This document shows, piece by piece, positions 1 through 64,000 of a DNA stretch of 64,000 bases. Source of the DNA: an uncultured Bryobacterales bacterium (GTDB lineage: Bacteria; Acidobacteriota; Terriglobia; Bryobacterales; UBA6623); contig OY282420.1 of the NCBI GenBank assembly GCA_958295955.1, positions 586,236 to 650,235 on the forward strand, written 5' to 3'. The notes below the pieces were generated by a model. It saw only the letters and a list, made by a program, of their open reading frames with translations, was not told where the DNA came from and did not search any database. Position 1 is the first letter of the stretch, and every line of letters begins with the position of its first letter. Made by a program: the position numbers and the translations under genes.

Positions 1-119
1 GTTAATCCCACCTAATCCCATTTACCGGCGACGGTCCCATAGCAGGCGGCCTCGCGCACTCGGGGTCAACGTATCGGGCCGCTGATTTTCGACGACGGCG
101 GGCAGTCAAAGGCGCCCCG

Positions 120-1970
120 CTACGCCGGCCGGGTCGATTCGCTCAAATACTGCAGTTGGTGAAGGCGCGAATAAATCCCGCCTTTGGCCAGCAGTTCCCG
201 GTGCGCGCCGATTTCCGCCACGCGCCCCTTGTGCATGACCAGAATCCGGTCGGCGCGGCCGATCGTCGAGAGCCGATGGGCGATCACGATCGACGTTCTG
301 CCGCTCAGCAGCGTCTCCAGCGTTTTGCGGATTTCGTGCTCGGTCTCCGAATCGACGCTGGACGTGGCTTCGTCCAGGATCAAAAACGGCCTGCCATGAG
401 CCAACGCGCGGGCGAAACCGACGAGTTGCTTGCGTCCCGCCGAGAGCGAGGCGCCCCGCTCCAACATGGGTTCGTCGTAGGCGGCGGGCAGCGATTGGAT
501 GTATTGCGCCAAATGCGCGTTCTCGGCCGCCCGGCGAACGGCGGCGGCATCGACGTCGGGCGAGTTCATGCCGATGTTGCCGGCGATCGTCCCGGCGAAT
601 AAATAGGGGTCTTGCAGGACAATGCCGAATTGCTTGCGCAGTTGCCGCACCGGCCAATCGCGAATGTCGCGCCCGCCGACGAGGATCGCCCCTTTCTGGA
701 TTTCGTAGAAGCGCAGCAACAGACTCACGAGCGTCGTTTTGCCGGCGCCGGTGTGGCCGACAACCGCCAGCATTTCGTTCGGCTCGGCGGTGAAGCTAAC
801 GGCTTCGAGCACCCAATCCTCGTTCCGGTAAGCGAACCACACATTGCGGAATTCCACTCGCAGGCCGTCGGCGGCGCCCGGCTCGCCTTGCGCGGTCTCG
901 GCGGCCGCGGGCGGCGTGTCGAGCAACTGAAAAACGCGCTCGGCGCCGGCCATCGCCGCTTGCAGGATGTTGTATTTCTCGGCAAGATCCTGGATCGGAC
1001 GGAATACCCGCGCGCCGTACTGCATGAAGGCCACCACCGCGCCGAGCGTCAAACTGCCTTCGACTACCCCCTTGCCGCCGAAGAAAATCAACATGGCCAG
1101 TCCCGCGACGCCGATGAGCTCGATCGTCGGATAGAAAAGCGCGTGCGCGCGGATGGCCTTGTAGTTGGCCTGACGGTGCTCCTCGTTGACGGCGGCGAAC
1201 TCGTCGAGCGTTGCCTGCTCATGATTGAACAGTTGAATCTCTGAGATTCCGGTGAACGTTTCCTGCAGGAATGCGTTGATCTTGGCGACCGCGGCGCGCA
1301 TGGCGCGGAAGCCGGCCCGCGCATGTTTTCGAAAGAGAAAGCTCGCCAGCGCCGTCACGGGCGCGATCGACAGGAATACCAGCGTCAGCACCGGGCTGAG
1401 GTACAGCATCGCCCCGAAGGCGAACGCCAGCGTCAGAACGTCGCCGGCTATGGCCACGACCCCGGACGTGAAGAGCTCGTTCAGCACGTCCACGTCGGTA
1501 GTGATCCGGGTGACGATGCGGCCGATCGGTTGGCGGTCGAAATACGGAACGCCGAGGCATTGCAACTTGGCGAAGATTTCGCGCCGCAAGTCGCGCATCG
1601 TCCGCTGGCCGGTCAGGTTCATGACATGGATATGGAAATAGCGCGCCGCGAATCCTGCGAGCAGGATGGCCAGGTATAGAGCGGAAACGGCGATGAGGCC
1701 GTCGACGGGGTCTTCCGGCAGCAGGGGGTCGAGCGGGGAACGCTCTTCCGGCTTGGGTTGCAGGTAGCGGTCGACGGCGACCTTGGTCAGATACGGGCCG
1801 GTCACGCCGAGCAACGAATGCATCACCAGCAGCGCGAGCGAAAGGCCGACAAGGGTTCTGTACGGGCGCAGGTAAGCCGCCAGCCGGCGCATCAGCTTCG
1901 CGTCGTAAACCCGGGCCGGCGGGACTTCCGAGCGCGCGAATTCGCCGCCGATCGTGCGTTGCGGGCTCAA
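120..1970 (-). CDS. ABC exporter half-transporter, catalytically competent subunit of a heterodimer
   Basis: This is one half of an MsbA/TM287-288-type ABC exporter in the inner membrane. A short soluble lead ending YDAKLMRRLAAYLRPYR precedes a six-helix membrane domain and then an ATPase domain with Walker A VGHTGAGKTTL, Q-loop VLQDPYLF, signature LSAGRKQ, Walker B LILDEATSSVD and switch His in IAHRLS. The catalytic Glu is present, but the signature is off consensus (SA for SG). The start is taken as the TTG overlapping the upstream stop (TTGA); the ATG at 1892 would remove the lead that related exporters keep. It is coupled to the partner at 1967-3694. The substrate (drug, lipid or peptide) cannot be told from sequence. 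Confidence 0.93.
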   Translation of the reverse strand: MSPQRTIGGEFARSEVPPARVYDAKLMRRLAAYLRPYRTLVGLSLALLVMHSLLGVTGPYLTKVAVDRYLQPKPEERSPLDPLLPEDPVDGLIAVSALYLAILLAGFAARYFHIHVMNLTGQRTMRDLRREIFAKLQCLGVPYFDRQPIGRIVTRITTDVDVLNELFTSGVVAIAGDVLTLAFAFGAMLYLSPVLTLVFLSIAPVTALASFLFRKHARAGFRAMRAAVAKINAFLQETFTGISEIQLFNHEQATLDEFAAVNEEHRQANYKAIRAHALFYPTIELIGVAGLAMLIFFGGKGVVEGSLTLGAVVAFMQYGARVFRPIQDLAEKYNILQAAMAGAERVFQLLDTPPAAAETAQGEPGAADGLRVEFRNVWFAYRNEDWVLEAVSFTAEPNEMLAVVGHTGAGKTTLVSLLLRFYEIQKGAILVGGRDIRDWPVRQLRKQFGIVLQDPYLFAGTIAGNIGMNSPDVDAAAVRRAAENAHLAQYIQSLPAAYDEPMLERGASLSAGRKQLVGFARALAHGRPFLILDEATSSVDSETEHEIRKTLETLLSGRTSIVIAHRLSTIGRADRILVMHKGRVAEIGAHRELLAKGGIYSRLHQLQYLSESTRPA

Positions 1971-3694
1971 TTTTTCGCCAGCTCCTCTTCGATCAGTTGG
2001 CGGTTGTGCAGCCGCTGGTAGAGGCCGCCGAGAGCCAACAGCTCGCGGTGCGAGCCGGCCTCGACGATGCGGCCTTCGTCGAGGACGACGATGCGGTCGG
2101 CGTGCCGCGCGGCGGAAACCCGGTGAGACACCATCAGCGTCGTGCAGTTGCGCAGCCTCGCTTGCAGGCGGGTCAGAATGCGGTGCTCCGTCTCGGTATC
2201 GACGCTCGCCGTCGCGTCGTCGAGGATCAGGATGCGCGGGCGCCGAACGAGCGCGCGAGCCATCGCAGTTCTTTGCTTCTGGCCGCCCGACAGCGTGATT
2301 CCGCGCTCGCCGACAAGCGTGTCGAGTTCGTCGGGGAAGTCGGCAACGTCGGTTTCGAAGTTCGCCGCGGCAACGGCTTCTTCGACCTCCCATTGCTCGG
2401 CCTCGGCCGCGCCGAGACGAATGTTGTCGTCGATCGACCGGCTGAACAGAAACGTTTCCTGGGGAACAAAGCCTACGGCGCGGCGCAGCACGGCCAGCGG
2501 CACGGCGCGCGCATCGCGGCCGTCGATGAGCACCCGGCCCTTGTTGGGATCGAGCAAACGCGGAATCAGATTCACCAGCGTCGACTTCCCGCTGCCGATC
2601 GAGCCGACGATGGCCAGGCTGCGGCCCGCCGGCACGTAGAGGCTGACGTTTTTGAGCGCCGGCTCGTTCGCGCCCGGGTACTGTACGGTCACGTTCTCGA
2701 GCTCGATGTCGCCGCGCACCGCGTCGATCGCGTAGTCCGTCGCCTGCCCGTCGGCGATGGACGGGCGCTGCTGCATCAGCTCGGTCAAGCGCTCCAGGGA
2801 TGCCGTTCCCCGCTGCAAGATGTTGACGACGATTCCCAGCCCGATCATCGGCCAAGTGAGCACGGGCAGGAAAGAAATGAACATGAGGAACGTGCCCGCG
2901 GTAATTTCGCCGCGCAGGACCCGCCAGCCGCCGAATCCCAGGACGGCGATATAGGCGAGGCCGACCAGCGCCTCGAGCAGCGGATAAAACACCCGCCATA
3001 TCTTGATCAATCCGAGGTTGTCGCGCAGGTAGTCGTCGTTCAGCTTGCGGAACCGTTCCTGCTCTTGCGGTCCCTGCCCGTAGGCGCGCAACATGCGGAT
3101 GTTGGCCAGGTGTTCCTGAACTCCGGCGCTGATCGCCGAAAACCGCTCCTGTATCTTTTGGAATTGAGCGTGGGTCCGCCGGCCGAAGTAGCCGGCCGAA
3201 AGCGACACCAGCGGCATGGGAGCGAAGATCAGCAGCGTCAGCACCCAGTCCGTCGCCGCCATTACGATCATGACGGCGATAAAGGTGACCGCGATCTCGG
3301 ACGTGTACATGACTCCCGGACCGAGCAGCGAGCGCACCTGCGCCAGGTCGTTCGTCGCGCGGGCCATCAGATCTCCGGTGCGATAGCTGTCGTAGAAGCG
3401 CTTGGGCAGCGTCACCAGATGGGCGCTCAGGTCGTTGCGCAGATCGTATTCAATGTCGCGCGAGAGCGTGATCAGGATCCAGCGCATGTAGTATTGGCCG
3501 ACCGCCTTGAGTCCGGCGGCGCCTATCATTGCCGCGGCGTACCAACCCAGCCCGGCGACCGTGAAGTCGGCCGAGAGATAGTCGACCGCCTGCCCGATGA
3601 TGTAGGGCAGCGCCGCCGCCATGCCGCTGCGCCAGCACAGCATGAAAAACCCCGCCGCGTACCGCCAGCGGTAGCGCACCATGTAAGGAACCAA
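1967..3694 (-). CDS. ABC exporter half-transporter, degenerate-site subunit of a heterodimer
   Basis: This is the 575-residue partner of the exporter subunit that follows. The membrane domain spans about residues 1-310 and the ATPase domain about 330-575. Walker A GSIGSGKST lies near 364-372, signature LSGGQKQR near 468-475 and Walker B ILILDDATASVD near 487-498. The residue after the Walker B Asp is Asp rather than the catalytic Glu. In heterodimeric exporters the degenerate site pairs exactly such a Walker B with the partner's poor signature (LSAGRKQ next door), so the pair looks like an asymmetric two-site machine. The TTG at 3694 gives the longest sensible start; an ATG five codons later is an alternative. 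It lies 27 bases downstream of the DUF420 gene. Confidence 0.93.
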   Translation of the reverse strand: MVPYMVRYRWRYAAGFFMLCWRSGMAAALPYIIGQAVDYLSADFTVAGLGWYAAAMIGAAGLKAVGQYYMRWILITLSRDIEYDLRNDLSAHLVTLPKRFYDSYRTGDLMARATNDLAQVRSLLGPGVMYTSEIAVTFIAVMIVMAATDWVLTLLIFAPMPLVSLSAGYFGRRTHAQFQKIQERFSAISAGVQEHLANIRMLRAYGQGPQEQERFRKLNDDYLRDNLGLIKIWRVFYPLLEALVGLAYIAVLGFGGWRVLRGEITAGTFLMFISFLPVLTWPMIGLGIVVNILQRGTASLERLTELMQQRPSIADGQATDYAIDAVRGDIELENVTVQYPGANEPALKNVSLYVPAGRSLAIVGSIGSGKSTLVNLIPRLLDPNKGRVLIDGRDARAVPLAVLRRAVGFVPQETFLFSRSIDDNIRLGAAEAEQWEVEEAVAAANFETDVADFPDELDTLVGERGITLSGGQKQRTAMARALVRRPRILILDDATASVDTETEHRILTRLQARLRNCTTLMVSHRVSAARHADRIVVLDEGRIVEAGSHRELLALGGLYQRLHNRQLIEEELAKN

Positions 3695-3721
3695 ATTGCC
3701 GAGAGTTGACAGAAGGCGTAC

Positions 3722-4135
3722 CTACAAGCGGTAGAGCATCAGGTAAACGAGAACGCCGGTCACGGAAACGTACATCCAGATCGGCCAGGTCCATTTGGCT
3801 ATGCGCCGGTGACGGTCGAACTGCCCGCTCCAGGCGCGGTACAAGGTCAGCAGCGCCAAAGGGACGACCGTCGCGGCCAGGACGATGTGCGTGATCAGCA
3901 CCGCGAAATAGACCGGCCGAATCCATCCTTGCCCCGTGAACGCAACGGAGCCGACCCGGTAGTGATAAACGAGATAGCAGGCCAGGAAGACCGCCGACGT
4001 GCAGAACGCGCCGACCATGCATGCCTTGTGGCGGCGTTCGTCTCCCCTGCGGATGAAGGCGTAACCGGCGCCGAGCAGCACGGCCGCGAGCGCGTTCAAG
4101 CTCGCATTCACGGTGGGCAGGTCGGTGACTTCCAC
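3722..4135 (-). CDS. DUF420 family membrane protein
   Basis: A small integral membrane protein of about 137 residues with four or five hydrophobic helices and the family's histidines in CYLVYHY and LITHIVLA, ending in a helix-rich WTWPIWMYVSVTGVLVY segment. DUF420 (YozB/CtaM-like) proteins are found beside cytochrome oxidase and haem-copper assembly genes and are linked to oxidase maturation; no oxidase gene is visible here. The start is uncertain: GTG at 4135 gives a normal family length, and a TTG at about 4152 overlaps the permease stop. It lies between the ABC-2 permease and the exporter pair on one strand, so co-transcription is likely. Confidence 0.85.
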   Translation of the reverse strand: MEVTDLPTVNASLNALAAVLLGAGYAFIRRGDERRHKACMVGAFCTSAVFLACYLVYHYRVGSVAFTGQGWIRPVYFAVLITHIVLAATVVPLALLTLYRAWSGQFDRHRRIAKWTWPIWMYVSVTGVLVYLMLYRL

Positions 4136-4152
4136 GAGTGAAGAGCGGCGGA

Positions 4153-4989
4153 TCAACTCAAGTTTCGGGCGGCCGGCCGCGCGGCCTGGCGCCAAGCGAA
4201 GGCCAGAGCGGCGATGCCGAAACCGGCGGTGACCGCCCAGCAAACGGCCATTGACGGGTCGGACGCGGAAACGCCGGCGCCCAACAGACGCCGCAGGCCG
4301 GTGACCCCGTAGGTCAGGGGATTGACGGTCATCGCCCAGCGGATCCATCCCGAAGAGCCGTCAACGGGGAAGACCCCGCCCGACAGCAGCCACATCGGCA
4401 TCAACACGACGTTCATGATCGAATGAAACCCCTGCACCGAGTCGAGCCGCCAAGCGAAATAAAACCCCAGTGCGGTGAGGCCGAACGCCATGAGCAAAAC
4501 CATCGCGAACACGGCCGGAAACGCGCCGGGAGAAAGCGCAACGCCGGCCAGGGGCGCCGGCGGCAGAAGCAGGAGACCCTGAAACGCGCCGATGGTCGTC
4601 GCTCCCAGAATCTTGCCGAGCGCCAGCGCCAGGCGCGGCGCCGGCGCTACGAGAACGGAGAGCAAAAATCCCTCCCGGCGGTCTTCGATGATCGAGATGT
4701 TGGCGAAGATCGAGGTGAAAAGCACCGCCAGAGTGACCGCGCCGGGAAAGAAAAACTGCGCATAGGTTTCGTTCGACGTTTGCAGCGACGAGCCGAACCC
4801 GGAACCCAGCACGAACCAGAACAGCAGCGGAGTCGAAAGGCTGCCGATCACCCGGCTGCGCTGTCTGTAGAACCCTTGAATTTCCCGCTGCCACAACGTG
4901 AAAACGCTCAGCCACAGGCTCGGACTTGCCGGGCGCCCGACCGCGGCGGCGGGCGCAACAGTACTTATGCCTTGAGGTGGGGAGGCCAT
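4153..4989 (-). CDS. ABC-2 type transporter permease
   Basis: A 278-residue inner-membrane permease of the ABC-2 family. It has a cytoplasmic N-terminus (LWQREIQGFYRQRSRVIGS), about six membrane segments and the typical family segment around EDRREGFLLSVLVAPAPR. The C-terminal part contains MPMWLLSGGVFPVD followed by NPLTYGVTGLRRLL. Such permeases need a separate ATPase subunit. None lies next to it here: the neighbouring ATPases are complete fused exporters. Its partner therefore lies outside the window, or it acts with DUF420 in a respiratory-maturation setting as seen in other genomes (inference). The ATG at 4989 is used; the first 25 residues are low in complexity and the start may lie a little downstream. 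Confidence 0.9.
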   Translation of the reverse strand: MASPPQGISTVAPAAAVGRPASPSLWLSVFTLWQREIQGFYRQRSRVIGSLSTPLLFWFVLGSGFGSSLQTSNETYAQFFFPGAVTLAVLFTSIFANISIIEDRREGFLLSVLVAPAPRLALALGKILGATTIGAFQGLLLLPPAPLAGVALSPGAFPAVFAMVLLMAFGLTALGFYFAWRLDSVQGFHSIMNVVLMPMWLLSGGVFPVDGSSGWIRWAMTVNPLTYGVTGLRRLLGAGVSASDPSMAVCWAVTAGFGIAALAFAWRQAARPAARNLS

Positions 4990-5093
4990 CGGATGCTTGG
5001 CGGCAGCCCTCTCGGAGCCGAACCTTCATTCTAGCCGACTCACGCCAAGCGCCGCGGCGGACAGGGACTGCGCAACGCCCGGCGCCGCCGGCT

Positions 5094-5687
5094 TTACAAC
5101 TCGAGCAAATAGCCCTTTTTGCCCACGTTCGCCGCGAGCGTCGGACCCATTTGCGCGACCCGTCCGGCAGCTTCATGGATGTGCCCGCAAAAAAAGTAAG
5201 CCGGGGGATGGGCGTCCAGAAAGGCGCGGACAGCGCTGCTGCCGAAGTGCAGGCCGCCCGAGGATTCGTCCAAGGGGCTGTCGAGCGGCGGCGCGTGGCA
5301 GACCAGCACGAGCGGTTTCAATGCCGCGAATTTGGCCAGGCGCTGCTCGATCTCCCGCTCGCTGTATTCGCCGGGCGTGTCGAACGGCGTGGGGTTGGAG
5401 TAGCCGAGTCCGCCGAAATGCGTGCCGTCGATCTCGATTACGGAATCGTGAAAGTTGCGGAAACCGAATTGCGAGCAGAATGCCGCGATCTGCCGGTCGG
5501 TCTCGTTGTTGCCCGGCATCGCCCATAGTTTCCTGCCCAGCGGCGCCAGGATTTTTCCGCAGTCGTCCAGCGGCGCCGGCCAGGTTACCAGGTCGCCCGC
5601 GGCGATATAGATGTCGGCTTCGACCGCGGCCGCCCGCTCCAGCGCCCGCAAATCGCCGTGGATGTCGGAAAATATCTGAACCAGCAT
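5094..5687 (-). CDS. Calcineurin-like metallophosphoesterase
   Basis: A compact 197-residue cytoplasmic phosphoesterase. It shows the dinuclear-metal ligands in order: SDIHGDL near the N-terminus (D-x-H), AAGDLV (GD), MPGNNE (GNxE in place of GNHD), VCHAPP and CGHIHE (GHxH) near the C-terminus. The asparagine variant GNNE is common in small bacterial phosphodiesterases and does not suggest inactivity. The substrate cannot be predicted. The ATG is supported by the immediate MLVQIFSDIHGD start of the fold. It lies between the small protein at 5724-5942 and the ABC-2 permease, all on the minus strand with short gaps. Confidence 0.92.
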   Translation of the reverse strand: MLVQIFSDIHGDLRALERAAAVEADIYIAAGDLVTWPAPLDDCGKILAPLGRKLWAMPGNNETDRQIAAFCSQFGFRNFHDSVIEIDGTHFGGLGYSNPTPFDTPGEYSEREIEQRLAKFAALKPLVLVCHAPPLDSPLDESSGGLHFGSSAVRAFLDAHPPAYFFCGHIHEAAGRVAQMGPTLAANVGKKGYLLEL

Positions 5688-5723
5688 TGCGTATCAGTGT
5701 ACCGGGCGGCAGCCGCGCCGGGT

Positions 5724-5942
5724 TCAGCCCATGCGGCGGGTAGCGGCAAGCCGCTCTTCGGCTTTGGCCAAGACCTGCGCCTCGGCCTCTTCCTTGTCCG
5801 CGGCTTGGGCGCGCGCGATCGTTGCGCCGGGGGAAACGTTATCCGCCTTGGCGTGATAGGTCTTGCCCAACCGGTACGAAACGATGCGGACCGGCCATCC
5901 GGCCAACTCCAGCGTGCGCTCGGAATAGTCTTCGGGCTTCAT
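5724..5942 (-). CDS. Small conserved-looking hypothetical protein coupled to the sulfurtransferase
   Basis: A 72-residue soluble protein beginning MKPEDYSERTLELAGWPVRI. Its ATG overlaps the sulfurtransferase stop by four bases (ATGA), which strongly supports translation. The first half looks like a small beta-rich domain (WPVRIVSYRLGKTYHAKADN) and the last 35 residues form an Ala/Glu-rich helix. I do not recognise a named family. The tight coupling suggests a role in the same sulfur-transfer process, but nothing in the protein (no Cys, no metal motif) shows what it does. Confidence 0.78.
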   Translation of the reverse strand: MKPEDYSERTLELAGWPVRIVSYRLGKTYHAKADNVSPGATIARAQAADKEEAEAQVLAKAEERLAATRRMG

Positions 5943-6784
5943 GCGCCCCTGGCGACGGCGGCGCCGACCAGATTGCCCCACTCGGTCCAGGAGCCGTCGT
6001 AGTTCGTCACGTTTTCGTAGCCCAGCAGGTACTTGAGCACGACCCAGGAGTGGCTCGAGCGCTCGCCGATACGGCAGTAAGCGACGATCGGCTTGGTTCC
6101 CGTGATGCCGGCGTCTCCGTAGAGCGCCTTCAACTCGTCGTAGCTCTTGAACGTGCCGTCCGGGTTGCACGCCTTGCCCCAGGGGATGTTCCCCGCGCCG
6201 GGAATGTGCCCACCGCGCTGGCAGGTTTCGGGCAGCCCCGGAGGCGAAAGAATTTCGCCGCTGAATTCGGCGGGGCTGCGGACATCGACCAGTTCCACCG
6301 CGCTGTTGCTTACCGACTCGGCGACCTGCGGCAGGAACGCGCGGATCGAAAAATCCGGCTCCGCGGCATTGTAGTCCGCGGGCGCAACCGCCGGCGCTTC
6401 CGTCGTCAGCTCGCGTCCTTCGGCAAGCCACTTCGCCCGCCCGCCGTTCATCAAGCGCGCGTCGGCGTGGCCGTATATCTTGAGTTGCCAGAACGCCCAA
6501 GCCGCGAACCAGTTGTTGTTGTCGCCGTAGAACACAACGGTCGTATCGTTGGCGATGCCGCTGTCGGACATCAATTTCTCGAACGCGGCCTGCGGCACGA
6601 TGTCCCGGCGCACGGTATCGCAAAGCTCGCTGTCCCAAGCCCAGCCGACGGCGCCGGGAATGTGGCCTTCGTCGTAAGAGCCCGTATCGACATCGACTTC
6701 GACGACGCGCACGGAGTCATCCCCCGCATGCTCGGCGACCCAATCCGCGCCGACTAAGATTTCAGGATGCGCGTAATCTCCCAT
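5939..6784 (-). CDS. Thiosulfate sulfurtransferase with two rhodanese domains
   Basis: A 281-residue tandem-rhodanese enzyme that moves sulfane sulfur from thiosulfate, or possibly mercaptopyruvate, to an acceptor in the cytoplasm. The N-terminal inactive domain spans about residues 1-125. The C-terminal catalytic domain carries the active-site loop CRIGERSSHSW and ends NYDGSWTEWGNLVG, closely matching actinobacterial CysA/SseA-type enzymes. The ATG is set by a strong ribosome-binding site (GGAGGAGG four bases upstream). The small gene at 5724-5942 overlaps its stop. A rearranged piece of a second copy of this gene lies at 9335-9439. Confidence 0.95.
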   Translation of the reverse strand: MGDYAHPEILVGADWVAEHAGDDSVRVVEVDVDTGSYDEGHIPGAVGWAWDSELCDTVRRDIVPQAAFEKLMSDSGIANDTTVVFYGDNNNWFAAWAFWQLKIYGHADARLMNGGRAKWLAEGRELTTEAPAVAPADYNAAEPDFSIRAFLPQVAESVSNSAVELVDVRSPAEFSGEILSPPGLPETCQRGGHIPGAGNIPWGKACNPDGTFKSYDELKALYGDAGITGTKPIVAYCRIGERSSHSWVVLKYLLGYENVTNYDGSWTEWGNLVGAAVARGA

Positions 6785-7141
6785 TTTTCCTCCTCCGGGT
6801 TTCTTCCCGCCGGGAAGCAACCATTGTAACCCAACGCCGGCGGTCCTGCTTGCGCGGGACAAGATTCGAGGCAGCGCTCGAGCCGCAGTAATGGCTTGCC
6901 TCTCGACGCTTCCCGGCCTTCCGTTGTGCATAGCCTGTAACATATTGCCAATGCTAGGCTTATGTCGTCATTGGACGCTGGTTCCCCCGCTGTATCCCTC
7001 GTTCTGTATTGGATTCCAGAGGATGCAGCGCACCGTCTTCAGACGGACCCGGACCTCGGGGTCCCTCGCCGCACCGGGTCGCCGAGGACCCGAAATCGCC
7101 CAGCGTACGGGCCGTCGGAGCGCCCGTAGTAGCATGAATCG
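6785..7141. other. Divergent intergenic region, no gene seen
   Basis: This 357-base gap separates the minus-strand sulfurtransferase from the plus-strand glycosyltransferase, so both promoters should lie here. I see the sulfurtransferase ribosome-binding site at its left end and a strong hairpin at 7059-7091, but no convincing -35/-10 pair on either strand. The short reading frames inside it have no recognisable product. Confidence 0.5.
7059..7091. other. GC-rich hairpin upstream of the glycosyltransferase
   Basis: The arms GGGTCCCTCG (7059-7068) and CGAGGACCC (7083-7091) pair over nine base pairs with one bulged C and a 14-base loop. No T-run follows on either strand, so it is not a classical terminator. 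It may be a leader structure for the gene starting at 7142 or 7181, or a remnant at the edge of an inserted segment. Confidence 0.45.
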
Positions 7142-9172
7142 ATGAACCGACCGATGCGCGTTGCTTCCGGGGGTATCGTCATGAAATCCTTGTTCCACAA
7201 TCAGATTCAAACGGTGCTGGCCCGATTCCGAAACGACAGGTTCTTGATGCTTCCTGTGGCCCTCGCCGTCCTGGGAACGGCGCTCATACTGCTCCGTGAA
7301 ATTACTTTCGGGGTGGGCATGGACGCCGATTCTACGGCGTACATCGCCGCTGCCAGGAACTTGGTGGCAGGAAATGGGCTTATTGTTTACGAAGGAAGGC
7401 CCCTGACGCTGTGGCCGCCGCTGTTTCCGATGCTGTTGGCTGTTGCCTGCTTATTCGGATTCGACCCGGCGGACTTCGCCGGTTTGTTGAACGCTGGGGC
7501 ATTCGGGGCGTCCGTTTTCGTTTCGGGCTGGTGGCTGCGGACCCGTCTTGAGTCCCGGTTGCCGGCGCTGTGGGGGACCCTTGCCGTTCTGCTGTCGGTC
7601 ACCCTCACGCATTGGGCGGCAATGGCTATGTCAGAACCCGTGTTTATCCTGTTTACCCTGCTTTCCCTGATTCAGACAGAGAAATTCTTGAACAACGGCA
7701 AAGGCTCATCGTTGACCTGGGCCGCGATGTTCACCACCCTCGCCTGTCTGACCCGTTATATCGGCGTCACCATAGTAGTCACCGTCGTGATGCTGTTGCT
7801 ACTCAAACGGGACACCATCCTGGAGCAGTTCAAGCGCATCGCCGCCTACTTCATGGTTTCTCTAACTCCCCTGGGCGTCTGGATGCTGCGGAATCTCATG
7901 GCAACCGGAACGCTCGCCGGCTACCGGCAGAATACGCCAAACCATCCATTTCTGGAGCACCTGGAACGGACGCCCCAAGTGCTGGCAGGATGGATACATC
8001 CCAGCCTGACGCCAAAAAATATGCCGGTTTTCACCGCTGTAGTGGGCGGAATATGCCTGTTGGCGCTGGCAATAGCCGTAACTTATGGCCTGATCAGCTC
8101 GCTTCGGAAGATGGATACGCGGCCAAGCCGGAGTCCGATTTATACATTCGGAACGTTCGCGCTCATATACATCATTATCATTGCCGTTGCGGCGTCACAG
8201 GGTAATACACCACTTGTCAATCACAGATTTCTCGCTCCGATATACGTACCCCTGGTGTTGGTAGTAGCGTTTGTGGTGGACCGATGGCTGGAATACGGCT
8301 ATCGAGCAGAGACGCCAGGCCGATTTGGAAGCCGGCGAATAAGAGGGAGGCTAAAGTCGCTCCTAACCCTTGCTCCGGTTAGCGGGCTTTTTCTTTGGCT
8401 TGCTTACCCGGTTGCACATAACATACATAGCATAGACAAGGCAATCAATCAGGGAACCAGCATCTACACTAACGAGCGTTGGGCTGATTCGGACCTCATG
8501 CAATACATAGAGCAGCATCTGGCCGGTATTCCGCGGGGTCGGGTTTACAGCAATGAAATATATGCAACATACATTCACGCCGAGGTTCACGCGTCTCCGC
8601 TTCCACTGGACGAGGATGCATTGGAGCAGGTAAGGTGGAATGCCGTCGCAGCCGGCGATACATACATCATCTGGTTTGAGAAGCCGCTTCCGGCCTATTC
8701 CTCCTGCAACTACGGGAGACCCGAATTGGAGAGGCATCTGGACTTCCTAAGACTTGAGCCTATACGGGAAGGCTCCGACGGAGTCATATATCGAGTGAGT
8801 ACGGAAGGCTTTATGGACAAAGCTGCCGAGGCCATAGAAGAGGCTGGCTCGCCGGTAATCCGCTCTACCTATGATGTGTACATCAGCGAAAACAGGTTGA
8901 TTTACTTGAAAGACCCGTGCGTCCAGGCCGACACCGAGGCGACTTTCTTCTTACACCTGAATCCGGTTAGCGGAGCTGACCTTCCCGATTGGCGCAAGCA
9001 GCATGGCTTCGACAATCTCGATTTCAATCTCGACTGGCATGGCTATCTGCGTGACCGGCGATGCGTCGGCGTGCGCGTGCTCCCCGACTACGACATCGCC
9101 GCCGGCCGCACCGGGCAATACATCCCCGGCAAGGGGGAGCTCTGGGAGGGCGCGTTCCGCTTTGACGAGTAG
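7142..9172 (+). CDS. GT39/ArnT-like integral membrane glycosyltransferase
   Basis: A 676-residue protein whose first two thirds contain about ten to twelve membrane helices and whose last 230 residues are soluble, presumably periplasmic. The loop after the first helix, MDADSTAYIAAARNLVAGNG, carries the acidic residue and the D-x-x-x-Y-x-x-A-R-N-L pattern of polyprenyl-phosphate-sugar transferases (ArnT/PMT, GT-C fold). It probably moves a sugar from a lipid carrier to lipid A, a polysaccharide or protein; the acceptor is unknown. The ATG at 7181, after GGGGG, is a likely alternative start giving MKSLFHNQ. The gene is more A/T-rich than its neighbours, stands alone, and is followed by integrase debris, all signs of lateral acquisition. 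Confidence 0.88.
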   Translation: MNRPMRVASGGIVMKSLFHNQIQTVLARFRNDRFLMLPVALAVLGTALILLREITFGVGMDADSTAYIAAARNLVAGNGLIVYEGRPLTLWPPLFPMLLAVACLFGFDPADFAGLLNAGAFGASVFVSGWWLRTRLESRLPALWGTLAVLLSVTLTHWAAMAMSEPVFILFTLLSLIQTEKFLNNGKGSSLTWAAMFTTLACLTRYIGVTIVVTVVMLLLLKRDTILEQFKRIAAYFMVSLTPLGVWMLRNLMATGTLAGYRQNTPNHPFLEHLERTPQVLAGWIHPSLTPKNMPVFTAVVGGICLLALAIAVTYGLISSLRKMDTRPSRSPIYTFGTFALIYIIIIAVAASQGNTPLVNHRFLAPIYVPLVLVVAFVVDRWLEYGYRAETPGRFGSRRIRGRLKSLLTLAPVSGLFLWLAYPVAHNIHSIDKAINQGTSIYTNERWADSDLMQYIEQHLAGIPRGRVYSNEIYATYIHAEVHASPLPLDEDALEQVRWNAVAAGDTYIIWFEKPLPAYSSCNYGRPELERHLDFLRLEPIREGSDGVIYRVSTEGFMDKAAEAIEEAGSPVIRSTYDVYISENRLIYLKDPCVQADTEATFFLHLNPVSGADLPDWRKQHGFDNLDFNLDWHGYLRDRRCVGVRVLPDYDIAAGRTGQYIPGKGELWEGAFRFDE

Positions 9173-9186
9173 CGAGCGCGCCGCGG

Positions 9187-9337
9187 TTACGATCGCGCGG
9201 CGGCGCGGGCGCGGGCGAGTCTGCGGTTGGCGAGGGCCTGGGCGCGGGCCGCCTTGAGCGGGACGAACGGGAAGCCGCCGAGTCCGAGTTCGCGGCGGGG
9301 TCCGCGGATCGCGAGTCGCTGGACCCAAACGCGAGCA
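9187..9337 (-). pseudogene. Remnant of a phage-type tyrosine integrase (DUF4102 arm-binding domain)
   Basis: The minus-strand frame reads VWVQRLAIRGPRRELGLG, then GGFPFVPLKAARAQALANRR. This is the conserved core of the N-terminal arm-DNA-binding domain of prophage P4/CP4-57-type integrases (family pattern: SWVQRLTIRG..RELGLGG.P.V.L.EAR..A..NR). Only about 50 residues remain: there is no core-binding or catalytic domain and no start, and the upstream side runs straight into the sulfurtransferase relic. It is a dead fragment of a mobile-element gene. Confidence 0.7.
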
Positions 9338-9439
9338 GGTTTCGGGCAGCCCCGGAGGCGAGAGGATTTCGCCGCCGAATTCGGCGGGGCTGCGGACATC
9401 GATTTCTCGAACGCGGCCCGCGGCGCGATGTCCCGGCGC
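9335..9439 (-). pseudogene. Rearranged relic of a second thiosulfate sulfurtransferase gene
   Basis: Two pieces of the sulfurtransferase gene at 5939-6784 recur here. Bases 9335-9400 match 6221-6286 at 63 of 66 positions, and 9393-9439 match 6565-6611 with three mismatches. The pieces join at the octamer CGGACATC, present once in each parental segment (6279-6286 and 6565-6572), so the relic looks like a gene copy that lost exactly 286 bases between two short direct repeats. The loss breaks the reading frame. All six differences from the intact gene are G or C in the relic. Confidence 0.85.
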
Positions 9440-9480
9440 GGGCGCCGCCAACCCGACTGTTGCGGGCCGCTGAAAAAAAG

Positions 9481-10296
9481 CTACTCGCCGGACGACCAAG
9501 CGACGCGGAACTCGGGATAAAGCGTCAGGCCGCCGCAGGCAAACAGCGTCTGGCCGGTAATGTACGAGGCTTCGCCGGAGGCCAGAAAGGCGAATACCGC
9601 GGCGATTTCCTCCGCTTCTCCGGCCCTGCCCATCGGGATGTGACTCTCGACCTCGCCGCGGGCAACGGGGTCGTCGATCCAGGCCATGTTGATCGGCGTC
9701 ACGATCGCCCCCGGCCCCACCGCATTGACGCGGATGCCGCGGTCGGCGTATTCCAGCGCCAGCGACTTGGTGAGGTTTTCCATGCCGCCCTTCGAGATCG
9801 AGTAGGAAAGATACTTCGGCTTCGGGATGATCTCGTGAACGCTGGAATTGTTGACGATCGCGCCGCCGCCCTCGCGGGACAAAAAATGCCGGATCGCCGC
9901 GCGGGAGCATAAATAGCAGCCCCGCAGATTCACGCCGAGAATGCGGTCGAAATCCGCGGTCAGGCTTTCATGGCTGGCGGCGGGTTTCTGAATGCCGGCG
10001 TTGTTGATCAGCACGTCGAGCCGGCCCCAGTTCGCCAGAATTTCGCCGATCATGTCGTTCACCGGCTGTTCCTGCGAGACATCGGCCTTGTGCAAGTTGC
10101 ATTTCGCGTTGGCGTAGCCGCCGGCATCGTGGGCGGCGCGTACGCGCTCCGCCGTTTTCCCCGCCTCGACATCGTTGCGGCTGTAGTTGACCGCAATGTT
10201 GCCGCCCTCTTGCGCCAGCCGCACCGCGATCGCTCTGCCGATGCCCGTGGAAGCGCCGGTCACGAGAATGTTTTTTCCTATAAAGCGTTGCTGCAT
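9481..10296 (-). CDS. Short-chain dehydrogenase/reductase, glucose 1-dehydrogenase-like
   Basis: A 271-residue classical SDR, cytoplasmic and NAD(P)-dependent. It shows the nucleotide-binding TGASTGIG near residues 12-19, NNAG in LINNAGIQ, the catalytic Ser in VNNSSVHE and the Tyr-Lys pair in YLSYSISKGG, followed by RVNAVGPGAI. The overall pattern (SVHEIIPKP, then GGLTLYPEF at the C-terminus) is that of glucose 1-dehydrogenase-annotated SDRs, but substrate assignment within this family is unreliable. The ATG at 10296 begins the Rossmann fold (MQQRFIGKNILVTG); longer in-frame extensions are low in complexity. It is transcribed away from lpxB. Confidence 0.92.
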   Translation of the reverse strand: MQQRFIGKNILVTGASTGIGRAIAVRLAQEGGNIAVNYSRNDVEAGKTAERVRAAHDAGGYANAKCNLHKADVSQEQPVNDMIGEILANWGRLDVLINNAGIQKPAASHESLTADFDRILGVNLRGCYLCSRAAIRHFLSREGGGAIVNNSSVHEIIPKPKYLSYSISKGGMENLTKSLALEYADRGIRVNAVGPGAIVTPINMAWIDDPVARGEVESHIPMGRAGEAEEIAAVFAFLASGEASYITGQTLFACGGLTLYPEFRVAWSSGE

Positions 10297-10430
10297 CACG
10301 ATTTCGCCTGTTTTCACAGAGGGGCGGCAGCGCGGCCGCCGCGTCATCCGCCTCCCCGCTGTCATTCGATTGTACAACCTGCGCCGCGAGCGCCGTTTTA
10401 CACTAGGAGATTGTTCGTCGGGTTCAAGGG

Positions 10431-11564
10431 ATGAAGATCCTGGTTTCCGCCGGTGAAGCGTCCGGAGACCGCTACGCCGCGGATCTCGTCGCCGCTCTGC
10501 GCAGGCGCCTTCCGGAGGCGGATTTCTTCGGCTGCGGCGGGCGCCATCTGAGAAAGGAAGGGCTGCGGGCGGTCATTCGCGCCGAGGACTTGGCAGTAGT
10601 GGGACTTTTCGAGGTCGCCCGTCACGTCCCGAGGATATACCGCCGGTTTCGGCAGTTCCTCGCGGCGGTTCGGGCCGAAAAGCCGCAACTCGCGATTCTG
10701 ATCGACGCGCCCGATTTTCACCTCCGCCTGGCGAAAAAATTGCGCCGGCTCAAGATTCCCATCGCTTACTACGTCGCTCCCCAGGCGTGGGCTTGGCGCA
10801 AGGGGCGGGTCAAAACGCTGCGGCGGCTGATCGACCGCCTGCTGGTGATCTTTCCGTTCGAGGAGGAATTTTTCTTCGCGCGCGGCGTCAGGACGACATT
10901 CGTCGGGCACCCCTTGGCCGGCCGCGTCCATGTCTCGACCGACCGCGGAACATTCTTCCGGGAACACGGCCTCGACCCGCGAAAACGCTTGATCGCCCTG
11001 CTTCCAGGCAGCCGCCGCGGCGAGTCCCTGCGGCATCTTCCGGTGCTGGAAAAAGCGGCGGCGCTCCTCTCGAAGCGGGGCGGCATGCAGTTCATCCTGC
11101 CCGCCTCCGCCACCACGGGCAGGGATTTTTTTGTGGAACGCTGGCGCGGCCCCGAAGTCGTCATTGTCGAAGAGCAAACCCAGGACGCCGTGGGCCATGC
11201 CGATCTCGCCCTGGTCGCCAGCGGCACGGCGACCGTCGAAACCGCGCTGCTCGGCACGCCTATGGTTACCTTTTATCGGCTTGCCTGGCCAAGTTATTGG
11301 CTCGCCAAAACACTCGTCCAAGCGCCCTTCTACAGCATGGTCAACCTTCTCTCCGGGCGGGAGGTCGTGCCCGAGCTCATCCAACGCGATTGCACCGGCA
11401 GGAAACTTGCGGCCGAGTCCGTCCGTCTCCTTCAGCAGGAGCCCGCGCGGCGCCGCATGGTCGAGGAACTGGCGGCGATCGAGGGGAAGCTGCATACCGG
11501 CGCCCCCGCGGCGGAACGCGCGGCCGACGCGATATGCGAACAGTATTCTCTACAGACCGTATGA
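10431..11564 (+). CDS. lpxB: Lipid-A-disaccharide synthase LpxB
   Basis: A 377-residue peripheral membrane glycosyltransferase (GT19) that joins UDP-diacylglucosamine to lipid X to make the lipid A disaccharide. The start MKILVSAGEASGDRYAADLV is the family signature. Other hallmarks are AILIDAPDFHLRLAK, YYVAPQAWAWRKGR, TTFVGHPLAGRV, LLPGSRRGE and the C-terminal ALVASGTATVETALLGTPMV. The length is normal. Its stop overlaps the next ATG (ATGA). The usual lpxD-fabZ-lpxA neighbours are absent from this window, so lpxB stands apart from the rest of the Raetz pathway here. Confidence 0.97.
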   Translation: MKILVSAGEASGDRYAADLVAALRRRLPEADFFGCGGRHLRKEGLRAVIRAEDLAVVGLFEVARHVPRIYRRFRQFLAAVRAEKPQLAILIDAPDFHLRLAKKLRRLKIPIAYYVAPQAWAWRKGRVKTLRRLIDRLLVIFPFEEEFFFARGVRTTFVGHPLAGRVHVSTDRGTFFREHGLDPRKRLIALLPGSRRGESLRHLPVLEKAAALLSKRGGMQFILPASATTGRDFFVERWRGPEVVIVEEQTQDAVGHADLALVASGTATVETALLGTPMVTFYRLAWPSYWLAKTLVQAPFYSMVNLLSGREVVPELIQRDCTGRKLAAESVRLLQQEPARRRMVEELAAIEGKLHTGAPAAERAADAICEQYSLQTV

Positions 11565-13525
11565 AAAGCCTCGCCGTTCCGCTCCTCCTGCTTGCGGCGG
11601 CGGCCCGGATTTGCGCGCAGGACGTTCCGCTGATCGACGTCGAGGACTACGACATCACCGCCCGCGTCGACCTGCTTGCGCAGACTCTGGAAGCGGACGC
11701 GCGGGTCCGCTTCGTGCCCCGCGAACCCACGAACATGGCGGTTTTCGAGCTGCACAACGGGCTCAATGTCGATGCCGCGCAAACGGCCGACGGCGCCGGC
11801 CTCAACCCCCTCCGCTACCGCCAGGACTTCACGGTCCACCTCAGTTTTCCGCAAACGCTTCCCGCCGGCGAGCCGCAGATCGTCGACTTCCGTTACGGGG
11901 GCCGGCTGAAAGGCTACGAAGAGTCTCCCGTCGAGGGCTACAGCCTGGCGCAGATCGATGCCGACCGCGCGTTTCTGCTCTATGCGGCCCGCTGGTTTCC
12001 GGTCAACGGCTACGGCGCCGACCGTTTTACCGCGAAGATCAAAATCATTACCGACGAGGGCATGAAAGTGATCGGCAGCGGCATCGGCCTGCGCAGCGAG
12101 GGCATCGAAGGCGTCGAGCACGCGTTCGAGTTCAGCTACCCTTCGTTCCCCGGCACGATTGCGATCGTCCCGGACAACGGCGTCGGCGCCGAGACCGACG
12201 GCGTCGCCACGACGGTTTACTTCGATTCCGCCTCAGACGATCTCGCCCGCGAATACGGCCAAGCGACCGGAGAAATCGTGAACTTTTACTCCGACCTGTT
12301 CGGCGCGCCCTATTCCAAATCCCTCGCGCTCATCGAGACGGACGAGTACGCTCCCAGCGGGTATTGGGCGCCGGGAATGATCCTCATGAGCCCTTACGGC
12401 ATCCGGCAGGCCGTCAACCGCCGACTGCTCGGCACGCTCGTTGCCCACCAGTGGTGGGGCTCGCTTGTCGGCCCCGGCAACCGCAATCACCTGTGGCTTG
12501 TCGACGGCTTGGCGTATTACTCCGCATTGCTCGAAATCGAGGAGATGGAGGGCGAGGAAGCGTTCGAGACTCACGTCCGCGAGGCCCGCATCGAATCGCT
12601 GACCTACACCGACATGCCCATGATCCAGGCCGGCCGCCTGACCGATTTCTCTCCCGAAATGCATGCGCTGACCGGAGCGCGCGGAGTCATGGTGCTGCAC
12701 ATGCTGCGCTGGACCGTGGGAGACGAGGCGTTTTTTGCAATCCTCAAGAAACTGATCGACGAGCGCACCTGGCAATCCATTACGACCGACGGTTTCCGCG
12801 AGTTGGCGGAAAACGTCAGCGGCAAAGACCTCGATCCGTTTTTCCTGCAGTGGACCGAATCGACGGCGACGCCCGAGTTCGAGCAGGAATACACGATCTA
12901 TCGGCTCGGCGGCGGTCAAGGCTTCCGCATCATCGGCAAAGTGCGGCAGGACATGGATACGTTCAGCATGCCGGTCGAGCTCAAGATCGAAACCGAGGGC
13001 GAACCGGAATACCAGGTAATCGACGTGACCGGGACATCGTCGGACTATTCTCTGGAAACGTTCGGCAAGCCCAGTCAGGTCATCCTCGACCCGCGCAATC
13101 GAATCCTGCGCTTCGACGACGATATCCGCGTTCGCGTAGCCATCCGCAAAGGCGAGCAGATTGTCGAGTTGGGCTATTACCAGGACGCGCTGCTCGAGTA
13201 TCAGCGCGCGCTCGACATCAACCGCTACAGTTCGCTGACCCACTATCGGATCGGCGAAGTCTTCTTTCTGCAGAACAACTACCAGTCGGCGGCGAACGAG
13301 TTTCGCGAGGCGCTCAACGGCGACCGGGAACCCGCCTGGACCGAGGTCTGGGCGCACATCCACCTCGGCAAAATCTTCGACATTACGGGCCAACGGGAAC
13401 GCGCGGTCAATGAGTATCAACTCGCAATCCGCACCCGCGACGATACCCAGAACGCTCAGAATGAAGCGCGCAAGTACCTGGAAAGTCCTTACCGGCGGCC
13501 CAAACGGGAAGAAACCATCTACTAA
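11561..13525 (+). CDS. Secreted M1-peptidase-fold protein lacking the zinc site, with TPR tail
   Basis: A 654-residue protein with a Sec signal (MKSLAVPLLLLAAAARICAQ). The beta-rich domain of M1 aminopeptidases follows, then the catalytic-domain fold with LLGTLVAHQWWGSLVG and WLVDGLAYYSALLE, and a TPR-like tail from about residue 530 (ELGYYQDALLEYQRALDIN). In active M1 enzymes the helix reads HExxHxWWG and the third ligand is Glu in WLNEG. Here the first His and Glu are Thr and Leu (TLVAHQWW) and the Glu is Asp, so zinc hydrolysis is not expected. The periplasmic role may be binding or scaffolding. It overlaps lpxB by four bases. Confidence 0.88.
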   Translation: MKSLAVPLLLLAAAARICAQDVPLIDVEDYDITARVDLLAQTLEADARVRFVPREPTNMAVFELHNGLNVDAAQTADGAGLNPLRYRQDFTVHLSFPQTLPAGEPQIVDFRYGGRLKGYEESPVEGYSLAQIDADRAFLLYAARWFPVNGYGADRFTAKIKIITDEGMKVIGSGIGLRSEGIEGVEHAFEFSYPSFPGTIAIVPDNGVGAETDGVATTVYFDSASDDLAREYGQATGEIVNFYSDLFGAPYSKSLALIETDEYAPSGYWAPGMILMSPYGIRQAVNRRLLGTLVAHQWWGSLVGPGNRNHLWLVDGLAYYSALLEIEEMEGEEAFETHVREARIESLTYTDMPMIQAGRLTDFSPEMHALTGARGVMVLHMLRWTVGDEAFFAILKKLIDERTWQSITTDGFRELAENVSGKDLDPFFLQWTESTATPEFEQEYTIYRLGGGQGFRIIGKVRQDMDTFSMPVELKIETEGEPEYQVIDVTGTSSDYSLETFGKPSQVILDPRNRILRFDDDIRVRVAIRKGEQIVELGYYQDALLEYQRALDINRYSSLTHYRIGEVFFLQNNYQSAANEFREALNGDREPAWTEVWAHIHLGKIFDITGQRERAVNEYQLAIRTRDDTQNAQNEARKYLESPYRRPKREETIY

Positions 13526-13539
13526 TCGGCATATCCGCT

Positions 13540-13566
13540 CGGAAGCCGCGGACTTCCGGCTATAAT
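13540..13566 (+). promoter_or_regulatory. Candidate promoter with perfect -10 and inverted repeat at -35
   Basis: A perfect TATAAT lies at 13561-13566, 57 bases before the peroxidase ATG. No recognisable -35 hexamer is spaced from it. Instead an inverted repeat CGGAAG-N7-CTTCCG (13540-13558) covers the -35 position, which would suit an activator-dependent promoter. The repeat could also act as a weak hairpin after the preceding gene. Confidence 0.42.
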
Positions 13567-13622
13567 ATCTGCACGGGGGCCGCCCGATACCGATCGAATC
13601 CCTCGTGCGAGGAGGAGGCGAA

Positions 13623-14675
13623 ATGTTCCGACTGACTTTCTTGGCGCTGTGCGTTACGGCGCTCATGATGTCCGCTTGCGGGGGGGAGATGGAAACCCCG
13701 GAGCCCGAACCCATGTCCTGGCCGGAAGTGGCCGGCTATGCGCTGATGGAAATTCCTCCCGACAACGCAATGACCGCGGCGAAAGTCGCGCTCGGCAAGC
13801 AGCTTTACTACGACCGGCGCCTCAGCGGCGACGGCGAGCGGTCTTGCTACGGCTGCCATCTCAAAGAGAACGGATTGACCGACGGGCGGCCCACCGCTCT
13901 CGGCGCGTTCGACAAGCAATTGACGCGGGCCGCTCCGACCATGTGGAACGTCGGCTACTACGAGTCGCTGTACTGGGACGGCCGTTCCGGAGCGCTTGAA
14001 AAACAGGTCAAGGGCGCTTGGGGCGGCGGCAATATGGGCGCCTCCGGCAACGACGGAGCGCCGTCGATGGACGACGTCTGCGCCAAGCTGAACGAGATTC
14101 CCGGATACGCCGAGCAGTTTCAGACGGTTTTCGGCGGACCGGCGACGCCCGACCATGTCGCCTACGCGGTTGCGGCCTTCATGCGCACCATCGTCACCAC
14201 CACGGAAAACTCCCGCTTCGTCGCTTTCCGCAACGGCGCCGAGGACGCTCTGAACGAGCAGGAGAAGCGCGGTTGGACGATCTTTTCGGAAAAAGCGAAA
14301 TGCACCAACTGCCACGACGGGCTGTTGCTCTCCGACATGCAATTCCATAACGTCGGAATCGGCATGGACGCCGAGAACCCCGATATCGGCCGCGCCAAGA
14401 TTTCGGAAGACGAGAAAGACACCGGCGCCTTCAAGACTCCGAGCCTCTACGATATTGCGAAGTCCGCGCCTTACTTTCACGACGGCAGCGTGGCCACGCT
14501 GGAAGAAGCCGTCGAGTTGATGACCAGCGGCGGCAAGGAGAACGAGTACCTCGACGTGGACAACCTGGCCGACGCCAAAAACGCCGACCTGAGCGACGAC
14601 GAGAAAGCCGATCTCGTTGCTTTCCTGAAGGCGCTCGACGTGGAGTACACGATCGCAGAGCCGATGCTCCCGTAG
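13623..14675 (+). CDS. Di-heme cytochrome c peroxidase/MauG-family lipoprotein
   Basis: A 350-residue exported protein with a lipobox (LMMSACGG), so it is probably anchored in a membrane facing the periplasm. Two c-type haem sites, CYGCH (N-terminal domain) and CTNCH (C-terminal domain), sit in the CcpA/MauG two-domain layout. Other family markers are LGKQLYYDRRLSGDG, APTMWNVGYYESLYWDGR, TGAFKTPSLYDIAKSAPYFHDGS and the C-terminal LVAFLKALD. The expected activity is H2O2 reduction or a MauG-like oxidation. The ATG has a strong GAGGAGG site eight bases upstream. It overlaps the amidohydrolase-like gene by one base. Confidence 0.93.
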   Translation: MFRLTFLALCVTALMMSACGGEMETPEPEPMSWPEVAGYALMEIPPDNAMTAAKVALGKQLYYDRRLSGDGERSCYGCHLKENGLTDGRPTALGAFDKQLTRAAPTMWNVGYYESLYWDGRSGALEKQVKGAWGGGNMGASGNDGAPSMDDVCAKLNEIPGYAEQFQTVFGGPATPDHVAYAVAAFMRTIVTTTENSRFVAFRNGAEDALNEQEKRGWTIFSEKAKCTNCHDGLLLSDMQFHNVGIGMDAENPDIGRAKISEDEKDTGAFKTPSLYDIAKSAPYFHDGSVATLEEAVELMTSGGKENEYLDVDNLADAKNADLSDDEKADLVAFLKALDVEYTIAEPMLP

Positions 14676-16060
14676 TGTCGTTGGCTCCGGCCGCAGCAGT
14701 CAACAAGAAACGCGGGCCGGGCGCCGGCCGGAGTCGGGCCGTCGCCCGCCTGCTGCTTTTCTGCTGCCTTGCCCCGTTTCCGGCGCTTGCGCAAGATACG
14801 CTGCTGATCGAGCATGCGCTGCTGATCGACGGCAGCGGCTCCCCGCCCCGCGCGGACGCCGCGATCCTGATCGAGAACGGGCGCATTGCGCGCGTCGGCG
14901 GTTCCGCTTCCATACGGGCGCCTGCCGGCGCCGAAGTCATCGACGCGGCCGGCAAAACGGTCGTTCCCGGGATCGTCAATCTGCGCGGCCGCGTCGGCCT
15001 GCCCTCCGCATTGCCGCCGGTGAGCGATTGCTGCACGGCAGAGAGCATATTGCGCCAACTCGCGGTTTACGTCTCTTTCGGCGTAACCACCGTCGCCGAC
15101 TCGGGAAGCGGCCTGGATCTCGTCGCAGCGGTCCGCGACCGCATCGACGCAGGTGAAATGCGCAACGCCGCGCGGGTGCTGACGGCGCTCCGCGGATTCA
15201 CCTCGCAAGGCGGATACCCAAGCGGCGCCGACGGCTTCGCGGGCCGGGTCCACGAGACGGATTCCGCGCGCAAAGCGCGCAGGCGGGTCGACGAACTAGC
15301 CGCCTTGGGAGCCGATTTCGTCCACTTGTGGATGGGCCGCCGCGATGACGGCGCGGACGGTCTCGAACCCAAGGTCTATCGGGCGCTCATTCGGCGGGCG
15401 AAGGCGCGCGGATTGCCCGTCAGCGTTCAGGCGCCGCGCCTGGAAGACGCCAAACGCCTGGCTGCAGCGGGAGCGGATATCCTGACGCAAAGCGTCACCG
15501 ACCGCGCCGTCGACCGCGAATTCATCGACTTGCTGCTCAAAAACAAGGTTGTCTATGCGCCGGCGCTCACGGCCGAGCAAGCCGCGTTCGAATACGGCGA
15601 CCGCGTGGAGTGGCAGTACGACAACTTTTTCAAACGCTCGATTCCCAGCGGCGTCACGCCGGTTCTCAACGGCGAAGTGCTGATGCGTCAGGCACTTGAC
15701 CCGGATCGTTCACGCAGGATCTTCTCCTTCGAACAGGCGAAGCGCAACCTCGGGGCGCTCGCCGCGGCCGGAGTGCGCATCGGCCTGGGTACGGGTTCGG
15801 GCCCGGCATGGCGGTTCGAAGGCTATTTCGAGCACCGCGAGGCGCGGCTGATGCAGGAGGCGGGACTCGCGCCGCTCGAAATCGTCCGGGCATTCTCGGC
15901 AAACGCGGCCGCGGCTCTGGGCATCGCCGACGACCGCGGCGCCATTGCCGCGGGAAAACGCGCCGACCTTGTCATCCTCAACGCGAACCCCGCCGAAGAC
16001 ATTGGCAATCTGCGCGAGATCCACGCCGTTTTCATCGGCGGGCGCTTGGCGCGCTTGTAG
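14675..16060 (+). CDS. Amidohydrolase-fold protein without metal-binding residues
   Basis: A 461-residue exported protein with a hydrophobic signal (RLLLFCCLAPFPALAQ) and the composite fold of imidazolonepropionase-like amidohydrolases (DGSGSPP near the start; IAAGKRADLVILNANPAEDI near the end). The metal ligands are missing throughout: the usual D-x-H-x-H after PG reads NLRGR, the strand-5 His reads VSVQAP, the strand-6 His reads ILTQSV, and the strand-8 Asp of GTDSGP is Gly (GLGTGSGP). The scaffold is otherwise intact with no stops, so this looks like a maintained pseudo-enzyme. Start is GTG, overlapping the previous stop (TAGTG). Confidence 0.86.
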   Translation: MSLAPAAAVNKKRGPGAGRSRAVARLLLFCCLAPFPALAQDTLLIEHALLIDGSGSPPRADAAILIENGRIARVGGSASIRAPAGAEVIDAAGKTVVPGIVNLRGRVGLPSALPPVSDCCTAESILRQLAVYVSFGVTTVADSGSGLDLVAAVRDRIDAGEMRNAARVLTALRGFTSQGGYPSGADGFAGRVHETDSARKARRRVDELAALGADFVHLWMGRRDDGADGLEPKVYRALIRRAKARGLPVSVQAPRLEDAKRLAAAGADILTQSVTDRAVDREFIDLLLKNKVVYAPALTAEQAAFEYGDRVEWQYDNFFKRSIPSGVTPVLNGEVLMRQALDPDRSRRIFSFEQAKRNLGALAAAGVRIGLGTGSGPAWRFEGYFEHREARLMQEAGLAPLEIVRAFSANAAAALGIADDRGAIAAGKRADLVILNANPAEDIGNLREIHAVFIGGRLARL

Positions 16061-16112
16061 CCGCGCTTCCGGGAGAGCGGTCATGTCTGCCTAAAAACTA
16101 TTTCTGCGCCTG

Positions 16113-16141
16113 TTGACAAGATGGAAATTAACGACTAAAGT
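16113..16141 (+). promoter_or_regulatory. Promoter of the porin/cupredoxin/di-heme operon
   Basis: A perfect TTGACA (16113-16118) is followed after exactly 17 bases by TAAAGT (16136-16141, four of six consensus), placing transcription start near 16148, about 27 bases before the porin ATG. The surrounding 100 bases are strikingly A/T-rich for this genome. The palindrome ACTAA-AG-TTAGT (16134-16145) covers the -10, a natural place for a repressor to bind. Confidence 0.65.
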
Positions 16142-16174
16142 TAGTATTTACATTTCTTGATTTAGAATTTTGGA

Positions 16175-17560
16175 ATGCCTAAATTTATGCAGTCCGCCGC
16201 TTGGACGCTGCTTGCCTGTTTCGTCCTCGCGGCCTTCGCGCCGCAAGCCCCGGCCGCCGCATTGACGCCGCAACAGATCGAAGAGAAGTTCGCGCTGCTG
16301 GAAGCGCGCATTCGACAACTGGAGGCGGAGTTGGCCGCGGTAAAAGGCGAGACCGAGGCGGAGCGTGTCCAAGCCAAACCGGCGTCTCCGCCGCCGGTCG
16401 AGAGCGCTCCGCCACTCTCCGCTCTTCACTCCCCGCGCTCCGCTTCTTCAGCAGCGTCTCTACCCATGGCCGAGGTCATTCCGACGGCGGGGGCCGCATC
16501 GGCGGACTTCTACTCGCGCGAGATCCGGATGCCGGTTTCCGGCTACATGGACTTCCACGTCAACAAGCCGCAGGACGAGCCGGGCACGGCGGACTTCCAC
16601 CGGTTCGTGCTGCTCTTCGGGCACAGCTTCAGCAACCGCATCCAATTCTGGTCGGAACTGGAGTTGGAGCATGCGTTCGTGGAAGGCGCCGAGGAAAGTG
16701 GCGAGCTGGAGCTGGAGCAGGCTTACCTCGATTTTCTGCTCAAGCCCTGGTTCAACCTGCGCTCGGGCATCGTGCTGACGCCGATGGGCCTGATTAACGA
16801 ACGCCATGAACCCCCGTCGTTCAACGGGGTCGAGCGGCCGTTCGTCGATACGCTGATTTTGCCGACGACCTGGTTCGGGCCGGGCGTGGGCGTTCACGGC
16901 GATCTGGGCAACGGCCTGACCTACAAGCTCTACGCGATGGATGCGCTCGATTCATCGCTCTTCAGCGCCGAGGAGGGCTTTCGCGGCGGCCGCCGCAAGG
17001 CGTTCAAGCCGCCGATCCAGAACGCGGCGTTCACCGGACGCCTGGAGTACCACGGCCTCCCGGGACTGTCTTTGGGCGCCGGCTTCTGGACGGGAAAGAC
17101 CGGCTTCGCCACTCCCGGCATCAATCCGCGGGTGAACATCTTCGAGTTCGACGGACGCGGCAGCGTCGGCCGCTTCGACTTCCGCGGCGAGTTCGCGCAG
17201 ACCGGCATGGACCGCACCGCGGAGTTGAACGCGCTGGTGCAGCGGACGGCGGGCGTCAATCCCAATCTGGCCGAGCGCATGCGCGGCTTTTACCTGGAGG
17301 GCGCCTATCATCTGCTGCCGCCGCGCAACCGCCATGACTTCGTAGTCTTCTCGCGTTATGAGAACTTCGACACGCAAAACCGCATGGCGCCGGGGTTTCA
17401 GCCCTTGGGCGAGTTCGACCGCGAGGCTCTCGTGACGGGCTTTACGTACTTCCCGGAGCCGGATGTGGCGTTCAAGCTCGATTACACGCTGATGCGGAAT
17501 CGAAGCAACTTTATCGCGGCCCGCGATGCGTTCAATCTGGGACTGGGGTGGTGGTTCTGA
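16175..17560 (+). CDS. Outer membrane porin-like beta-barrel protein
   Basis: A 461-residue exported protein. After a signal peptide (ACFVLAAFAPQAPAAA) comes a short coiled coil (about residues 30-65, IEEKFALLEARIRQLEAELAA), as in porins that trimerise through an N-terminal helix, and then a Pro/Ser-rich linker. The rest alternates strands of a barrel (GYMDFHVN, RFVLLFGHSF, QFWSELELEHAF) and ends LGLGWWF with the aromatic C-terminal residue typical of outer membrane proteins. It resembles phosphate-selective or anion porins in style, but specificity is unknown. It is the first gene of a three-gene overlapping operon with a cupredoxin and a di-heme protein. Confidence 0.85.
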   Translation: MPKFMQSAAWTLLACFVLAAFAPQAPAAALTPQQIEEKFALLEARIRQLEAELAAVKGETEAERVQAKPASPPPVESAPPLSALHSPRSASSAASLPMAEVIPTAGAASADFYSREIRMPVSGYMDFHVNKPQDEPGTADFHRFVLLFGHSFSNRIQFWSELELEHAFVEGAEESGELELEQAYLDFLLKPWFNLRSGIVLTPMGLINERHEPPSFNGVERPFVDTLILPTTWFGPGVGVHGDLGNGLTYKLYAMDALDSSLFSAEEGFRGGRRKAFKPPIQNAAFTGRLEYHGLPGLSLGAGFWTGKTGFATPGINPRVNIFEFDGRGSVGRFDFRGEFAQTGMDRTAELNALVQRTAGVNPNLAERMRGFYLEGAYHLLPPRNRHDFVVFSRYENFDTQNRMAPGFQPLGEFDREALVTGFTYFPEPDVAFKLDYTLMRNRSNFIAARDAFNLGLGWWF

Positions 17561-17985
17561 TGGCGGCGCGCGCGAGACCTCGATGCGGCCGCAACCCCGC
17601 CGCCGGCTTTGCGCCCGCGGTTTTCGTGCTGGGCGCGGTCTTTGCGCTATGCGCGGCGGCGTTCGTCGTCCGCAACGTCCGCGCCGAAGATCGGCAGCCC
17701 GAAGCGGATCGCGTGATCAACGTGGTCGCCGAGCGCTTTACGTTCGTGCCGTCGCGGATTCGCTTGCAACTGGGCGAGACGGTCGAGTTGCGCATTCGCA
17801 GCCTGGATACCAATCACGGGTTCCGCATCGAGAAGACCGGCGTCAACGTGATCGTTCCGAAACGCGGCAAGGGCGACGCGCGGATACTTTTCCGCGCCCA
17901 AGAGAGGGGCGTGTTCCGCTTTCACTGCTCGAAGGCTTGCGGCGCCGGCCATACCATCATGCGCGGGCGGATCGTGGTGAAGTGA
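17560..17985 (+). CDS. Membrane-anchored cupredoxin with a CuA-like site
   Basis: A 141-residue protein with one N-terminal membrane helix (FAPAVFVLGAVFALCAAAFVV) and a periplasmic cupredoxin domain like cytochrome oxidase subunit II. Copper ligands are visible as the His in TNHGFRI and the cluster CSKACGAGHTIM, which matches C-x-E-x-C-G-x-x-H-x-x-M apart from Lys in place of Glu. That Glu ligates copper through its backbone, so a CuA or related centre is still plausible. The ATG overlaps the porin stop (TGATG), so translation is coupled. It likely passes electrons between the di-heme protein that follows and another carrier (inference). Confidence 0.88.
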   Translation: MAARARPRCGRNPAAGFAPAVFVLGAVFALCAAAFVVRNVRAEDRQPEADRVINVVAERFTFVPSRIRLQLGETVELRIRSLDTNHGFRIEKTGVNVIVPKRGKGDARILFRAQERGVFRFHCSKACGAGHTIMRGRIVVK

Positions 17986-17987
17986 CG

Positions 17988-19166
17988 ATGACCGCCGCGT
18001 TTCGCAATGCAGGTTTTTCAGCGCTGCTCGTTTGCGGCGCCGCGTTTGCGCAGAGCGGCTACCGGCCGGCGCAGCCGGGGAATCCCTTGCCGGGAATCGT
18101 CAGCGCAGAGTTCGAGTTGTTCCGCATCGGCCTCGACGATTTCATTGAGGTCGAGGACGCGGGCGAGGGCCTCGGCCCCGCGTTCAACGGCCTCGGCTGC
18201 GCCCAATGCCACGCGACGCCGGCTATCGGGGGCGTAAGTCCGGTTGCCGAGTTCCGCGCGGGACGGCTCGACGCCGCCGGCAATTTCAGCGTTCTTGGCG
18301 GGGATACTCTGTACCACCTGTTTGCGCTGCCGAATCAGGAGTGCCAGCCCGCAATTCCCCCGGACGCCAACGTTATCGCCCGGCGCATTCCCATCCCGCT
18401 GTTCGGCGCGGGCCTGGTCGAGGCGATTCCCGACGACGCCATCCGCGCATTGGCTGACCCCGATGACGGCAACGGAGACGGCGTGAGCGGCCGAGCGGCG
18501 GTCGTCGTGGACGTGGCGACCGGCGGCGAGAGAATCGGACGCTTCGGCTGGAAGGCGCAGCACGCCACGCTGTTGGCCTTCGGCGCGGACGCTTACCGCA
18601 ACGAGATGGGCATCACCAACGATCTGTTCCCAACCGAAACGGCAGCCGGGATCGCCCCCGAAACCCTTGCCGTTTGCGATGCGGTTCCCGATCCGGAAGA
18701 CCGCCGGGAACCGCTCACCGGCCTGCGCGGCATCGACGCGTTCGAGGCGTTCATGAAGTTTCTGGCGCCGGTCGAGCGCGGCCCGGCGGGCGCGGCGGCC
18801 GTCCGCGGGGAAGCGGTATTCGCATCGGTGGGCTGCGCGGCTTGCCACGTCCCCGTGCTGATGACCGGCCGGGACGCCAACCCCGTGTTCGACCGCCGGC
18901 CGGTTCCGCTGTATTCCGACCTGCTGCTGCACGACGTAGCGACGGGGGACGGGATCGCGCAAGGGGCGGCGCAACCGAACGAGATCCGCACGCCGGCCCT
19001 TTGGGGGCTGCGTTTCCGCCGGCCGCTGTTGCACGACGGAGACGCGGCGACGCCGGAAGCAGCGGTGCTCCGGCACGGCAACGAAGCCGCGGACGCCGCA
19101 TCGCGTTTCGTAGAGTTGCCCCCCGACGACCGCGCCGCGCTGCTGGCCTTTCTCGATTCTCTGTAA
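17988..19166 (+). CDS. Di-heme oxidoreductase, DUF1111 family
   Basis: A 392-residue periplasmic c-type cytochrome with a signal peptide (FSALLVCGAAFAQSG). Two haem-attachment motifs, CAQCH at about residue 68 and CAACH in the C-terminal half, flank the family markers GLGPAFNGLGCAQCH, RIPIPLFGAGLVEAIPD, GRFGWKAQHATL and TPALWGLRFRRPLLHDG. DUF1111 proteins are annotated as putative di-heme peroxidases or thiol oxidoreductases and their substrates are mostly unknown. The start lies two bases after the cupredoxin stop. The setting suggests a small periplasmic redox unit under one promoter at 16113. Confidence 0.9.
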   Translation: MTAAFRNAGFSALLVCGAAFAQSGYRPAQPGNPLPGIVSAEFELFRIGLDDFIEVEDAGEGLGPAFNGLGCAQCHATPAIGGVSPVAEFRAGRLDAAGNFSVLGGDTLYHLFALPNQECQPAIPPDANVIARRIPIPLFGAGLVEAIPDDAIRALADPDDGNGDGVSGRAAVVVDVATGGERIGRFGWKAQHATLLAFGADAYRNEMGITNDLFPTETAAGIAPETLAVCDAVPDPEDRREPLTGLRGIDAFEAFMKFLAPVERGPAGAAAVRGEAVFASVGCAACHVPVLMTGRDANPVFDRRPVPLYSDLLLHDVATGDGIAQGAAQPNEIRTPALWGLRFRRPLLHDGDAATPEAAVLRHGNEAADAASRFVELPPDDRAALLAFLDSL

Positions 19167-19287
19167 CCGGCATTGGGCATTTTAGCCATCGCCTTAAACC
19201 AACATGATTGCGCGCCGCGAAGCGGGCCACAACTGTTCATCGCGGGCAGCAGCAACCCATCAACGCAGCAGAGGCCGCCTTATGCAG

Positions 19288-19309
19288 ACTTTCCCCAGAG
19301 AAAGTTTTT
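19288..19309 (+). terminator. Weak intrinsic terminator after the di-heme operon
   Basis: ACTTTC (19288-19293) and GAAAGT (19300-19305) form a six-pair stem with a six-base loop, followed by TTTT. The stem is A/T-rich and short, so it would be a weak terminator, but position and orientation suit the operon ending at 19166. The remaining sequence from 19167 to 19365 shows no gene. Confidence 0.45.
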
Positions 19310-19365
19310 CGCAGCGGGACAGGGGGTAAAATCAGAAGGAAGGGAGTCTCGCAGAGTTATCGACC

Positions 19366-19992
19366 ATGGACAGCGTTTTTATTTACTGGGACAACTCCAA
19401 CATCTTCCACGAGGCGCAGCGCTTGGCCGAAGAGCGGGAGAATAGCCCCGACGCCCGTTACCGCGTACGCATCGATTTCGAGAACATGATGCGTTTGGCG
19501 CACGCCGGCCGTGATGTAAAAAAGGCTCTTGCCGCCGGTTCCGTGCCGCCGGAGATGCGGCAGTTGTGGAACCGAATGGAAAACATGGGCGTGGAAGTGA
19601 ATCTGTTCGACCGCGGCGATTCCGGCCGCGGAGAACAGGACATGCCCGATCGGGTGCTCCAACTACGAATGCTGGAAGACGCCTTGGATTTCAACGGCGA
19701 CCCGGGCATTATCGTCTTGCTGACCGGCGACGGCGCGGGCTATCTCGAAGGCGCGGGTTTCCACACCACTCTGGAGCGCATGCACAAACGGAACTGGCGC
19801 GTGGAGATTCTGTCGTGGAAGCATTCCTGCAATCAGCGGATGCGCCGCTGGGCGCAAGAGAACGGCGTCTTCGTCGCTCTGGACGATTTTTACCAGGCGG
19901 TTACTTTTTTGGCGCCGTCCAGGCCGGGACACGAGCTTGCCCCTTCGCGTTACGCGGCGCCGTTGGACCTGTCGCAGCGGCCGACGGCGTAA
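19366..19992 (+). CDS. NYN-domain (PIN-like) putative ribonuclease
   Basis: A 208-residue cytoplasmic protein of the NYN/LabA-type PIN-like fold. The family's acidic residues are visible in IYWDNSNIF at the N-terminus, in MLEDALDF and in the third strand IVLLTGDGAGYLEGAGF, where the Asp of LTGD follows the central strand. The end of the domain reads WRVEILSWKHSCNQRM. NYN proteins usually cleave RNA. The gene stands alone, with no partner to show whether it works in RNA turnover or in defence. Start MDSVFIYWDNSN begins the first strand directly. Confidence 0.88.
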   Translation: MDSVFIYWDNSNIFHEAQRLAEERENSPDARYRVRIDFENMMRLAHAGRDVKKALAAGSVPPEMRQLWNRMENMGVEVNLFDRGDSGRGEQDMPDRVLQLRMLEDALDFNGDPGIIVLLTGDGAGYLEGAGFHTTLERMHKRNWRVEILSWKHSCNQRMRRWAQENGVFVALDDFYQAVTFLAPSRPGHELAPSRYAAPLDLSQRPTA

Positions 19993-20122
19993 CGGCGCCA
20001 ATGCCCCGGCGGCCCGAAGCGTCAGGGGATGAGCTTGACCAGGGCGGCGCTAAGCGAGACGATGCCGGCGGCGATCGAGGCTTCGTAAACTTCGTCGAGC
20101 ATAGGGCAAGCAGACCCCGCAA

Positions 20123-21568
20123 TTACTCCTCGACAGCCGGCGTCCAATGCTTGGGAGCCTTCCAGTCCGCTGGGGCGGGGGCCGTCATCGGCGGCACTCC
20201 GCCGTCCTCGCGGAGGGCTCGAAATTCTTTGAGCTGTTCGATCATGCGGCGGACTCTGGCGATCTGCCGCCGCGCCAAATCGCGTTCTTCGTGCGGGTCG
20301 TCGCGGATGTTGAAGAGCTCGACGGTCGGCTCTTTGGACGCCTGCAGGTTGCTGCGGTGTCCCGCAGGAGGCGCGTCGGCGGGGTTCGGACCCAGGATCG
20401 GCGGACCCCTGCGCACGATCTTCCAGTCGCCGTCGATCAGCGCCAGTTGCTCGTCCCCGTACCTTTCGTAATAGGAGTAGAACTCGCGCGGCGCCGGGTC
20501 GCGGCGGCCGGCGATCACGTCGAACATGTCCTCGCCGTCCAACGGCTCTCCCGGACCGCCGGCCGCGCCGAGGCCCGCGACGCGGCGCAGCGTCGGCCAG
20601 ACATCCAGATAGCTCATCGCGCCGGATACCTTGCGGCCTCCTCCGGGAATTCCATTGGGCCACCGCAACGCGGACACGACCCGAATGCCGCCCTCGTACA
20701 CGGTTCCTTTCCCGGCTCGCAGCGGCGAGTTGTCGGAAGCGGAAAAACCGCCGTTGTCCGAGGCGAACCACACCAGCGTGCCGCCGGTCAGGCCGTTGCG
20801 ATCGATGGCCTCCAGGATGCGGCCGACCGCGGCATCCAGCGCGGCGACCATTGCCATATAAATGCGCCGTTTCTCGTTTTCCACTTGGGCGAAAGGCGGC
20901 AGCCACTTGTCCGGAACCTGGAACGGCGTGTGCGGAGCGTTGAACGGCACGTAGAGAAAGAACGGGCCGTCTCCGGCGCGGCGGTCGATGTAGTCCACCG
21001 CGGCGTCGGCGATGAGGTCGGTCGAATAGCCCTCGTCGAAGTTGGCCTCGAAACCGCGGTGCCAGTCGAGCTCGCCCTCCCGGAAGTGCGTGAAATAATC
21101 GATGTTGCCGTTGTAGTGGCCGATGTAGAAATTGAAACCCTGATTGAGGGGATGATATTTGCGGAAGGCGTGGCCGATGTGCCACTTCCCCGCGGCGCCC
21201 CGATAGCGATACCCCGCCCTGCCCAGCATTTCAGGCAGCGTTTCCTCGGCCGGCGGCACGCCGACCTTGAGGAACGGACGACAAACGGCGCGCTGCATTC
21301 CGAAACGGATCGGGTAGCGGCCGGTCATCAGTCCCGCCCGCGTCGGAGTGCATACCGGGCAGGCGTAATAGCGTTCCAGTTGGACGCCTTCCTGCGCAAT
21401 GCGGTCGATGTTGGGCGTGGGAATGGCCCCGCCGTGATAGCTCACGTCGTTCCAGCCCTGATCGTCGGAAACGATCAAGACGATATTCGGCTGGGAAGCT
21501 TGCAACAAAGCCTGCAACAGGACGGCGCCGGCTGCAACGGCAAAAAACATTCGCGCCCGATAGATCAT
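20123..21568 (-). CDS. Secreted arylsulfatase-type sulfatase
   Basis: A 481-residue type I sulfatase with an N-terminal signal (FFAVAAGAVLLQALLQAS). The metal-binding start VLIVSDDQGWNDVSYHG and the formylglycine motif CTPTRAGLMTGR (C-x-P-x-R) are intact, as are GKWHIGH and WFASDNGG. The Cys must be converted to formylglycine by an FGE or anSME enzyme; no clearly catalytic one is seen in the window. It is expected to release sulfate from polysaccharide or aryl esters in the periplasm. No SusC/SusD or glycoside hydrolase gene lies beside it, so the substrate is open. It is transcribed in the same direction as the efflux operon behind it, after a short gap. Confidence 0.94.
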   Translation of the reverse strand: MIYRARMFFAVAAGAVLLQALLQASQPNIVLIVSDDQGWNDVSYHGGAIPTPNIDRIAQEGVQLERYYACPVCTPTRAGLMTGRYPIRFGMQRAVCRPFLKVGVPPAEETLPEMLGRAGYRYRGAAGKWHIGHAFRKYHPLNQGFNFYIGHYNGNIDYFTHFREGELDWHRGFEANFDEGYSTDLIADAAVDYIDRRAGDGPFFLYVPFNAPHTPFQVPDKWLPPFAQVENEKRRIYMAMVAALDAAVGRILEAIDRNGLTGGTLVWFASDNGGFSASDNSPLRAGKGTVYEGGIRVVSALRWPNGIPGGGRKVSGAMSYLDVWPTLRRVAGLGAAGGPGEPLDGEDMFDVIAGRRDPAPREFYSYYERYGDEQLALIDGDWKIVRRGPPILGPNPADAPPAGHRSNLQASKEPTVELFNIRDDPHEERDLARRQIARVRRMIEQLKEFRALREDGGVPPMTAPAPADWKAPKHWTPAVEE

Positions 21569-21608
21569 GGCCTGAGGGTATCAGAAGAAGCGGGGCGCAG
21601 ACGCGGTT

Positions 21609-22889
21609 TCACGGCGCCGCGCTTGCGGCCGCATGCATTTCGCCGACGGCGTGGCGCAACTCCGCAAGCGTCTTCCGCACTGCGTAACGCGCGGCGAGCG
21701 CGGCGGCTTGCGCGGCCGCGAGGTTGCTTTCCGCTTGGGCAAGCTCGACCAGGCTTGCCAATTGCTCGCGGTAGCGGGCCCGCGCCAGGCGCGCGGCCTC
21801 GCCCGACAACTCGGCCTGCCGTTCCCGCAAGGGCAGCTTTTCGCGGGCCGCGCGGAATGCGTAAAAGGCGAGGCGCGTTTCGAGCGCCGCGAGTTGTTGC
21901 GCTTCCTCCAGGCAGCGTTCGGCCCGGTCGAGCAGCGCCTCTGCTTCCTCCACCGCGCCCTCGGTTGCGCCGAATGTCAGCAAGGGCATCGAGAGTCCGA
22001 CGCCGAGCGCGGTCAGATTGCTGAGTTGCAGGGGATTGAAGCGCGCCCAACCGCCTGTAAACAAGACCCGGAACCAGGGTTTTCGCTGCGCTTGCGCCAA
22101 AGACAGGACGGCCTGCGCGGCGTCTCGGCGGGCTTGCAGCGCGTGGAGGTCCGGGCGCTGCCCGTAGGCGCGGGCGATCAGGGCATCGAGGGTCTCGGCA
22201 TAGCGCTCCTCTGTCTCGGGTTCGTCTGGCGCGCTCAGGTCTTCAGGGGCGGCGCCCATCGCGTAGGCCAAGCGGGCATGGGCGGCGGCGGATTCTTCTG
22301 CGGCGGCGGCCAGCCTTGCCCGCGCGGCGGCGAGTTGCGCCTCGGCCGCCCCGAAGTCCACCTTCGACCGCAACTCCGCTTCGTAAAACGCCTGCGCCTG
22401 CCGCGCGGCGGCTTCCCGGCCGGCGACAAGGCTCGTGGCGGCCCGCTGCGCGGCGCGAGCATCGAGCGCCGTGAAATAGGCCGTCTCGACGCGCAGCAGA
22501 ACCTCGGCCTCGGCGGCGGCCAGATCCGCCTCGGCGGCGCTCATCCGGTGCTGCTCCACGGCGATGTTCGAGCGGGTTCGACCGAAGTCGAAACCGGGAT
22601 GGGCGATGTTCGCGCCGGCTGCGAAGTTGCGAAAGAACGGCGAATTGGCAAGACCGATCGGGTCCAGGCCGTTCATGGCGCCGGACAGCCCCGCCTTCGA
22701 CAGGCCGCTGAATCCCAATTGCGGCATGCGTCCCGCCTTGGCCATGCGCAAGCGGGCCCGCGCGGCGTCCACCGCCGACCGCGCCGCGCCCACCGACGGA
22801 TGGTTCGCCGGCGCCTCGCGACGGGCCTCTTCAAGACTCACGGCCCAAACGGGAGAAGCGAGCAACAGAGCCACGATCAGGAGCTTCAT
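21609..22889 (-). CDS. TolC-family outer membrane efflux protein
   Basis: A 426-residue outer membrane channel with a signal peptide (MKLLIVALLLASPVWA). It has the two long Ala/Glu/Arg-rich helical hairpins of the TolC fold (for example the stretches around AEADLAAAEAEVLLRVETAYF and its repeat in LERQ-type helices before AELRHAVGE). The first half shows HPSVGAARSAVDAARARL, typical of the family start. The ATG at 22889 is chosen; a TTG at 22904 overlaps the upstream adaptor stop (TTGA). It is the last gene of the operon with the adaptor (22901-24124) and pump (24121-27234), completing a tripartite exporter. Confidence 0.92.
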   Translation of the reverse strand: MKLLIVALLLASPVWAVSLEEARREAPANHPSVGAARSAVDAARARLRMAKAGRMPQLGFSGLSKAGLSGAMNGLDPIGLANSPFFRNFAAGANIAHPGFDFGRTRSNIAVEQHRMSAAEADLAAAEAEVLLRVETAYFTALDARAAQRAATSLVAGREAAARQAQAFYEAELRSKVDFGAAEAQLAAARARLAAAAEESAAAHARLAYAMGAAPEDLSAPDEPETEERYAETLDALIARAYGQRPDLHALQARRDAAQAVLSLAQAQRKPWFRVLFTGGWARFNPLQLSNLTALGVGLSMPLLTFGATEGAVEEAEALLDRAERCLEEAQQLAALETRLAFYAFRAAREKLPLRERQAELSGEAARLARARYREQLASLVELAQAESNLAAAQAAALAARYAVRKTLAELRHAVGEMHAAASAAP

Positions 22890-22900
22890 GGCGGTCTCGA

Positions 22901-24124
22901 TCAACGGACTTCCACGACGGGGACGTTGTTCGCCAGAGGCGCGGATGCGTTCACAACGACGGCGTCATCCGCCGACAGCCCTTGCATGATCCTCACGCGG
23001 CCGCCCGTCTGCAAGCCCGTGACGACCTCGCGGTACACCGCCTGCCCGGCCTCGACGACATAGACCCCTTCTCCCTGCAGCGCCTCGACCGGTACGGTGA
23101 CGGCGCCTTCCAGTCGGCGCAACTCGAGCGTCACCCGGGCGGTCATGCCGGGCTTCAACAAGCCTTCGGGATTGGGCAGGTCGCACTCGGCGCGCAGAGT
23201 GCGGGTCGCCGCGCCGAGCGCTCCGGCCGTGCGGGAGACCTTGCCGGCGATTGCCTCCAGACCCTCGACGGCAATGACGACGGGAGTTCCCCGCTTGACG
23301 AACGCCGCGCCGCTTTCGGGCACGTCCACGACAACGCGGACGCGGTCCACGCGGGCCAGGGAGACCAGCGGCGCGGCCTGCGTCCGAGACGACGATGCGG
23401 CCTGAATCAAGGCTCCGGGATCGACGAACCGTTCCGTGACGACGCCGCTTATCGGCGCGGAGATGTTGGCGTATGCCGCGTGGCGCTTCATGGTTTCCCA
23501 CGCGGCGCGCCTGCTCGCAACGGCTGCTTCGGCAACGCGTGTCTTGGCCCGCGCGGAGCGCAAGAGGCTCTCGGCGGAGGCCGCCGCGGCCTCCGCCCGC
23601 TCCACATCCTGCAGGGGAAGCATATCTTTGTCCCGCTCGCGGACGCCCCGCAAGCGGGCAAGCGTTGCGCGGCGGAATTTCAGATCGGCCTCGTGCCGCC
23701 CCACTGCGGCTCTCGCTTCCTCGACGGCGGCCTCGGCTTCCGCCAGCGCGGCCTTCTTCTCCTCCACAGAAGCCGTCAGTTCCGGCGCCTCGATCACGGC
23801 CAGCGGCTGCCCCTCGCGGACGCGGTCGCCGAGGTCCGCCTCAAGAGATTGCAGATAACCCGTGATCTTCGCGTAAACCGTAACCTGCTCCTCGGCGACG
23901 ATGGCGCCGGCTAGAGTAATCGTGTCGGCGAGCGTGCGGATTTCAGGCTTCGCCGCGGTAACGCGCACGGCCGCGTCTTCCGCTGGAGACTCCTGCGCGG
24001 CGGGCGGCGCCCCGCAACCCAGCGCTCCCAGCGCAACCGGCAGGACGAGCCGGACCGCCCGCCGACCCGCGGCCCGAACGGCGCCGTTGCGCCTCATGAA
24101 GTGCAATCGCTCGACCATGCTCAT
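22901..24124 (-). CDS. RND efflux periplasmic adaptor (membrane fusion protein), lipoprotein
   Basis: A 407-residue adaptor linking the RND pump to the TolC channel across the periplasm. A lipobox (ALGALGCG) ends the N-terminal signal. The first lipoyl half reads EEQVTVYAKITGYLQ, a coiled-coil hairpin spans about residues 110-215, and the second lipoyl half follows with ANISAPISGVVTERFVDPGALI. Barrel and membrane-proximal domains complete it (VTVPVEALQGEG). The ATG at 24124 overlaps the pump stop (ATGA); a second ATG at 24118 is two codons later. It is co-translated with the pump upstream. Confidence 0.93.
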   Translation of the reverse strand: MSMVERLHFMRRNGAVRAAGRRAVRLVLPVALGALGCGAPPAAQESPAEDAAVRVTAAKPEIRTLADTITLAGAIVAEEQVTVYAKITGYLQSLEADLGDRVREGQPLAVIEAPELTASVEEKKAALAEAEAAVEEARAAVGRHEADLKFRRATLARLRGVRERDKDMLPLQDVERAEAAAASAESLLRSARAKTRVAEAAVASRRAAWETMKRHAAYANISAPISGVVTERFVDPGALIQAASSSRTQAAPLVSLARVDRVRVVVDVPESGAAFVKRGTPVVIAVEGLEAIAGKVSRTAGALGAATRTLRAECDLPNPEGLLKPGMTARVTLELRRLEGAVTVPVEALQGEGVYVVEAGQAVYREVVTGLQTGGRVRIMQGLSADDAVVVNASAPLANNVPVVEVR

Positions 24125-27100
24125 TTCTTGAACTGCCGGTACAGCAGGGGAACCGCCACCAACGTCAGCAGCGTCGATGTCGTCAACCCGCCGATCACCG
24201 CGCGCGCCAGCGGCATGATCGGCTCGGCCGGATTGAGCGCCGGCGGCAGCAGAGCCGCCAGCGCGGTTCCGGCGGTCATGAGTATCGGACGGAGCCGCAC
24301 CCGCGCCGATTCCAGCGCCGCGTCGTGCGCGCTCAACCCGCGGGCGCGCAGGCGGTTGGCGAACTCGACGAGCAAAGTCGATGTCGAGGCCGCGATGCCG
24401 ATCATGAAAATCGTGCCCATGAAAGATTGAATGTTGAGCGTCGTGCCGGTCGCCCAGAGAATCCACAGCACGCCGACCAGTCCCAGCGGCACGGCCGGCA
24501 TCACGATGAGCGGGTCCAGAAAACTGCGGAACAAGGCCACCATGACGAAATAGACCAGAACGACCGCCAGAGCGAAGCCGAAAGCCAAGCCGCCGAACGA
24601 TTCCGCAATCGCCTGCGTCTCGCCGCGCAGCGCGATCGAATATCCCTCGGGTACTTCGATTTGCGCCAATCCGCGTTCGATATCCGCGGAAACGCCGCCG
24701 ACGTCGCGCCCTTCGACATTGGCGAAGACATCCGTCACGCGGCTGATGTTCAGATGCGTCAGCTCGGTCGGCGCCGTTTCGCGCCGAATCGAGGCGATGT
24801 TGCGCAGCAGCACGGGCGCCGCGGCAGCGGCCGCGGGCGGGCGCGGAGCGGCTCGCGACACGCCTGAAGTCAACGCGGCGGTCGCGGCCTGGCTCGGCGA
24901 AGTGATTGGAATGTCGAGCAGCGTGTCGATGGAATCGATGTCTTCCTCGCGGTATTGGGCGCCGACGAAATAGTGGTTGCCGTTGCGCTCGTCTATCCAG
25001 AACGCGGGGTCGAAATTCACGCTGGAGTTCAAGCTGGCCACGATGTTTTTGACCGCCTCGTCGGCGTTGATGCCCAGCAGCGCCGCTTTCTCGCGATCGA
25101 TGTCGAGCGCAAGCTGCGGGTAATCGAGCTTCTGTTGGATGCGCACGTCGGCCGTTCCGGGCACTGCCCGGATCACCCGCTGCGCTTCCCGCGCGAGTTC
25201 CGCGGCCGTGGCCATATCGTTGCCCTGAATGCGGACATTGATCGGCGAGGGCAGCCCGAAGTTGATCGCCGAGCCGATCATCCCGCCCGTCTCGAACGAA
25301 AACTCGAGCCGGGGAAAGCGCTCGGCCAGCAACGACCGCAGCTTGCGCACGTGCGCGAACGACCGAGTGCCGCGCTCCGGCGTCAGTTGAACCATCAGCG
25401 TCGAATCCATCGGCCCCGCATTGCGGGTGTAGGCGGCAGGCCAGTCGTACAGCACTCCGGTATTGGAGATGAGCAACTCCAGGTCATCGCCAAGCGCCTC
25501 GGTTACGACTTTTTCCACCGCGGCGACTTGTTCCTCGGTTTTCTCGATGCGCGTTCCCGAGGCGGCCCTGACCTGAATCGAGAACTCGCCCGTGTCGAGC
25601 CGCGGGAAAAGTTCGCGGCCGATGCGCCAATAGAGCGGGACGGAAGCGGCAACGACCGCGGCGACCAGCAGCAACGCGAGGCCGCTGCGGCGCAGCGCTG
25701 CAGCGAGAAAGCGCGCGTATGCCTCCCGCAAGCGCTCGAAGCCGCCTTGCCGCAGGCTGCCGGGCCGCAGAAAGCGGCTGCAATAAGCGGGAACCACGGT
25801 CAACGCTACGGCATACGAAGCCAACATCGCCAAGGTGACGCTCAGAGCCAGCGGCGTGAACAAAAACTTGCCGATCCCCGTCAGGAAAAGGACCGGCGCG
25901 AAAACCACGACGGTGACGGCGGTGGCCACGAGAATCGGAGTGCGCACCTCGTCAGCGCCCGCCCGCGCCGCCTCGCGCGGGGACTTGCCCATGTCGAGAT
26001 GCCGGTGCGTGTTTTCGAGAACGACGATCGAGTCGTCCACCAGGCGGCCCACGGCCAGCGCCAAGCCGCCCAGAGTCATGGCGTTGAGCGTATCGCCCGT
26101 AAAGTAGAGGCCGACGACCGCCGCGGTGATCGACAGCGGCGCCGAGAGCATGATCACCCCGGTCGAGCGCAGGCTGCCGATGAATATCCAGATCATCAAT
26201 GCGGCGAGCAGCGCCCCCAGCAGCGCCTCGCGCTGCAAGCTGCCGATCGCCTTGCGCACGTATATCGATTGATCGAGGACAACGTCGAGATTGACGCCCT
26301 TGGGCAGGCGCTCCAAGATGGTGGAGAGCGTCTGTTTGATGCCGTCCACCACGGCGATCGTGTTCGCGCCCGGCTGGCGGTAGATGGGGATGTACACCTG
26401 CCGCCGGCCGTTCACGCGCACGATGTTCGACTGAATCTGGTGGGTGTCTTCCACCGCGCCGACATCGCGGATGGCGACAGGCGCCCCTCCCTTGCCGATG
26501 CGAATCGGAAAACGGTTCATTTCAGCGACATCGCGGACCATGCCGTTGGCGTTGATCTGATAGTCGAACGGCCCGATCTTGGCGTTTCCGGTGGGGACGA
26601 ACGTGTTGAAGTCCTTGAGCGTGCGGACCACGTCCATCGCGGAAAGATTGCGGGCCGTCAGCTTGTCGCGGTCGACGTAGGCGAGAATGCGCCGGATGCG
26701 GCCGCCGTACACGGCCGGCGCGATGACGCCGGTGATCCCTTGCAGTCGGTTGCGCAACTCGAAATAGGCGATGTCGTAGAGTTGCGTTTCATCGAAGGTC
26801 GGGCTGCTGACGCTGACGAGGCAGAGCGGCCGGCTCGCGGTCGGGTCGAACGGCATAATCATGGGGGGCACGGTGCCCGGCGGCAGGTAATACATATCCG
26901 CGATGGCCAGCGACGACACTTGCGACATGGCCGTGTTGGTGTCGATATCGGGCCGGAAGTAGTCGCGCACGATCGAAACGCCGTTCATCGACCGCGCCTC
27001 CTGGCGCGCGATGCCGTTCGCCTGGCCGGTCCAGCGCTCCAGGCGGCTCGTGATGTCTTTTTCCATCACCTGCGCCGGCATGCCGGGGTACAACGTCAGC

Positions 27101-27234
27101 ACCTGGACCGCGGGAGTGGTGAAGATCGGCAGGATGTCGGTGGCGATGCGCGACGCCGCAACGCCGCCGAGCAACAGCACGGTCAACGCGCCGACAGCGA
27201 CGGCATGCGGGTTTTTAAGAGAGCCGTGGACCAT
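24121..27234 (-). CDS. RND-family efflux pump inner membrane subunit
   Basis: A 1037-residue proton-driven pump with the RND layout of twelve membrane helices and two large periplasmic loops. The relay acidic pair in helix 4 is visible in GGLALAVGRLVDDSIVVLEN. The porter domain contains GIARQEARSMNGVSIVRDYF and a mirrored second half starting near residue 535. The length is normal for the family. It is first in an operon with adaptor and TolC channel. The sequence style (IATDILPIFTTPAVQVLTLYPG) fits the broad HAE1/heavy-metal border group; I see no set of metal-ligand residues that would make it a metal pump, so a hydrophobic toxin or drug is more likely. Confidence 0.95.
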   Translation of the reverse strand: MVHGSLKNPHAVAVGALTVLLLGGVAASRIATDILPIFTTPAVQVLTLYPGMPAQVMEKDITSRLERWTGQANGIARQEARSMNGVSIVRDYFRPDIDTNTAMSQVSSLAIADMYYLPPGTVPPMIMPFDPTASRPLCLVSVSSPTFDETQLYDIAYFELRNRLQGITGVIAPAVYGGRIRRILAYVDRDKLTARNLSAMDVVRTLKDFNTFVPTGNAKIGPFDYQINANGMVRDVAEMNRFPIRIGKGGAPVAIRDVGAVEDTHQIQSNIVRVNGRRQVYIPIYRQPGANTIAVVDGIKQTLSTILERLPKGVNLDVVLDQSIYVRKAIGSLQREALLGALLAALMIWIFIGSLRSTGVIMLSAPLSITAAVVGLYFTGDTLNAMTLGGLALAVGRLVDDSIVVLENTHRHLDMGKSPREAARAGADEVRTPILVATAVTVVVFAPVLFLTGIGKFLFTPLALSVTLAMLASYAVALTVVPAYCSRFLRPGSLRQGGFERLREAYARFLAAALRRSGLALLLVAAVVAASVPLYWRIGRELFPRLDTGEFSIQVRAASGTRIEKTEEQVAAVEKVVTEALGDDLELLISNTGVLYDWPAAYTRNAGPMDSTLMVQLTPERGTRSFAHVRKLRSLLAERFPRLEFSFETGGMIGSAINFGLPSPINVRIQGNDMATAAELAREAQRVIRAVPGTADVRIQQKLDYPQLALDIDREKAALLGINADEAVKNIVASLNSSVNFDPAFWIDERNGNHYFVGAQYREEDIDSIDTLLDIPITSPSQAATAALTSGVSRAAPRPPAAAAAAPVLLRNIASIRRETAPTELTHLNISRVTDVFANVEGRDVGGVSADIERGLAQIEVPEGYSIALRGETQAIAESFGGLAFGFALAVVLVYFVMVALFRSFLDPLIVMPAVPLGLVGVLWILWATGTTLNIQSFMGTIFMIGIAASTSTLLVEFANRLRARGLSAHDAALESARVRLRPILMTAGTALAALLPPALNPAEPIMPLARAVIGGLTTSTLLTLVAVPLLYRQFKK

Positions 27235-27325
27235 GCTGTCCGCTTAGCGCGGTAGTCTAGCAGAATTGCCCGCGGCAAGGCGTCTCGTGCAACTTTTGGG
27301 GCGCGGCTTCGTATATTCGGGCATC

Positions 27326-27769
27326 ATGAACGAACTCCGAAACCAAGACCCACAACAAAACGAAGAAGCGGCCGGTCCGGTCGAAGCGCCGCAGACAGAG
27401 ACGGCGGACGCCCCTCCGGCGGACGCCGACGACTCGCTTTTCTGCCCCCAATGCGGCGCCAAGATGGGCGCCGGAGACGTATTTTGCGGCGCTTGCGGCC
27501 GGCCTCTGGGCCAAGCAGCCGATCCCGCGGCAGCCGGCGGAGGAAGAATCGCCGCCAACCCGTCGGGGTTGAATCGGCTCACGGCTCTGCTGCTCTGTCT
27601 GCTGCTGGGGTTCCTGGGCATACACCGCTTCTACGCCGGCAAGATCGGCACGGGGTTGCTGTTCCTGATCACCGGCGGATTTCTATTCGTCGGCGTCATC
27701 TACGACTGCGTGATGATCGCGACCGGAGAATTCACCGATGCGGAAGGCCGCAAGCTCCTCTACCGGTAG
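27326..27769 (+). CDS. TM2-domain protein with zinc ribbon
   Basis: A 147-residue protein. An acidic, Gln/Pro-rich start is followed by a zinc ribbon (FCPQCGAKMGAGDVFCGACG, about residues 39-58). A TM2 domain then has two membrane helices and the hallmark LLGFLGIHRFYAGKIGTG with the acidic loop VGVIYDCVMI. TM2 proteins are small, widespread and of unknown biochemical function. The ATG is preceded at 27312-27317 by TATATT, so transcription may start only a few bases before the start codon. It is convergent with the DUF1552 gene. Confidence 0.88.
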   Translation: MNELRNQDPQQNEEAAGPVEAPQTETADAPPADADDSLFCPQCGAKMGAGDVFCGACGRPLGQAADPAAAGGGRIAANPSGLNRLTALLLCLLLGFLGIHRFYAGKIGTGLLFLITGGFLFVGVIYDCVMIATGEFTDAEGRKLLYR

Positions 27770-27782
27770 TAGAGCGGCCGCT

Positions 27783-29078
27783 TCAGCCCAGGTCCAACGG
27801 GGCCGTGCTGTCGGCGAAGCGCTCGCGGTGGAGTCCGTTGCGCGCCAGCAGCGACAACCACAGGTTCGCCAGCGGCGTCCCTTCCGGACAGCGCACGTGG
27901 CGGCCGGTTCGCATAGGAACGGGAGCATGCGGCCCGATGCCGCGGCCGGCCGTGACGGTCGCCAGATGGTCGTAGTTGTGCAAGTTGCCGTTGCCCAGAC
28001 CCGCTCCGAGGGTCAGCACGCAGCGGTCGAGCAACGTACCCTCGCCTTCGGGAATTTCCCGAAGCTTTTGCACGAGATAGGCGTACTGCGCGACGCGGAA
28101 GCGGTCGATGAGGGCGACCTTGCGGCGCGCTTCGTCGTCTTTGTCCATCGCGTGGGTCAGCGTGTGATGAACCTCGGGCTTGTCGAACACGCCGTCGTAA
28201 AACTGCGGAGCGTTCCAGCGCTCGGGGCCGAACATCATGCTGACGACCCGGGTCAGGTCAAGTTGGAAGGCCAGCGCGATCAGATCGCCCATCATGCGGA
28301 TGTATGCGCTGCGCTCGGCCGGCATTTCGGACGGTTCGTCCAGCGGAACTTCCTTCTGCTCCCGGGCGCGCCGCTCGAGTTGCGTCATGCGGCGTTCGAT
28401 CGACCGCACCGATTCGAAATACTCATCGACCTTGCGCCGGTCGGGCGCGCTCAACTGACGCCGCAGCGCTTTCGCCTCGCCGCGGACGATATCGAGAATG
28501 CTGCGCTCCACGGGACCGCCGGCATCCATTCCGAACAGGCGGCGGTACACGGCGCGCGGGTCGTTCTCGGCCTTGGCCGACGAGCCCGGACCGAACCACG
28601 AGATCGTTCGCAGGTACTTCGATTCCTTATTGCCCTTGAACGTGTTGCAAGTGAGCTCGAGCGAGGGCAGCACGCTCTGCTTGCGCTGCGCCGCGGCGAT
28701 GCGCTGATCGACGGTAGCGTCGATGGGGAACATGCCGTCGGGCTTCTCAGTGGGCGGGGCGCTGGTCATCCAGCAGGAAGCGCATTGCGCGTGAACGTCG
28801 GTTCCGCCGCCGAAGACCCGGTCGAGGCCGCTGAAGACGATCACCTCATCGCGAACCGGCGCCAGCGGTTCGAGCGACGGCGGCAACTCGAAATCGGCGC
28901 CGGCTTTCCGCGGGAACCAGAACTCCGGGACGATGCCGTTCTGCAGATAGAAAAAGCCCATGCGCAGGGGCGGCCCGCCGTGCGGCGGCTTGCCCGCGGC
29001 CATGACCTCCAGCCAAGGCAGCATCATGCCTCCGCCGATGCCGCGCAGAACGGTTCGTCTGGAAAGCCGCTTGCTCAT
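27783..29078 (-). CDS. DUF1552 family exported protein
   Basis: A 431-residue protein with a twin-arginine-style leader (SRRTVLRGIGGGMMLPWLE), so it is probably exported folded. Family markers include FFYLQNGIVPEFW, VIVFSGLDRVFGGGTDVHAQ and the C-terminal VLTLGAGLGNGNLHNYDHLA. DUF1552 proteins nearly always accompany a DUF1592-type cytochrome, as here, where the ATG overlaps the partner's stop (ATGA). Such pairs are frequent in Planctomycetes, Verrucomicrobia and Acidobacteria. The biochemical role is unknown; a periplasmic redox or polymer-degradation function has been proposed from context only. Confidence 0.93.
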   Translation of the reverse strand: MSKRLSRRTVLRGIGGGMMLPWLEVMAAGKPPHGGPPLRMGFFYLQNGIVPEFWFPRKAGADFELPPSLEPLAPVRDEVIVFSGLDRVFGGGTDVHAQCASCWMTSAPPTEKPDGMFPIDATVDQRIAAAQRKQSVLPSLELTCNTFKGNKESKYLRTISWFGPGSSAKAENDPRAVYRRLFGMDAGGPVERSILDIVRGEAKALRRQLSAPDRRKVDEYFESVRSIERRMTQLERRAREQKEVPLDEPSEMPAERSAYIRMMGDLIALAFQLDLTRVVSMMFGPERWNAPQFYDGVFDKPEVHHTLTHAMDKDDEARRKVALIDRFRVAQYAYLVQKLREIPEGEGTLLDRCVLTLGAGLGNGNLHNYDHLATVTAGRGIGPHAPVPMRTGRHVRCPEGTPLANLWLSLLARNGLHRERFADSTAPLDLG

Positions 29079-31162
29079 CTCAAAACGCCTCGGTTGCTAT
29101 GAGTTTGACGGAATGCCGGACTTTTGACAAGCGCAACGACGATATCCCGCAGCCGATAACCGCCGCCGCGCACCTCGTCGAGAATATCGCTGACCGTCGG
29201 ATCGTCGAACGCCGTCAACCCGCGGCCCAGGGCGTACGCGAGCAATTGCTCGACAAACCCGCGGGCGAACAATTCCGGACGTTCGAGCAGCGCGTCCTTC
29301 AATCCGACCGGGCCGTTGAACGCCGCGCCGCCGCGCAGCTTGCCGGAAGCGTCGATCGGCAACCCGGAATCGTATTCGCGCCAGAGGCCGACGGCGTTGT
29401 AGAGATCGAGAGCGAAACCAAACGGGTCGATGCGCTCGTGGCACGAAATGCAGGCGGGGTCCTGACTGTGCCGCGCGACCTGCTCCCTTAACGACAAGCT
29501 GCGCAATCCGCTGCGGTCGGTTTCCGCGAGCGGCGTGATTCCCGGCGGCGGCGGAGGCGGTGGCCGGTTGAACACGACGTCCGCAATCCACGCGCCCCGG
29601 ACGATCGGGCTGGTGCGTTCGGGAAGCGACGTGAGCGTCAGCGTCGAGCCGAGCGTGAGGACGCCGCCCCGGCGGCGGTCGTCCAGCCGCGCGCGGAACC
29701 AGGTCCGCCTGCCGGCCAACCTGCCGGCGGTCTTCGGGAGTGCCGGATAGAGATGCCGCAGCCCGTAAAACGCGGCCAGGTTCTCATTGAGATAGGTGAA
29801 GTCGGCGTCGATAAAGTTCAGAATGCTGCGGTTTTCGACCAGCACCGTCTCGAACAGCAGCAGCGCTTCGAGCATCATGTGCAAGCCTACGGTGCGGCGG
29901 CGCGCGGGACCGGCGGGTTCGTAATAGCTGGGGAACGCATCCAGATCGGGAATGACCGCGGCCACCTGCCCCAAGCGCATCCACGGGCCGCCGAAATGCT
30001 CGGCGAGCGCTTTCGATTTCGGGTCGCGCAGCATCCGCCGCGCCTGCTTTTCAAGCTGCTCGAGTTCGTGCAGATTGCCCTCCCCCGCCGCAGCGAACAG
30101 CGCTTCGTCGGGCATGCTCGTCCACAAGAAATAGGAAAGCCTTGCAGCAAGGTCGTAAGCATCCGGCGCGCCCGACGGCGAGTTCTTTTCGACCCGCATC
30201 AGAAAATGCGGCGACGACAGGACGCCCAAAATCATGTGCCGGGCAGCGGTCGCGAAGTCGTTCCCCTCTCTCCGCGAGCGCCGATACAGGTTGAGATAGC
30301 GCTCGACTTCGCCTTTACCGGCGGGCCGGCGGAACGCCCCGGGCAGGAATGCGGCGAGCCGGCGGCGCGCCGCTTCGGGGGCCGACAGGCCGGCGCCGGG
30401 GGCCTGAAAAAGCGGATGCCCGCTCGGAAAATCGGCGTGAAAGAGAAGGTCGCGAGCTACGGCGAAGTATTTCTCGAGCAACGCCGGGGAGAGGCTGACC
30501 TGATCGCTGCGATTGGCGAACCCGTGCTCCGCGCGGCTGTCGGCGGGCAGAGTGGCGATGCCCGGATAGCGCGTCAGCGGAGGATTGTTGCTCGTTTGCT
30601 CGTGATCGACCTCGACCCGCCGCGCCATGATTCCCGACGCCGGCTGAAAATACGCCTTGTCTTTCGCAAACTGTTCCGGAAGAATGAACGGATCGGCGGG
30701 CAATTCCAGCAAGTCGCGGATCGTGTGCGTATATTCGCCGCGAGTCATACGCCGCGCGACGCGGTATGCCGGAGCCTGCCCGCCGGGCCGGTTCGCCCGC
30801 AGCCAACGGTCGATGCCCGCGATCAGCGCCTTCCGTTCCCGCTGCGCGGGCCGCTCCGCGCCGGGCGGCGGCATTTCCCCGGCGCGCAGAACGTCCAATG
30901 CGGTTTTCCATTTCTCCGGGGCGGCCTGCGGGTCGCGCAGCAGCAATTCTTCCAGGTCGATCCCGCCGCTCCGCGCCGCGGAACTATGGCAGGCGAGGCA
31001 GTAGCGGCGCGCGATCGGGCGGATATCATCGAGTCCTGAAAAATCCGGGCCGGCAGCGGACGCGGGCAACAATGCCAGGGACGGAAGCAACGCCGCGCTC
31101 GCGAGCAGCACCCGGCCGGCGCGAAACGACCGTTTCCGGCAAATCGGGCGCAACGGCGTCAT
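29075..31162 (-). CDS. DUF1592-family multidomain cytochrome c-like protein
   Basis: A 695-residue exported protein with the ordered domain set DUF1587, DUF1595, DUF1592, DUF1588, DUF1585. After a signal-like N-terminus (FRAGRVLLASAALLPSLALLP) an N-terminal haem site CLACH lies in a planctomycete-cytochrome-type domain with KWKTALDVLRAGEMPPPG. A second haem site CISCH lies in DUF1588 (RHSQDPACISCHERIDPFGF). The end, LLAYALGRGLTAFDD and LRDIVVALVKSPAFRQ, is the DUF1585 signature. It is co-translated with the DUF1552 partner. It probably moves electrons during periplasmic oxidation of an unknown substrate. Confidence 0.94.
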   Translation of the reverse strand: MTPLRPICRKRSFRAGRVLLASAALLPSLALLPASAAGPDFSGLDDIRPIARRYCLACHSSAARSGGIDLEELLLRDPQAAPEKWKTALDVLRAGEMPPPGAERPAQRERKALIAGIDRWLRANRPGGQAPAYRVARRMTRGEYTHTIRDLLELPADPFILPEQFAKDKAYFQPASGIMARRVEVDHEQTSNNPPLTRYPGIATLPADSRAEHGFANRSDQVSLSPALLEKYFAVARDLLFHADFPSGHPLFQAPGAGLSAPEAARRRLAAFLPGAFRRPAGKGEVERYLNLYRRSRREGNDFATAARHMILGVLSSPHFLMRVEKNSPSGAPDAYDLAARLSYFLWTSMPDEALFAAAGEGNLHELEQLEKQARRMLRDPKSKALAEHFGGPWMRLGQVAAVIPDLDAFPSYYEPAGPARRRTVGLHMMLEALLLFETVLVENRSILNFIDADFTYLNENLAAFYGLRHLYPALPKTAGRLAGRRTWFRARLDDRRRGGVLTLGSTLTLTSLPERTSPIVRGAWIADVVFNRPPPPPPPGITPLAETDRSGLRSLSLREQVARHSQDPACISCHERIDPFGFALDLYNAVGLWREYDSGLPIDASGKLRGGAAFNGPVGLKDALLERPELFARGFVEQLLAYALGRGLTAFDDPTVSDILDEVRGGGYRLRDIVVALVKSPAFRQTHSNRGVLR

Positions 31163-31184
31163 GACGCAAAGAAAACCTTGTCTA

Positions 31185-31985
31185 TTATGCCGTTTCTCCG
31201 CTGTGAGTCAGTTCGCGGGCCACGCGGAAACCGCTGACGCCGCGGAAACCCGCGACGAGCTTGGCGCGGGCCGCCGAGCGCAAGCTCACCGGATCGTTGC
31301 TCCAGGAGCCGCCCCGCAAAACGCGGCGGCCGCCGTGCCGGCGCTCCTGCATCCGCTCAACGATGTTCTGCGTTTCCCAGGCCGTCCCGTTGCTCGGCGC
31401 TCCCTCGTAATTCTTGTTCCAACGGTCCTGCACCCACTCCCACACGTTCCCATGCATGTCGTATAGCCCGAAGTCGTTCGCCGCGTAGCTCCCTACCGGC
31501 TGCGTCCTGCCTACCGTCCCGCCGTAATTCGCCTCGCTCGGCGATAGGGCGTCCCCAAAGGAAAACCGCGTTGTCGTCCCCGCCCGCGCGGCGTACTCCC
31601 ACTCCGCCTCGCTCAATAAGCGGTACTGTTTCCCCGTCTTCCGGCGCAACCAACTCACATAGCTTTGGGCGTCGTCCCAACTGACGTTGATCACCGGCCG
31701 CCTTCCCCGGCCCCAGCCCTCATCGTGCGGCCTGTAGCCGCCGCACCCGCCTGCCGCCGCGCAGGCGTCCCACTCCGCGAAGGTCACTGCGTAGATGCCT
31801 ACCGCAAACGCCTTTTCGATGCGCACTTCATGCCGCGGCCCTTCGCTGCCTTCGCGGCCCTCCTCGCTCTCCGGCGAGCCCATCGGGCAACTCCCCGGCG
31901 GCACGACCGCCATCTCCGGGCACTCCGGGCAGTCTCGGAAAATCTCCCGCACGCCTTCGCCGCATTCGGATTGCATACATGTCAT
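31185..31985 (-). CDS. FGE-sulfatase (SUMF1) fold protein lacking the catalytic cysteines
   Basis: A 266-residue protein made almost entirely of the formylglycine-generating-enzyme domain: DCPECPEMAVVPPGSCPMGS, INVSWDDAQSYVSWLRR, RLLSEAEWEYAARAGTTT, GLYDMHGNVWEWVQDRW and VLRGGSWSND with the end SGFRVAR. The copper-binding active-site Cys pair that true FGEs carry after RGGSW is absent (SLRSAARAKLVAG), so sulfatase activation is unlikely. No signal peptide is present. The lead FRDCPECPEM is typical of domains fused or linked to conflict and signalling proteins. It diverges from the giant ATPase gene, 118 bases away, and may belong to that system as a recognition component (inference). Confidence 0.88.
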   Translation of the reverse strand: MTCMQSECGEGVREIFRDCPECPEMAVVPPGSCPMGSPESEEGREGSEGPRHEVRIEKAFAVGIYAVTFAEWDACAAAGGCGGYRPHDEGWGRGRRPVINVSWDDAQSYVSWLRRKTGKQYRLLSEAEWEYAARAGTTTRFSFGDALSPSEANYGGTVGRTQPVGSYAANDFGLYDMHGNVWEWVQDRWNKNYEGAPSNGTAWETQNIVERMQERRHGGRRVLRGGSWSNDPVSLRSAARAKLVAGFRGVSGFRVARELTHSGETA

Positions 31986-32103
31986 TATCCGTCAAACGCA
32001 TCTTGCCCGGGACAACTGACCTCGCGGCTGCGGACCGACCATGACGGCCGGCGCTTGTCTCGACTCCTGACGCCGAATTTGATACATTACTCACTGATTT
32101 TGT

Positions 32104-35100
32104 ATGGAAAGACCTGAAGCAGTGCAGCCGGAAAGAGACGGTGAAGCCGCAGCGCTCGTCGAAAGCATCGGAAAACTTTCCGCTGGTCTCGATGCCGAGC
32201 GCCTGGAACCTGCGGCGCTCGATGCGCTTAAGCACGATGTCGCTCGTCTGACTGATATCGCCGCGACCCGGCGCGAGGCGTCTGCACAGTTGCAGTCGCA
32301 ACTTCAGGCTTGGCGGGATTCCCATGCGGAAGCGCTCTCCGGTGCAGCGGAACTTGAGTGCCGCTTGGCGGCGCTCGATGCGCGGATTGGCGCAGGCGAT
32401 ATGGGTCGGGATCGCATGGAGACGATTCTCGGCCTTTTTGAGACGGCTCTCGATAACAAGAGCCGCGCCCAAGAGACCCGTGAGGCCTGCAAACGCGCCC
32501 TCGATGAAGGCAATTACCCCTCGGTGAGTTCTCTTGCCGCCGCATTACAGTCGTTGAAGGCCGAATGCGATGTGGCCTACGCGGCAATCGACAAGGCGCT
32601 TGCCGGACTGCCCGAGCCGCTCCCAACTGGAAAGGAGCAAACCAAGCAGGACACCGCTCCTGACGAGCGAGCACCAGAACCCGCAACGAAACATCAGGCC
32701 GACGACGAAAAAGAGGAACCACCTGACGACGAAGCCGGGCATGACGTGCCGGCCGCAACGCCGGCGGCGCCCGACGACAGCGAAGATATCCCCGCCGAAC
32801 GAATCGAAGCGGAGGTTGAGCATGGGCACATGGAAGAGGGAGGAACTGACAAACAAGCACAGGAACCCGAGCCCACAATGGAACCCCAAGCTAACGATGA
32901 GTCGGAGCCGGCTGCCAACAAAAAAGAGAAGCCACTTGACGCCGAAGCCGGTCAAGACATGCAAGGTGCAGCCCCGACGGATGAAGCAGCACCGCCCGAC
33001 AGCGAAGGCATATCCACCGAACGAATCGAGAAAGAGATCGCAAAAGCACTTGAGCGCGGTCGTTTCGGCATCGCCTACCATCTCGCTCGTACAACACCGG
33101 ATGCCTTGCCCGGTGCAAAGGCGATCAAGCTCGTAGCGTGCAATTACGTGACCGATGAGCGCGCCCCCGTCGATGCCGTTCTGCCCGGCCTTGCAACCGA
33201 GTTAAGAGACGAAGCCGAAGCGGTTTTGAGCAATGGGACTGATCAGCAAATTCGACGCAGTTATGTGGCTCTGATGGCCGGCGCCGCATTGGCGCCGGCC
33301 CGAATCGCTCCTGGCGGGCCGGTCGCCCAATTGCTTTCGTTCCTGGTGCATTACCTAGGCGATATGCCGTCATTGCAGGCACTGGCGACGACTGCGGCCG
33401 ATGTTTCGATGAAAGGAATCTATCTTCCTGTCGAATTGCTTCGAGAAGACGATTCCCTTGAAAGATGGACTGTAAGAGAGGTGTTCTTACGCAACGAGAC
33501 AAAGAATTGGATCGAGAAAGAACGGCAAGCGAATCTTAAGTTTCGTCCTGCGACCAAGGTTTGGAGACAGATGCTCGACGTTTGGGAAAACAATGGCCGC
33601 GCTTCGATCGGCTGCATGTTCGAATTGCTGGAGAAATCAGCCGACAGTATCGATATCGACCGCGTTGTCGCGATTGCTGATCACTGGCACGATCACAGAG
33701 AGAAAGAGATTGATCGAATAGACCGCGATATCCGGAGCGGATCATCACATAAAATTGAAGGACATGCACGTTTGAATCTTCGGAATAAAATCGAAGAAGC
33801 TATAACTTTCTCAGACAGATGGCGCAAATTATTTAAATCACGACCGGACAAAAGACCGGAATTCCATACAAGTCAGGTAAATATCTTGCGTGGAGCAGTC
33901 CGCGAAAACGCCGAAGATGTGCTTACAGAGGTTAATACGCCGACAACACCGCTGGGGCGTAGTGCCCAAAAATTGGTCCGACGCTATATTGCCATGTTTG
34001 AACCTGTGGCGCTCGATGCGCATGTTCCAAATGTAGGGCTACGCGATCTACTGAATGGCGACTTGCGTGCGAACCCAAACATACGTTTCGACGACACGGG
34101 TCGTCCGTCCGAGACTCTTTTCAATGTCGATCTCCTATTGCATCTTGCGAGTCAGGACAATCCTGATTTTAAGCACGCCGCCATCGAACTCGCGAAAAAT
34201 GGAGATTTCCTCAACGCAGAGGCGGCCATAGATTTTGCCGAACGAAACGACTTCCTAAACAATGACGGAGCAGACCGCGCCCGCGGTATGGTCGAAGTAG
34301 AACGTACACGCGGTCAGCAGAAGCTCAAAGACAAGGTCAGTGAAACGAGCAATCGCCTTGATGCGGCATACGCTCGAGGCGTTCTGGATCTGAAGGAGTT
34401 TGAGCAACTGCGCGCCAAGCTTCCATCCGATGATTTTTCCGAGATCGACCAATTTGAGCCGCTTTTCGAAACGCTCGCTCAGATCGACAAACATATCGAC
34501 AGCGCCAAACAGGACAGAAACAAGAAGATTATTCGATCACTCGACAATCTGGAGAATGTATCGCCGGAAGACAGGAACCGGATCGAGACTGCCATTAACG
34601 ACGGCCGCTTGCAGGTCGCTCAAGACTTCGTTGAACGGATTGTGGGCGGTGAGGAGTTGCCCAAACCTGAAGTGGATAACAACCGTCCCTTAGACCGCTT
34701 TTTCCCGGATTTCGTTACGCGCTACACAGCCTTCCGAAAGAAAACGCCGGAGGCGCTTGCACAGGTTCAACGCTCACTCGAAAACCGTGAATGGAAATGG
34801 CTGATCGGCGCCTCGCAGCTTTCGGTAGATGCAGCTCGAGACGGCATCCGTATCCTTGAAGCGTGGGCTAGTCTGTGCAAAGGTCCGACTACCGCCGATA
34901 CGTTGCAGACCCTTATGCGTACGCTTGGCTTTGCGAACGTAGATGTAGGCAGAAACGGTACCCGGACGACCTTCGGAGAAATAGTGTTTACGCTCCGGGT
35001 TACGCCTATAGCGGACCGGCGCATCGCGCAACTTCCGGACTTCGGCTCGCGCGCCAACGGGCGGTATCGGCTGCTTGCGATTCGTGGCCGCACATCAGAA

Positions 35101-37434
35101 GAGGCGATTTTTCGGGAAGTAGGGGAATGGATCGCGGACGGACGTCCACCCAATATCGTGCTTTTCCTGAATGTTCTGGATGTCGATTCGCGCCGCGCGC
35201 TCGCACGTGAGTTCAGAGCCGGTAGGCATCGCCCTACACTTGTACTCGACGAGGCTTTCATTGCGTTTCTCTCCACATGGTCCGGAGACCGGCTCGGTGC
35301 GTTCTTCGATTGCGCTTCTGCCTTCGCCTTTGCCCAACCCTTTGACCCAGACGCGGTCGAAGTCCCACCCGAAATGTTTTTCGGCCGGGTCGATGCACGC
35401 CAAGCAATCCTCAACATGTCCGGCGACATAACCCATTTTGTCTACGGAGGTCGACGACTCGGCAAGACTGCGGTCCTCGCGAACATCGCACGCGAGTATC
35501 GGACAGGAGCGCCTGATCAACTTGCGTTTCTCGTCAGCCTCAAGGGGTCGGGCATCGGAGAAAATCGACCAACCGATGATCTGTTGCGGTGGGTATTCGA
35601 TAAACGACTCCCTGACCGTGCAATCGTTGCGCCCCAAGCCGTTCGCCCCGATTCAGTCGAAAGAGGCATAAAACGTTGGCTTGAGGAAGAACCGGATCGT
35701 CGCATCCTGCTACTAATCGACGAAGCCGACGCATTCTTTGAAGCCGACCAGCGACTGGGTTACCCAGTGCTTGAACAGATCAAGCGTCTCATGGAAGAGA
35801 CCAAACGAAAATTCAAGGTCGTATTCGCGGGATTGCACAACGTGCAGCGCGCGTCGCGGGATCCCAACACGCCTTTCGCGCATCTGGGCAAGCCGGTCCG
35901 CATTGGACCGATGCTGCCGGAGACCGACGGTGACGAAATCGAGAAGCTGATACGAGGTCCTCTTGAATCGCTCGGTTATCGTTTCGCCTCGACTGACTCG
36001 ATCATTCGAATTGCGGCGGAGACGAACTATTATCCTGCCCTTGTACAACAGTTTTGTAAAGAACTGTTGCGGAACCTGCGCAAAGACGGTCGCATGCACG
36101 ACAGTCAAGGGCCACCTTACACGATCTCACAGGACATAGTTAATCGAGTTTTTGACTCGAAGGAGACGCGGGACCGCATCCGTAACCTGTTCTCATGGAC
36201 GATTCAACTTGATCCTCGATACGAGTTCCTGACTTATCTCATTGCCCAGCGGAGTTTTGACGATGATTATACGCGACCTCGACCAGTACCCATCACATAT
36301 ATCCGAAATGAGGCATTGGGTGAATGGCCAAAAGGATTCGAATCAGATTCGAGTTTTTGGATGTTTGAGGTTCTACTAGAAGAAATGGTCGACCTTGGCA
36401 TCCTGAGGGAAGTAGAAAACAAAAAAGAAGGCAATGGATACGCCATCCGCACGCGTAACTTACGCACGTTGCTGGGCAACAATGACGAGATTGAGCGGCG
36501 GTTCCTTGATGCCAAGAGCAGACCAGCTCCTCCAACCTTCGATCCCGCTCAGTTCCGCAACACTCTGAATGACAAGACGCCATCCTCGCTTACGGCCAAC
36601 CAGGAAAATTGCCTGCTCTCCCGGCAAAAGATTGTCGGGCTTGTCTTCGGTACGCGCCTAGCTGGAATCAATCGCGTGAGTGAATCGCTTCAAGAAGCTG
36701 CCCGTGGAAAAGATATACATTTAAGACTACACAATTGTGACTCGACTTCCATGCACTCGGAATTCAGACAGGTTTTGCAAAGCCGAAAAGCCGGCATCGA
36801 CATTGTTCTCATAGATATGTCTGGGTACTGGCGTCCTGAACTGGTGAATAACTCTCTCAAATTTGTCGCTGAACAGGAAGCCAAAAAACGGATCATTCGG
36901 CCAGTATTCCTCTGCGGTCCGTCCGAAGCCTGGGAGTGGCTGAACGGACCGCGACAGGCACGCAGACACAATGCAGCAGAACTCCAAGACATCTGGCTCG
37001 GTCCTTGCGCAAAGGACTTTGCGCGCACGAAGTTGAGAGACCGAGAGGCGCCGGCCTACGCATGTTTTGAAAACCCGGATCATTTGGTCGACATGCCTTG
37101 GCCTGCCGTGCTCAAGGTGGCAGCCGGAGAGAAAAGCCCCCAGTCCATAGCGGACGCCATCGACATCACTCTTGCCAGCGATGACCTTGTTTCCGATACT
37201 GTCATACCGCAGACAAAGGCTGCGCTTCGTGTATGGTCGGATTTCCCCGACGATCCAATGACAGCCGATTTACTTTCAGAGTTATCAGGAGCAAAGGAAA
37301 GTAAAATATCTCTGGAGGATGCGATTCGCTTCTTGGATTGGGCCGGCCGTCTCGGTCTCGCGCATAAAGCAAATCAAGGTTACCGCCTCGATTCGACCTA
37401 CGCGAAAGGCATTGTGCAAAGGTTCAAGGAGTGA
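32104..37434 (+). CDS. Giant STAND-like P-loop ATPase, first gene of a candidate defence pair
   Basis: A 1776-residue cytoplasmic protein that I cannot assign to a named family. Residues about 1-190 are coiled coil. About 190-310 is an acidic linker with a 71-residue imperfect tandem repeat. About 310-1000 is long alpha-helical sequence (starting ALERGRFGIAYHLARTTPD), and about 1000-1095 a small alpha/beta domain. A P-loop ATPase follows, introduced by PPEMFFGRVDARQAIL, with Walker A YGGRRLGKT (K1121) and Walker B RILLLIDEADAFF (D1206-E1207). After an ORC/STAND-like helical part comes a Rossmann-like segment (about 1520-1620) and a final winged-helix-like end. It is A/T-richer than its neighbours and overlaps the HEPN gene by four bases (GTGA). 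Confidence 0.88.
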   Translation: MERPEAVQPERDGEAAALVESIGKLSAGLDAERLEPAALDALKHDVARLTDIAATRREASAQLQSQLQAWRDSHAEALSGAAELECRLAALDARIGAGDMGRDRMETILGLFETALDNKSRAQETREACKRALDEGNYPSVSSLAAALQSLKAECDVAYAAIDKALAGLPEPLPTGKEQTKQDTAPDERAPEPATKHQADDEKEEPPDDEAGHDVPAATPAAPDDSEDIPAERIEAEVEHGHMEEGGTDKQAQEPEPTMEPQANDESEPAANKKEKPLDAEAGQDMQGAAPTDEAAPPDSEGISTERIEKEIAKALERGRFGIAYHLARTTPDALPGAKAIKLVACNYVTDERAPVDAVLPGLATELRDEAEAVLSNGTDQQIRRSYVALMAGAALAPARIAPGGPVAQLLSFLVHYLGDMPSLQALATTAADVSMKGIYLPVELLREDDSLERWTVREVFLRNETKNWIEKERQANLKFRPATKVWRQMLDVWENNGRASIGCMFELLEKSADSIDIDRVVAIADHWHDHREKEIDRIDRDIRSGSSHKIEGHARLNLRNKIEEAITFSDRWRKLFKSRPDKRPEFHTSQVNILRGAVRENAEDVLTEVNTPTTPLGRSAQKLVRRYIAMFEPVALDAHVPNVGLRDLLNGDLRANPNIRFDDTGRPSETLFNVDLLLHLASQDNPDFKHAAIELAKNGDFLNAEAAIDFAERNDFLNNDGADRARGMVEVERTRGQQKLKDKVSETSNRLDAAYARGVLDLKEFEQLRAKLPSDDFSEIDQFEPLFETLAQIDKHIDSAKQDRNKKIIRSLDNLENVSPEDRNRIETAINDGRLQVAQDFVERIVGGEELPKPEVDNNRPLDRFFPDFVTRYTAFRKKTPEALAQVQRSLENREWKWLIGASQLSVDAARDGIRILEAWASLCKGPTTADTLQTLMRTLGFANVDVGRNGTRTTFGEIVFTLRVTPIADRRIAQLPDFGSRANGRYRLLAIRGRTSEEAIFREVGEWIADGRPPNIVLFLNVLDVDSRRALAREFRAGRHRPTLVLDEAFIAFLSTWSGDRLGAFFDCASAFAFAQPFDPDAVEVPPEMFFGRVDARQAILNMSGDITHFVYGGRRLGKTAVLANIAREYRTGAPDQLAFLVSLKGSGIGENRPTDDLLRWVFDKRLPDRAIVAPQAVRPDSVERGIKRWLEEEPDRRILLLIDEADAFFEADQRLGYPVLEQIKRLMEETKRKFKVVFAGLHNVQRASRDPNTPFAHLGKPVRIGPMLPETDGDEIEKLIRGPLESLGYRFASTDSIIRIAAETNYYPALVQQFCKELLRNLRKDGRMHDSQGPPYTISQDIVNRVFDSKETRDRIRNLFSWTIQLDPRYEFLTYLIAQRSFDDDYTRPRPVPITYIRNEALGEWPKGFESDSSFWMFEVLLEEMVDLGILREVENKKEGNGYAIRTRNLRTLLGNNDEIERRFLDAKSRPAPPTFDPAQFRNTLNDKTPSSLTANQENCLLSRQKIVGLVFGTRLAGINRVSESLQEAARGKDIHLRLHNCDSTSMHSEFRQVLQSRKAGIDIVLIDMSGYWRPELVNNSLKFVAEQEAKKRIIRPVFLCGPSEAWEWLNGPRQARRHNAAELQDIWLGPCAKDFARTKLRDREAPAYACFENPDHLVDMPWPAVLKVAAGEKSPQSIADAIDITLASDDLVSDTVIPQTKAALRVWSDFPDDPMTADLLSELSGAKESKISLEDAIRFLDWAGRLGLAHKANQGYRLDSTYAKGIVQRFKE

Positions 37435-38369
37435 ATCTTCCGCACTCATGGGCTCGATTGCCTGGACCGGCGGATTTTCTGGAGGCTATCGTTGAGGATC
37501 TGACCGATCGGAGTTCAGTCCTTGTCGGTCTCCCCGACAAAACACCGGGTGCCGCTGTCTCCGTGGAGATTGCTGAATCAGTCAAGCGCAACGGACTTGG
37601 GCAATGGGAATCCGTGCGGTCCAATGGAGCGTATGCAACAACCCCGCTGGAATTCGTTGCTCAGCGGTTTAACGGTGGCGATGCCGGGGGGTTCGTCCTA
37701 TGGATCGATGCGACGAATGAGGATGCGGTTGCAATGGGATGGGCAGACTATGCTCGAAGATTTGCAGAAATCGCGGAAACGCCTCGAACTTGCATCGCGA
37801 TGAATACAGCCTGCGCCGAAACATGCAGGGAGGACAAGAGGCTGCGCCGGCGTCTGTGGCGGGATTTCGTCACCGCTTCGGACAGCCGCGTGCTCGTAGA
37901 GCGCCTCGGTCGTCGTTGCGGACGCCACCCGGAGCATATCGCACTTAAGAGCGCACTCATAGCCGAACTTGCAGGCTCCGACTTGTCTCTCGCAGAGCGG
38001 CTCGCTGCGGAACGCCTTGGGCAGATATTGATCTCGGGAAACCATCCTCCCGAACGTATTTGGTCAGCGCAGGTTGGCGTCCTGTTTCCGATTGTGGAAC
38101 GCGAGCGTCGGCGCCTGCTGGACGTTCATCGGGATCTCTGGCGCTTGCCGCACACCCGCGAGGACGGGAAGGAAATTCAATGCCCGGAAGACCTGGAGAT
38201 CGGAGACATGGCGTTCCAGGCGAAGGAATGGGGCAGAGCGCTCAAACCTGAGTGGCTACGCCTCAACTGGCTCCATCGCATACGCAACGCCCTCGCGCAC
38301 AACGAAATCGTGCTGTGGGGCACGTTGATCTCGCCTATCGCTCTTGAGATTGTGGATTTCAGGGAATAG
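37431..38369 (+). CDS. HEPN-motif protein coupled to the giant ATPase
   Basis: A 312-residue cytoplasmic protein of no recognised family. The first 140 residues look alpha/beta (SSVLVGLPDKTPGAAVSVEI, GGFVLWIDATNEDA), perhaps a degenerate nucleotide-binding or sensor fold. The rest is helical and ends in LHRIRNALAHNEIVLWG. There R285-N286-x3-H290 fits the RxxxxH catalytic motif of HEPN ribonucleases, with Asn after Arg as in active members. Its GTG start overlaps the ATPase stop, with AAGGA just upstream, so both are made together. ATPase plus HEPN effector is a recurring plan in abortive-infection systems; that role is inference. Confidence 0.85.
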   Translation: MNLPHSWARLPGPADFLEAIVEDLTDRSSVLVGLPDKTPGAAVSVEIAESVKRNGLGQWESVRSNGAYATTPLEFVAQRFNGGDAGGFVLWIDATNEDAVAMGWADYARRFAEIAETPRTCIAMNTACAETCREDKRLRRRLWRDFVTASDSRVLVERLGRRCGRHPEHIALKSALIAELAGSDLSLAERLAAERLGQILISGNHPPERIWSAQVGVLFPIVERERRRLLDVHRDLWRLPHTREDGKEIQCPEDLEIGDMAFQAKEWGRALKPEWLRLNWLHRIRNALAHNEIVLWGTLISPIALEIVDFRE

Positions 38370-38411
38370 CTGCTCAATTCGGTAACCGAGTCCCTCTGCT
38401 ACAATCCGCGC

Positions 38412-38726
38412 GTGAAGGTCCGCTTGCTCGATATCGCCCACGTCCGCTCGGGCGACAAGGGCGACACCGTCAACATCGGACTGATCGCGCGCAGCCCCGC
38501 GCACTATCCGGCGCTTGTCCGCGAGGTCACGGCAGAGCGCGTGAAAGCGCACTTTCAGGGCATCTGCAAAGGCAAGGTCGAACGCTTCGAGTTGCCCAAT
38601 CTCGGGGCGCTGAATTTCCTGCTCCATGAGTCGCTCGGCGGCGGCGGGGCCGTCTCGCTACGCACCGACGCGCAAGGGAAAACCCTCGGCGCGGCGCTGC
38701 TGCGCATGGAGATCGAACTGGATTAG
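38412..38726 (+). CDS. Stand-alone AtuA C-terminal-like (ferredoxin-fold) small protein
   Basis: A 104-residue soluble protein starting VRLLDIAHVRSGDKGDTVNIGLIARS, the signature of the C-terminal domain of AtuA-type proteins (acyclic terpene utilisation), here as a separate gene. The end GGGAVSLRTDAQGKTLGAALL also matches. In many genomes it accompanies a separate DUF1446/AtuA N-terminal protein; none is in this window. The function is unknown. The GTG start leaves 42 bases after the HEPN gene, in which TACAAT (38400-38405) could be a -10; that would give a nearly leaderless message. Confidence 0.85.
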   Translation: MKVRLLDIAHVRSGDKGDTVNIGLIARSPAHYPALVREVTAERVKAHFQGICKGKVERFELPNLGALNFLLHESLGGGGAVSLRTDAQGKTLGAALLRMEIELD

Positions 38727-38741
38727 CCGCCGGCGGCGCCT

Positions 38742-38779
38742 GTGCTAGCCTTGCGGAAATGAGGCAAGAGCACAATTGA
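38742..38779 (+). promoter_or_regulatory. Hairpin and six-codon leader ORF in front of RNase J
   Basis: GTGCT (38742-38746) plus CTTGC (38750-38754) pair with GCAAG plus AGCAC (38764-38773), giving ten base pairs with a three-base bulge and a nine-base loop that ends two bases before the RNase J start codon. Inside it an ATG (38759) opens a six-codon frame (MRQEHN) whose TGA overlaps the RNase J TTG (TTGA). Either the hairpin or the mini-ORF could set RNase J translation. Nuclease autocontrol through leader hairpins is known for other RNases; here it is inference. Confidence 0.45.
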
Positions 38780-40452
38780 CCGGCAAATTGAGAGTCATCC
38801 CGCTCGGCGGACTCGGCGAATTCGGCATGAACATGCTGGCGCTCGAGTCCGGCGACGACATCGTCGTGATCGATGCCGGCATCCTGTTCCCCGGCGCCGA
38901 GCAGTTGGGCGTCGACGTCATCGTCCCCGACCTGCGCTATCTGCTCGATAACCGCGAGCGCGTGCGCGGGCTCATTCTGACCCACGGACACGAGGATCAT
39001 ATCGGGGCGGTCCGCTATGTCCTGTCGCAGATCGACGTACCCATCTATGCGACCGCGTTCACCCTGGCTTTGGTCAACCGTCGCCTGCGGGAATACGGCC
39101 TCGCGGAGAAACCGCGGTTCACCACGGTTCAGGGCGGCGAGACCGTCGGCATCGGTTGTTTCAACGTCGAGTTCATCCATGTCACTCACAGCACGGTCCA
39201 GTGCGTCTCGCTGGCGGTCGAGACCCCCGCGGGATACGTGATCCACACCGCCGACTTCAAGATCGACCAGACGCCGGTCGGCGGAGGCCCGATGGACCTG
39301 ACCACCTTCGCCGAGTACGGGAAACGCGGCGTGCTGCTGCTGCTTTCGGATTCGACCAATGTTGACCGCCGCGGCTTTACGTCTTCGGAAAGAACGGTGG
39401 GGCCGGCTTTTGCTGACATCTTTACCCGCTCCAAGGAGGCCCTGTTCTTTACCTGCTTTTCCTCCGCCGTTCATCGGGTGCAGCAGATCATCGACCATTC
39501 CGTGGAGTACGGCCGGAAAATCGCACTGGTAGGGCGCAGCCTGACCACGGCTTCCGAGTTGGCCGCCGACCTCGGCCTGCTGCGGATGCCGAGCGGCGCG
39601 GTCGTCCGCCCGCAAGAGCTTAACGGCCTGCCCCGCTCCCGGCGGACGACGATCATTGCAGGCAGCCAGGGCGAGCCGCTCTCCTCGCTGTCGCGGGCGG
39701 CGGTCGGCAAGCACCCCAACGCGGTCGTCGAAGACGGGGACGCCGTTGTTTTCAGCGCCAAGATGATCCCCGGCAACGAACGGCCGATCTTCCGTCTGAT
39801 CGACCACCTCTACCGGCGCGGCGCGGAAGTTCTGTACGGCGACGAACATCCGGGGATTCACGTCTCGGGCCACGCGGCGCGCGAAGAGTTGAAGCTGATC
39901 CTCAACCTCGTGAAGCCGCGCTACTTTGTCCCCGTCCACGGCGAATACCGGCAACTCTCGCTGCATGCGCGCATGGCGGAAGCCGTTCTCGGCAACGCGC
40001 TGAACGAGGCGTTCATCCTCGAGAGCGGCGACGTGCTGCAGTTCGACGAGCTCGGCGCGCGCAAGCTTCAGGAAAAGGTTCCGGTCGGGCGCGTTTTCAT
40101 CGATGCCGGCACCGGCGACGAGATCGTCGAAGAGTTGGTGATCCGCGACCGCCGGCACCTCTCGGAGTTCGGGGTGCTCGTGCCGGTGGTCAGCATCAAT
40201 CAGCGGACGGGCAAGGCCGAGGACCATCCTGAAATCCTTTCCCGCGGCTTCATCGTCTCGGAAGAAACCGAAGACCTGCTTTCCGGAGCGGGCGACGTCA
40301 TCGTCGCTACCGTGAACGGCAGTTCGGACGAGGAACGCGGCGACTGGGGCGTCATGGAAGAAAAGGTGCGTGACGACCTGCGCCGCTACCTGGCGCGGAA
40401 GACGTCGCGGCAGAGCCGTCCGCTTATCGTGCCGGTGATTCTGGAGAGTTGA
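38776..40452 (+). CDS. rnj: Ribonuclease J
   Basis: A 558-residue metallo-beta-lactamase/beta-CASP ribonuclease that matures and degrades RNA by endonuclease and 5'-3' exonuclease action. The zinc motif HGHEDH is at residues 70-75. Further metal ligands lie in FIHVTHS, YVIHTADFKID and the C-terminal VPVHGEYRQL. The beta-CASP part shows SDSTNVDRRGFTSSE, ALFFTCFSSAVHR, IIAGSQGEP and HVSGHAAREELKL. The last 110 residues form the RNase J C-terminal domain. The TTG at 38776 starts the conserved LRVIPLGGLGEFGMN strand; no ATG or GTG lies in frame closer than Met18. Length is normal. Confidence 0.96.
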   Translation: MTGKLRVIPLGGLGEFGMNMLALESGDDIVVIDAGILFPGAEQLGVDVIVPDLRYLLDNRERVRGLILTHGHEDHIGAVRYVLSQIDVPIYATAFTLALVNRRLREYGLAEKPRFTTVQGGETVGIGCFNVEFIHVTHSTVQCVSLAVETPAGYVIHTADFKIDQTPVGGGPMDLTTFAEYGKRGVLLLLSDSTNVDRRGFTSSERTVGPAFADIFTRSKEALFFTCFSSAVHRVQQIIDHSVEYGRKIALVGRSLTTASELAADLGLLRMPSGAVVRPQELNGLPRSRRTTIIAGSQGEPLSSLSRAAVGKHPNAVVEDGDAVVFSAKMIPGNERPIFRLIDHLYRRGAEVLYGDEHPGIHVSGHAAREELKLILNLVKPRYFVPVHGEYRQLSLHARMAEAVLGNALNEAFILESGDVLQFDELGARKLQEKVPVGRVFIDAGTGDEIVEELVIRDRRHLSEFGVLVPVVSINQRTGKAEDHPEILSRGFIVSEETEDLLSGAGDVIVATVNGSSDEERGDWGVMEEKVRDDLRRYLARKTSRQSRPLIVPVILES

Positions 40453-40472
40453 CGCCGGGCGGCGCCCCCGGC

Positions 40473-40502
40473 TTGACAGTGTTCCGGCGCCGTCCCTAGA
40501 AT
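40473..40502 (+). promoter_or_regulatory. Promoter of the tRNA-Gly/tRNA-Cys unit
   Basis: TTGACA (40473-40478, perfect) and TAGAAT (40497-40502, five of six) are separated by 18 bases. Transcription would start near 40509, about five bases before the mature tRNA-Gly 5' end. The layout is typical of strong stable-RNA promoters. The GC-rich hairpin just before it (about 40453-40472) may end RNase J transcription. Confidence 0.75.
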
Positions 40503-40513
40503 GAAAGCTGCCG

Positions 40514-40589
40514 GCGGGAGTAACTCAGTTGGTAGAGTGCGACCTTGCCAAGGTCGATGTCGCGGGTTCGAGTCCCGTCTCCCGCTCCA
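40514..40589 (+). tRNA. tRNA-Gly (anticodon GCC)
   Basis: A complete 76-base cloverleaf. Acceptor GCGGGAG pairs with CTCCCGC, the D-arm contains AGTTGGTAGAG, the anticodon arm GACCT-TGCCAAG-type loop gives anticodon GCC, and the T-arm is GCGGGTTCGAGTCCCGT. Discriminator T and the CCA end are encoded. A promoter lies directly upstream and tRNA-Cys 38 bases downstream. Confidence 0.97.
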
Positions 40590-40627
40590 GGAATCCACAG
40601 GGGACCGCAAGAGCCTCTTCGGTTTCG

Positions 40628-40702
<75 letters not shown>

Positions 40703-40716
40703 GCCCGCAACGCCTG

Positions 40717-40732
40717 GGTCCGAGAGCGGACC
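40717..40732. terminator. Possible bidirectional hairpin between tRNA unit and glycine-cleavage operon
   Basis: GGTCCG (40717-40722) and CGGACC (40727-40732) form a perfect six-pair stem with an AGAG loop in the 43-base gap between the converging tRNA-Cys and gcvPB. It lacks a T-run on either side, so termination efficiency is doubtful. Confidence 0.35.
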
Positions 40733-40745
40733 GCGCGGCGAGCTT

Positions 40746-42233
40746 CTAAGCCCCGTTCGCCGGCGGCTCCCAAATGAGGATCGGCTTGCGCGCCGCGCGC
40801 GTCTCGTCCACGCGGCTGGTGCGCGTCGTTTGCGGGGCTCGCAACACCAGTTGCGGATCGGTCTCCACCTCGCGCGCGATCGACTTGAGCGCGTCGATGA
40901 AAAGGTCCAATTCCGCTTTGCTCTCCGTTTCGGTGGGCTCGATCATCAGCGCGCCGTGAACGATTAGCGGAAAGCTGACCGTATAAGGATGAAAGCCATA
41001 GTCGATCAACCTCTTGGCGATATCGCCGGTCTTCACGCCGCGCGCAACCTGCTTGTTGTGGCTGAAGACGCACTCGTGCATCGAAGGCGCATCGTAGGGC
41101 AGATGATAATCGTTCTCGATCCCTTTGCGGATGTAGTTCGCGTTCAGCACGGCATCGAGCGTGGCGTTCCGCAGGCCGTCGCCGCCATGCGCGAGAATGT
41201 AGGCCAACGCCCGCACGAGCACACCGAAATTGCCGTAAAACGCGCGCACCCGCCCGATCGAACGGGGGCGGTCATGGTCGTAGCGCAGCGCGCCGGCTTC
41301 TTCCGCGATCCGCGGGACCGGCAGAAACGGCTCCAGGTGGCTCTTGACCGCGACCGGACCCGCGCCGGGCCCGCCCCCCCCGTGCGGAGTCGAGAACGTC
41401 TTGTGCAAATTCAGATGCATGACATCGACGCCGAAATCGCCCGGCCGCGCCACCCCGACCAGCGCATTCATGTTGGCGCCGTCCATGTAAAGCTGCGCCC
41501 CGCGGTCGTGCAGCAGCGCGGCGACCTCGGCGATGTCCTGCTCGAAAATGCCGAGCGTATTGGGATTCGTCACCATCAGCGCCGCAACGGAGTCATCGAT
41601 GGCGGCCGCGAGCGAAGCCATATCGATCGTGCCCCGCTCGTTTGAAGCGATTTCCTTGACCTTGTAGCCGGCAATCGCCGCGGTGGCCGGATTGGTGCCG
41701 TGGGCCGAATCCGGAATCAGCACGACTTCGCGCGCATCGCCCTGCGATTGCAGATAAGCCCGGATCAGCAGAATGCCCGTCAACTCGCCGTGAGCGCCCG
41801 CCGCCGGCTGCAAGGTCACCGCATCCATGCCGGCGATATGCGCCAGATAACGCTCCAGCGTTTGCTGGATGCGCATCGCGCCCTGCGCCAGCGCCTGCGG
41901 CTGGTAGGGATGCGCATCGACGATCCCCTCGATGCGCGCGACCGCTTCGTTCAAGCGCGGGTTGTACTTCATCGTGCAGGAACCCAACGGGTACAACCCC
42001 AGGTCGATTGCGTAATTCCAGGTCGAAAGGCGCGTGAAATGCCGGATGATCTCGACCTCGCTCACTTCGGGGAAACCGGCGATTTCGCCGCGGACGTTTT
42101 CCGCGCCCAGCGCCTCATCCGCAGCGACCGCCGGAACATCCAGAGGAGGAAGCCGATAGCCGATCTTCCCGGGCGACGAGCGCTCGAAGATCAACAGCTC
42201 GTTCTGCGTTTGATGCCGGCGGATTTTACTCAA
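40746..42233 (-). CDS. gcvPB: Glycine dehydrogenase (decarboxylating) subunit 2, GcvPB
   Basis: The 495-residue PLP-binding half of the split P-protein of the glycine cleavage system, which decarboxylates glycine onto the lipoyl arm of GcvH. Markers are [51 protein letters not shown] and the PLP-lysine segment [18 protein letters not shown]. The start is the TTG at 42233, which gives [16 protein letters not shown], the normal family beginning, and overlaps the gcvPA stop by eight bases. Further upstream in-frame sequence belongs to a shadow of gcvPA. It is last in the operon gcvT-gcvH-gcvPA-gcvPB. Confidence 0.96.
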
Positions 42234-43581
42234 TGCCGATTCCCCCGGCAGGCGGCCCGAAGCAGGCCGCGTAGCGGTCCATCTCTTCCCGCCGATTGAC
42301 TTCGGTGGCGCAGACCAGCAGCGCCCCGTCCAATTCAGGATACAGCCGCCCCAACTCCAGCCCGCCGACGATGTTTTTCTCCAGCGCGGCCTCGTTGACG
42401 CGGGCGCCGTCTCCCGACCCGGGCCGCGCAACGAACTCGTTGAAGAACGGACCCGAGAAGACCAGCGAGCCGGCGTTTGCCCGCACGGCAGCGGCTAGAT
42501 AGCGCGCCTTGGCAAGATTCTGCTCGGCCAACTCGCGCAAGCCCTGCTTGCCGAAAACGGTCATATAAATCGTCGCCATCAGCGCCACCAACGCCTGATT
42601 GGTGCAGATGTTCGATGTCGCCTTGGCTCGCCGGATATGCTGCTCGCGAGTCGCCAAGGTGAGGCAGAATGCGCGGTTCCCGCCGGCATCGACGGTTTCC
42701 CCCACCAACCGGCCCGGCATCTGGCGAATATATTTCATCTTCGTCGCCAGCACTCCGACGCAAGGGCCGCCGTAGCTCGTCGGATGGGCGAACGACTGCA
42801 ACTCTCCGGCGACGATATCGGCCTCGGCGGTCGGCTGCAGAATCCCCAGCGCCGCGGCTTCGGAAAAAATCACGATCAGCAGCGCGCCGCGACGGTGAGC
42901 CAACTCGGCGGCTTCGCGGGTTTTGTCGATCACGCCGAAGAAATTCGGCGACTGCACGATTACCGCCGCGACTTCATCCGAGAGCTTGCTTTCCAGGTCC
43001 GCAAGGTCGATCTGCCCCGAATCGCGGTCGTAGCGGACGGTTTCGACCGGCAGATGCTGGTGGCGGTAATACGTATCCAGCACTTGGCGGTATTCCGGGT
43101 GCAGCGACCGCGCCGCGAGCAGGCGGCCCCGCCGCGTAATCCGCGCCGCCATCGTCCCCGCCTCGGGCACGGCGGTCGAACCGTCGTACATCGAAGCGTT
43201 CGCCGCCTCCATGCCCGTCAGTTGGGCCACCATCGTCTGAAACTCGAAAATCGTCGTCAGAATGCCCTGCGAAATCTCCGCCTGATAAGGCGTGTACGCC
43301 GTGAGAAACTCCCCGCGCGTCGCCAAGGCGTCGATAATCACCGGGCGGAAATGACGGTAAGCCCCGGCGCCCAGAAACGACGCATAGCCCTTGGCGCCTT
43401 CCTCGGCCCGCGCCCGAAAATAATCGAGAATTTCGTACTCCGAGAGGCCGTCGGGGATGGCCGGCCGGCCGCGGTAACGCAGGTCCTCGGGGATGCTCTC
43501 AAAAAGGTCCTCGATGGACTCGATGCCCAGGGCGGCCAGCATTTCCCGGCGTTCCCCGGGGGACTTCGGCAAATAGCGCAA
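42226..43581 (-). CDS. gcvPA: Glycine dehydrogenase (decarboxylating) subunit 1, GcvPA
   Basis: The 451-residue partner of GcvPB in the two-subunit P-protein found in Firmicutes, Acidobacteria, thermophiles and archaea. The start [18 protein letters not shown] and segments [55 protein letters not shown] and [14 protein letters not shown] are all family signatures. The start is TTG (43581), 12 bases after gcvH. There is no PLP lysine in this subunit, as expected. It is translationally coupled to gcvPB. Confidence 0.96.
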
Positions 43582-43593
43582 CCGGCGACCTCG

Positions 43594-43980
43594 CTACCCG
43601 CCCTCGGCGGCGACGTATTCCGCGTATTCCCCGGCATTCATAAGCGCCTCGAGCTCCGTCGCGTCGAAAATTTTCAAGCGAACCAGCCAGCCCGCGCCGT
43701 GCGGGTCGGAATTGAGCAACTCCGGCATGTCGATCAGCGCTTCGTTGACTTCCGTCACGTCCCCGCCGATCGGCGCATAAATATCGGAAACCGCCTTGAC
43801 CGACTCGACCGTGCCGAATGCGCCGTTCGCTTGCAGCTTGGCGCCGACGTCCGGCAGTTCGACAAAGACGACATCGCCGAGTTGATCCTGGGCATGGTGC
43901 GTAATGCCGACCGCGGCCGACTCGCCGGAGACATGGACCCATTCGTGCTCTTTGGTGTAACGGTATTCCGGGGGATACAT
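43594..43980 (-). CDS. gcvH: Glycine cleavage system H protein
   Basis: A 128-residue lipoyl carrier that shuttles the aminomethyl group between P-, T- and L-proteins. The lipoylation site is K62 in GTVESVKAVSDIYAP. The beginning YRYTKEHEWV and the end DATELEALMNAGEYAEYV are canonical. The ATG follows a GGGGGA-rich stretch of the gcvT end and lies eight bases after the gcvT stop. Length is typical. Confidence 0.97.
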   Translation of the reverse strand: MYPPEYRYTKEHEWVHVSGESAAVGITHHAQDQLGDVVFVELPDVGAKLQANGAFGTVESVKAVSDIYAPIGGDVTEVNEALIDMPELLNSDPHGAGWLVRLKIFDATELEALMNAGEYAEYVAAEGG

Positions 43981-43988
43981 GATTGCCT

Positions 43989-45101
43989 TCAGTTCCTGCG
44001 CGAATAAAACGGCGTGGGCGTGATCTCCGCGGCGACCATGCGGCTGCGCACCGCGATCTCGATCGGCCGCCCCGCCTCTGCCGCCTCGACCGGCAGCATG
44101 CACATGCCGATATTCTTCTCCAGCCAAGGCGCCGGAGACCCGCTGGTTACCCAGCCCGCCTCTTCGCCGCCGGCATGCACCCGATAGCCATCGCGGGCGA
44201 TGCCGCGGCCTTTCATCTCGAAGCCGGCCACTTTGCGCCTGACGCCCTCGCGCTTCTGCGCGGCCAGCGCGTCGCGCCCGGTGAACGCCGGCTTTTTGAG
44301 CTTCACGATCCAGCCGAGCCCCGCTTCGTAGGGCGTGATCCGCTCGTCGATCTCGTGTCCGTAAAGCGACATCGCAGCCTCGAGCCGCAGCGTGTTGCGC
44401 GCGCCCAGGCCGCAGGGCAGAATGCCGTACTCCTCGCCCGCCGCCAGCACCGCGTTCCAGACGCGCTCGCCCTCGCCGGGAGGGATATAGACCTCGAAGC
44501 CGTCCTCGCCCGTGTATCCGGTGCGCGCGATGACCGCCGGAGCGCCCGCGAACTCATGGCGGATAAACCGGTAGTAGCGCATCGCCGACAAATCGGCCGG
44601 CGTCAGCGCCTGAGCCGTCGGCAACGCCTGCGGCCCCTGAATCGCCAACTGCGCGTAATCCGCGCTTGTCAACCGCACATCGGCGTCGAACCGGTTGTGA
44701 CCGCGAATCCACTCAAAATCCTTGTCCTGGTTCGCCGCATTCACGCAAAGAAAGTAATGGTCTGCGGAAAACCGATGGACCAGCAGGTCGTCCACGAATC
44801 CGCCGTTGGGATACAACAACCCCGAATACTGCGCTTGGCCGTCTTGCAGAGCGGCCGCCCGATTCGAGCAGAGCGCATCGATCAGCTCGACGGCCTGCGG
44901 CCCCCGAATCTCGATCTCGCCCATGTGGCTGACATCGAAAAGGCCGACCCGCTTGCGCACCGCGAGGTGCTCGGCGACGATGCCCGAGTATTCGACGGGC
45001 ATATCCCATCCGCCGAAATCGACCATCCGCGCACCCGAATCCCGATGAACCGCATTCAGCGGAGTCTTCTTGAGCGTATCGAGAGCGACGGAGCCGGACA
45101 T
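43989..45101 (-). CDS. gcvT: Aminomethyltransferase, glycine cleavage T protein
   Basis: A 370-residue tetrahydrofolate-dependent enzyme that releases ammonia and transfers the methylene unit from GcvH to THF. Family markers: VDFGGWDMPVEYSGIVAEH, GLFDVSHMGEI, CVNAANQDKDFEWI, RTGYTGEDGFEVYI, GLGARNTLRLEAAMSLYGHE and the C-terminal VTSGSPAPWLEKNIGMCMLP. The ATG at 45101 starts about 12 residues before the conserved L-K-K-T-P-L; a TTG at 45137 would add 12 residues. It is the first gene of the operon. No glycine riboswitch is recognisable in the leader. Confidence 0.95.
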   Translation of the reverse strand: MSGSVALDTLKKTPLNAVHRDSGARMVDFGGWDMPVEYSGIVAEHLAVRKRVGLFDVSHMGEIEIRGPQAVELIDALCSNRAAALQDGQAQYSGLLYPNGGFVDDLLVHRFSADHYFLCVNAANQDKDFEWIRGHNRFDADVRLTSADYAQLAIQGPQALPTAQALTPADLSAMRYYRFIRHEFAGAPAVIARTGYTGEDGFEVYIPPGEGERVWNAVLAAGEEYGILPCGLGARNTLRLEAAMSLYGHEIDERITPYEAGLGWIVKLKKPAFTGRDALAAQKREGVRRKVAGFEMKGRGIARDGYRVHAGGEEAGWVTSGSPAPWLEKNIGMCMLPVEAAEAGRPIEIAVRSRMVAAEITPTPFYSRRN

Positions 45102-45137
45102 GCCAACCGCTTCACCGGGAAAACCGGAAGTTTCCAA

Positions 45138-45475
45138 GCTACCACCGCCCCGAACGGACTGTCAATGAACCAGCCGGCCGGCCGGCGCGGATTTCATCCC
45201 GACGGGAACGTCCGAGGCGCGGCCACCGGAGGTTCTGTTATGGTGGGAATCAAGAGTGGCGCTTCAAGTCCCAGGAAGATTCCACGCGCGCATTGGTAGT
45301 CACGCTGTGGTCTTGGACCGCCGAACTCGCGGCTACTAACTCATCCGCAGATTGGGAATCCAGACCACCGTGTCATGCGATACGCTTTTCTCCTCGGTCT
45401 GTCACCCATTGAAGGCTGGCAGAAAGATCAGATTCCCCTCCTCAGACGACAGCATTGCCCTTGTAGGAAGTCCAG
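45138..45475. other. Leader region between gcvT and the DUF262 gene
   Basis: This 338-base gap separates diverging genes. It holds the first copy of an imperfect direct repeat (45231-45293) and an inverted repeat GTGGTCTTGGA (45307-45317) with TCCAGACCAC (45359-45368), ten base pairs with one bulge. An AGGAAG ribosome-binding site stands just before the DUF262 ATG. Neither gcvT nor DUF262 has an obvious consensus promoter here. Confidence 0.5.
45231..45293 (+). repeat. Imperfect direct repeat, left copy, flanking the DUF262 locus
   Basis: These 63 bases match 47361-47423 over their whole length, at roughly 73% identity when one compensated single-base shift is allowed. Best-kept blocks are GGTTyTGTTATGGTG at the start and CCAGsAAGAT with a GCGCG tail at the end. 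The shared TGTTATGGT looks like an extended -10 element. The two copies bracket the DUF262 gene and mark the limits of the A/T-richer insert. Confidence 0.55.
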
Positions 45476-47253
45476 ATGAAAACTGACATTCTCACTCCGA
45501 AAGACCTCTTTCAGAAAGAGGTACGCTACACAATTCCTACGTTTCAGCGTCCCTATGTCTGGAGCCAGGACGATCAATGGGAGCCGCTTTGGGACGACGT
45601 GCGCAACGTAGCCGAAAACTACCTGGAAAAGTTGGAACACTCAGATAAAGACATCACTGCGGAACAGCAAACAAAGCCGCACTTTATGGGCACCGTCGTA
45701 CTCCAGCAGGTTCCCACGGCGGCAAGATACATCGACCAGAGAGAAGTGATTGACGGCCAGCAACGAGTAACTACACTTCAGCTTTTGCTGGATGCCGCTC
45801 AAAGCATTTGCGAAGAGAAAACTCTACATCATCACGCTAGGCGCCTATCGAAGCTCGTTACCAATGACAAAGACGCAATTGGCGATGAGAACAGCCACAT
45901 CTTCAAGCTCTGGCCCACAAAATCGATAGAGAGGCGTTCAGGCACGCCATGGATAACGGCCTTGCTGTGAGCGGCTTCGAAGAGTCCCTGATTGTCCAGG
46001 CTCACGAGTTTTTCCAGCTACAAATGCGGAAGTGGATCGACGACGGTGCAGGTCTTGTGGAACAAAGAATGGATGCTCTGGAGACTGCGACAACGGCAAT
46101 GCTTCAGATGGTTGTGATTGACCTCGACCCTAAAGATGATCCGAACATCATATTCGAGACGTTAAATGCTCGCGGCACTCCACTCGAACAATCTGATCTC
46201 ATAAAAAATTTCGTTCTCTCCGAGGGCCGAGATCGAGAGAGTAGCATGTGGGGGAAATTGGACGAGGAATGGTGGCGAACAGAAGACAGACAAGGTCGTT
46301 TGTATAGACGACGGTTGGACATACTTTTCAATTACTGGCTTACAATGCGTACCAAAACGGAAGTGCCTCCATCGAAAGTGTTCGACTATTTCCGCAAGAG
46401 TACAAAGGATAAACCAATAAATACTGTAATGTCAGAGGTCAATAGGGATCTAGAAAATTACCGCAAATTCGAAGAAAATAAAGGCTGTACTCCAGAGGAA
46501 AAATTGTTCTATTACCGCACAAACGTTATGCAAGTTGGTGTTATCATCCCTATAGTCCTGCTATTATTTTTGGTTGAACATAGAATACGAATACGCGCTT
46601 TTCGTGTCCTGGAGAGCTTCCTGGTACGGAGAATGATCTGTCGCAAAACCACAAAGGAGTATAACCGGTTGACGTTGGACTTAGTAGGCAAACTGCAGGA
46701 GTGCGGTGGTTTGGAAGCTGCAGACAAAGTTATCGTTGGCTTTCTAAAAGAGCAAACCGCGTATAGCAGAGAGTGGCCCAAAGACGATACCGTGGCTGAT
46801 TGCCTGGAATCTTTACCACTCTATCGTCTACTTACTAGAGGAAGGCTGAGATTGGTGCTCGAAGGTATCGAAGACCGGATGCGCTCGCCAAAAGCTGAGC
46901 AGAAAGACGTTCCGAAGAATCTGACAATAGAGCATCTGATGCCTCAGAGTTGGGAACATCAATGGCCATTGCCGGACGGTTCTGATGAGACGACTGCGCA
47001 CAAAAAACGCAACGAACTTGTGCATTCGATTGGCAATCTTACGCTTGTTACACAGAGGCTCAACTCATCGGCATCCAACGCCCCCTGGGAACTCAAGCGC
47101 GAAGAACTTCGGCACAGCGTTCTATCACTCAATAACGAATTGATATCTGAGCCTCGCTGGGATGAAGATTCAATCCGATCCCGCAGTAGGCAAATGGCTA
47201 AGCTCGTAGCAAAGTGCTGGCCCGGTCCGGATTCTCAGGAGTGGGAATCGTAG
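45476..47253 (+). pseudogene. DUF262/DUF1524 GmrSD-like restriction protein, frameshifted
   Basis: A single gene split into two frames. The first 148 residues carry the DUF262 (ParB-like) part with IPTFQRPYVWSQDDQWEPLW and the nucleotide-binding DGQQR in VIDGQQRVTTLQLLL. The second frame (from about 45925 to 47253) carries the rest, including FETLNARGTPLEQSDLIKNF. Its DUF1524 HNH nuclease end has TIEHLMPQSW and SIGNLTLVTQRLNSS. The frames join if the A4 run at 45919-45922 had one more A (then reading WPTKIDREAFRHAMDNG). GmrSD-type enzymes cut modified phage DNA. The HNH residues look intact, so only the shift breaks it. It may be a recent mutation, a sequencing error or slippage. Confidence 0.88.
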
Positions 47254-47360
47254 ATCTCGCTGCGACTGCGCCACTCAATTTTTGCACAGAGTAAGCGGGC
47301 CGACAAGACACCGCAGAAGCCCCGCGCCGTCCGCGGCACTTTCTAGAGTGGCTTCAAGCG

Positions 47361-47423
47361 GTTTTGTTATGGTGAAAATTCTAAAGTGCCGTTGCGCATC
47401 CCAGCAAGATGCCTTGCGCGTAT
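47361..47423 (+). repeat. Imperfect direct repeat, right copy, flanking the DUF262 locus
   Basis: This is the second copy of the repeat at 45231-45293, starting 107 bases after the DUF262 stop. The GTG start of the Cys-rich gene (47386) lies inside it, so the repeat doubles as that gene's promoter-proximal region. The left copy opens a similar but dead frame (MVGIKSGASSPRK), suggesting that a native upstream region was duplicated when the DUF262 gene arrived. Confidence 0.55.
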
Positions 47424-47814
47424 CGCGGCGGTAATCGCCGCAGCCTCGCTGCTGCCTTGGGGCGGTCTGCTCGCGGCCATGGACGCGACGGGAGAACTCT
47501 GCGCCTTGCACGGCCTCGACTGCGGCTGCCGGGAAATGTGCCGGCGTCAAGCCGCGCATGCCGAACAGCAGCCGGAGGCGCCTGCCTGCCACCGCAAGAG
47601 CGATCCCGAAACGCCGCAGCGGCAACAGCCCTGCGCCGCCAATCGCTGCGAGAACGGCGACCCCGCTCCCATTTGGAATCCCGACCGGCTTTACTTGTTC
47701 GAAGGCCGTTTTTTGCCGGCCCGCGCAGCCGCATCCGCACCGCTGCGCGCGGTCGAGACGGCGCCGGCGCCCAAGCCGGTCCGCGCTCCTCCCGTACCTC
47801 CTCCTCAAGCCTGA
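47386..47814 (+). CDS. Secreted Cys/His-rich hypothetical protein
   Basis: A 142-residue protein with a Sec signal (ARIAAVIAAASLLPWGGLLA). The mature part holds a Cys/His cluster (LCALHGLDCGCREMCRR, PACHRKSDP, QPCAANRCENG) and then a Pro/Ala-rich tail. The clustered Cys and His suggest metal binding, possibly copper or zinc, in the periplasm. I recognise no family. Its position directly before a TonB-dependent receptor would suit a metal-uptake or resistance unit (inference). The GTG at 47386 gives the complete signal peptide; no ATG offers a better start. Confidence 0.72.
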   Translation: MPLRIPARCLARIAAVIAAASLLPWGGLLAAMDATGELCALHGLDCGCREMCRRQAAHAEQQPEAPACHRKSDPETPQRQQPCAANRCENGDPAPIWNPDRLYLFEGRFLPARAAASAPLRAVETAPAPKPVRAPPVPPPQA

Positions 47815-47838
47815 TCCTTCCGCCGAACTGTAGATAGG

Positions 47839-47862
47839 CGGCCCGTGTTGACGCGCGGGCCG
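47839..47862 (+). other. Hairpin in the leader of the TonB receptor
   Basis: CGGCCCG (47839-47845) and CGGGCCG (47856-47862) form a perfect seven-pair stem with a ten-base loop containing TGTTGACG. It lies 62 bases before the receptor ATG. With no T-run it is more likely a leader structure than a terminator. It does not show cobalamin or other riboswitch consensus boxes. Confidence 0.4.
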
Positions 47863-47924
47863 ACCGTTCTGCCCTGCCCGCATGGGACCGAGGCGCGGAA
47901 CGAACGAAAAAGAAGGCGAGGAGT

Positions 47925-50212
47925 ATGTTTTTACGTCGATTTTGTTTGCATGCAACGCTTTTTCTAATGCCCTTGGGCGCCGCGGCGCAGTTGAAGGTCG
48001 TTGTCACGGACCCCGGAGGAGACCGCGTACCCGGCGCTTCGGTCGTTTTACAAAACGGCTCGGGCCGCGAGATCGCTCGGGGGCAAACCGGCGCTTCGGG
48101 CGAAATCGTCTTCGCCCAATCCGGGGAATGGGTTGAAGTCTCCGTCGAGGGCTTCGAGCAGGCCAAGGAAAACGTGCGCGGCCGTTCGGAATTGGACATC
48201 GCGGTTCGCCTGGCAACGGTGGCGACCACGGTCGAGGTCTCGGCCGCGCAAATTCCGAGCGTCGCTTTCGTCGAATCGGACGCCGACGAGCTTGCCGAAC
48301 TGCCTTCGATGGGGCTGGTCGAAAACCTGCGCGCGACCCCCGGCGTCAATGCTTCCCGCCGCGGCGGGACGAACATCGAACCGGTCGTGCAAGGCTTGCG
48401 GGAAACGCAATTGGCCGTGGTCGTGGACGGCGCCCGAACGTTCGCCGCCGGGCCGGCGCGCATGGACTCCGGACTCAGCCACGTCGAACCGGGCCACGTC
48501 GATGGAGTGGAAATCGTCACCGGCCCCTATGCGCTGACCGAAGCCGCCGGCGCATTCGGGGCGGTCATCGTGCGCTCGCCCCAAGTCCCGCGCTTCGAAA
48601 CCTGGAAACTCGGCGCAGAGACCGGCGCCGGTTGGCGCTCGAACGGTTCCGGCCGTCTGGGCCGCGTCCGCGTCTTCGGCAGCGCCCGCAAGGTAGGCTT
48701 CAGTCTCAGGACCGCAGGCAACAAAGGCAACGACTACCAGGCCGGCGCCCGCGGCCCCATCGACGGCATATCCATCCCCGGCGACTACAGCAACCATCAA
48801 CTCGCGGAAAACTGCGCTTCAATCCGACCGACAACCAAGAGCTTGCGTTGAGCGGCTTCTACGACGAGCAAACCGGCATCGACTATCCCGGACGGCTGCT
48901 CAACGCGGAACACTTCATCCTGCGCTCGTGGAACGGCAGCTACTACGTCTCCAACCCGTCCCAGCTCGTTTCGTCCGTCAAGTTCAACCTTTACCTGAAC
49001 AGCAAAAGCCACCGGATGCGCAATACCGAGAAGCCGACGGCGCGCGACATGCCCGGACGCCGGCCGCCGTTCGCGCTCGAAGTGTCGTTGCCCACCGAGG
49101 CGGACACGTTCGGCGGCTCCGGCAGGGTCGAGCTGGCCCCCGGCGAGACCGTTCACGTCCGCGCGGGCTTCGATTTCTACAATCTCACGCAGGATGCCCG
49201 GCGTTTCGTATCGCGGCGGAGCAACGGCTTCTTGATCTTCAACGATGCGGTCTGGCCCGACACGACGATCGCCGATCAAGGGGTTTACGCGCAAGCGGGA
49301 AAACGCTTCGAGCGCGGCGAGATCAACGCTGCATTCCGTGTCGATTTCGTCCAGGCGAACGCGGGCGGTCCAACTGAATTTTTCCTGCAAAACGCCGAAA
49401 CCGATCTCGACAGGAACGAGACCAACGCCAACTTCAGCCTCTCGGGGCGCTACCGCATCGCGGAAGGTCTCTCGCTCTCCGTCGGAGTCGGCCGCGCGCT
49501 GCGGACGGCCAACAGCCTTGAGCGTTTTTCCGACCGCTTCCCCAGCAGCCGTTTCCAGACCGCCGCCGAGTTCATGGGTTCGCCGGCAATCCGGCCCGAA
49601 GCGAGCCTGCAAGGCGACATCGACCTGGAAATCGTCGTCGTCGGCTTTCGCTTCGGCATCGGCGGCTATCTGCGGCGGATTGACGACTACATCACCGTGC
49701 GCGCCGACCCGAGCTTGCCGCCGCGCCTGCCGCTAAGCCCGCCCGTCGTGTTCCGCTATTTCAACGGAGACTACGCGGCCTTCCGCGGCTACCGGTTCGA
49801 CGTCCGCTACCGCGCCGCCCGCGGCCTGGAGTTGCGTTTCCAAGGCGCGAAGACCATCGCCGACGACCACGCCTTGCGCGAACCGGTTTTGGGCATCGCC
49901 CCGCTCGAGTTGGATTCGGGACTGCGCTACCTGCTGCCGTCCGGGCGTTTCTGGGCGGACTATTCGCTGCGCAACGTCTTCGACCAGAAACGCGTCTCGG
50001 CGGCGCGTCTGGAGACTCCCTCGCCGGGCTTCTCGACTCACGACATCCGCTTCGGGACGCGGCTCAGGCAGCGCATCGACCTGCACATCGGCATCGAAAA
50101 CCTGGGCGACAAACACTATTTCGAGCATCTCAACTCGCTGAACCCGTTCACGAGGCAAAGAATCCCCGAACCGGGACGGTCGTTCTACGCCGGACTTATC
50201 GCCAAGTGGTGA
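47925..50212 (+). pseudogene. TonB-dependent receptor, interrupted by one frameshift
   Basis: One receptor of about 760 residues read in two frames. The first frame (47925 to about 48808) has a signal peptide (ATLFLMPLGAAA), a carboxypeptidase-regulatory-like domain (LKVVVTDPGGDRVPGASVVL) and the plug (GLVENLRATPGVNASRRGG, VDGVEIVTGPYALTEAAGA). The second frame (about 48812-50212) gives the barrel, ending in FDQKRVSAARLETPSPGF and AGLIAKW. The frames join if the A4 run at 48808-48811 had one more A (LAEKLRFNPTDNQELALSGF). All else is intact, so recent mutation or a homopolymer error is likely. AGGAG stands before the ATG. The ligand is unknown; the Cys-rich neighbour hints at metal. Confidence 0.88.
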
Positions 50213-50243
50213 GCATAGGCGGTTCATTTCTTCGGCCGCGCCG

Positions 50244-50870
50244 TTACGCCGAACGGACGCGGCGCGGGAAGTCCTCGTGCGCCATGACGGCTTCGATCCG
50301 CCGGATGTGCAGCAGGCGGTGGTAGGCGATGTAATAGAACCACTGCAAGCCGGTCAGGTAGCCGATCTCGTCGTTGGGATGCTCGTAAACGGCTTCTTCA
50401 AGACCCTCGGAATCGGCCAGCAGCCGCATCAGCTTACGGTTGGCCTTACCGTAGTATTCGAGCACCTCGGGGAGGCTGACGAGCTTCTTTTTCGACATGT
50501 AGTTTTCGTCGGAGCGGTCGGCGAAGAATTCGCGCAGCATCTCTTCCTTGCCCTTGAGCGGCGCCGCCAACGTCGGGCGCGGGCCTTCCGCAAGAGCCTG
50601 CTCCACCAGCGTTTGCAGGTCGTTTTCCGATAGCGCCACGTGCTCGGCCTCTTCGCCAATGGTGCGCCGGATCCCGCCGAGGCGCAGGTTCCATTCGCCG
50701 TCGCCGACGGCTTGAATCCGTTCGAGAAACCGCTCTTTGCCGTCGTCGAGGAGTTTCTCCACGGCTGCGGTCTGCGCTTCCGCGCGGGCCGGCGGCCGCC
50801 CGGCGCAGACGATGCCGCCAAGCGCGGCGGACGAGAACAGGAAAGATCGGCGCGAGAGGTGCGAAGACAT
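50244..50870 (-). CDS. DinB-like four-helix protein with Tat-type leader
   Basis: A 208-residue protein with an SRRSFLFSSAALGG leader resembling a twin-arginine signal, followed by a helical DinB/YfiT-type domain. Family pattern: a helix starting EKLLDDGKERFLERIQAVGDGEWN, the first His in EEAEHVALSE and a late GLQWFYYIAYHRLLHIRRIEAV with the metal-type histidines. DinB-fold proteins bind a divalent metal and often act in thiol-dependent transfer. Export is unusual for the fold, though acidobacterial DinB-like proteins with leaders exist. The gene lies on the opposite strand between the TonB receptor and lptD. Confidence 0.8.
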   Translation of the reverse strand: MSSHLSRRSFLFSSAALGGIVCAGRPPARAEAQTAAVEKLLDDGKERFLERIQAVGDGEWNLRLGGIRRTIGEEAEHVALSENDLQTLVEQALAEGPRPTLAAPLKGKEEMLREFFADRSDENYMSKKKLVSLPEVLEYYGKANRKLMRLLADSEGLEEAVYEHPNDEIGYLTGLQWFYYIAYHRLLHIRRIEAVMAHEDFPRRVRSA

Positions 50871-50924
50871 GGCAATGCGGTCGGGGGATATCCCGAAGTA
50901 TAGCAACGGCGCCCGTTTTCGCGC

Positions 50925-53219
50925 GTGCTACGCTTCGAGTTCGGACCGCGTTTCGAAGCGATCTTCTTGCCGCCCTTGTTGCTTGTCGTGCTGTGCGTTC
51001 TCGCGCCCGCTCTGAGCGGGCAGACAGCCGGGAACGCCCCCATCGCCCGCGAGCGCGGGGCGTTGGAAATTTTTTCCACGACGCAGTTGCGCGAAGGCCC
51101 TATGCGGCTCGCCCGCGGCGATGTCGAGTTGCGCTACAACTCGATCGTGCTCACCGCGGACGAGATGGATTTCAACGAGGAGACCGGCGAGGTCGAAGCG
51201 CGCGGCAACGTACGCTACCGCGCGGGCGGCGGCCGCGAAGATATCCGCGCGGCGCGCATGTCTTACAACACGCGCACCGAGGCGGGCACGTTTTACGACG
51301 TGCGCGGCAGAGTCTCGTCAGCGAGCCAAGGCGGGGCGCGCATCCTGACCACCGACAATCCGTTTCTCATCGAGGCGCCTGTTGCGCATAAGACGAAGGA
51401 GCATTACCGGGTGCATAACGGCCGCGTCACCAACTGCGAGACCGAAAGCCCCTGGTGGACGCTGCGCTCGCCGCACACGACGATCGTCCCGGGCAAGCAG
51501 GCGGCGGTCCGGCGCGGGGTATTGCGCATGCGCGGCGTGCCCATCCTGTACCTGCCGTACTTCAAGAAGTCGCTCGAAAGGATGCCCCGGAAAAGCGGAT
51601 TCCTGACTCCCAACATCGGCAACAGCTCGCGTTTCGGCCGGATGCTGGGACAGGCGTATTACTGGGCGATCAACCGCAGTTACGACATGACGGTCGGCGG
51701 CAATTGGTACACCGACCGGGGGCTGGCCTCGAATTTGAGCTTCCGCGGGCGGCCCACGAAGAACTCGAGCTTCGACGCCGTATTTTTCGACGTCAGAGAC
51801 CGCGGCCGCAAGCTCGACGACGGCAGCCGCCTGAAGCAGGGCGGCAACTCTTTCGACCTGCGCGGCCGGACCCGGTTCGGACGCGGGTTCCGCGGCGTAG
51901 CGGATTTGCGCTACCTCAGCTCGTTGGAGTTCCGCCAAGCGTTTACGCAGACGTTCGAGGAAGCCGTTTTTTCGCAGGTGCGGTCTATCGGCTTCGTCAC
52001 CAACAACTTTTCGACTTTCAGCTTCAATGCCTCGCTGCTGCGCAACGAGAACTTTCAGAGCGTCGACAGAGGCGACACGATCGTGTTGCGCAGGCTGCCA
52101 AGCTTCGAGTTCAACAGCCGCGACCGCCGCTTGACCAAAGGCAAGGTTCCGCTGTGGTTGAGCTTCGATTCCTCGTTTGATCTGGTGAGCCGCACGCAGC
52201 GCTCGTTCCAGAGCCGCCGCTTCGTGCAGCGCGGGGAGTTCTTCCCGCGCGTTTCGACCAAGCTGTTCTGGAAAGGGTTTCACGTCACGCCGACGCTGGG
52301 CGCGCGGGCCGCGGCCTACGGGCAGAGCAGGCGTCAGGATAGGCTTGCCGGGGAGAATCTGTACCGTCGCACGGGCGAGCTTGCGGTCGATATCGCCGCC
52401 CCGTCGCTGTCGCGGATTTACCGCGCGCCGAAATGGATGGGCGACCGCATGAAGCATGTGATCGAGCCGCGGCTGCGCTACCGCTACACTGCCGGCATCG
52501 ACGATTTCGAGCGCGTGATCCGCTTCGACTCCCGCGATCTGATCCACAACACGAACGAGGCGGAAGTCTCGATTACGAACCGGCTGTACGTCAAGGACGA
52601 TGCGAGCGGGCAGGTGCGCGAGGCGGCCGTGCTCGAAGTCTGGCAGCGGCGCTACTTCGATGCGGATTTCGGCGGCGCGCTCGTTCCCGGCCGTCGCAAC
52701 GTGCTGCGCTCGAGCCTGGATTTTTCGCCGTTTTCGTTCCTGGCCGAGCCGCGCCGCTATTCGCCGGTTGCGGTCTCGTTCAAGGTGAATCCCCATTGGC
52801 GGTACGCCTTGAGTTGGCGGAACGACTACGACCCGCTGCGCGGCAGGATCGTCAACACGACCACCGACGTCTCGGTCCAGATCAGTCCGAAGATCGGCGT
52901 GACGGCGGGGCACCGCGCGGTGCGGGCGCCGACGGCGCTCTCGCCGGCGAGCAATCAGTTGCTGGCGACGGTTCGTTACGGAGACTTCAACCGCCGCGGC
53001 TGGAACGTCGCCTTGACCAACGTTTACGACTACCGCCGCCATCTTTTTCTGTATTCGATCTCGCAGATTACCTACAACACGGATTGCTGCGGCTTTAGCT
53101 TGGAATACCGCCGGCTGGCGATCGGCCGGACGCGCAACGACAACCAGTTCCGCATCGGCATTTCCATAGCCAACGTGGGGTCGTTCGGGACGCTGCGTCC
53201 GGCGGAGCGGTTGTTCTGA
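50925..53219 (+). CDS. lptD: LPS-assembly protein LptD
   Basis: A 764-residue outer membrane barrel that inserts lipopolysaccharide into the outer leaflet together with LptE. After a hydrophobic signal (PPLLLVVLCVLAPALSG) comes the OstA/LptA-like jellyroll (DVELRYNSIVLTADEMDFNE, ARGNVRYRAGG). The LptD barrel region follows with VPILYLPYFKKSLERMPRKSGFL, and the end YNTDCCGFSLEYRRL carries the paired Cys of the C-terminal disulfide. The N-terminal partner Cys expected in enterobacterial LptD is less clear; a Cys sits in GRVTNCETESPWW. The GTG start at 50925 is the first that includes the signal. It is coupled to the following gene (TGATG). Confidence 0.93.
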   Translation: MLRFEFGPRFEAIFLPPLLLVVLCVLAPALSGQTAGNAPIARERGALEIFSTTQLREGPMRLARGDVELRYNSIVLTADEMDFNEETGEVEARGNVRYRAGGGREDIRAARMSYNTRTEAGTFYDVRGRVSSASQGGARILTTDNPFLIEAPVAHKTKEHYRVHNGRVTNCETESPWWTLRSPHTTIVPGKQAAVRRGVLRMRGVPILYLPYFKKSLERMPRKSGFLTPNIGNSSRFGRMLGQAYYWAINRSYDMTVGGNWYTDRGLASNLSFRGRPTKNSSFDAVFFDVRDRGRKLDDGSRLKQGGNSFDLRGRTRFGRGFRGVADLRYLSSLEFRQAFTQTFEEAVFSQVRSIGFVTNNFSTFSFNASLLRNENFQSVDRGDTIVLRRLPSFEFNSRDRRLTKGKVPLWLSFDSSFDLVSRTQRSFQSRRFVQRGEFFPRVSTKLFWKGFHVTPTLGARAAAYGQSRRQDRLAGENLYRRTGELAVDIAAPSLSRIYRAPKWMGDRMKHVIEPRLRYRYTAGIDDFERVIRFDSRDLIHNTNEAEVSITNRLYVKDDASGQVREAAVLEVWQRRYFDADFGGALVPGRRNVLRSSLDFSPFSFLAEPRRYSPVAVSFKVNPHWRYALSWRNDYDPLRGRIVNTTTDVSVQISPKIGVTAGHRAVRAPTALSPASNQLLATVRYGDFNRRGWNVALTNVYDYRRHLFLYSISQITYNTDCCGFSLEYRRLAIGRTRNDNQFRIGISIANVGSFGTLRPAERLF

Positions 53220-53788
53220 TGGCGTTTCCCAAAAGAATGTTTCCCAAAAAATACGCCGAGCTCGCGGCGCGGGCGCGGGCGCCCTTCGGGATTGCCGCCG
53301 CGGGGTTGTTTCTGTGGCTGGCCGAGCCGACGGGGGCGTCGCTCGCCGTCGGGGGGCCGGTTGCGCTATGCGGCTTGGGCATCCGGGCCTGGGCCGCCGG
53401 CCACTTGCGCAAGAACCGGCGCCTGGCGGTTTCCGGGCCTTACGCTTACGTCCGCAATCCGCTTTACCTGGGCACGCTGGCGGCGGGCATGGGGTTCGCC
53501 GCAGCGGGCGCGCGTCCGGCGCTCGGCGCGGCGCTGATCGCTTTTTTCCTGGCGCTGCACCTGCCGGTGATCGAGGAAGAAGAGGCGCATCTCTACAAAA
53601 TCCTGGAAGGCTACGGGGAGTACGCCCGGCGCGTCCCGCGCGTCGTGCCGGCGTTGCGGGCGCGTTATCGGTCGGAGACGCCCTTCAGCGCCGCGCTGTA
53701 CCGCCGGAACCGGGAGTACGAAGCGGCGTTGGGCTTTGCCGCGGGAATGCTGGCGCTGGCCTGGAAGGCGTTCGGCCGATTTCTCTAA
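53219..53788 (+). CDS. Isoprenylcysteine carboxyl methyltransferase-like membrane protein
   Basis: A 189-residue integral membrane protein of the ICMT/PEMT superfamily. The cofactor region reads VSGPYAYVRNPLYLGTLAAG, and the second signature is EEEEAHLYKILEGYGEYARR with the Glu and the final Arg/Pro (RVVP) of the family. Bacterial members methylate lipids or small isoprenoids and are not involved in prenylated-protein processing. The ATG overlaps the lptD stop, suggesting coupled expression, perhaps a role in envelope lipid modification (inference). Confidence 0.9.
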   Translation: MAFPKRMFPKKYAELAARARAPFGIAAAGLFLWLAEPTGASLAVGGPVALCGLGIRAWAAGHLRKNRRLAVSGPYAYVRNPLYLGTLAAGMGFAAAGARPALGAALIAFFLALHLPVIEEEEAHLYKILEGYGEYARRVPRVVPALRARYRSETPFSAALYRRNREYEAALGFAAGMLALAWKAFGRFL

Positions 53789-53905
53789 CAGCCGCGGCGA
53801 AAGCCGTCTTGCCGGCCACTATCCACCGGCCGCGCGGCGCGCGGCCGCCCGTTTCCGTATCCTGAATAATAAGGTCGGGTTTCTTCCCTTCCATCCCGTC
53901 TATCG

Positions 53906-55114
53906 ATGGCGCACCGGTTCGTCTGCCTGATTTGCCATAACGAGATCGCGCATCCCGGCGCGGAGTGCCCTTATTGCAAGAGCCGCTCGTTCCTGGCGGA
54001 AGGGGCCACGCCGCGGATTCTCGCCGCGGTGTTCGGCGTGATGTTGCTGTTGTTCGTCGTAACGGGCTTCTATACCCGCTCGTTCAATCGCCAAAGCCGC
54101 CAGCGGGGCCGGCAGCATTACCAGTCGGCGCAGGCTTTGGCCGTGCTGTCCGATTACGAGCAGGCGGCCGAGCAGTACCGCGACGCGCTGCTCTACTCGC
54201 ACGACAATCCGGACTACCGCCTCGGCCTGGCGCTGGCGCTGTACGAGTCAGAGCGCTATACCGAGGCGCGCCATCATCTGATGGCGTTGCGGCCCGACGA
54301 TCCGACATCGGGGATCGTCAACAAGCTGTTGGGCCGCCTGGCCGCGGACGAAGAGCGGGTCGATGAGGCGGTCACCTACTACCGCACGGCGATTTACGGC
54401 CGCTGGACGGACAACGCCGAGCGGGAGCGGCTGCAATCCCGGCTGGAGTTGATCGAGTTGCTGGACCGCAACGGGCGCATGCGGCAGTTGACCGCCGAAC
54501 TGCTCGACCTGGATGTCATGCCGGACGACAAAGCGACCAAACGCCGGCTGGCGGGCTTGCTGCTCAAGACACAGGTTGCCGACAAGGCTTCGGCTTTGTT
54601 CCGTGAATTCCTGAGAGACGATCGCAGAGACCGCGAAGCGCTTGTCGGGCGCGCGGAGGCGGAATTTCTGCTGGGCAACTATCTTACGGCGCGGACGCAT
54701 TTCAACTACGCGCAGGGGGTCCGCAAAGAGGAATCCACCGCGCAGAGGATTGCCTTGTGCAGCGCCGTCATTGCCCTCGACCCGAACCGGCGCGGCATCG
54801 AGAGCAGCCGGGAAAAATTCCGCCGCAGCCGCGTTGTGCTCGCGCGTACGGCCGAGTTCATAGGCTACTGCAGGAATCCGCTCGGCGAAACTTTCGTGGG
54901 GCCCCTGCCTCCGGTTTCAGCGGAGCTTGCCGAACCGCTGGGGCGCGCGCTCGATTTGCTGCAGCGCGACGCCCGCCAACGCGCGACCGCCGACAACGTC
55001 GAGGCGAATATCCTGCTGGCGGAGGAAATCTGGAACGCGCGGGAAGGGGCCTGCTCCGCAATCGAGCACGACGACGAGCCGCTGCGGCTTGTTCTGGCGA
55101 AACTCTCCCAATGA
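53906..55114 (+). CDS. Membrane-anchored TPR protein with N-terminal zinc ribbon
   Basis: A 402-residue protein with a cytoplasmic zinc ribbon (CLICHNEIAHPGAECPYC), one membrane helix at about residues 38-58 (ILAAVFGVMLLLFVVTGFY) and a long TPR-type helical domain. Recognisable repeats include YEQAAEQYRDALLYSHDNPD, ALALYESERYTEARHHLMAL and VDEAVTYYRTAIYGRW. The C-terminal 120 residues are helical without clear repeats. The function is unknown; TPR arrays of this kind scaffold protein complexes. Its stop overlaps the chloride-channel start (ATGA). Confidence 0.85.
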   Translation: MAHRFVCLICHNEIAHPGAECPYCKSRSFLAEGATPRILAAVFGVMLLLFVVTGFYTRSFNRQSRQRGRQHYQSAQALAVLSDYEQAAEQYRDALLYSHDNPDYRLGLALALYESERYTEARHHLMALRPDDPTSGIVNKLLGRLAADEERVDEAVTYYRTAIYGRWTDNAERERLQSRLELIELLDRNGRMRQLTAELLDLDVMPDDKATKRRLAGLLLKTQVADKASALFREFLRDDRRDREALVGRAEAEFLLGNYLTARTHFNYAQGVRKEESTAQRIALCSAVIALDPNRRGIESSREKFRRSRVVLARTAEFIGYCRNPLGETFVGPLPPVSAELAEPLGRALDLLQRDARQRATADNVEANILLAEEIWNAREGACSAIEHDDEPLRLVLAKLSQ

Positions 55115-56922
55115 CGATCAAGGCGCTCCGAGATATCGCGCGGGGGATTGGGGATGTCGTCCGAACCCGCGATTGGCCGGTCGCCGGCGCGGTCGCGCTC
55201 CGAGATATCGCGCGGGGCCTTTGGGCCGTCAGCCGCAAGGGGCCGGTTCTCGAAGAGACGCAGCGCTTCCTGCTGCTTGCGATCGTAATCGGGATCTTTT
55301 CCGGCCTGGTCGTCGTCTGCTTTCACATCTCGATTGAATTCCTGAACTGGAACACCGTTCACTCGCTGGACCGCTCGACCGATCTCTGGATGCTGCTCTG
55401 GCCGGCGCTGGGCGGCGGCGCCGCTTATCTGCTGGTCTATTTCGTCTTTCCCACCGCCCGCGGGACAGGCGTCAACTACACCAAGGCCGGGGTGTACGCC
55501 TCCGACGGCTATGTGCCGTTCAGCAGCGTCATCGGCAAGTTCTTGAGCAGCACGCTCTCGATCGGCTCGGGCAACCCGATGGGCCCCGAAGATCCGGCGT
55601 TGCAGATGGGCGCCGGGATCGCCTCGCTGCTCGGCAGGCTTTTCCACCTGACCCGCGACCACATGCGCCTGATTGCGCCGGTCGGCGCGGCGGCCGGCAT
55701 CGGCGCGGCGTTCAATACGCCGATCACGGCGGTGTTGTTCGTGATGGAGGAGGTAATGTCGGCGTGGAGCGCCGGCGCGATGGGCTCGATCGTGCTTTCC
55801 GCGGTTTCGGCGGTGGTCGTCAGCCGTTGGTTCCTGGGCGACGATCCGCTGTACAGCGTTCCGGAGTTCGAGTTGACGAACTACTCGGAGTTGCTCGTCT
55901 ATGCCGTAATCGGCGTTGCCGGCGGCTGGCTTTCGGCTTTGTACACGCGCCATGCCGCCGCCTTGCGCGACAAGATATTGCAGCAGCGGCAAAGGGTCAG
56001 GCTTTGGCTGCCCGTGGCCGCCGGATTGTTCGTCGGCCTGATCGGCATCCAGGCGCCGGGGGTTCTCGGCGCCGGCTACGAGTCCATCGACAGCGCTCTG
56101 CACGACCGCTTCACCTGGAAGTTTCTGCTGCTGTTGGGCGGGCTGAAGATGGTGCTGTCGGCGGTCTGCCTCAGCGCCGGCACCCCGGGCGGCATGTTCG
56201 CGCCTACGCTGTTCATCGGCGCGATGATCGGCGGCGGCCTCGGCGGCCTGGCCGACATCTATTGGCCGCTGCCGACGAGCTCGACCGGCGCGTACGTCCT
56301 GGTGGGCATGGGCGCCTTCTTCGCCGGCCTGTTCCGCGCGCCGATGACCTCGGTCTTCATGGTGTTCGAAGTGAGCGCCAACTACGTGATCATCCTGCCG
56401 GTCATGATCGCCAATACGATTTCGTATCGGATTTCGCGGCGCATGCAGCCGGATTCGCTGTTCCACATCCTCGGCCACCAGGACGGCTTGGATCTGCCGT
56501 CGGTGGAAGAGAAGCGCGAAGCGCCCGTGCTGCACGTCGAGGACGCGATGCGCAAGGACGGCAAACGGGTTGCGCCGGCGGCGAGCGCTACCGTCGACGA
56601 TGCGCTGGCCGGGCTCGACGAGGACGGCGCATCGGCCATCCTGATCGATTCGGGTTACGGGCGCTGGACATGGGTCAGCCGGCGGGATCTGGAGCGCGTC
56701 TGGCGGGAAGGCTGGGGCGCCGCGCTGATCAAGGATGCGTTGCCGCTGCGCTCGGTGATTCGAACCTACCCCGATCTTCCGCTGGACCAGGCTTTGCGCA
56801 AGCTCGGCGCGTACCCGGTGCTGCCGGTAGCCAGCCGCGTCAACCCGAACTATATGGTCGGGACGCTGACGTTGGCGGACGTTCACCGCACCTACGGCAT
56901 CCCCAAAGAAGAAGTGGAATGA
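55111..56922 (+). CDS. CLC-type chloride channel or antiporter with CBS domains
   Basis: A 603-residue inner-membrane CLC protein. The ion-path motifs appear as GSGNPMGPEDPALQMGAGIA (the G-x-x-G-P region) and AGTPGGMFAPTLFIGAMIGGG (G-x-F-x-P). Two CBS regulatory domains follow (HVEDAMRKDGKR and VIRTYPDLPLDQALRKLGAY). Whether it is a channel or a Cl-/H+ antiporter cannot be decided with confidence. The N-terminus contains a 24-residue in-frame duplication, ALRDIARG near residues 5-12 repeated near 29-36. The start overlaps the TPR gene stop, so translation is coupled. Confidence 0.93.
   Translation: MTIKALRDIARGIGDVVRTRDWPVAGAVALRDIARGLWAVSRKGPVLEETQRFLLLAIVIGIFSGLVVVCFHISIEFLNWNTVHSLDRSTDLWMLLWPALGGGAAYLLVYFVFPTARGTGVNYTKAGVYASDGYVPFSSVIGKFLSSTLSIGSGNPMGPEDPALQMGAGIASLLGRLFHLTRDHMRLIAPVGAAAGIGAAFNTPITAVLFVMEEVMSAWSAGAMGSIVLSAVSAVVVSRWFLGDDPLYSVPEFELTNYSELLVYAVIGVAGGWLSALYTRHAAALRDKILQQRQRVRLWLPVAAGLFVGLIGIQAPGVLGAGYESIDSALHDRFTWKFLLLLGGLKMVLSAVCLSAGTPGGMFAPTLFIGAMIGGGLGGLADIYWPLPTSSTGAYVLVGMGAFFAGLFRAPMTSVFMVFEVSANYVIILPVMIANTISYRISRRMQPDSLFHILGHQDGLDLPSVEEKREAPVLHVEDAMRKDGKRVAPAASATVDDALAGLDEDGASAILIDSGYGRWTWVSRRDLERVWREGWGAALIKDALPLRSVIRTYPDLPLDQALRKLGAYPVLPVASRVNPNYMVGTLTLADVHRTYGIPKEEVE
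55123..55217 (+). repeat. Short tandem duplication at the start of the CLC gene
   Basis: A 23-base sequence containing CTCCGAGATATCGCGCGGGG occurs identically at 55123-55145 and 55195-55217, a 72-base period that keeps the reading frame. The intervening bases have diverged, so the exact core stands out against them. It duplicates the amphipathic lead ALRDIARG before the first membrane helix. Confidence 0.8.
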
Positions 56923-56926
56923 CCCT

Positions 56927-58336
56927 CTATTCCTCTTTCCAACGGTAGTAATCGACGTCGTTGGGGACGATTTGCCGGGTCGTCGAGCGCCAGGCGTCGA
57001 TGGGCGGAGCGCCGACCCGCGCGAAAAATCCGTGCAGGCGTTTTTGCATGGCTTGCCGGCGCTCGCGGTACTCGGGCTTGCCCGCGCGGTTGATGGTTTC
57101 GCCGGGGTCTTCTTCCAGATCGAAGAGTTCGTTGTGCCAGCCGTCGCCGCGCTCGATGTATTTGAGGTTTTCGGTGCGCGCGGCGCGCGTGTAGCCGTAC
57201 TCGAAATAGAGCTCGTTGCGCCATGCCGGGGATTCGCCGCGCAGGAAGGCGGCGTAGCTGCGGCCGACGCGCTGCGGGTCGGGTGCGGTTTCCACTCCCA
57301 GGTAATCGAGCAGAGTCGGGAAGAAATCGTAGCTGGAGACCATCGCGGAGACTTCCCTGCCCGCCTCGATGCGGCCGGGATGATTCCAGATCAGCGGCAC
57401 GCGGATCGATTCCTCGAACATGTTGAACGGGATAGTCGCGTTGCCTTTGCCCCAGACGCCGTGATGCCCGCAGTTGAAGCCCTGGTCGGCGCTGAAGACG
57501 ACGACGGTGTTTTCGCGGATGCCCAGCTCGTCGAGCTTGTCGATGACCCGGCCGACGTTGGCGTCCACGCCCGTGACCAGCGCGGAGTAGGCGGCATAGG
57601 TTTCGCGGTTGCCGTGGTGGCGCTCGAAGCGGCCGCGGCGCTGCGGGTGCAGGGCCGCCGGCTTGGGAAAGCAGGAAAACTCGGCGTCCGCGTAATGCCG
57701 GCGGTACTTCTCCGGCTGGTAATCGTAGGGGCTGTGCGGCGCGAAGAAAGGCACGACCAGGCAGAACGGCCGGGCATGGTTTTTTTCGATGAAGTCGACG
57801 GCGCCGGCCCCGACGAAGTCGGTCTTGTAGCCGGTGTTCTTGACGCTTTTGCCGTTGACGAAGAACTCCGTGTCTTTGTAGGGACCGCCGCCGCGCGGGG
57901 CGGCGCGCCAGTAGTCGAAGCCCGCCTGGGCTTGCTCGTCGCGGCCCAGGTGCCACTTGCCGGCTAGTCCGCAGGTGTAGCCGTTGGCTTTGAGGATGTC
58001 GGCGAATGTTCTGTGGCCGCGCAGAAAGCGGGTGCTGCGGGGGCCGTAGCTGTCGTCGGGGAGCAGAAAATCCTGCACGCCGTGGTGTGACGGCAGCTTG
58101 CCGGTGTAGTAGGTGGCCCGCGACGGAGAGCACACGGGGGTGCAGGCGAACGCCCGCGTAAAGCGCATGCCTTCGGCGGCCAGGCGGTCGAGGTTGGGCG
58201 TATGCATCTCGCCGCACCCGTAGGAACCCAGCGACCACGCGCCCTGATCGTCAGTCATGAAAAAGACGACGTTGAGCGGCCGCCTCTGCGCCGCGGCCGC
58301 CGCGGGAATGAGCGAAAGAAAGCCGCGCCGCGTCAT
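56927..58336 (-). CDS. Sulfatase with signal peptide
   Basis: A 469-residue type I sulfatase with a short leader (TRRGFLSLIPAAAAAQ). Intact motifs are VVFFMTDDQGAWSLGSYG, the formylglycine site CSPSRATYYTGK (C-x-P-x-R), GKWHLGRD and VFSADQGFNCGHHG. It is the second sulfatase of the window and differs from the one at 20123-21568 by a longer middle insert (NHARPFCLVVPFFAPHSPYD region). Both need an external formylglycine-generating enzyme. No carbohydrate-utilisation cluster surrounds it. It is convergent with the CLC gene, four bases away. Confidence 0.94.
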   Translation of the reverse strand: MTRRGFLSLIPAAAAAQRRPLNVVFFMTDDQGAWSLGSYGCGEMHTPNLDRLAAEGMRFTRAFACTPVCSPSRATYYTGKLPSHHGVQDFLLPDDSYGPRSTRFLRGHRTFADILKANGYTCGLAGKWHLGRDEQAQAGFDYWRAAPRGGGPYKDTEFFVNGKSVKNTGYKTDFVGAGAVDFIEKNHARPFCLVVPFFAPHSPYDYQPEKYRRHYADAEFSCFPKPAALHPQRRGRFERHHGNRETYAAYSALVTGVDANVGRVIDKLDELGIRENTVVVFSADQGFNCGHHGVWGKGNATIPFNMFEESIRVPLIWNHPGRIEAGREVSAMVSSYDFFPTLLDYLGVETAPDPQRVGRSYAAFLRGESPAWRNELYFEYGYTRAARTENLKYIERGDGWHNELFDLEEDPGETINRAGKPEYRERRQAMQKRLHGFFARVGAPPIDAWRSTTRQIVPNDVDYYRWKEE

Positions 58337-58384
58337 GCTGCGTCAAGAATACCAGCCGGCGCGGCGGCGCTTGCGAACGGCTTC

Positions 58385-61300
58385 TCAGGAGGACATCTCC
58401 AGGAACACCGTACACTCCTTTTTCTGCCTCATGAGATTGTCGATCCCGGATGAGATGTCCCAACGGATGACATCCGGCTTGGCGCCGTCGCGTGCTTCCG
58501 CCCGCACGGTTCTGTCATGAAAATGACCGTCTCGACCGGCGTTGTGCGGCTTGAGTTCCACTGCTCCACCGAAACGGGTTCGGCGGATAGCCGCCTTCAG
58601 CCCGTTGCATTGCTCGTTCGCAGTCAACCGCTCTTCTTCGGGCCGGGATCGATTCCCGGGATTCCATACCAGAGTAAGGCGTTCGACAAGGATGCCCGTG
58701 TCGAGCAACTTATCGACAAACTCGGCAAGCGTTTCACGATTTTGGCGGTTTGTGCCGATGTAGGGATCTCTGATCGTGACGGCGACCTTGCGGCCTACCG
58801 CCGGTTTGAACATCGCCGCGAAGTCTCGCCGATCATTGGGGGAGAATCGAAACGTACGGAGCTTCGCAACGGCGTTTTCGAGCAGTTTAGGCGCTTGCTC
58901 CGCGCCGCCGACGAGTCTCCTGTTGCGTTCGAGCCACCCGTCCGACGCCGGGCCGTTCCACCGATGGGTTACGCCGGCCAGCGGTCCCTCGAAGAACGCG
59001 TCCGGCGTTCGGCCGCCATGGAATTCGGCTGCTGCGCCGCGGGTAACGATCGAGAGCCGAGGCGCTTTGCCCGCGCGCCCGCCTCGTCCTTCCGCAACAC
59101 GCTCGATAAAGATCGAAAGCCGCGGAGCTTTAGCCGCGACAGCGGGGTCAAGACGGTAAATTTGAATCCGGTTTTCACGCTCGAAACGCTCGAGGATGTC
59201 CGCGACCTCGCGGTCGACTGTCGTCATCGGGGCTTCGGCTGTCGGCTCAGCGCGCCCGACAAGGAAGATGAGGACCCGACGATTGTCGGCCTCCAGATAA
59301 TCGCGAAGGGCGCGGGCGCTGCGCAACGCTTCGTCCCGGCCCCCTGCGCCCCAAAGCGAAGGCGCGGCAATCACGGCAAGCGAGTATTTTTTAAGGCGTT
59401 CTCCAAGCACGGCCGCCGACGCGAAAGGATCGGGAATCGCGTCTTCCGGCGCGTTGGCCGGACGGGCTACGGCCTGCCTCAGAAGCTTGTCGATCCAGTT
59501 GCGGCAAGGCCGTCTGTCGAAGTCGTCCCAATAGTACTGATTGGAGTATTCGTTGAGACAGTGGGAGCAACTGGTTACGCAGTCCTTGTTTGAGCAGTCG
59601 AGGATATTGCGGGCCTCGGCAAGTAGCTGCGCCGCCGAGAAACGCAGTTCGTCGGACATGAGGCGCTTGCAGTAGCCGGCTCCGCCCGCGGCTGCGTCGG
59701 AAAGGATGACGATCGGCCGGCCGTCCCGCAATTCGGTCACGGCCCGCAGATCGCGGCTGTCGGTATCCAGCAGACGGGCGGCGGCCAGGCGGAGCGCTTC
59801 CGCCAAGGTTCGGCGGAAGCGCTCGGTAGGGCTCGCGTCGCCGGTTGCTGGGGAATCCGGGATAGGACGGTCGAAATGAATCGCGCGAATGTCGGTCTTG
59901 AAAATGTGACCCAAGTCTAGCGGATAGGCAAGGCAATCGTTCGAGCAGGGGTCGCCGGTGCGCGGGTTTTTATGCTCTTTCTGAATCTCGTGCCGCTTGT
60001 ACTGTGCTTCGTTCGGCGCAGGTTCGGCGTATTCGCAGCGCGTACACCAATAGTAGCCCGCGCCCTGTGGGCCTTTGTTGACAACGAACATCCGGCCTGT
60101 CGGTCCGCCGCCGCGGGAAGTCGCCGAGGCGAAAAAGCTTTTGACGCCGCCGACCCCGGTCTCGGAGTAGTAGTCAAGAGGCGCGCGTGTCAGCAAGCGC
60201 GCCTCGTCCACCCGCCGCTCCCTCAGCCGCGAACTGCCCGGGTCTCGTCCCATACGGTCGGCGTAGGATGTCAGGAATCCTATGGGTTCGATGAAAGGGC
60301 GCGGCCAGGTAACCGCGGCGCCGCTGCATTGCTCGCAGGCCGGAGTGAATTTTTTACGCTCATCGTGGATTTCCGCATGGCCGCAGGCGGAGCAGACCCG
60401 GTACCAACGCTTGGGCAACCAGCTTTCACTTCCGGGCACAACGCCGCGCCGCACGATCCCGCTGCTGGTCCAGATGCGGCCGCCGGCCACGACTTCAGCG
60501 CCCGGCGCATACTCCCCAATGGCTAGGGAAGCGTCGCGGTCGAGTTGCAGCGCGTCGTCTTGCGCATCGCTGCCGCGAGTCTCGACAATCTCCAGCCTGA
60601 TCGAGTGAACGGGAAAACTGTAGGTAGGGATAACCGCGGCGCGCGACAGCGCATCCACAACGAAGCGGTCGAGGTACCGTTTCATATCCGAATGGCGCGC
60701 AGAGTGCCGCCTGGCCGCGCGCTCCTTATCCGCCCGCAACGCTTCCGGATCTGTCATTGTGTCCAACTGCTCCTGTGCGGCCTGGTCCATCGTCCGCCAG
60801 CGCTCGGCGATATCGTTGAGCCATTGACGGAAGACCTTGCTGACATGCGAGACCAGATCGCCGCCGGCGAGGCCGACCCCGCGCAGTTCCGCCGGCAGCG
60901 TTTCGACCATGCGCGCCGCGGTATCGAGTGCGGCTTTGCCCGGCTTGCCCGCAAGCCAGACATCGAACTCCTCGCGCAGCTTGGTTTCGTCTTCTTCGGT
61001 CAACCGATCGCCCAGGACATGTTTGAGTCGTGGCGCGCCTTCCGCGGTGCGGCCGGCGAGGCGCATGTCCAGCCACCCCGAGACGACGCAGGAGCATTGA
61101 TGTCTGAGGAAGAAATTCGCGTTATCGAGAGAAAGATAGGGCGGCGCAGGCACGGCATTGAGGTATCCATCGAGATCGTGGAATTGGGATTGATCGTAGC
61201 GGCTGTTCCGCGCCAGCATCAGCGCCAACGGAGCCGCCTGCGCGCGCCGTCCCGCGCGTCCCGCTCTTTGCTGGTAGTTGGCGATTCCGGGCGGAACGTT

Positions 61301-64000
61301 GCGGCACAGCACGGCCTCGAGATCGCCGATGTCCACGCCCATCTCCATGGTGGTCGTGCAACTGAGCAAATTGACCTTGCCCTCGCGGAACTCGTCTTCG
61401 ATGCGGGCGCGTTCGCGTTGACCGATGGCGGCGGTATGCTCCCGAGAGACGCCGGCGAGCGGCCGCTCGCGATACCGCTTGATGTAGTGGTTGCGCTCGG
61501 CCATGGCTTGGCGCTCGTCCGCTTCGACCGGTTCCGTGCGTCCGCCGCAGCCGTGGACGATGCAAACATTGCCGAGATCGATTTGGCTTTTTGCGCCGCA
61601 CGAGCGGCACCGGTAGAGAGGGCGGTCTTCAGCCGAAGCGAAACGCAGGGCGGACAAATCCAGAACATGCCCGCGCCCCCCGGAAGTCAGCAAACGATCG
61701 CGCCGCGGGCGAATGGCTTCCTGCCAGAATGCGCTCAGGATTTCTCGGGCTTCTTCGTATGAGAAATCGAGGCGATTTTCCAGAAGAGTTGTCGGCCGGG
61801 TCTGTCGGCGACCTTGCGGAAGAAGCGTGCGCAGCCGTCTTGACGCGCCGGTCCGGGTCAGCCCCCAGGAGATGTCGGGGCTTGCCAGGGCTTCGCCCCA
61901 AATCGATGCGTCCGTAAGATCGAGGATGCCGATTTTGTTGATCGCACGACTTCTGCGAATGAGGTCGAGAAGGAATTTCGCGAGAGCCGGCATGAGTTCC
62001 GCGCTGTGCGGAGCGACTTGCGTCATCCGGCGCGCAGCGCGCTCCAGTCCCGTATAATCCACTGCTGCAAGACCCAGCCCTTCCAGCGAGATGCGCGAAA
62101 GTCCGCCTGTGCAGAATTCCGCGGCAATGAGCGCCGTCAGACGGTCCTGCGCGAGCGATGAAACCAGAGGCTTGGGATCTCTCCTGTCGAAGAGCAGGAA
62201 TCCATCGCTGCGTAGGCGGCGCCAGACGAGTTGCGTCAATTCCCGAAGATCGAGAGTCTCGCCGTTTTTGTCCAGAACGCGCCGGATGGCCGCGCGAATT
62301 GCCTGATCGCGGGACGTGCGTTCGAAAAACGGCGCGAAGAAAGCCGCGTCCTGCCGGTTGTCGGCGAAAACGAGGAGATTGCGCCCTTTCATGGGCAGAT
62401 CGCCGCCGGTGTTTTCGACCGGTTCGGGCAGCGCTTCGAGCAGGGACTGGGACGTTACCGCAGCCAAGGCGTCATCGCCCGGATGAATGCTTGTCAGCGG
62501 CTCCGCGTAGCGCCCCCCGCGCTGCCCGCATGCCGAGCATCTGGCGACGTAATGTCTGCGCTCTTCCTTGTCTTCCTTCATTTCCGCTTCGTCAAGCGTG
62601 ACGAGGCCGCTGCCCGGACCATCGGAGAGTTCCCCTGTCTTCGGGTCGAAGGAGTGTTTGGTTGCGTCTCGCTCTGTCGCTTCCGGCTCTTCTTCATCGG
62701 CTTCAAGGCCGTCCGGTCCGTCGCAGAGGCGCAACACGATCCGCGAGGCCGAAGCTCCATGCTCGGCTCGCGGCAGGATCGCCTTGCTGTCATCCCACGC
62801 CTCGATGTAGGGCTCGCCGCAATTGCGGCAGACGAGCAAGAAATACGCGGGCGCGGCATCGGGCGCCGCCGGCGCATTGCGCCCGAAGACGAAATCCGAC
62901 CAGCGCTCGGGATCGTCGGCGGACAGCCGCAGCGCGGCGCCGGCGACGCCCGACGCCGCGAGGTGGTAGCGCGCCGGCAGCAGGGGGAAGACTCCCGGAG
63001 TCGAAGGCTTGGCCAGAACGCCGATCGATACGAGCGCAGCCAACGCCTTTCGAGCATCGCCCGGCGGATGCCCTTCGAATACTTGTTCGGCAAGTTTTTC
63101 GAAAAGCAAGGATCGCGCAGCGAGCAGCTTGGAAACACGGCGCAATTCGCGGAATTTCGACAGACGGGCGAGCAAGGCATCGCCGAACGGCTTTCCCGAT
63201 TCCAGCGTGAATTCCCGGCAGCCTTTCGCCTCGACATGGTCGTTCCATATTGCGGCTGCGTCCTCGTCTTCCAGTTCCCCGGATTCGCGCATCTCGGCAA
63301 GGACTTCGCCGGCTGCAATCCAGGGTTGCGGACCGAGGCTCGGTGCGGCGTTCCCTTTAGTCAGCGCCGTGTGCGGCTGCCGTTCGGACACGATCACGGC
63401 GTCTTCGCCCGCGTCTTCGTCCTTGGGGAACGGCTCGCCAAACAGGTGCGATGCGAACTCTGCAAGCTCGTCCTTGCGGGACGGGTCGAGGCTCGCCGAG
63501 GTGCCGACGCAGCGCAGCCGGCCCTCCGGGATGCCCAACTTTGTCTTCAATTTGCGCAGCAGGAACGCAACTTCGATCGCTTGGGCGCCGGTGTAGGTAT
63601 GGATCTCGTCCAGCACGAGCCAACGCAAGTCCGCCTGCTCGAACAGCGCCCGATTGCGCGGCAGCAGCAGGATGTGCTCCAGCATCGCGTAGTTGGTGAT
63701 GAGGATATGCGGCGGGCGTTCCAGCATCTCCTTCCGGCTGAGAAGCCAGTGTTTGGGAGCGTGGCTTGCGCCGTCGAAGTCGTTCTGGAAACGCGGCATT
63801 TCCTGCAGCCGGGCTTCCTCCTCGTTGCGGGACGAGGTCGCGCGCACCGCTCCGGTGAACCGTCCCAAAGTGATGCCCGGGTCGCCCAGGTCGCGGAAAA
63901 GAAGCCGCGCGATGCGGAACATCTGGTCGTTGGCCAAGGCATTCAGCGGATAGACCAGGATGGCGCGCACGCCCGGCCGTTCCAGGGCGCCCTCGCGCAA
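58385..64000 (-). CDS. Giant DUF1998-type superfamily 2 helicase, Druantia DruE-like (partial)
   Basis: At least 1871 residues; the beginning, with helicase motif I, lies beyond 64000. Visible SF2 motifs are YPLNALANDQ (Ia), WLVLDEIHTYTG (II), VGTSASLD (III), LLVFADNRQDAAFF (IV) and TTTMEMGVDIGDL (V). Motif VI is NYQQRAGRAGRR. The middle and end carry several zinc knuckles and the MZB/DUF1998 cluster CSNKDCVTSCSHC with NEYSNQYYWDDFDRRPC, then a C-terminal phospholipase D-like part with HFHDR. Combined size, DUF1998 and helicase best fit DruE, the hallmark of Druantia anti-phage systems; DISARM DrmA is much shorter. Companion genes would lie upstream, outside the window. Confidence 0.88.
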   Translation of the reverse strand: MREGALERPGVRAILVYPLNALANDQMFRIARLLFRDLGDPGITLGRFTGAVRATSSRNEEEARLQEMPRFQNDFDGASHAPKHWLLSRKEMLERPPHILITNYAMLEHILLLPRNRALFEQADLRWLVLDEIHTYTGAQAIEVAFLLRKLKTKLGIPEGRLRCVGTSASLDPSRKDELAEFASHLFGEPFPKDEDAGEDAVIVSERQPHTALTKGNAAPSLGPQPWIAAGEVLAEMRESGELEDEDAAAIWNDHVEAKGCREFTLESGKPFGDALLARLSKFRELRRVSKLLAARSLLFEKLAEQVFEGHPPGDARKALAALVSIGVLAKPSTPGVFPLLPARYHLAASGVAGAALRLSADDPERWSDFVFGRNAPAAPDAAPAYFLLVCRNCGEPYIEAWDDSKAILPRAEHGASASRIVLRLCDGPDGLEADEEEPEATERDATKHSFDPKTGELSDGPGSGLVTLDEAEMKEDKEERRHYVARCSACGQRGGRYAEPLTSIHPGDDALAAVTSQSLLEALPEPVENTGGDLPMKGRNLLVFADNRQDAAFFAPFFERTSRDQAIRAAIRRVLDKNGETLDLRELTQLVWRRLRSDGFLLFDRRDPKPLVSSLAQDRLTALIAAEFCTGGLSRISLEGLGLAAVDYTGLERAARRMTQVAPHSAELMPALAKFLLDLIRRSRAINKIGILDLTDASIWGEALASPDISWGLTRTGASRRLRTLLPQGRRQTRPTTLLENRLDFSYEEAREILSAFWQEAIRPRRDRLLTSGGRGHVLDLSALRFASAEDRPLYRCRSCGAKSQIDLGNVCIVHGCGGRTEPVEADERQAMAERNHYIKRYRERPLAGVSREHTAAIGQRERARIEDEFREGKVNLLSCTTTMEMGVDIGDLEAVLCRNVPPGIANYQQRAGRAGRRAQAAPLALMLARNSRYDQSQFHDLDGYLNAVPAPPYLSLDNANFFLRHQCSCVVSGWLDMRLAGRTAEGAPRLKHVLGDRLTEEDETKLREEFDVWLAGKPGKAALDTAARMVETLPAELRGVGLAGGDLVSHVSKVFRQWLNDIAERWRTMDQAAQEQLDTMTDPEALRADKERAARRHSARHSDMKRYLDRFVVDALSRAAVIPTYSFPVHSIRLEIVETRGSDAQDDALQLDRDASLAIGEYAPGAEVVAGGRIWTSSGIVRRGVVPGSESWLPKRWYRVCSACGHAEIHDERKKFTPACEQCSGAAVTWPRPFIEPIGFLTSYADRMGRDPGSSRLRERRVDEARLLTRAPLDYYSETGVGGVKSFFASATSRGGGPTGRMFVVNKGPQGAGYYWCTRCEYAEPAPNEAQYKRHEIQKEHKNPRTGDPCSNDCLAYPLDLGHIFKTDIRAIHFDRPIPDSPATGDASPTERFRRTLAEALRLAAARLLDTDSRDLRAVTELRDGRPIVILSDAAAGGAGYCKRLMSDELRFSAAQLLAEARNILDCSNKDCVTSCSHCLNEYSNQYYWDDFDRRPCRNWIDKLLRQAVARPANAPEDAIPDPFASAAVLGERLKKYSLAVIAAPSLWGAGGRDEALRSARALRDYLEADNRRVLIFLVGRAEPTAEAPMTTVDREVADILERFERENRIQIYRLDPAVAAKAPRLSIFIERVAEGRGGRAGKAPRLSIVTRGAAAEFHGGRTPDAFFEGPLAGVTHRWNGPASDGWLERNRRLVGGAEQAPKLLENAVAKLRTFRFSPNDRRDFAAMFKPAVGRKVAVTIRDPYIGTNRQNRETLAEFVDKLLDTGILVERLTLVWNPGNRSRPEEERLTANEQCNGLKAAIRRTRFGGAVELKPHNAGRDGHFHDRTVRAEARDGAKPDVIRWDISSGIDNLMRQKKECTVFLEMSS

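Follow-up and report, generated by a model that had tools for sequence, protein, structure and literature searches.

Gene organization at the locus

The window (the whole stretch of DNA analysed here, 64,000 nucleotides) carries an intact sulfurtransferase gene, a putative glycosyltransferase gene and an SDR-family oxidoreductase gene. Between the glycosyltransferase ORF end at 9172 and the SDR ORF end at 9481 on the minus strand lies a short relic, in which two blocks derived from the sulfurtransferase gene are accompanied by a piece of an integrase gene (Table 1). C1, C2 and C3 denote contigs of the assembly.

Table 1 Features of the locus in window coordinates
Feature	Position	Strand	Remark
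Intact gene for a two-domain rhodanese-type sulfurtransferase (281 aa), the parent gene of the relic or a sister to it	5939-6784	-	Pfam Rhodanese, E 2.9e-31
GT-C-like putative glycosyltransferase gene, A/T-richer	7142-9172	+	Pfam PMT_2, E 0.0068, under cut-off
Integrase N-terminal (arm-binding domain) fragment, P4-type	9208-9327	-	91% DNA identity to C3:6388-6507
Relic block 1	9335-9402	-	matches 6221-6288, 65/68 bases
Perfect 16-nt palindrome in the relic	9372-9387		one mismatch in the intact gene, 6258-6273
Junction octamer CGGACATC	9393-9400		also at 6279-6286 and 6565-6572
Relic block 2	9393-9439	-	matches 6565-6611, 44/47 bases (ungapped)
SDR-family oxidoreductase gene, which opens the block across the breakpoint	9481-10308	-	Pfam adh_short_C2, E 2.3e-60

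The sulfurtransferase matches 1uar (Rhodanese) in the PDB with E 3.7e-106, and orthologues with 73-78% identity were found in 13 of 17 relatives of the same family. Among its nearest named relatives in the species collection are metagenome genomes of Acidobacteria (the first two matches, up to 71% identity), with other phyla close behind. The viral_contigs search returned no relative of the sulfurtransferase, and the plasmid search returned 67 records with a relative at E 1e-20, none of them reaching 60% identity.

The glycosyltransferase matches NCBIfam NF047440 with E 5.8e-7, under the cut-off. Its gene has a GC content of 55.9%, against 63.0% for the window, and only 10 of 396 genomes in the phylum sample, the own genome counted, match the protein at E 1e-15. 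The base composition agrees with the sequence-only reading, which had called this gene A/T-richer, and together with the scarcity in the phylum sample it makes the gene look out of place. The gene is probably foreign and acquired. The best matches are paralogues in the same genome (C1:3466846-3471168), which share 39-40% identity over most of the protein; at least two of these paralogues stand in a row. Position is the sole link between the glycosyltransferase gene and the integrase fragment.

Two sulfurtransferase blocks joined at an octamer

Alignment of 9150-9520 with 5901-6900 by BLASTN gave two collinear blocks on the same strand, the first with 65/68 identities (E 4e-28) and the second with 48/52 identities and one gap (E 3e-17). 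The ungapped repeat finder gave nearly the same limits, pairing 6216-6288 with 9330-9402 (73 nt, 93%) and 6565-6611 with 9393-9439 (47 nt, 94%). The proposal that two separated pieces of the intact gene had been fused is thus borne out by both tools. The relic retains about 105 bases of the sulfurtransferase gene, spanning parts of 6221-6611, and contains neither end of the gene. When the whole window was compared with itself, the two blocks were the strongest repeats, and two more repeats passed E 1e-3. Separately, positions 32697-33029 contain a direct repeat some 120 bases long, with 72% identity. No further copy of the relic was found in an assembly-wide search, where the strong matches were the relic itself, the sulfurtransferase gene and integrases only.

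The two blocks meet, and overlap, at the junction octamer. The octamer starts at 6279 and again at 6565 in the intact gene, 286 bases apart, and stands once, at 9393, in the relic, so that the originally suggested absence of 286 bases between 8-base repeats holds exactly. Short-repeat deletion leaves one copy of a repeat at the join where the parent has a copy on each side of the lost segment, as seen here, and the repeat is also longer than chance would lead one to expect. If two breakpoints within 6201-6784 are set 50 or more bases from each other, 122,265 pairs are possible, of which 59 (0.05%) have homology of 8 bases or more, and an octamer at the join is therefore unlikely by chance. The base that follows the octamer in the relic, G at 9401, equals that after the first copy (6287) and not that after the second (A, 6573), which places the switch point just past the octamer.

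Template switching during break repair might also have created such a join, by copying two short pieces of the sulfurtransferase gene and one of an integrase gene to the junction without a full second gene ever having existed. The small amount of gene sequence (about 105 bases), the loss of both gene ends and the fusion to an unrelated fragment would suit this route. However, the pieces are collinear, keep their order and orientation, and are joined at a direct repeat of 8 bases that already existed in the gene, a pattern that a single simple deletion accounts for. We therefore regard template switching as quite unlikely.

The relic lies at a synteny breakpoint

The region is a synteny breakpoint relative to the relatives examined, in which a block running from an ABC transporter to the sulfurtransferase gene and a block of SDR, LpxB and peptidase genes occupy separate places. 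The order of the genes matching window positions 120-6784 is kept up to the sulfurtransferase gene in all four relatives compared (G006, G008, G012 and G013), and the SDR-LpxB-M1 order is kept, elsewhere in the genome, in both relatives examined for it (G006 and G012). In these two genomes the SDR gene comes after pheT and a glycosyltransferase gene that is different from, and unrelated to, that of the window. The present genome has pheT and its glycosyltransferase gene, adjoined by other genes, at C1:314056-317831; the distance to the SDR gene of the window is about 277 kb. In G006, a relative assembled in one contig, about 280 kb separate the sulfurtransferase gene from the SDR gene.

Within the 6-19 kb fetched around the sulfurtransferase gene of relatives, no match to the glycosyltransferase, SDR, LpxB or integrase genes was found at any of 13 loci. 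The comparison with relatives thus agrees with the view that the glycosyltransferase gene does not belong beside the sulfurtransferase gene. The breakpoint's other side (C1:316000-335000) was searched for a piece of the sulfurtransferase gene, and no match was found. The chromosomal junction on which the relic sits therefore has no counterpart in the relatives examined; the search covered 41 genomes, none of them congeneric.

A single inversion as the cause of the breakpoint was rejected, because the pheT-side glycosyltransferase gene and the SDR gene keep their relative orientation. At 7 of the 13 loci in relatives, a putative YrdC-like gene lies upstream of the sulfurtransferase gene at a distance of 0.2 to 4.6 kb (in G008, L175 9608-10519). 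No match to this gene was found in the present genome at E 1e-10.

An integrase fragment adjoins the relic

The integrase similarity stops at 9327, before the integrase start codon would be reached. Only 2-7 bases separate it from the sulfurtransferase block, whose beginning the repeat finder sets at 9330 and BLASTN at 9335. Over 120 bases the fragment is 91% identical to the gene for a full-length integrase of 410 residues on C3, which upholds the earlier description of an integrase N-terminus directly beside the relic. Its DNA is also 72-73% identical to two more integrase genes, on C2 and C3. The match to Pfam PF13356 (Arm-DNA-bind_3) covers positions 32-71 of 83 with E 9.7e-5 and 22.9 bits (22.8 in the assembly-wide search); the integrase similarity thus persists in a profile search, yet stays under the curated cut-off of 27 bits. 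In PHROGs, the best match was to a family of unknown function, with E 0.024. The assembly contains four matches to PF13356, and that of the fragment is the only one on C1, a contig of 4.44 Mb. C2 and C3 are separate contigs whose membership in the same organism is not certain, and C3 has a GC content of 68.3%. The C3 integrase has one relative in viral_contigs, with 37% identity.

The fragment can be compared with the P4-type tyrosine integrases (PF13356) because its DNA clearly resembles that of a full-length integrase gene in this assembly; unlike them, it comprises only about 40 codons and lacks both the start, with the first codons, and the catalytic domain.

An integrase remnant beside part of a sulfurtransferase gene raises the possibility that a P4-type element integrated in this gene and brought a replacement 5' part by which the gene was restored, the relic being the displaced 5' part next to the integrase gene. 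Regeneration of the target together with a displaced fragment is a known pattern for islands in tRNA genes, as described in PMC4383910. On the minus strand, the relic, which comes from the gene's 5' side, directly precedes the N-terminal piece of the integrase, and both run the same way, as would be expected beside an att site; block 1 ends at 6221, where a crossover could have taken place. Islander-type target-regenerating islands are similar in having an intact gene on one side and a gene fragment with an integrase fragment on the other.

They differ from the present locus in that no att repeat or island end was found here, the target is not a tRNA gene, and the fragment reaches neither end of the gene. 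In 5700-10500, the only long and close direct repeats given by the repeat finder were the two relic blocks. The lack of the first codons and the catalytic part also means that the junction does not lie at an intact edge of the integrase gene. Moreover, the sulfurtransferase gene is not visibly chimeric at 6221: the part encoding the N-terminus minus that encoding the C-terminus gave -0.07 in amino-acid identity and +0.10 in third-position divergence, both within one standard deviation of the relatives compared with each other, although a near-identical imported allele would not show in this comparison. C3, which carries the related integrases, matches the sulfurtransferase gene with E 0.22 or worse, and an integrase gene adjoins the sulfurtransferase gene at none of the 13 loci in relatives. 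Taken with these observations, such an integration seems unlikely. It also seems unlikely that the sulfurtransferase gene serves as attachment site for a P4-type element able to restore the 5' part of its protein-coding target, and that the locus is the scar left when such an element departed and, by excision or decay, contributed to fixing a rearranged gene order.

The sequence-only reading had explained the locus by insertion, duplication and decay of a mobile island. Its components stand, namely the gene pieces, the integrase debris and the unusual glycosyltransferase gene, but a common origin of the glycosyltransferase gene, the relic and the integrase fragment in one mobile island is no more than a possibility: neither an att repeat nor an island boundary was found, and no integrase beyond about 40 codons.

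Proposed origin of the relic

We consider the relic to be debris without function, located at a chromosomal junction and formed by partial duplication of the sulfurtransferase gene, a 286-base deletion between the octamers and subsequent decay (probability roughly 0.75). In the proposed course of events, whose order and cause are presumed, a block ending in the sulfurtransferase gene would have been brought beside one that begins with the SDR gene, the glycosyltransferase gene and the integrase remains coming between them. During this rearrangement or an insertion, the sulfurtransferase gene, or at least part of it, may have been duplicated, which would have placed a second copy, in unchanged orientation, on the side of the SDR gene. 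This copy would then have lost 286 bases between the octamers through RecA-independent slippage or single-strand annealing. Later, the duplicate would have lost its outer parts, and point changes could have accumulated once the coding constraint was gone. We infer the deletion because the octamer stands at the join, and both blocks are about equally diverged (94-96% identity), as a single duplication would lead one to expect.

Some observations weigh against duplication followed by deletion. No intermediate with a fuller second copy was seen among the 41 genomes searched, none of which is congeneric. Direct insertion of two short pieces through template switching could account for the relic as well. 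In addition, single-strand folding of the deleted 286-base stretch, including hairpins that would join the octamers, revealed nothing beyond shuffled sequences (z -0.39), and hence no special structure that would promote slippage.

Pseudogene fragments shaped through illegitimate recombination, in which a deletion runs from one short direct repeat to another, show the same features as the relic, with the repeat at both parental ends, one copy left at the join and unconstrained change afterwards; the relic differs from them in being a short interior remnant of a duplicate and not an inactivated single gene. The relic and the integrase scrap are ordinary genome decay of a known sort and leave the understanding of gene decay and mobile elements unchanged. 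The relic is a small but clear fossil, and its value is that it marks a chromosomal junction absent from the relatives examined.

Base changes in the relic

Outside the join, the relic differs from the intact gene by five substitutions, of which two are silent and three change an amino acid in the frame of the gene. Since three of the five changes would alter the protein, coding constraint seems to have been lost. When the gene was compared in 20 sequences (the own gene and those of 19 relatives), the base of the relic was found in none at 6262 and 6597 and in three at 6591, which suggests that these three changes arose in the relic. All five substitutions replace A/T in the gene by G/C in the relic. 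This is not the usual direction for neutral decay and counts against duplication followed by deletion, although the changes number only five and the two silent ones fall at sites that also differ between relatives.

A functional product of the fused frame, whether a small protein or an RNA, is highly improbable. Open frames do cross the relic on each strand, one of 319 residues (minus, 8951-9910) and one of 97 residues (plus, 9227-9520), but open frames across both strands are common at high GC. Because 286 is not a multiple of 3, the sulfurtransferase frame is shifted at the join; the amino-acid-changing substitutions likewise argue against a functional product, and a search of Rfam found no family at threshold over the relic stretch.

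The substitution at 9376 turns the imperfect palindrome of the gene into the perfect one of the relic, and templated correction of near-palindromes is a known route of mutation.
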